This document shows, one piece after another, positions 1 through 22,296 of a stretch of 22,296 nucleotides of DNA. The notes under the pieces were generated by a model that saw nothing but the letters and a program-made list of their open reading frames with translations, made no database searches and was not told where the DNA came from. A program made the translations under genes and the position numbers. This stretch comes from a virus: positions 1 through 22,296 of IMG/VR virus record IMGVR_UViG_3300027974_000174, one strand, 5' to 3'. Numbering within the stretch: position 1 is the first letter of the stretch; every line of letters starts with the position of its first letter.

Positions 1-413
1 TCCGATCTATTAGTAATACTCTAAATGGAAAAGAAAATCTTTTTGCATTTATTGGGTTTGATAGCGAAGATAAGCCAGTTGATGATCTTACTACGTTAAT
101 TAAACGAAATACATTTTTAGATAAGAACTCAACTTTTGATAGAAAAACTTTTCAATTAAAATTTAATGTATTTACTCCTTCTTTAGATGAAATAAAATCT
201 CAAACACCCCTTCCATTCGAACGAGGAAGAAGCTGGATAAAGGGTGTCGAAGATGGTATTTCTGGATTTGGATATTATGTTTATGGGTTAGTATTTCCAG
301 CTAGTAGATCTGGAAGAGGAATTCAATCTAAAAATAAAGTTAGAGTTGCTGCATATAGACCAGTAAAATATATGAGTGAGCTTTATGCAAAATTTATAAA
401 GAATTTAAAATAA
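1..413 (+). CDS. C-terminal part of a probable head-tail connector/neck protein (5' end outside window)
   Basis: Reading from base 3 there is an open frame of 136 codons to the TAA at 411-413; its start lies upstream of the window. The visible protein ends in a segment with LPFERGRSWIKGVEDGISGF followed by a basic, Ser/Arg/Lys-rich tail and a final amphipathic helix (MSELYAKFIKNLK). No transmembrane segment or catalytic motif is seen. The next gene starts one base after this stop (TAA-A-ATG), so the two are probably translationally coupled. The role is inferred only from position: in siphophage gene order, connector or tail-completion genes precede the terminator and tube genes. I do not recognise the family. 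Confidence 0.75.
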   Translation, partial: RSISNTLNGKENLFAFIGFDSEDKPVDDLTTLIKRNTFLDKNSTFDRKTFQLKFNVFTPSLDEIKSQTPLPFERGRSWIKGVEDGISGFGYYVYGLVFPASRSGRGIQSKNKVRVAAYRPVKYMSELYAKFIKNLK

Positions 414-414
414 A

Positions 415-1284
415 ATGATTCCACAATTTGATAATATTTTAATGACTAGCATGTTGCTTTGGTTAGATAATAAAATAGTAACTAATGGTCAGGCTTATAC
501 TAATTACCAAAGCGTCTTTTACCCACTTTCAAATATGATATATGGATATTATACTTATGGCGCACCATTAAAGCAAATGGTTATAGATTCTTCTATAAGT
601 GGTGCAAATATTATAAGTGGAGTATATATTAATGGAGTTTTTACAATTCCTGGGCAAAACTATTTAAGTGGAATTAATGCTACAGAAGGTCAGTTATATT
701 TTAGTCAGCCTATAAACAATCCTACTACAGCTTTAAGCGGTAATTATGCTGTTAAAGATTACAATATATACTTAACCAGCAAAACAGAAGAAAATTTATT
801 ATTTGAAACACAATATCAAATTAATCCTAAAACATATCAAAATCCTACAGGATTGCCAATTGGCTCTGAAACATATCCTGTTATATATTTAAAATATCAA
901 GGTGGTAAAAATAAACCTCTTGCTTTTGGAGGTTTTGATCAAACGATAGGTAATGTTCGAGCTGTTATATTATCTGATAGCGTATTTAGCCTTGATGCTG
1001 TAACAAGTATAATGAGAGATACTAGTCGCGAATTAATACCATTAATATATCCAAATGAAATGCCTTTTAATTCATTAGGATCAGTAAGTGTTTCAGGTAA
1101 TAATTTTAATTACATTAAATATACAGCAAATAAAGCTAATACTGATGATTATCTGTATATTAATGAAGTAAATGTTACTAAAACTGACACAAGACTACTT
1201 AATGCTACCAATAGCTTAAATAGAAATGTATACTCTGCTTTTGTTGATTTTGAAGTAGTAAAAAATAGATATCCAAGACAATAA
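415..1284 (+). CDS. Unidentified virion protein in the tail-terminator/tail-completion position
   Basis: 289 residues. It starts one base after the upstream stop and has no Shine-Dalgarno, so translation is probably coupled. The protein is Asn/Tyr/Ser-rich with alternating beta-prone stretches, few charged residues and no signal peptide, typical of a phage structural protein. The central part (about 115-200) carries a hydrophobic strand-rich stretch with FGGFDQTIGNVRAVILSD, then SLDAVTSIMRD and RELIPLIYP. The C-terminus (NEVNVTKTDTRLLNATNSLN, then a strand) looks like the end of a beta-barrel. It sits between a connector gene and the tube gene, where tail terminators usually lie, but it shows no clear similarity to lambda gpU or gpZ. 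The role is inferred from context. Confidence 0.8.
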   Translation: MIPQFDNILMTSMLLWLDNKIVTNGQAYTNYQSVFYPLSNMIYGYYTYGAPLKQMVIDSSISGANIISGVYINGVFTIPGQNYLSGINATEGQLYFSQPINNPTTALSGNYAVKDYNIYLTSKTEENLLFETQYQINPKTYQNPTGLPIGSETYPVIYLKYQGGKNKPLAFGGFDQTIGNVRAVILSDSVFSLDAVTSIMRDTSRELIPLIYPNEMPFNSLGSVSVSGNNFNYIKYTANKANTDDYLYINEVNVTKTDTRLLNATNSLNRNVYSAFVDFEVVKNRYPRQ

Positions 1285-1310
1285 AAAAAGTAGAAAAAAT
1301 AAAAAAATCA

Positions 1311-1317
1311 GTGTAAT
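1311..1317 (+). promoter_or_regulatory. GTGTAAT element upstream of the tail tube gene
   Basis: GTGTAAT lies 31 bp before the tube-gene ATG, preceded by an A-rich stretch. If it acts like a -10 element, transcription would start near 1324 and leave a leader of about 18 nt that retains the GGAG ribosome-binding site at 1328-1331. The same heptamer occurs upstream of three other + strand genes. The promoter role is inferred. Confidence 0.45.
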
Positions 1318-1341
1318 AACAATAAATGGAGAAACACTAAT

Positions 1342-2490
1342 ATGGCAAGAAATCGTATAATTTATCAATCAGAAGCTGTTTATGCTGGACCAGCTCCAGC
1401 AACAGGTTATCATTATGGAACATACACACCTGGAATCGGTGGAAATAGTAACGTACCAAATGCAAGCACTAATCTAGTTAAACAGCTACAAAGAATTCAA
1501 ACAGCTAATTATAGCTTTACAATAGATCGCACAGATGTTAATCAATTCGGACAATTAGCGGCTATTGATCGTGTAATTTTAACAAACCCAACTGTTTCAT
1601 TGGATTTTAGTTATATTAACTCAAATCTTTCTAACGAAAATATTCTAGGATTCACAATTGCTTCTGGAAGTAGTGATTCTGCTATTTCTGCTATCTCTGG
1701 ATTCTTGAATAAAACTTCAGATGAAAGAAATTATTTTATCCGCACAACTCCAGAAGGTACAGACACAGTAGGATATACAGATAGTTCTTCTGGAAATAAC
1801 GGAGTTATTGGAATCGGTAATGCATTCTTAACATCATATTCAACAGAAGGTTCTGTTGGCAATTTCCCAACAACAACTATTAATGTCGAAGGTTTGAATA
1901 TGAATTTTCAAAATGGAATTAGTGGAAATTATATTCCAGCAGTTAATCCTACAGATGGATCAGCTTTAACAAATTATTATCAATTGGCCCAAGCTGTTCA
2001 AAATGTCGGAATTGGAAGTGGAAACGCAATTAGTGCTCTACGCCCAGGAGATATTACATTATCATTAAGTAATACATTGGCTAGTGGAGTTGATGTTGAT
2101 ACAATGAACATTCAAAGTTATACATTGAGCTTTGATCTAGGTCGTACACCAATTCAAAGATTAGGAAATAAATTTGCATTTACAAGAGAAATTGACTTCC
2201 CATTAACAGTAACATTAAGTGTTGATGCTCAAGTCACAACCATGAATGCAGGAAATTTAGCAAATCTTGTAGTTGATGATTCAGCCAAATATAATCCATC
2301 AATCACAATCAAAAGTCCATCTGACTCTACTCTAACTATGGCAAAATTCATCCTTAAGGGTGCAAAATTAGATAGTCAAGAATATAGTTCTGATATCGGT
2401 AGCAATAAATCTGTTACCCTTACATTCAGTGCTCAAGTTGGTGGTCCTCAAGACACAGCTAATGGATTATTTATCAACGGACAATATTAA
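1342..2490 (+). CDS. Major tail tube protein
   Basis: 382 residues; the ATG is preceded by GGAG at 1328-1331. This is the subunit that would polymerise into the tail tube. The protein is beta-rich, with Thr/Ser/Asn-rich strands: one set around 55-105 (including VSLDFSYINSNL), one around 155-190 (GNAFLTSYS...FPTTTINVEGL) and one around 255-300 (IQSYTLSFDLGR...FPLTVTLSVDAQV), ending in a strand-rich region with SVTLTFSAQVGG. Support comes from its position before the chaperone and tape-measure genes, from a dedicated strong terminator right after it that makes it a separate, probably high-expression unit, and from a divergent relative at 19616-20422. Somewhat long for a tube protein; the Gly/Ser-rich stretch at 105-155 may be a surface insertion. 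Confidence 0.8.
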   Translation: MARNRIIYQSEAVYAGPAPATGYHYGTYTPGIGGNSNVPNASTNLVKQLQRIQTANYSFTIDRTDVNQFGQLAAIDRVILTNPTVSLDFSYINSNLSNENILGFTIASGSSDSAISAISGFLNKTSDERNYFIRTTPEGTDTVGYTDSSSGNNGVIGIGNAFLTSYSTEGSVGNFPTTTINVEGLNMNFQNGISGNYIPAVNPTDGSALTNYYQLAQAVQNVGIGSGNAISALRPGDITLSLSNTLASGVDVDTMNIQSYTLSFDLGRTPIQRLGNKFAFTREIDFPLTVTLSVDAQVTTMNAGNLANLVVDDSAKYNPSITIKSPSDSTLTMAKFILKGAKLDSQEYSSDIGSNKSVTLTFSAQVGGPQDTANGLFINGQY

Positions 2491-2514
2491 TAAATAATAC
2501 ATAAATTAAATTAT

Positions 2515-2550
2515 AAAATAACCCTCACGTTCTCGTGGGGGTTATTTTTT
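2515..2550 (+). terminator. Strong rho-independent terminator after the tail tube gene
   Basis: The core stem AACCCTCACG (2520-2529) pairs with CGTGGGGGTT (2534-2543) around a TTCT loop with one G-T wobble, extended by A/T pairs to 2515-2548. The 3' arm runs into a T tract at 2545-2550. This is the most GC-rich hairpin in the intergenic sequence and would insulate the tube gene from the small genes downstream. Confidence 0.9.
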
Positions 2551-2557
2551 GTGTAAT
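2551..2557 (+). promoter_or_regulatory. GTGTAAT element directly after the tube terminator
   Basis: GTGTAAT begins at the base after the terminator T tract and lies 45 bp upstream of the next ATG. A transcription start just after a terminator is expected if a new unit begins here, which supports reading the heptamer as a promoter core. The gene it precedes has only a weak AAGG-like ribosome-binding site. Confidence 0.45.
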
Positions 2558-2595
2558 TGAAGTTAAGGTAAGGGTTAGATAAAAGGTAAAAGATT

Positions 2596-2820
2596 ATGGA
2601 AAACGATCCTATAAAAGACATGACTCTTTTTCAGATAAAGAGAAAGATTACAAATATATATAAAAATTTCTTTTTTATTCTTGAAGATTTAGGTGATTCT
2701 GGCTATAATATAAATGATGAAACTTATCAAAAAATACGCAAAAGAATCCTTGATAATGCCAATGACGCAGTACGAGAAATAGAAGAAAATTTCAGTAAAA
2801 TCAATATAACACTAAAATGA
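2596..2820 (+). CDS. Small hypothetical protein between tube and chaperone genes
   Basis: 74 residues, highly charged and predicted mostly helical (IKDMTLFQIKRKITNIYKNF, then a second amphipathic helix near residues 43-70). No membrane segment or known motif. The start is the first ATG after the GTGTAAT element, with weak AAGGTAAAAG upstream. Its stop overlaps the next start (ATGA), so the two are co-translated. I do not recognise it. The position between tube and tape measure is compatible with a tail-assembly accessory, but nothing in the sequence proves that. Confidence 0.7.
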   Translation: MENDPIKDMTLFQIKRKITNIYKNFFFILEDLGDSGYNINDETYQKIRKRILDNANDAVREIEENFSKINITLK

Positions 2821-3092
2821 AAACCAAAAAATTAAATTATAATTTTCCTATAGATGAGATAATTGAAGGAAATCTTTCTGTGCAAAGTATACAAAAAAGC
2901 TTAAAAGATAACTTTGGAATTTTAAAGCCAAGTCTAACAACATTTAGAAATCCTAACTTTATTAAAAATTATCAAAACTGGGATGATAACAAAAAACATC
3001 AATTTATTAAAACAATTGGCGGAGTAGTTTACTATGGTAAAATTAAAAGCTATTTACAAGATTTAATTAATAATAATGGAGAAAAAATATGA
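2817..3092 (+). CDS. Small hypothetical protein in the tail-assembly operon
   Basis: 91 residues, Lys/Asn-rich, with no recognised domain. Visible features are a FPIDEIIEGNLS start, a TTFRNPNFIKNYQNW segment in the middle and an amphipathic C-terminal helix (YYGKIKSYLQDLINNN). It begins inside the previous stop (ATGA) and ends by the same kind of ATGA overlap with the next gene. No slippery heptamer or overlapping open frame that would give a lambda G/GT-type fusion is evident here. Function unknown. Confidence 0.7.
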   Translation: MKTKKLNYNFPIDEIIEGNLSVQSIQKSLKDNFGILKPSLTTFRNPNFIKNYQNWDDNKKHQFIKTIGGVVYYGKIKSYLQDLINNNGEKI

Positions 3093-3841
3093 AAACAATG
3101 TTTGAATTTGATATCTTTCAAGAGAAAGAAATTGAAAAAGTAGATATTTCTACTAATGAAAAAGGCGAAGAAGTAAAAGTTACTTCCAAAGTTAAAAGTA
3201 CTGTTCCAGTTAAATTAGCTATTAAAAAACCAACAAGAAGTTTGTTTGATGAAGCTGAATTATTTTATGGAGTTAGGCTTTCAGAAGGCATCAAGGCTGG
3301 GCTATTAACTCGCGCTCTATTAGCTAAAAGATTTAATAATGATGGTGGAGTCTTAAGCGATGAAGAGCAAAAAGAATATAATGATTTATATCTAGAGTTT
3401 TTTAATTTACAAACCGAATTTCAAAGATTATCTATAAAAGAAGAGGTATTAAGAACGGATGAAGAGAAGAAGCAAATTCAAAATGTTATTGAAAAAATGA
3501 ATCTCGCAAGAGAAAGACTTCAAAGGTATGAAATGGCGCAAGCTAATCTTTTCGAACAAACAGCGGAGAATAGAGCAAGAAATAAAACTATTATGTGGTG
3601 GGTTCTTCAACTTAGTCTTATTCAAGGAGATGATAAAAAATTCAAAGAACTATTTCAAGATGGAAGTTATGAAGATAAACTTAAAAGATATGATGAAATT
3701 GAAGAGGCTGAATCTGGAATAGAAAAAATTGCTATACAAAAACTTCTTTATTTGATCAGCTTTTGGTATATTGGTAGAGCTGCATCTCAAGAAGAATTTG
3801 AAAAACTTCTTGATGGATTAAAAACTAACGAAGCAAAGTAA
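3089..3841 (+). CDS. Putative tail assembly chaperone (first of two)
   Basis: 250 residues. The ATG overlaps the previous stop and is served by GGAG at 3078-3081 with 7 bases between. The protein is soluble, charged and largely helical. An N-terminal beta-prone stretch (to about residue 45) precedes a conserved-looking block, KKPTRSLFDEAELFYGVRLS and GIKAGLLTRALLAKRF. A long coiled-coil-like region follows (about 90-160), then a Trp-rich C-terminal part (MWWVLQLS and LISFWYIGRAAS). It lies just before the tape-measure gene, the standard place of tail assembly chaperones that coat the tape measure. The assignment rests on position and general character. It ends in two consecutive stops, and I find no programmed frameshift joining it to the next gene. 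Confidence 0.55.
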   Translation: MKTMFEFDIFQEKEIEKVDISTNEKGEEVKVTSKVKSTVPVKLAIKKPTRSLFDEAELFYGVRLSEGIKAGLLTRALLAKRFNNDGGVLSDEEQKEYNDLYLEFFNLQTEFQRLSIKEEVLRTDEEKKQIQNVIEKMNLARERLQRYEMAQANLFEQTAENRARNKTIMWWVLQLSLIQGDDKKFKELFQDGSYEDKLKRYDEIEEAESGIEKIAIQKLLYLISFWYIGRAASQEEFEKLLDGLKTNEAK

Positions 3842-3857
3842 TAAAAAGGAATAATGA

Positions 3858-4868
3858 TTGCAAACTTTAGACAAAAACAAATTAAGACTTTTGTTTATTG
3901 ATATATTAAAAGGTTATTCCGTATCTTATTACAAAAACGATAAATTATATTTTAAACATAACACTAGTTTTGATTCTGGTGATATAGATCATTTAAAACA
4001 AGAGTTTTTAGAAAAAGCTAAAAAGAATGGTCTTCCTACAGAAGATCAAAAAGAAGAATACTTGATTTCAGAAAATCTTTGGTCAAAAGAAAATAATGAA
4101 AAAATTAAAAAATTAAAATCTGATATATCTACTCTTAAACAAACTAAATCTAAGTTATTTAAAAGTGATGATATTAATGAATTGAATAGGCAGATTGATG
4201 AGAAAAAATTAGAATTAATTAATTTAACAGTAGAAAGAAAAGATCTTCTAGGGTTTACTGCAGAAGACTATGCCAATAAAAAAATTAATGAATATTATAT
4301 GTTTAATTCTTTGTTTAAAGACAAAGATTTAAAAGATAGATATTTTTCTGAAATAGAATTTGATGAACTAGAAAATAAAGAGATATCAGAAGTATTGAAT
4401 ATATATAATACTATAAATAAAAATTTCATAGAAACTAATCTTAAAAAAATAGCTCTTTCCTCATATTATCTTAGTTTATTTAATCTTTGCGATGAAAGTG
4501 CTTATAATTTATACGGAAAACCAATTATATATTTAACATTCTATCAAATGGAAGTATTTGGATACGCTAGATACTTTAAAAATGCATTATCTGAAGCTAA
4601 ACATAAGCCAACAGATGAATATTACGAGGATCCAGAAAAGCTTATTGAATGGTTAGAAAGTAGTAAAAATGTAGAAGAAGTATTAAGTAAAAATGAAAAT
4701 AATAAAAAGAAAACGGATGGTGCAATTGCTACGTCTATAGTAGGAGCTAAAAAAGAAGACCTAGCTAAGATAGGTAAAGATGAAAATGGTATAAGTTTGC
4801 ATAAAGAAGCTGAGAAAAAAGGTGGAGTTTTGACAATGGAAGACTTAATGAAGATGCATGGAACTTAG
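3858..4868 (+). CDS. Putative tail assembly chaperone (second of two), TTG start
   Basis: 336 residues from a TTG start. AAAAAGGA at 3843-3850 gives a 7-base spacing to this TTG, and no in-frame ATG exists until far into the conserved part. An ATG at 3854-3856 is out of frame and reads only 15 codons. The protein is soluble and charged. It has an N-terminal alpha/beta section, a coiled coil at about 80-127, a helical core with LSSYYLSLFNLCDES and PIIYLTFYQMEVFGYARYF, and a Lys-rich low-complexity region ending in LTMEDLMKMHGT. Position directly before the tape measure suggests a chaperone or tail-initiator partner. No GT-like fusion to the upstream gene is possible without crossing stops in this frame. 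Confidence 0.5.
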   Translation: MQTLDKNKLRLLFIDILKGYSVSYYKNDKLYFKHNTSFDSGDIDHLKQEFLEKAKKNGLPTEDQKEEYLISENLWSKENNEKIKKLKSDISTLKQTKSKLFKSDDINELNRQIDEKKLELINLTVERKDLLGFTAEDYANKKINEYYMFNSLFKDKDLKDRYFSEIEFDELENKEISEVLNIYNTINKNFIETNLKKIALSSYYLSLFNLCDESAYNLYGKPIIYLTFYQMEVFGYARYFKNALSEAKHKPTDEYYEDPEKLIEWLESSKNVEEVLSKNENNKKKTDGAIATSIVGAKKEDLAKIGKDENGISLHKEAEKKGGVLTMEDLMKMHGT

Positions 4869-4899
4869 TATCGAATACTATCATAATTAATAATATTTC

Positions 4900-4906
4900 G
4901 TGTAAT
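4900..4906 (+). promoter_or_regulatory. GTGTAAT element upstream of the tape measure gene
   Basis: GTGTAAT starts 30 bp before the tape-measure ATG, in a 61-bp gap that shows no convincing terminator. A start site about 7 bases downstream would leave a leader of roughly 17 nt retaining AAAGGA at 4917-4922. Spacing is almost identical to that at the tube gene. The promoter function is inferred. Confidence 0.45.
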
Positions 4907-4929
4907 TCTTTATAGTAAAGGAATAAGGC

Positions 4930-7900
4930 ATGGCTAGGACTTCAGCTACAATTTCAGTAGGTGCAGATACAAGGCAGCTCGAAAGAGATATTCAGAGCGC
5001 GTTATCTCGTGATTTTAAATTCAAAGGATTTAATGAAAAAGCTTTTACTCAACCTTTAGGTAGAATTAGTGGCGCTGCTAATGAATTTCAAAAATCATTA
5101 GATGCATCAAATGCTCGTGTTATCGCATTCGGAGCCAGTGCGGGTTTAATATATACCGTAGAAAAAGCATTTACTTCATTGGTTAAAAGTACTATAGATG
5201 TTCAAAAATCATTAACTGATATTAATGTTATATTAAATGTTAGCGCAAAAACTTTAGATCAATTTGGAAATAGTTTATTTGATATCGCAAAGAATACAGG
5301 TCAAAGTTTTGATGTTGTTGCTCAAGCTGCTACTGAGCTTTCTCGTCAAGGCTTAGGATTAGAAGAAACTTTAAAAAGAACACAAGACGCATTAATATTG
5401 ACTCGTCTTAGTGGACTTGATACTGTAAGTGCTGTAGAAGCTTTAACTGCAACAATTAATAGCTTTAATAAAGCTGGATTAGATTCAACAATTATTATTA
5501 ATAAATTAGCGAATGTTGACGCTGCTTTTGCCGTTAGTAGTGGTGATCTTGCAGAAGCTATCAAACGAGTTGGATCATCTGCGTCAGATGCAGGAGTCGA
5601 TTTTGATGAATTATTAGCAATTGTTACTAGCGTTCAACAAACTACAGCTAGAGGTGGAGCGGTAATTGGTAACTCTTTAAAAACTATTTTCACAAGAATA
5701 CAAAGAACAGATACTCTTGATCAATTAGAAAATCTAGGAATTAAAGTTCGAGATTTACAAGGAAATACATTACCTGCAATTCAAGTTCTATCTAATCTTT
5801 CCAGTACGTTTAATAATTTAGCAGATTCACAAAAAGCTCAAGTTGCCGAAACTGTTGGTGGTATATTTCAAATTAATATTTTAAAAGCAGCTTTAGCAGA
5901 TTTAGGTAAAGAATATTCTGTTTACGACAGAGCATTGCAAACAGCAAATAATAGTACAGATCAAGCTATTCAAAGAAATGAAGCATTAAATCAAACTCTT
6001 TCAGCTTTAATTAATCAAACGTTTCAAAATTTAACTCGTATTTCTTCAAGTATTGGGGAAATAAGTTTAGGACCAACATTTAAAAATACTTTAGAATTAT
6101 TAAATAAAGGATTAGAATCCTTATCTACTGATAGCGATACTGTTGGTGGCAAAATTGGCAAAGGAATATTAGAAGGAATTGGAACATTTATAAGTGGTCC
6201 AGGAGTTATTTTAATAACAGCTGTATTTGGTAAATTATTATTAAATTTAGGGAAATTTGCTAGTCAATCTTTACAAACACTTTTAGCCGTAAATACTCAA
6301 GCAGAACAAAGAGTTCAAATTCAAGCTAAAATAAATGAAGTTCTTAGTCAAGAGCCAGGATTAGTCGCTGCTATATATAATAAACAAATTAGTGTTTTAG
6401 AATTAGAAAATAGAATTCTAGACGTAATCAGACTTCAAACATTAGAAAGAGAAAGAGCTGCGACCATATCAACTGCTGTCGCTGGTAATTTAGTTACGCG
6501 AGGAGTAACATCTAAAGGTGGATCATTAAAAGTAAAAAGTGCTGGTTTCGTTCCTAATTTTAGTGCTCAAGAAATCTATGGTGCATTAGCTGGAGGATAT
6601 ATGCCAGGAAATATTCGAAAAATGAATATTCCAGGTCAAGGAAACGTTACTTATAATAGCGCAGAAACAGTTAAGAATTTTCCAGGAATGACTCAACCAG
6701 CTATTATGCCACCTCAAGGCAGTAAGGCTGGAAAAAATTATCAAAAAGAATTTTCTAATGCTCATGGATTTAATCCTTACGCAAATGATGGATTTATTCC
6801 AAATTTTGTATTAGGAAGAGCAGACGCAGTTAGATTAGCTGCCCAAAATAACCAATTAAAAAGAATTCCAGGAACTAAAACTTTTCAATATGGTTTAGAT
6901 TCACAAGGAAAACCTTTAACTTTGTCTGAAGCTGAAAAAGACAATATTCTAAAAAGATCTGCAGCCGCAAAATCAACTAGAAAAGAATTAGATGTTAGTA
7001 ATATTGCTAGTATATTATTACCATTTATTGGGTCTTCGAGAATATTGCCTGGACCATTTTCACCAAAAGGTAAATCTGCAGAATTTGCAATTAAAAATGT
7101 TCCAGTCTATGGAATGAAAAAAAGCGCGATAGAAGGAGACACAGCTGATGATAAAGCTAAATTAGGCACAAGTATAACTAATAGCATTTTAGATAATACA
7201 AGTAATTTTATTGATACATTAAAACCTTTAGGAAAAAGCGTAACCAGAGGAACTTTAGCTGGAGAGTTTCAACGTTCTGGAGAAAAAGGCGCATATGGAG
7301 CAGTTCGTGGTGCAATTGGTTCTGCTTTTGAGGTTGGAATAAAAACAGCGCTAAAATATACTGGAGAAGATCAACTAAAGGGATTTGGAGATTTTGACGT
7401 TAGAGGAGGAAAAAATTTAAAGCATTTACAAACACTTTTTGGGTTTAGTACTTCTCTTGCTGATTTTAAAGGTGGATTATCTGAAGGTAATTTACAAAGT
7501 TTTGCAAATAAAATATATAAAGAAGAGGGTATGTTACAAATCAACAAAAAGGGGAGTACAGTTAAAAGCAGAAAAGCTTTTGGTGGATTTGTTCCTAATT
7601 TTACAGCATTAGATAATGCAATTGGAAGAGAAATTGCAGCGGGAACATCTAGTTCTAGAATAAGAGTCGGTAAAGATGCAAGATTAACATCTTCGGCAAA
7701 TCCACTTGGTTTGGGGGTCTATAATACAAAAGACGAACCCAAGGGTCTTGGTCAAGGTATTCAAAGATATGGATCAAAAGCTAAAATGGCAGGAGCAGCA
7801 GCTGGATTTATTCCTAATTTTGCAGGATTATCATTTAATCCTGGAGGTTTGGGCGCACTTGATCCAGCAGTTGCAAATAGAGAAGTTGGAGCGCAATTTG

Positions 7901-10900
7901 GAAAAATATTAGGAAAATTAAAAACTCAAGAAATAACAATTGATCAGGCTAATTTAAGTCTTAAAAAATTAAGTTCTACATATGGATTAGCTGCTGACAG
8001 TCAAAACAGATTTAATCAAATTCTTCAAAGTAGATCATCTCAATATGCAGCAAGTGCAAAAAATGCTACAATTGCAATAGATAATACAAAAAAAGGATTT
8101 GAAAAATTGAGTAGCGCGGGTTTAGCCTTGTCTTTAGTTTTGCCTATAGCTCTTCAAACGATAAGTCAATTTAACGAAGGAAATAAAAAACTACAAGTTG
8201 GTATAGATGCATTTAGTACATTTTTAAGTCTTACTGCTGCTGGAGCAACTTTAGGGCCATATGGAGCTGCTGGTGGTGCAATTGCTGGAGGTGGATTAGG
8301 TATATTTCAATATTTTAAGGGATTAGAAGGTATTAATCTTGAAAAACTTAAAAATGATATACAAAATCTTCAAGATGAATTTAATAATACTTCAACATCT
8401 GTAAATCAAATTTTACCATTGATTGAAAAATACAAAGAAGTTCAAGCCTCTGCTCTACCAGATAATAGTAAACTTGAAGCTTTAACTAATATTCAAAATC
8501 AAATTACTGATAACTTAGGCAAAATTGGTCCAGATTTTAGAGATGCAATAATTAATGCTATAAAAAATCAAAATTATGATGAAGTTGGGTTTATTATAAA
8601 TAAAGCATTAACTCAAAAATCTGCTCAATTATCAAATTTAGCTTCACAAGCTGTATTTGAAAGTATAAAAAATAAAACAATAGAAGATAAAAATGCCGCG
8701 GGAGGTATTTCAAAAGCTTTAACTGGACTACAAACTCCATCAGGAAAAAATATAATACAAGAATTAGCAACTCAACCAGGCGGTAAGGAAAAAATCTCAG
8801 CAGTATCTGAACAATTAGGTGGTTTATATACATTAAGAGGAACTTTAAAAGAGAAACAAGCTAAACAACAAAGTTTACTTAATGATCTTGCTGATGGCGT
8901 TGGAACTCTTTTTGGTGGAGATTCAGGCCTTGAATCACAACAATCTAAAAAAATAAGAGAAGAAATTGCGCAAAATTCAGTTTTGTTAAAAACAAATTTA
9001 CAAAATATTTTAGATAGCGTAGAACCTTTATATCAAGCTACAGACGAAACAAGAGCAGAATTTGAAAGATTAAGTAAAATAGCTCAAAGCGTTACTTTAA
9101 GCGAAGAAGCCGCAGATAAAGTAATCAAAGATACAAAACAATACTTAGACAATATTCGTGATACGCAAGAAAAAGTTGCAGCTTTATTAAAAAGTGGAAT
9201 TTCGACTGTTGATCAGTATATTCTTGCTTTTAAAAATGGAACATTAAATGCAAAAGATGCTCAAGAATTTTATAAAAATACGTTTGCATTACAAAATGAT
9301 CCATTAAAAATGTTAGGAAAATCTCAAAATGATCTTAATATGTCTGTTGCAACTACTATATTAAATGAAGATAGTAGAAATAAAGTAATGAAAGAATTAA
9401 CAATAGAAGAAGACAAACTAAGACAAAAATTAGCAAAAAGACAAATAACAGAGGATGATTATGCTAAAGCTCTTGAAGGTTTAAAAGATAAAATAATATT
9501 ACAGCAAAGACGCGATAATAAATTATTTGCAGAAGATTTTAGAGGCGGAAGACAAACTGCTAGAGAATCAAGATTATTAAGTAAAGAAGGCCCAAAACTA
9601 GAAGATTTTGCTGGCGCATTTTTTGATGAATTTGATAATAGCGCTGCTGATTCTTATCGCCAAGCTCAACTGGGCGCTAAAGATACCGCAAATACAATCA
9701 AAAGTGAATTTAATAATGCCTTCTTATCTTTTGCTAATGGAACAGCTACTGCTAGTGATGCATTTACAAAAATGGCCCTTAATGTTAGTGATAAAATACA
9801 ACAATTAGCTCTTGAATTTAGTACTAATCAAATTTTTGGAGCTCTCTTTGGTACGACTAGTAATATAGTTGGTGGTAATAGTGGAGGTGGAGGAATTGCA
9901 GATTTCTTTGGTTCATTATTAAAATCAAAAGGTGGCATGATAAAGGGATATTCTACTGGTGGAAATGTAGTTGGTGGATCAGGAAATAAGGATGATGTTC
10001 CAGCTATGTTGAGCGGTGGAGAATATGTTATAAGAAAGAGCGCTGTTAATAAATATGGCTCAGAATATTTGCAAATGTTAAATGAAGGAAAAGTTGAAAA
10101 ACGCTTTTTGGGAGGAGCGATGGGTTTAGCTATGGCAGGACTTGCTCAAAGCAATCCTTCTATGTTTCAAAATATAGCTCCAGTATTTGGTGTAAATCTA
10201 GGCAACAGCAAAAGAAGTAATAAAAATGTTTCTACCAACACTTCTCCAACTTCTAGCGTAGGCATGAGCACAAGACAGGGGGACAGAAGAGATAATTATT
10301 TTAAATACGGTGGAAGAGTTCAAAAATTTTTTGATGGTGGTAAACTTCAGACTTTCTTTAACTCAGTAGCTGTACCTAAAGCCATGAAAATGGTTATGCC
10401 GTATGCTGTTGAGGCTTTAAATCAAAAGAAATCAATGAATACCTCTAATACAAATACCTCTGCTAGCGCTTCTCCAGCGGCCATGAGCAGAAGTATGTAC
10501 AACAGAGAAAGTGATTATTTTAAATATGGTGGAGGAGTTCAAAGATTTGCTAGTGGTGGAGAAGCTCAATTTTTAGGAGCAAATAGTTATAGATACAATG
10601 ATCCTCTTTACCCAACCGCTGGTGAAAATGTTATTGACCCAAGGCTAAGTTTACAAGCTATTATTGATCCAAATAATCCTCAAAATAAAATTAGACAAGA
10701 AAGAGAGCAGAGCCTTTATGATTATTTAAATTATGTTGAAGGAGTTAGATTAGAAAACGAAAGAGCATTACAAGAAAATATAGCTTTAAACAAAAAAATT
10801 CAAGATGAATATAATCAACAAAAAAGAGCAAGAAGTAGAGGGGCATATATGAGTTTTGGTCTTGGTGTTGCAGGAGCAGCAGCAAGTCAATTCTCTTCAA

Positions 10901-11508
10901 TGGGAGGATTTAAAAGTATATTTGGCGCTGGATCTCCCTTGGGCTCTCAAGAGGTAAGAAGAGCTACCGCTGTAAATGATGTAAATTTAAGATCTGCTTA
11001 TGGTAGTAGCGCTTACACGCCTACTCAACCTACTCCATACTCTGGAGGAAGATTAAAATTAGGTAAAGCTAGCGGGGGATATATTCAAGGTTTTGCAAAT
11101 GGTGGCTCAAGTGGCAAAGATGATATTCCAGCTCTTTTGATGGGTGGAGAATTTGTAATGAGAAAAGAAGCAGTTAATATGTATGGCAAAAAATTCTTTG
11201 ATGATCTTAATTCTGGAAGAGCTAAAAAATTTGCAGACGGTGGACAAGTTGGTAGTATTGATGGAGCAGGTTCTAGCAGCTATTCTCCAACAAACAATGT
11301 CAGCGTTGTTGTTAACTTAAATCAAGAAGCTGCTCCAAATCAAAATACAAATGAAAATGTAAGTAATGTTAATGATGAAAAAAGAGCAGAAGCTCAAAGA
11401 ACGAAAGATTTGGCAGAAAGAGTAAAAGCTCAAGTAATCAGAGTAATTACCGAACAGCAAAGACCTGGCGGCCTACTAAGTTCAGCAGTTTACAAAAAAC
11501 AAAACTAA
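4930..11508 (+). CDS. Tail tape measure protein with embedded modules
   Basis: 2192 residues; sets tail length and probably travels through the tube into the host envelope. The N-terminal part (about 50-330) resembles the TP901-type tape measure core (KSLTDINVILNVSAKTLDQF, ELSRQGLGLEETLKRT, ARGGAVIGNSLKTIFTRIQ). Hydrophobic segments lie near 417-445, 1063-1080 and 1090-1125. Residues 539-964 hold four GF(V/I)PNF peptides and an insert with nuclease-like residues. Around 1594-1640 a segment (NAFLSFANGTATASDAF...) resembles the C-terminal region of lambda gpH-type tape measures. The last 500 residues carry repeated Gly-rich modules (DDVPA..L.GGE and FKYGG). The start is supported by AAAGGA at 4917-4922. 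At about 0.15 nm per residue, an upper estimate of tail length is 300 nm or more, less the inserted domains. Confidence 0.93.
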   Translation: MARTSATISVGADTRQLERDIQSALSRDFKFKGFNEKAFTQPLGRISGAANEFQKSLDASNARVIAFGASAGLIYTVEKAFTSLVKSTIDVQKSLTDINVILNVSAKTLDQFGNSLFDIAKNTGQSFDVVAQAATELSRQGLGLEETLKRTQDALILTRLSGLDTVSAVEALTATINSFNKAGLDSTIIINKLANVDAAFAVSSGDLAEAIKRVGSSASDAGVDFDELLAIVTSVQQTTARGGAVIGNSLKTIFTRIQRTDTLDQLENLGIKVRDLQGNTLPAIQVLSNLSSTFNNLADSQKAQVAETVGGIFQINILKAALADLGKEYSVYDRALQTANNSTDQAIQRNEALNQTLSALINQTFQNLTRISSSIGEISLGPTFKNTLELLNKGLESLSTDSDTVGGKIGKGILEGIGTFISGPGVILITAVFGKLLLNLGKFASQSLQTLLAVNTQAEQRVQIQAKINEVLSQEPGLVAAIYNKQISVLELENRILDVIRLQTLERERAATISTAVAGNLVTRGVTSKGGSLKVKSAGFVPNFSAQEIYGALAGGYMPGNIRKMNIPGQGNVTYNSAETVKNFPGMTQPAIMPPQGSKAGKNYQKEFSNAHGFNPYANDGFIPNFVLGRADAVRLAAQNNQLKRIPGTKTFQYGLDSQGKPLTLSEAEKDNILKRSAAAKSTRKELDVSNIASILLPFIGSSRILPGPFSPKGKSAEFAIKNVPVYGMKKSAIEGDTADDKAKLGTSITNSILDNTSNFIDTLKPLGKSVTRGTLAGEFQRSGEKGAYGAVRGAIGSAFEVGIKTALKYTGEDQLKGFGDFDVRGGKNLKHLQTLFGFSTSLADFKGGLSEGNLQSFANKIYKEEGMLQINKKGSTVKSRKAFGGFVPNFTALDNAIGREIAAGTSSSRIRVGKDARLTSSANPLGLGVYNTKDEPKGLGQGIQRYGSKAKMAGAAAGFIPNFAGLSFNPGGLGALDPAVANREVGAQFGKILGKLKTQEITIDQANLSLKKLSSTYGLAADSQNRFNQILQSRSSQYAASAKNATIAIDNTKKGFEKLSSAGLALSLVLPIALQTISQFNEGNKKLQVGIDAFSTFLSLTAAGATLGPYGAAGGAIAGGGLGIFQYFKGLEGINLEKLKNDIQNLQDEFNNTSTSVNQILPLIEKYKEVQASALPDNSKLEALTNIQNQITDNLGKIGPDFRDAIINAIKNQNYDEVGFIINKALTQKSAQLSNLASQAVFESIKNKTIEDKNAAGGISKALTGLQTPSGKNIIQELATQPGGKEKISAVSEQLGGLYTLRGTLKEKQAKQQSLLNDLADGVGTLFGGDSGLESQQSKKIREEIAQNSVLLKTNLQNILDSVEPLYQATDETRAEFERLSKIAQSVTLSEEAADKVIKDTKQYLDNIRDTQEKVAALLKSGISTVDQYILAFKNGTLNAKDAQEFYKNTFALQNDPLKMLGKSQNDLNMSVATTILNEDSRNKVMKELTIEEDKLRQKLAKRQITEDDYAKALEGLKDKIILQQRRDNKLFAEDFRGGRQTARESRLLSKEGPKLEDFAGAFFDEFDNSAADSYRQAQLGAKDTANTIKSEFNNAFLSFANGTATASDAFTKMALNVSDKIQQLALEFSTNQIFGALFGTTSNIVGGNSGGGGIADFFGSLLKSKGGMIKGYSTGGNVVGGSGNKDDVPAMLSGGEYVIRKSAVNKYGSEYLQMLNEGKVEKRFLGGAMGLAMAGLAQSNPSMFQNIAPVFGVNLGNSKRSNKNVSTNTSPTSSVGMSTRQGDRRDNYFKYGGRVQKFFDGGKLQTFFNSVAVPKAMKMVMPYAVEALNQKKSMNTSNTNTSASASPAAMSRSMYNRESDYFKYGGGVQRFASGGEAQFLGANSYRYNDPLYPTAGENVIDPRLSLQAIIDPNNPQNKIRQEREQSLYDYLNYVEGVRLENERALQENIALNKKIQDEYNQQKRARSRGAYMSFGLGVAGAAASQFSSMGGFKSIFGAGSPLGSQEVRRATAVNDVNLRSAYGSSAYTPTQPTPYSGGRLKLGKASGGYIQGFANGGSSGKDDIPALLMGGEFVMRKEAVNMYGKKFFDDLNSGRAKKFADGGQVGSIDGAGSSSYSPTNNVSVVVNLNQEAAPNQNTNENVSNVNDEKRAEAQRTKDLAERVKAQVIRVITEQQRPGGLLSSAVYKKQN
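6544..7821 (+). repeat. Four GF(V/I)PNF peptide repeats within the tape measure gene
   Basis: The hexapeptide GF-V/I-PNF is encoded at 6544-6561, 6790-6807, 7585-7602 and 7804-7821 (residues 539, 621, 886 and 959). It is usually preceded by a small residue or Gly and followed by a small residue. The spacings are unequal because different modules lie between the copies, so this is a linker-like peptide repeat rather than a simple tandem DNA repeat. From memory, such PNF peptides recur in large phage virion proteins; I could not verify this. Confidence 0.85.
6997..7527 (+). other. Possible PD-(D/E)XK nuclease-like domain inside the tape measure
   Basis: Approximate residues 690-866, between the second and third GFxPNF peptides. 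The segment has the residue pattern of a PD-(D/E)XK active site: a helix with Glu801 (GSAFEVGI), then Asp821/Asp823 in a strand-like GDFDVRGG, then Asp845-Phe-Lys847 in LADFKGG, followed by a helix rich in Gln/Asn/Lys. Cleavage of nucleic acid is an inference. The D-to-DxK distance of about 22 residues is on the long side, and no structure could be modelled here. Confidence 0.45.
9988..10038 (+). repeat. Tape measure C-terminal module DDVPA..LSGGE, copy 1
   Basis: Encodes KDDVPAMLSGGEYVIRK (residues 1687-1703), preceded by a Gly-rich run and followed by SAVNKYG. It matches copy 2 at 11116-11166 in 11 of 17 residues by eye. The motif is common near the C-termini of tape measure proteins. Confidence 0.8.
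10291..10341 (+). repeat. Tape measure FKYGG module, copy 1
   Basis: Encodes DNYFKYGGRVQKFFDGG (residues 1788-1804), preceded by a Ser/Thr/Asn-rich linker ending in an Arg-rich patch. The DNA is clearly similar to 10510-10560, and the linker before each copy is also alike (NTS-P-S...), suggesting an internal duplication. Confidence 0.8.
10510..10560 (+). repeat. Tape measure FKYGG module, copy 2
   Basis: Encodes SDYFKYGGGVQRFASGG, ending at residue 1877. Aligns without gaps to copy 1, differing mainly at R/G, K/R and FD/AS. Confidence 0.8.
11116..11166 (+). repeat. Tape measure C-terminal module DDIPA..LMGGE, copy 2
   Basis: Encodes KDDIPALLMGGEFVMRK (residues 2063-2079) followed by EAVNMYG. 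Second copy of the module at 9988-10038. Confidence 0.8.
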
Positions 11509-11526
11509 TTTATAGTATTAATTTTG
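11500..11526. terminator. Weak AT-only inverted repeat across the convergent stops (possible bidirectional terminator)
   Basis: CAAAACTAAT (11500-11509) pairs with ATTAATTTTG (11517-11526) with one mismatch, around a 7-base loop. It overlaps the tape-measure stop and the stop of the opposing gene. An A run on one side and a T run on the other would serve both directions, but the stem has only one G-C pair, so termination efficiency is doubtful. Confidence 0.3.
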
Positions 11527-12934
11527 CAGAGAAATTAATTAAGTCTTTATCTGATATAATTTGTGATTTATTAACAGAAGAATTTTCATTTAAGAATTCA
11601 TTTAAATTTTGTAAGTCATATGAATATTTGAATAATAATGTGATATAATCCTTGTTATCAATATTTGTCTTATATTTTTCACTATATTTCAGATTATTAC
11701 TAGTTTCTATATAGAACTTCTCATTGTTATAAAAAGTGGTTATATATTCAATATAAATATTACAAGTATCGCCATTTTCTTCGATTTCAATGATTTTGGC
11801 TTGAAGTACCCCTTGGTTTTGAAGGTAATCTAGATCAATAGCCACATCTTCATAAGAAGCTAAGTCTTTACCATAAAAACCTAAATATCCTTTTTGTAGG
11901 TTATAAGTATTATCAAGCACATCATCTGTATTTAAATCATTAGATAAGCATATAGTTTTGTTATCTTGATTTTTATTTAAAAGCGGAAAATAACTATTAA
12001 ATACCATATCATTAATTGATAAATCTGAGGTTAAACTATTTGAAGTTAAACTTTGATTATTGAATAGATATAAATAGTTTTGATAAAAGACTACGGTTTC
12101 ATTATTTACAGATTGCTTGTATATTTTGCCAATATTAAACGTTTGATTAGGGAAGTATTCCTCATATAGATTATTAATATCTTCTTGAGATTCTCTTGAT
12201 TTTAAAAAGTTATACAATTCGGATTGAAGATAATTAAGAGGAATAACTTTAATGTTTAAATTTTCAGATATCTCAACAATGTCACTTTCAATAAAAGGTA
12301 TTGTTAGTAGTGCTGTTGAATCATTTACGTCAAGCCATTTTTCTTCAACTTTTTCAGTAAATAGATTTGTTAACTTTTTGTTTTTAACTAATTTATTAGA
12401 AACTTCACTCAATACAAGCAATGAATAGACTTCTTGCTGTTTAAAGTATTCTTTATTTATAAGTAATTTCACAGTAAGATAATCACTACTGCGGTAAATT
12501 TTATTAAATAAAACATTTTTGTCTAAATTTTCAATTTCAGCATATTCCGCTTCTTGTTCAAAATCGCCTTTGCCATCGTTATTGTAATCTACTTCAAATT
12601 TTATTTTTTTAAAATAACCTAATTTGTTATTCAATTTTTTGTATTTAGAATAATTGTTTTCAAAATTATATTTAAATATATTTTTTGCTTGATTTTTTAA
12701 AAGATCGACTTTAAATTTAGTTTTCATTGTCCATCTTTGATCTACCGAATTATCCCAACCATAATTAACAATTATTTCGTAATCTTTTAAATTTAAATAT
12801 TGATCTATTAGATAATCATTTTCGTTCTTTACTTTAATATTATAGGATGGAAATTCTTGATCTACTTCTAGAAAATCAGGTATATTTCTTAATGTTAACC
12901 ATTCTAGTGTTAAATTTAAATTTTTAACTTTCAT
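11510..12934 (-). CDS. Unidentified protein downstream of the J homologue (possible tip or fibre accessory)
   Basis: 474 residues, very rich in Asn, Lys, Leu and Tyr. It starts 2 bases after the J stop without a Shine-Dalgarno, so it is the last cistron of the M-L-K-I-J operon. The sequence alternates strand-prone and helical stretches, with no signal peptide or membrane segment. At residues 116-124 DYNNDGKGD fits the DxNxDGxxD calcium-binding loop of dockerin/EF-hand-like sites; a single copy may be fortuitous. The N-terminal part (LTLEWLTLRNIPDFLEVDQE, and NYGWDNSVDQRW) and the C-terminal part (KYSYDLQNLNEFL) match no family I recognise. In lambda the genes after J encode side fibres or outer membrane proteins, so a tip or fibre accessory is a guess from context. 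Confidence 0.75.
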   Translation of the reverse strand: MKVKNLNLTLEWLTLRNIPDFLEVDQEFPSYNIKVKNENDYLIDQYLNLKDYEIIVNYGWDNSVDQRWTMKTKFKVDLLKNQAKNIFKYNFENNYSKYKKLNNKLGYFKKIKFEVDYNNDGKGDFEQEAEYAEIENLDKNVLFNKIYRSSDYLTVKLLINKEYFKQQEVYSLLVLSEVSNKLVKNKKLTNLFTEKVEEKWLDVNDSTALLTIPFIESDIVEISENLNIKVIPLNYLQSELYNFLKSRESQEDINNLYEEYFPNQTFNIGKIYKQSVNNETVVFYQNYLYLFNNQSLTSNSLTSDLSINDMVFNSYFPLLNKNQDNKTICLSNDLNTDDVLDNTYNLQKGYLGFYGKDLASYEDVAIDLDYLQNQGVLQAKIIEIEENGDTCNIYIEYITTFYNNEKFYIETSNNLKYSEKYKTNIDNKDYITLLFKYSYDLQNLNEFLNENSSVNKSQIISDKDLINFSAKLIL

Positions 12935-12936
12935 AA

Positions 12937-15900
12937 TTAATATATATTGCGTCCACTTGCTATTACGCTAAACACAGAAGCTTGAGCAGTTAAGTTGTAT
13001 GCTCCAGTAGCGGGCGTACTTCTTTCTCCAAAAGAATTTTCAGCGAATATTCTGAAAAAATAATTACCTGCACCAGTTGGCGTTAAGAATGGAGGTATTG
13101 TGCCCAATAACCAATTTGTTGGACTCATTCCTGTTTTTAAATTGTTTGGAGATATTACATCGTTCAAATATACTTCTGGAGTTTGAGTGGTGCTAGTAAA
13201 ATTACTAAATGGTTTAACGTAAACATAATATAGACTATTTGCAGAATTATCTGCTGGAGGTTGTATATTATACATGATGCTATTAATTCCACCTTGATTA
13301 GTTGTATAAATTGTTCCATTACAAGGACTAGTTGCACAATAAGAATCAGAAGAATTTCTAAATATACCGCTCAAGAATAAAGTAGGAGCAACTGGTAAAG
13401 CTGGTCGAACAGGCACATTAACAAGTGTTGCTACATTATCTATATTTGCATATTTTTGATCATTATACTCAAGAGCATTAATATTAAATAGTGATGGTTC
13501 TTTTTCTGATATATTTAGAATTCTATATTTTTTAGGCTTATTCAGATATGATTCTAAATAGTATCCTGGATATAAAGTGTTAGTTGGATTATTTATTTGA
13601 GACCTAGTATTAATTCCTTGAGTTGCGTATCCAGAGGTATTTATATCTATACTCCATACTGTATTTTGTGGAAAACTGTAACCACTAACTGTCAAGCGAT
13701 TTGGAAAATTAATTCTTATATTATTAGAGTATATTCCAGAGCCACTTGTTAAATAGTTTTGTGGATTGTTTATTGTAATTGATTGTAATTGGCTTCTTCT
13801 TAAGAACGAACTATTTAATCCTGTAACTCCAGAAGATGTAATATCAGAAAAACCAGTAGCATAAAGATCACCGAGTTGTGTTCCAAAATTTAAATTGTAA
13901 GTTGGAGTTAATACATTAAATATAAATGAATTATTTGCGTTAGCACCAGTGATTGCATATGTATTAGTAAAATTATAAGGAGTATCTAATATAGCGTATC
14001 CAGTAGTTAATTCCATCGTTCTTCCAGCGTAGGATTGATTCTTTCTATATTGATCATATATAAGTATAACATCTCCAGGTTTTATATAATTACCTTCTAA
14101 ACCAACTTGAAAGTCAACTAATTCGGTTTCAGTATTTTGAGTTGTTAAAAGCCATTTTCCTACTCTTCTGGCTTGATTTTGACTTGTGCACCCGAAGGCG
14201 ACAATTTCTGTTTCTCGTATTCCATATTTTAATATAGAAGTTTTATCTTCGATATATTCTATGGCTGGCTTGTAGTTATCATTTTGATCATTATATCTTA
14301 CAGAAGCAACTGTTTTTCTTGATTTTTTAGAAGCATCAGAATAATTAAATGAACCCTCAATAACATTACTATTGTTAAATAAATAAATTGGTTCCTTTAA
14401 AGAGTCTTGAGATAATGTAATTTGTCCAGCGGAATAATAAACTATAGCTCTAAATACACTAGCCATATCATTTAAAACTTTATAGGCTTCTTCTTTATTT
14501 GCCATGTAAAGATTGCATCTAAATCTTGGTTCTAATCCTCCAACTCCATCCGATACAAATTGATCGCAATATTGAGCGATTTCATATAAAGTCCATTTAT
14601 CTGTTAAACCTGCATCAATGAATTTTCCTAATCCAAATCTATTGTTAGTTATTAAATCATAAAAACACCAAGCTGGATTATCTGTCCATGCTACTTTAAA
14701 TTTTCCATTCCAAGAGCCAGTATATGTTCTCAATATTGGATCATAATTTACTGGAATTTTAACTTTTAATAATCTAACTTCATATGTTCTAGTGGGAATA
14801 TTATTAAAGTATCTTGCATCAAATTTTGATAAAACCATAGCTGTGTCTGGGTAAACAAATCTATCGCTATAAACTTCTGTTATGCTATCTATAGATGTTG
14901 AATTTGATAAACCTCCGCCAGCGCCTTCTCTTGTCATTTTAACTATGTCCATTGCCCATCCAATTTGATTAGGAAAAAGATCATACCAAGGAGAATTTTC
15001 AGAATAAGGTTTTAAAGTAAATTCATAAGTTATCATTGTTGGGCTATTAGCTACTTTACCTTGAATTCCAATATCATCTCTAGAATAATAATCACTAATA
15101 AATGGAAAATATTTAGATGTATCTAAAAGCACTAATTCTCCATTTGATAAAATTCTATAAATTATAAATCTTAATGTTAAATTTTGTTTTTCTACATCTC
15201 CTGCGTTTGACCCAGTTAATATTTGTTCATATAAACTATTAATTTTTACATTTATTTTTAAAGCTGAAATATCTGTATTATATATATAATACGTTTTAGG
15301 AGTTAGTACTTGATTGTTTCCACTTATCAAGTAAAAACCATATAAAGTATCACCATAACTTTTTGTAACAGATGTTTGAATTGGATATTTATTTATATCT
15401 ACTTTTCGTGCCCCATAATCTCTTCTTTCTTCATATAGATTGATATATGGATTGTATATAGTATGATCGTTAGTTTTTTCTCCATAAGTAAATCTATAAT
15501 TTGCGTATTGGAAATTATAAAATCCTGCTAAATCTGTTACTGGTACATCATCCCAAAAGATAGATCTTGTTTCTGGATTACTATAAGTTTGTTCAAATGG
15601 TTGAAAAATTGCACTATTATAACCTATATCTCCAGTAGTTTTACCGCTTGCATTGTAAACATAAATACCAGAAATAAATCCTTCTATTGGTCCTTCAGAA
15701 ATTAGATCTAATATATTTACTTGAGAAATAGAGTTGAAAGCTCTGCCATTTTTAAATCTTTCAGTTATAAATGTTCCATTATCTTGTCGTTGAGTTCCGT
15801 CTTCTACATTAATATTCGTATGAACTCCATAAATAGTTCTTAAATTTGGAGCATTATAATAAATAGGCCGAAAAACTGGACCACCTAGCCAATCTTGAAT

Positions 15901-16161
15901 TGGTCCACCAGTTATTGTTGCCATAACTGTATACCTACCAAAATAACCACTTGGACCTCTTAATGCTTGTTGAGGAGCAAGAGGGTCAGTATTAAAAGGT
16001 ATTCTAGAGCCACTAAAACTTAAAGATAAATTTCCTCCAGCCCCACCACCATCATCTTGAGCTGTGCTTTCTGGAAAATTATATCCGCATGTACCAAGAC
16101 CATGATTTCCAGGAAATAAAAGATAACTCAAACCGTCTGCATATTTATTTGCATTTGCCAT
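12937..16161 (-). CDS. J: Tail tip attachment protein, lambda gpJ-like (host specificity)
   Basis: 1074 residues, close to lambda J (1132). Forms the tip that contacts the host receptor. LDLISEGPIEGF at 151-162 is the characteristic gpJ motif and is followed by FWDDVPVTD and FYNFQYANYRF. The central region (about 460-700) has the gpJ hub signature: GSWNGKFKVAWTDNPAW, YDLITNNRFGLGKF, PRFRCN, AIVYYSAGQITLSQDS, FNYSD, RRVGKWLL and KPGDVILIYD. The C-terminal part (about 925-1065) has fibronectin-III-like strands (PALPVAPTLFLSG, YYVYVKPFSN, NYFFRIFAENSFGERS). The first 130 residues are a Gly/Pro-rich extension not typical of lambda J. It starts 3 bases after the I stop without a clear ribosome-binding site. 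Confidence 0.93.
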   Translation of the reverse strand: MANANKYADGLSYLLFPGNHGLGTCGYNFPESTAQDDGGGAGGNLSLSFSGSRIPFNTDPLAPQQALRGPSGYFGRYTVMATITGGPIQDWLGGPVFRPIYYNAPNLRTIYGVHTNINVEDGTQRQDNGTFITERFKNGRAFNSISQVNILDLISEGPIEGFISGIYVYNASGKTTGDIGYNSAIFQPFEQTYSNPETRSIFWDDVPVTDLAGFYNFQYANYRFTYGEKTNDHTIYNPYINLYEERRDYGARKVDINKYPIQTSVTKSYGDTLYGFYLISGNNQVLTPKTYYIYNTDISALKINVKINSLYEQILTGSNAGDVEKQNLTLRFIIYRILSNGELVLLDTSKYFPFISDYYSRDDIGIQGKVANSPTMITYEFTLKPYSENSPWYDLFPNQIGWAMDIVKMTREGAGGGLSNSTSIDSITEVYSDRFVYPDTAMVLSKFDARYFNNIPTRTYEVRLLKVKIPVNYDPILRTYTGSWNGKFKVAWTDNPAWCFYDLITNNRFGLGKFIDAGLTDKWTLYEIAQYCDQFVSDGVGGLEPRFRCNLYMANKEEAYKVLNDMASVFRAIVYYSAGQITLSQDSLKEPIYLFNNSNVIEGSFNYSDASKKSRKTVASVRYNDQNDNYKPAIEYIEDKTSILKYGIRETEIVAFGCTSQNQARRVGKWLLTTQNTETELVDFQVGLEGNYIKPGDVILIYDQYRKNQSYAGRTMELTTGYAILDTPYNFTNTYAITGANANNSFIFNVLTPTYNLNFGTQLGDLYATGFSDITSSGVTGLNSSFLRRSQLQSITINNPQNYLTSGSGIYSNNIRINFPNRLTVSGYSFPQNTVWSIDINTSGYATQGINTRSQINNPTNTLYPGYYLESYLNKPKKYRILNISEKEPSLFNINALEYNDQKYANIDNVATLVNVPVRPALPVAPTLFLSGIFRNSSDSYCATSPCNGTIYTTNQGGINSIMYNIQPPADNSANSLYYVYVKPFSNFTSTTQTPEVYLNDVISPNNLKTGMSPTNWLLGTIPPFLTPTGAGNYFFRIFAENSFGERSTPATGAYNLTAQASVFSVIASGRNIY

Positions 16162-16164
16162 AAA

Positions 16165-16929
16165 TTAAAATGGTAATGAACTCAATGGAGTTTGTTCTTG
16201 AAATTGACATTTACTGTTAAATAAATATTGACTATCTCCTTGATTCTCTACTTGTAGGGTAGCATCTGAAAAATCAGAAGTATAAGCTCTATATATAATA
16301 TCATAATTGCTGAATACATTATTCCCACCAACTAGAAGTTGTCCATAGCCCACTGGAACTGGCCCACCTTCTCCTACTGTATTAACTGGACCATTAAAAA
16401 GATAAGATACAGCTCCACCAGCTTGCCCTTGACCATCTATTGGATTAGTTTGTTGAGCGGTAAATGGAACACTTGGCGGTGGTTTAGAAAGTAGTTCGCT
16501 TGTTCCAGCTGCAATTAAACCTAATCCAGCAAAACCTAAAGATACTGCTGGTAAAAGAAATGGAGTAAATACTCCTAATGCTACAGCTCCAATTATAGCA
16601 CCTGCTCCTAGAGCAATTTTACCAAATCCACCAGAGCCTATAATAGATGGAACAATATCTATTGTTTTTATTTTATCTTTAATATTTAAGCAAAATTCAG
16701 AGTTTTTTAATTCATCTATATTTTTATAATCTGGAGTTTCATTGAAAAGATTATTTTGATCAACTAAAATTTCATATTCATATTCGTCCTTATAAGTTAT
16801 AAGCCATTGTCTTAATTTTTTAGTATTTATATCTATAGCGTGTAAAGCTTCTGAAACTGATGAAACATCTAATTCCCATGTTTCACCTAAATCTTGACCT
16901 AATTTACCATGTAAGTTTACTGTTATCAT
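16165..16929 (-). CDS. I: Tail assembly protein, lambda gpI-like
   Basis: 254 residues (lambda I is 223). Needed for assembly of the lambda tail tip; acts with K and J and is not known as a major virion component. The N-terminal 90 residues look like a ubiquitin-like beta-grasp fold (ITVNLHGKLGQDLGETWELD...SEALHAI). A hydrophobic Gly/Ala-rich segment at about 105-143 may insert in a membrane or be buried. The C-terminal part has the family signature SYLFNGPVNTVGEGGPVPVG (175-194) followed by YGQLLVGG. The ATG overlaps the TGA of the K homologue (ATGA), a coupling expected for the K-I pair. The order K-I-J matches lambda. Confidence 0.9.
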   Translation of the reverse strand: MITVNLHGKLGQDLGETWELDVSSVSEALHAIDINTKKLRQWLITYKDEYEYEILVDQNNLFNETPDYKNIDELKNSEFCLNIKDKIKTIDIVPSIIGSGGFGKIALGAGAIIGAVALGVFTPFLLPAVSLGFAGLGLIAAGTSELLSKPPPSVPFTAQQTNPIDGQGQAGGAVSYLFNGPVNTVGEGGPVPVGYGQLLVGGNNVFSNYDIIYRAYTSDFSDATLQVENQGDSQYLFNSKCQFQEQTPLSSLPF

Positions 16930-17648
16930 TTTTTAAACCTAAATATTGAATCTGTATGCCTTTTATAAAAATTACAATAATTTTCAATTTTTGAGAAACC
17001 AAACATCGGTTGATGTAATATCTTGTCATTTCCAAGATAAAGGGCGAAATGTTTTGGTTTATTTTCTCCAAAAGCATCGATTAGTAGTATATCATGCAAT
17101 TCCAAAGGGTTTTTATGATCTATAAGTTCAAAATTATTATTTGTATATAATTTATAAACTTCACTTTTAATATCCATTTGTTGCAATGATTTTGAATAAA
17201 ATTCTTGATTATATTTAAGTTCTATAGATTTTTCTTTTTTATAAAATTCTTCTATCAATTTAAAACAGTCATACTTTCCATGTTCATAAAATCTTCCGAT
17301 ATATTCTTTTTTAGTATTAACTGGTTCATATACTTTAATAATATCATTTTTTATACTATATAATATAATTGGTAAGTTGAGATTATCAGAGCAATTTGTA
17401 TCTGTTTCACTAAAATTTTCATTATCGTTCGTATGACTATGATAAATATAAAATATATTATAATTTTTTTTAATTTCTAAAAATCTTTTAGAAGAAATTT
17501 TAAAATGCTCTTTAGGATTATCTGAAATATTTTCGCATGGAATACATTCAAAATTCTTATTATTTTCTACTATAAATCCACAAGCTTCATTTGGATAATC
17601 TTTTAAAGATTGATTGCGGATAAAGTTTTTTAATTTTTTATCAATCAT
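16926..17648 (-). CDS. K: Tail tip peptidase/hydrolase, lambda gpK-like (JAB/MPN plus NlpC/P60)
   Basis: 240 residues from the ATG at 17648-17646, one base after the L stop (TAA-A-ATG). An in-frame ATG at 17690 would add 14 residues, but it lies inside L and has no ribosome-binding site. The N-terminal JAB/MPN domain has the full JAMM zinc motif: Glu21, His70-Ser-His72, Ser80 and Asp83 (HxH-x7-S-x2-D). The C-terminal NlpC/P60 domain has Cys128 in KYDCFKL, His200 in PKHFALYLG, and a following ILHQP. Both halves therefore look catalytically intact: an isopeptidase-like metalloprotease and a cell-wall or amide hydrolase, likely acting during tip assembly or envelope entry as in gpK-type proteins. 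Its stop overlaps the I start. Confidence 0.93.
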   Translation of the reverse strand: MIDKKLKNFIRNQSLKDYPNEACGFIVENNKNFECIPCENISDNPKEHFKISSKRFLEIKKNYNIFYIYHSHTNDNENFSETDTNCSDNLNLPIILYSIKNDIIKVYEPVNTKKEYIGRFYEHGKYDCFKLIEEFYKKEKSIELKYNQEFYSKSLQQMDIKSEVYKLYTNNNFELIDHKNPLELHDILLIDAFGENKPKHFALYLGNDKILHQPMFGFSKIENYCNFYKRHTDSIFRFKK

Positions 17649-17649
17649 T

Positions 17650-19017
17650 TTAATTTTGTTGGGGTTTATTTGTGCCTGGAAAACCACCAAACGGAAGAAA
17701 ACCGTTTAGATAATTTCCATCTTTGTCTTTTGGAATTCCATGGGCTCGTGGTGAAGAAGGATCTTCGCATCCAGGTCTTCTTGGAAAATAAACTGGAGAA
17801 CCATTAATTCCTGTTACCCAAAGAGATCTTGCTCCGCTAGCAACTATGCCTTCTATTCTTCTTCTAGTTTCATCAAAAGTTTCTCCACCTCTGTTAGTTG
17901 GCCAAATGACAGGTCTAAAAGCTGGATTTTTCAACCATCTTAATCTACATGCATTTAAACTTTTAGAGCAAGAATCTGATGCCCAATAAGTTGTATTAGG
18001 AGGAGCATTAAATTGATCTGCAGTATTATTATTTATACAAACATAATAAAATTTTAACCCTCTATTTTGAAGATAAACAAAATCACCAGAAACATAATTT
18101 GCACTTTCTAACCATACTCCAGAATTGCCAAGAGTACCAGTTAATCTAAATATAGCAGTATTTGTAGATGTTCCAGCTATTCCAGTAGCAAAAACTCCTC
18201 CAACAAATAATTGATCATTATCTGTAGCTACAGGAGGAGCTCTCAAAAGACCTTGAACACTAATAGGAGAATTAACTGTATTAGCGTAAATTCCACTATG
18301 CAAATAAGTTAATCTACTATCGTATTCATAAATACATCCTTCTCCTCTATATTGAAATGGACATTTTTTGGCATAAATTGTTCTAGCTGGAAGAGTTAAA
18401 TTTTCTATATCAAGAATTGTATTTAATTGATACTCAATTACATTGTTACTTTCTAGGGTTTTTCTATCTATATAATAAATATCTCTTGGTAATTCTACTT
18501 CATATAAACCAGTATTTGGATTATATGGATTATATCTACCAGAAAAATTTGCGCCATCTAGATATTTTAAGAATGTTTTGATTCTAGTAAATTTTGCACC
18601 AACGATGTCTCCTAAACTTTGCATTTGCATTCTAATATATCTATAAAAGGAATTAGAAGAATTATCTGGAGAAAGATTAGATATTGAAATTTTTGGAGTT
18701 GGTAATGTTCCTGCAGAAGAATATTCAAATCCTTCAGCAAAAATTGGAAATGGATAATAGAAATTATTTTGCCATTTTATTGTTCCATATGGATTATCTA
18801 CAATATTAAATACATTGTAATCATTATAAACTCTAAAAATACCATTATTAATTGGTTGTTGTCCATCGTAATTGTAATTGATCATTGTTGGAGCAATTTC
18901 TGACAAATCAATTTCGTATAAAATAACTTGTGTGGATGGAGTTAAAGAACTTATTTCAGTATTTAAGGATTGATTACCGCTTACTATTAAATTATAAACT
19001 TCAGATGATGTAGGCAT
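17650..19017 (-). CDS. L: Minor tail protein, lambda gpL-like, with Fe-S cysteines and a long insertion
   Basis: 455 residues, about twice lambda L (232). Joins the distal tube to the tip. The N-terminal 215 residues match the L-type domain (ILYEIDLSEIAP, ANFSGRYNPYNPN, LPRDIYYIDRKTLESNNVIE, EYQLNTILDIENLTLPARTI). The cysteines known to bind an Fe-S cluster in gpL are present as Cys219 and Cys228 (KCPFQYRGEGC) and Cys350 and Cys357 (DSCSKSLNAC), and the family ending FGGFPG is at 443-448. Two insertions are unusual: 120 residues between the second and third cysteines, containing a Trp/Tyr-rich module at 302-345, and 80 residues before FGGFPG. It starts 4 bases after the M stop. Confidence 0.92.
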   Translation of the reverse strand: MPTSSEVYNLIVSGNQSLNTEISSLTPSTQVILYEIDLSEIAPTMINYNYDGQQPINNGIFRVYNDYNVFNIVDNPYGTIKWQNNFYYPFPIFAEGFEYSSAGTLPTPKISISNLSPDNSSNSFYRYIRMQMQSLGDIVGAKFTRIKTFLKYLDGANFSGRYNPYNPNTGLYEVELPRDIYYIDRKTLESNNVIEYQLNTILDIENLTLPARTIYAKKCPFQYRGEGCIYEYDSRLTYLHSGIYANTVNSPISVQGLLRAPPVATDNDQLFVGGVFATGIAGTSTNTAIFRLTGTLGNSGVWLESANYVSGDFVYLQNRGLKFYYVCINNNTADQFNAPPNTTYWASDSCSKSLNACRLRWLKNPAFRPVIWPTNRGGETFDETRRRIEGIVASGARSLWVTGINGSPVYFPRRPGCEDPSSPRAHGIPKDKDGNYLNGFLPFGGFPGTNKPQQN

Positions 19018-19021
19018 AATT

Positions 19022-19564
19022 TTATGCTGGTACTTCTATGAATGTAGCTTCTATAGAGTAATTATTATAAGATATATAAGTTGGAGACCATTCTGGACAA
19101 ACAAATTCTGTATTTAAATTAGTATTTGATTTAGCGTATATAGTTGGAAGATTATAAATAAAAGCTTGTTGAGCATTTCTTGCGTTTAAGAAATGCAAAA
19201 TAGATACCGCTTCTATTTCACTTCTATTATCGAAATTTAAAGTTAATTCTATTAAATTATTATTTATTCCATCATTTACTCTTTGTTCGTATCCATTCCC
19301 AAATCTATTGATTTTAATTCTTGGTTTTAAATTTATTTTAGCATTGTATGATGGTTTCCACCAAAAATCAGGCACGAGAGTTCCATTTAAAGAAACATAT
19401 CCATCCCAAGACACTCCTAAATTAGAAGGCGTAATTGGATTATTTCCAATGTTAGAATCGATTACAGAATAATAATATCTACCGTCGCTACCTAGCGCTA
19501 TACTATACTTATTATAAGTAGTACTCCCGCTCCAAGCTGGAACTGTATCGTAAATACTTGCCAT
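19022..19564 (-). CDS. M: Minor tail protein, lambda gpM-like, with N-terminal aromatic module
   Basis: 180 residues (lambda M is 109). Distal tail protein that joins tube and tip. The C-terminal 115 residues carry the M family signature: FWWKP near 67-71, INRFGNGYEQRVNDGINN (FGNGYEQR at 88-95), a LTLNFDNRSEIEAVSILHFL helix, the QQAFIYNLP strand and EFVCPEWSPTY. The first 55 residues are extra and look like a short carbohydrate-binding repeat: Trp11, Tyr17, a DGRYYYS strand, two prolines (43 and 46) and Trp53. It is first in the minus-strand operon and has the best ribosome-binding site in the window (AGGAGG). Confidence 0.92.
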   Translation of the reverse strand: MASIYDTVPAWSGSTTYNKYSIALGSDGRYYYSVIDSNIGNNPITPSNLGVSWDGYVSLNGTLVPDFWWKPSYNAKINLKPRIKINRFGNGYEQRVNDGINNNLIELTLNFDNRSEIEAVSILHFLNARNAQQAFIYNLPTIYAKSNTNLNTEFVCPEWSPTYISYNNYSIEATFIEVPA

Positions 19565-19573
19565 ATACCTTTT

Positions 19574-19580
19574 ACCTCCT
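19574..19580 (-). promoter_or_regulatory. Strong ribosome-binding site for the M homologue
   Basis: AGGAGGT on the minus strand, 9 bases before the ATG at 19564. It is the only full AGGAGG start signal among the genes here and marks the head of the tail-tip operon. Confidence 0.85.
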
Positions 19581-19584
19581 ATAT

Positions 19585-19591
19585 TTTACAC
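19585..19591 (-). promoter_or_regulatory. GTGTAAA element facing the tail-tip operon
   Basis: On the minus strand AGTGTAAA precedes the ribosome-binding site by 5 bases, and it is the inverted partner of the + strand element at 19601. If it were a -10 element with a start 7 bases on, the transcript would cut into AGGAGG. A TATAAT on the minus strand at 19611-19606 is an alternative -10 that would keep the whole site, and the repeat could then be an operator. Confidence 0.3.
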
Positions 19592-19606
19592 TTAAAAGTA
19601 GTGTAA
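19586..19606. repeat. Perfect inverted repeat TTACACT-N7-AGTGTAA in the divergent intergenic region
   Basis: TTACACT (19586-19592) is the exact reverse complement of AGTGTAA (19600-19606), separated by 7 bases. The repeat is centred in the 51-bp gap between two divergent genes. Either two back-to-back promoter cores or a regulator-binding site would fit. Confidence 0.6.
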
Positions 19607-19607
19607 T
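19601..19607 (+). promoter_or_regulatory. GTGTAAT element upstream of the tube-like gene
   Basis: GTGTAAT starts 15 bp before the ATG at 19616, much closer than at the other copies. A start 7 to 9 bases downstream would fall on or next to the ATG, giving a leaderless message. This agrees with the absence of any Shine-Dalgarno here. Confidence 0.4.
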
Positions 19608-19615
19608 TATAGTTA

Positions 19616-20422
19616 ATGTTTAATGTATATACTATAGAAAATCAGAACTTTTATCTAAATGATTCTTTAGTAAGTGGGGTTCAAAATTTAGGAATTAGTT
19701 ATGATAATAATATAAATACTTCTTTGGCTATTGATGACTCTAACTTAAATTACTTTGTTTCTAAACCAGTTATAGCTAATATTGACTTAAGCTATTTATT
19801 GAGTTCTAATGATCGGTTTATTAACTATACTGGCTCTAGTTCGTTTAGCGGTAAAATAGAATATGGTAATAATTTTTTTACTTTTTCTAGCGGTTATTTA
19901 ACAAATTATTCTTTAAATTATAAATTAAATGACTATCCTCAAGTTAATGTTAAAAGTCTTATACTGGGTGAATTAGGTAATACAAATGGGACATTTAATT
20001 ATCAACCAAAAACGTTAAATAATTTCGATATTGGTGATAATTGTTATGTGGATTTAAATTTAACAGAAGCAAATAATAATAGATTAGATTCTTTTAATAT
20101 AAACATAGATATTCCAAGAGAAGGAGTTTATACTATTGGTAATTATTTACCAACAAATGTAGTTATAAAGTATCCTATTTCTATATCTTTGAATTTTTCA
20201 TTTTCTGCAAGTAATTATACTCAAGAAAAAGTCACAAATATATTAACAGGAATATCTCAAAGAAACTTAAATCTTTCTTTTAGAAAATATAATACCAATC
20301 AATCATTGTTATCATTTAATCTATCTAATTTAATAACAAATGAAACTCAGTTAAATTATAGTGTTTCTGATGATGCTAAATTAAATATTACCTTACAAAC
20401 CTTTATCTTAAGTGGCGTATAA
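19616..20422 (+). CDS. Tail tube-like protein (divergent relative of the major tail protein)
   Basis: 268 residues, beta-rich, Asn/Ser/Leu-rich, with no signal peptide. Three blocks align by eye with the major tail protein, in the same order. ANIDLSYLLSSNDRFINYTG (54-73) parallels VSLDFSYINSNLSNENILGF. SSGYLTNYS...YPQVNVKSL (91-115) parallels GNAFLTSYS...FPTTTINVEGL. LDSFNINIDIPREGVYTIGN (157-176) with the following YPISISLNFSFSA parallels IQSYTLSFDLGRTPIQRLGN with FPLTVTLSVDAQV. The tube protein's Gly/Ser-rich insertions are missing. It is probably a structural tail protein of tube fold, perhaps at the tube end or tip, given the adjacent divergent M-L-K-I-J block. There is no Shine-Dalgarno. 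The function is inferred. Confidence 0.75.
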   Translation: MFNVYTIENQNFYLNDSLVSGVQNLGISYDNNINTSLAIDDSNLNYFVSKPVIANIDLSYLLSSNDRFINYTGSSSFSGKIEYGNNFFTFSSGYLTNYSLNYKLNDYPQVNVKSLILGELGNTNGTFNYQPKTLNNFDIGDNCYVDLNLTEANNNRLDSFNINIDIPREGVYTIGNYLPTNVVIKYPISISLNFSFSASNYTQEKVTNILTGISQRNLNLSFRKYNTNQSLLSFNLSNLITNETQLNYSVSDDAKLNITLQTFILSGV

Positions 20423-20428
20423 AATTAA

Positions 20429-20457
20429 TTGAAATATATCATTGTATTAATTATAAT
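20429..20457 (+). promoter_or_regulatory. Sigma-70-like promoter TTGAAA-N17-TATAAT
   Basis: TTGAAA at 20429-20434 and TATAAT at 20452-20457 with exactly 17 bases between. The next gene's ATG (20464) begins 7 bases after the -10 element, so transcription would start at or beside the ATG. The -10 and -35 match is good, but AT-rich sequence produces such matches by chance. Confidence 0.5.
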
Positions 20458-20463
20458 AATAAT

Positions 20464-20925
20464 ATGACATTTCAAGAATTGCTTAATTCTCCAGTATTTT
20501 TTAGTACTTTCATTAAGAATGATACATTGTTTAATTCTTTAAAGGATAAATTTCCAGAAATTTTAGCTGATCTTACTAGTTCTAGAAATAATCCAAATTG
20601 CTCTTGTAAAGGTAGAGTAAAAGCTCATCTTCAAGGGAAAATCACTACTGAACAAGATTATTTCAATAATCTTATCAATAATGAAGAGGTTAAGAAATTA
20701 ACAGAAGAAATTAAAAAAACACAAATACCAATTAACCCAATCGAGAACCATATGCAAATGATGCAACAAAATATGTTTAGAAATAGTAGCGGAAGAATAT
20801 TTGAAATTGGTAAAACAGAAGAAGATTGGAAAAATCTTGCTAAGAAATTAAGTGAAGAAAAGATTAGTTTTAAATCATTTTCTGTAGTTGAAAAAGAAGA
20901 TAAATTAGTTGTTTATTTTATTTAA
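20464..20925 (+). CDS. Hypothetical protein with a CxC motif
   Basis: 153 residues, no membrane segment. The N-terminal helical part (MTFQELLNSPVFFSTFIKND) is followed by NNPNCSCKGRV with Cys46 and Cys48, a single CxC that could bind metal or form a redox pair but has no second cysteine pair. The middle is polar and Met/Gln-rich. The last 45 residues (GRIFEIGKTEEDWKNLAKKL, then two strands) look like a small alpha/beta unit. There is no Shine-Dalgarno; the promoter at 20429-20457 would give a nearly leaderless message. The stop is directly followed by the next ATG (TAA-ATG). Family and function are not recognised. Confidence 0.7.
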   Translation: MTFQELLNSPVFFSTFIKNDTLFNSLKDKFPEILADLTSSRNNPNCSCKGRVKAHLQGKITTEQDYFNNLINNEEVKKLTEEIKKTQIPINPIENHMQMMQQNMFRNSSGRIFEIGKTEEDWKNLAKKLSEEKISFKSFSVVEKEDKLVVYFI

Positions 20926-21222
20926 ATGTTTTATCAATTCTTAGCGTATTTGTTTGTTTGCTTGGGAGTAACTTATGCTTGGAGCGATACTGAAATTGCT
21001 AGACCTTTTAGAAATTTTATAGCTAAGATCCCTTATATTCACAAGCCCTTGCTTTGTCATGAATGCTCTAGCTTTTGGATATCCTTAGCTATTAGTTTTT
21101 TCGTTAATCCTTTTGATTTATTAACTTATTCTTATTTTAGCAATTTATTAAGTGCTTTTTGTGGATTTTTTATTAATCTTTACTTTGTTAGAAACCAATT
21201 AGTAAAGTACAAAGATTATTAA
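20926..21222 (+). CDS. Small membrane protein with CHECSSFW motif (DUF1360-like)
   Basis: 98 residues with three hydrophobic stretches: 2-19 (FYQFLAYLFVCLGVTYAW), about 50-62 around SFWISLAISFFV, and about 70-90 (YFSNLLSAFCGFFINLYFV). Between them lies the pattern I-x-PFR...LLCHECSSFW, which resembles the C-x2-C-x-x-FW signature of DUF1360-type membrane proteins found in bacteria and phages. It starts immediately after the previous stop, so translation is coupled. The role is unknown. It is small and membrane-bound like a holin, but it sits among structural genes rather than beside an endolysin, and the cysteine motif argues for something else. Confidence 0.75.
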   Translation: MFYQFLAYLFVCLGVTYAWSDTEIARPFRNFIAKIPYIHKPLLCHECSSFWISLAISFFVNPFDLLTYSYFSNLLSAFCGFFINLYFVRNQLVKYKDY

Positions 21223-21236
21223 TCTTTAATTTTTTT
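21211..21236 (+). terminator. AT-rich rho-independent terminator between convergent genes
   Basis: AAAGATT (21211-21217) pairs perfectly with AATCTTT (21221-21227) around a 3-base loop, followed by a run of seven T at 21230-21236. It overlaps the ends of both converging genes. The T tract serves the + strand only. The stem has a single G-C pair and is likely to be moderate in strength. Confidence 0.5.
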
Positions 21237-22043
21237 AATTCTATCTATCAGTTCGAATAACTTAACTTTAGGTATATCTGAGATAGAGTTTAAATTTTCT
21301 GCGTTATCAAATTTATCTTTGATTAATCTTTTCTTCAGGGTTTCAAAATTAACGTTCTTTTCTTTCATAACTTTTTCAAGTAGTGATTGAGGAGAGGTCG
21401 GATTTTCATTTACAGAAGAAGAATCATCAAGAAGTTTTGCGTCACCTAATTCCTCTTGAGAGACAATATTGATCTTTAAGAAATTACGAACACAGCGCAC
21501 AAACGCTCTATTCTCGGCGATTGCAGCTAAAAAGAATCTGGCGAAACTCTTTGTATTATTTACTGTAGCATCGGCAAGAGATTCAAAAACTACTTCTTTT
21601 CCACCAGTTTCATAATTTGGTAGCCAAGTAATCTTACAGCTTGTTGCAAAATAGGTTTCAGAAGCTGCTACTACTTTATATTCAACGCTTGTGTATCCGC
21701 GAATTTGAGCAAGTTCTTTAATCCCACCCAAAAGAATTAGTAAATCTTTATCTTGAAGTTTTGAAACATCTGTTTCTTGAGTCTTTTGTCTATTGGGGAC
21801 TAGATGTTCGATTTTAACCATTTTACGCCAATTAATAGTTCCATCATCATTAAATACATAGTTCAAGGTTTGATCTTCAATAAGACCATATTGATTTCTA
21901 GTCACTAGTTTTGGAGGAGTGACTTGAGATGTTGGGGTTGGAGTATTTTCAATTTGAATATCTAATCCTTTATTCACAACATTGAATAACTCTGAACTGC
22001 CAATTGAAACTGTATTTTCTTCTGATTTAATTTTAGGGCTCAT
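21219..22043 (-). CDS. Putative Rad52-like single-strand DNA annealing/binding protein
   Basis: 274 residues. After a polar 45-residue leader, the central domain (about 60-200) shows NWRKMVKIEHLVPN, LLILLGGIKELAQIRGYTSV, a beta section (EYKVVAASETYFATSCKITW), VVFESLADATVNN, and a long helix SFARFFLAAIAENRAFVRCV. This beta-beta-alpha order with an Arg-rich helix is reminiscent of Rad52/Erf-type phage annealing proteins. The C-terminal tail (about 219-274) ends in two helices (ISDIPKVKLFELIDRIKKIK), which such phage proteins often share. The identity is inferred from pattern, not from a search. The gene lacks a Shine-Dalgarno, has a TATAAT 18 bases upstream, and overlaps the stop of the convergent membrane-protein gene. 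Confidence 0.55.
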   Translation of the reverse strand: MSPKIKSEENTVSIGSSELFNVVNKGLDIQIENTPTPTSQVTPPKLVTRNQYGLIEDQTLNYVFNDDGTINWRKMVKIEHLVPNRQKTQETDVSKLQDKDLLILLGGIKELAQIRGYTSVEYKVVAASETYFATSCKITWLPNYETGGKEVVFESLADATVNNTKSFARFFLAAIAENRAFVRCVRNFLKINIVSQEELGDAKLLDDSSSVNENPTSPQSLLEKVMKEKNVNFETLKKRLIKDKFDNAENLNSISDIPKVKLFELIDRIKKIKD

Positions 22044-22061
22044 TTAGTAATGATACTATGG

Positions 22062-22067
22062 ATTATA
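22062..22067 (-). promoter_or_regulatory. TATAAT -10-like box upstream of the Rad52-like gene
   Basis: A minus-strand TATAAT lies 18 bases before the ATG at 22043, in the 26-bp gap after the upstream stop. No convincing -35 lies 16 to 18 bases further upstream, so support is weak. Confidence 0.25.
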
Positions 22068-22069
22068 GA

Positions 22070-22296
22070 TCAAGTCAACTTAAAAATATAAAAATTATCT
22101 GCTTCTTTCCAAAATTCAATATCATCGATTACTTTATTACCAGTTCCATTTAACCAGTCGTATCTAGATACGCTTTTGCCTTTAGAAGAATATAATGTTC
22201 TTGAAGAATTGTAGTAAAGATTATCAATATTTGATATTTTTGTTTCTTCTTTAGTCTTGTGCTTTCTATTAACAATTAAATTATAATCTAAATAAT
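22070..22296 (-). CDS. C-terminal part of an unidentified protein (5' end outside window)
   Basis: On the minus strand an open frame of 74 codons runs from the window edge to TGA at 22072-22070. The residues include a basic segment (NRKHKTKEETK) and then SKGKSVSRYDWLNGTGNKVI followed by DDIEFWKEADNFYIFKL. Codon choice is the same A/T-ending style as in the neighbours, and no competing frame is open across the segment. It is upstream of, and co-oriented with, the Rad52-like gene, so it could be part of a replication or recombination operon, but I do not recognise it. Confidence 0.6.
   Translation of the reverse strand, partial: YLDYNLIVNRKHKTKEETKISNIDNLYYNSSRTLYSSKGKSVSRYDWLNGTGNKVIDDIEFWKEADNFYIFKLT

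Follow-up and report, generated by a model that had tools for sequence, protein, structure and literature searches.

The usual view of phage tape measure proteins (TMPs) is that they measure tail length and conduct DNA. Examples of TMPs that carry enzymatic motifs are already known, as is a TMP-related effector with a nuclease. In the first case, the TMP of mycobacteriophage TM4 contains a peptidoglycan hydrolase motif that is dispensable for viability (PMC1796659). In the second, the tapemeasure-related effector Tme of the Streptomyces davawensis contractile injection system carries an EndA-like nuclease (PMC11126660). Pne1 is cited as a nuclease effector belonging to the MAC injection system (PMC6748791, PMC11126660), and polyvalent proteins are summarised as large effectors of several domains, ART and GNAT among them, that phages inject along with their DNA (PMC7824862). 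In phage lambda, the TMP is located at the inner membrane while the genome is being injected (PMC13190303).

We describe a nuclease-like domain inside the TMP encoded by the window, which is the whole 22,296-base virus record analysed, from an uncultured phage. The arrangement resembles Tme in that a TMP-related protein carries an endonuclease domain, here a putative one (PMC11126660), but Tme belongs to a bacterial injection system and its EndA-like nuclease, with a DRGH motif, is C-terminal, whereas the present module sits in the interior of a phage TMP (a slot at residues 683–868 of 2192) and has the residue pattern E/D/(D/E)xK rather than DRGH or H-N-N. With TM4 it shares an enzymatic motif within a phage TMP (PMC1796659), although the TM4 motif targets peptidoglycan and not nucleic acid, and the array of GFIPNF-bounded modules described below is not reported for TM4. 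The comparison with Pne1 is that of a nuclease delivered by a tail-like particle, but Pne1 is a separate effector and not a domain of a TMP; polyvalent proteins are similar in their ART/GNAT multidomain make-up and differ in that the modules considered here belong to the TMP itself. In the literature searched, where subscription papers were mostly missing, neither a phage TMP with an internal nuclease slot nor the GFIPNF motif nor a thermonuclease in a TMP was found.

The tape measure gene and its nuclease-like domain

The 2192-residue open reading frame at 4930..11508 (plus strand) is a TMP of the TP901 type, as had been proposed from the sequence before any database search: it matches NCBIfam TIGR01760 (tape_meas_TP901, 4.8e-33), Pfam PF10145 (4.7e-29) and a number of tape measure PHROGs, and this very long tail gene has the TP901/PhageMin_Tail domain at its N-terminus (residues 79–396, 5164..6117, plus strand, from the TIGR01760 match). 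The N-terminus is also the sole part of the protein with a match among GenBank phages, at ~30% identity. A motif, KDD(V/I)PA(M/L)L.GGE(Y/F)V.RK.AV..YG, recurs in the C-terminal third, between 10 kb and 11.3 kb. Lambda-like tail tip genes lie within 11510-19564 and, unlike the TMP gene, are encoded on the minus strand: a J-like gene (12937-16161), a JAB/NlpC-P60 gene (16926-17690) and an L-like gene (17650-19017).

The earlier note had marked 6997-7527, which are residues 690–866, as a PD-(D/E)XK nuclease-like insert in this protein and had named E801, D821, D823, D845 and K847, all of which are at the positions given. The region was confirmed, with a start somewhat upstream, at residue ~683, so that the domain covers residues ~683–868 (6976..7533, plus strand). 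Close homologues were found on 13 IMG/VR contigs. Neither the domain nor its flanking GFIPNF modules had a homologue in GenBank phages, a query of the genome collection with the domain returned no match, and across 395 cellular genomes of the class of G009 no homologue was present except in a phage-type locus of G009 itself. With the TMP N-terminus as bait, 80 related TMP loci were collected, and an iterated profile located the domain at the same place in 78 of them; the other two are a truncated locus (L064) and one with another module (L114). The domain was also detected in held-out TMPs from later scans and in a Flavobacteriales MAG, on a contig that encodes a TMP. Overall, iterated profile searches found its core at E<0.01 in 86/91 distinct TMPs of uncultured phages that extend as far as the slot.

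Conservation in homologues had been set beforehand as a test of the proposed site, and its outcome did not refute the proposal. Residues were counted over 70 domains less than 80% identical to one another. The GSAFE motif (7318..7332, plus strand), in an alpha helix (113–132 of the model described below), has G797 in 70/70 domains and F800 and E801 each in 69/70. D823 (7396..7398, plus strand), which opens a short strand, is D in 67/68 and E in the remaining one. The (D/E)xK motif D845-F-K847 (7462..7470, plus strand; model strand 168–171) is acidic at residue 845 without exception (D in 55 and E in 13 of the 68) and has K847 in 68/68. F837 is kept in 64/68, and K861 (7510..7512, plus strand), in the last helix, in 68/68. 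Four of the five residues first named are thus near-invariant; D821, with D in 15/68 domains, falls outside the site, to which K861 is to be added. Alignment A5, made of 58 sequences with a mean column identity of 19%, has invariant columns at G797, F800, E801, F837, K847 and K861 and keeps D823 in at least 90%. The pattern also held in held-out members, which were retrieved through the TMP N-terminus and were absent from profile building (E801 in 20/20; D823, D/E845 and K847 in 18/18 where aligned). Because conservation extends across 70 diverse domains, the motif is more than a chance resemblance. In its order of E (in a helix), D and (D/E)xK, and in the exchange of D for E at the third acid, the conserved residue set matches the signature of PD-(D/E)XK-type enzymes at the sequence level.

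AlphaFold2 run on alignment A5 predicted a compact alpha/beta domain (pLDDT 87.6, pTM 0.79), which agrees with the initial impression that this part of the protein does not look like a tape measure rod; a shallow alignment of 9 close sequences gave a pLDDT of 37. In the model, E801 belongs to a long helix, D823 lies at a short strand, the D845-F-K847 triplet is part of another strand and K861 falls within the last helix. For comparison with the alpha-beta-beta-beta-alpha-beta core of the PD-(D/E)XK superfamily, the modelled elements run helix(E)-strand(D)-helix-strand(DxK)-helix after a set of N-terminal strands. The succession of a helix with E, then D, then (D/E)xK and then a helix is shared with PD-(D/E)XK nucleases, and the dipeptide 'FE' is as in Mrr_cat (PF04471), a family of that class; the domain differs from Mrr_cat in having an extra N-terminal beta unit and, in the model, no C-terminal strand, and in giving neither a fold nor a profile match to it. 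With the confident model as query, Foldseek returned nothing significant (best E 2.1 in PDB and 0.23 in BFVD), and none of the hits was a nuclease of the PD-(D/E)XK class. Pfam, PHROG, NCBIfam and PADLOC did not match the domain, PDB sequence searches with alignments A3 and A5 returned spurious matches only (e.g. plant lectins), and hhalign of the domain against Mrr_cat, the sole family compared (VRR_NUC had too few members and was set aside), scored at the level of shuffled or reversed controls. Because of the missing Foldseek match and the control-level hhalign result, we do not file the domain as a PD-(D/E)XK member. The original interpretation is partly supported: the residue signature holds and, as shown below, the slot of two relatives contains a recognisable nuclease, but the PD-(D/E)XK fold is not confirmed. 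We regard the domain as a PD-(D/E)XK-like nuclease module whose fold is unproven, a claim that it may work like a nuclease and not that it belongs to the superfamily.

The GFIPNF array and the occupants of its slot

The domain is one of several modules delimited by copies of a short motif with the consensus [AK][SA]xGF[IV]PNFA. In the window's TMP a motif scan located four (all plus strand): GFVPNF at residue 539 (6544..6561), GFIPNF at residue 621 (6790..6807), where the slot starts, GFVPNF at residue 886 (7585..7602), where it ends, and GFIPNF at residue 959 (7804..7821). Throughout this TMP family the motif recurs at module boundaries (6544-7821 in the window; L046–L282 among relatives), where it may act as a cleavage site, a linker, or a contact for a chaperone or the tube, with 319 sites in 84 TMPs versus 17 in 837 other open reading frames, and a looser form occurs at 354 sites versus 2.65 expected in shuffled TMPs. 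Four copies are typical of these TMPs, and in larger relatives additional copies enclose extra modules. A Kyte-Doolittle scan over 19 residues gave only two strongly hydrophobic peaks in the window's TMP, one upstream of the array (residues 416–434, 6175..6231, plus strand) and one downstream (residues 1060–1078, 8107..8163, plus strand), so that the array lies between them. Over 79 TMPs, such peaks were found upstream of the array in 72, downstream in 54 and within it in 3.

The five TMPs of the 91 that lack the domain in the slot (L229, L245, L114, L277 and L261) were examined for what takes its place. In L229 and L245 the slot holds a staphylococcal-nuclease (SNase) homologue, with E-values to solved thermonucleases of 9.7e-5 and 5.1e-6, respectively; Pfam gave no match on the L229 module. 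Inspection of the alignment by eye showed that DGDT is kept, together with the Arg residues of YRL and YGRGL and both acids (D and E) of VDAAE, which we take to be the SNase catalytic residues. The SNase homologues are unrelated in sequence to the window's domain, and the equivalence would be functional, not evolutionary. In L114 and the near-identical L173, a 389-residue slot module without a match in any family library searched has the sequence GAKYEDF...TDVDAV...FFEFK, a nuclease-like E..DVD..EFK pattern. Used as single-protein queries, the SNase and L114 modules retrieved no phages beyond the same or near-identical ones. L277 has a slot module without family assignment, and the slot of L261 is empty; the module is therefore dispensable for the ruler. 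Replacement by an unrelated nuclease, known from two related TMPs, is the best functional clue and supports a nuclease function for the usual occupant.

These observations bear on what the domain may do. It could be a structural or nucleic-acid-binding domain without catalysis, in which the charged residues serve folding or binding. The failure of Foldseek to find a nuclease fold is in keeping with this, and compact spacer domains may be needed in a tail protein; at a mean column identity of 19%, however, the polar positions that are kept are precisely the E/D/(D/E)xK/K set with its D/E exchange, and the slot of two TMPs holds an SNase with its usual catalytic residues kept by eye. We consider a non-catalytic role unlikely. 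The 'degenerate DNA-binding fold' that the earlier note offered as an alternative to a nuclease is disfavoured as well, because the putative catalytic residues are invariant. A catalytic domain might instead act on the phage's own DNA, for example in end trimming or nicking at packaging or ejection, rather than as an anti-host weapon. Its presence in 86/91 TMPs suggests a core function more than a variable effector, and the TMP has phage DNA next to it both within the tail and at the membrane (PMC13190303), but a specific processing step fits poorly with replacement by an unrelated SNase, an enzyme type that is usually non-specific, and with the absence of the module from L261, and the other slots of the array are filled with kinds of enzyme that are known from effectors directed at the host. 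Self-directed processing thus seems rather improbable. A different metal-dependent enzyme with an E/D/DxK site, such as a nucleotide or phosphodiester hydrolase, would suit a fold without match and the nucleotidyltransferase and P-loop modules of relatives; we rate it as quite unlikely, given that the same slot holds an SNase and that the L114 module, with E..DVD..EFK, is also nuclease-like. A selfish homing endonuclease or intein-like insertion would be a nuclease-like element within a large gene, as seen here, but is hardly credible for a fixed element found in the same slot of almost all family members, bounded by GFIPNF motifs that also flank unrelated modules, in a continuous open reading frame.

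A proposed delivery with the tail

The reading we favour, with reasonable though far from full confidence, is that of a metal-dependent nuclease-type module (E801, D823, D/E845-x-K847 and K861) that resides in a nuclease slot of the TMP and is delivered to the host. The module would probably be delivered together with the TMP. During infection the TMP would leave the tail, and its hydrophobic segments would insert into the host inner membrane, a step in line with phage lambda (PMC13190303). The string of modules would be left on one side of the membrane, and the nuclease could then act on nucleic acid, that of the host or of competitors, within the envelope or cytoplasm of the cell. These phages may in this way inject a nuclease into the host along with their DNA. 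We infer catalysis, substrate, metal use and delivery, and likewise the sparing of the phage's own DNA; a nuclease beside the incoming phage DNA would need a protection mechanism, which speaks against the favoured reading.

More tentatively, with the chances falling a little short of even, a whole family of siphophage TMPs may have a dedicated nuclease slot with interchangeable nuclease families, an effector array delimited by GFIPNF motifs and two membrane segments, the ruler doubling as an injected multi-effector. If so, the tail-length protein itself would bring a nuclease into the cell, joined in relatives by further enzymes; how host takeover begins, or how competing DNA is attacked, would become directly testable; phage tape measures would be linked to effector-loaded contractile injection systems; and the domain would represent a nuclease family absent from every library used here.

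Further modules in related tape measures

The TMPs of relatives contain additional enzyme-like modules. In L125, residues 1022–1207 match a GNAT acetyltransferase (Pfam 1.5e-4) and residues 1207–1384 form a P-loop module; a P-loop motif with a cytidyltransferase-related region (HIGH_NTase1_ass 3.3e-8) was seen in L224/L246 (residues 1057–1484). Residues 954–1530 of L168 gave GHKL-type ATPase matches below the curated cut-off (3.8e-5 and 6.5e-5, the latter HATPase_c), followed by a HEAAH zinc-peptidase-like motif, and residues 1494–2139 of L114 a PcfJ-like domain (Pfam 1.8e-6). ART-like modules (LYRGV..., STS...) were recognized by eye, with no Pfam match, in L121 (residues 1223–1464) and L172 (residues 1299–1525), and P-loop and HExxH-type modules were also spotted by eye in the arrays.

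Several TMPs (L116, L121, L125, L213 and L279) have two copies of the nuclease-like core. The order of beta-rich parts had raised the suspicion of a circular permutation between main and second copies in L116, L121 and L125, which we do not claim, as a profile of the N-terminal beta unit failed to locate that unit after the second copies. A common second module with KFE(E/Q/N)E...KKGSDF...LQLKL is present in L245 (residues 830–1075), L229 (residues 873–1118) and L224 (residues 1484–1725), and is possibly another nuclease-like pattern, with Q replacing D/E. A module with the sequence APLVRA(I/V)DDKEL(K/R)MMLSKFGKG..., with a GFIPNF motif of its own, is common to the distant TMPs L047 (residues 622–783), L121 (residues 1464–1615) and L279 (residues 1120–1327).
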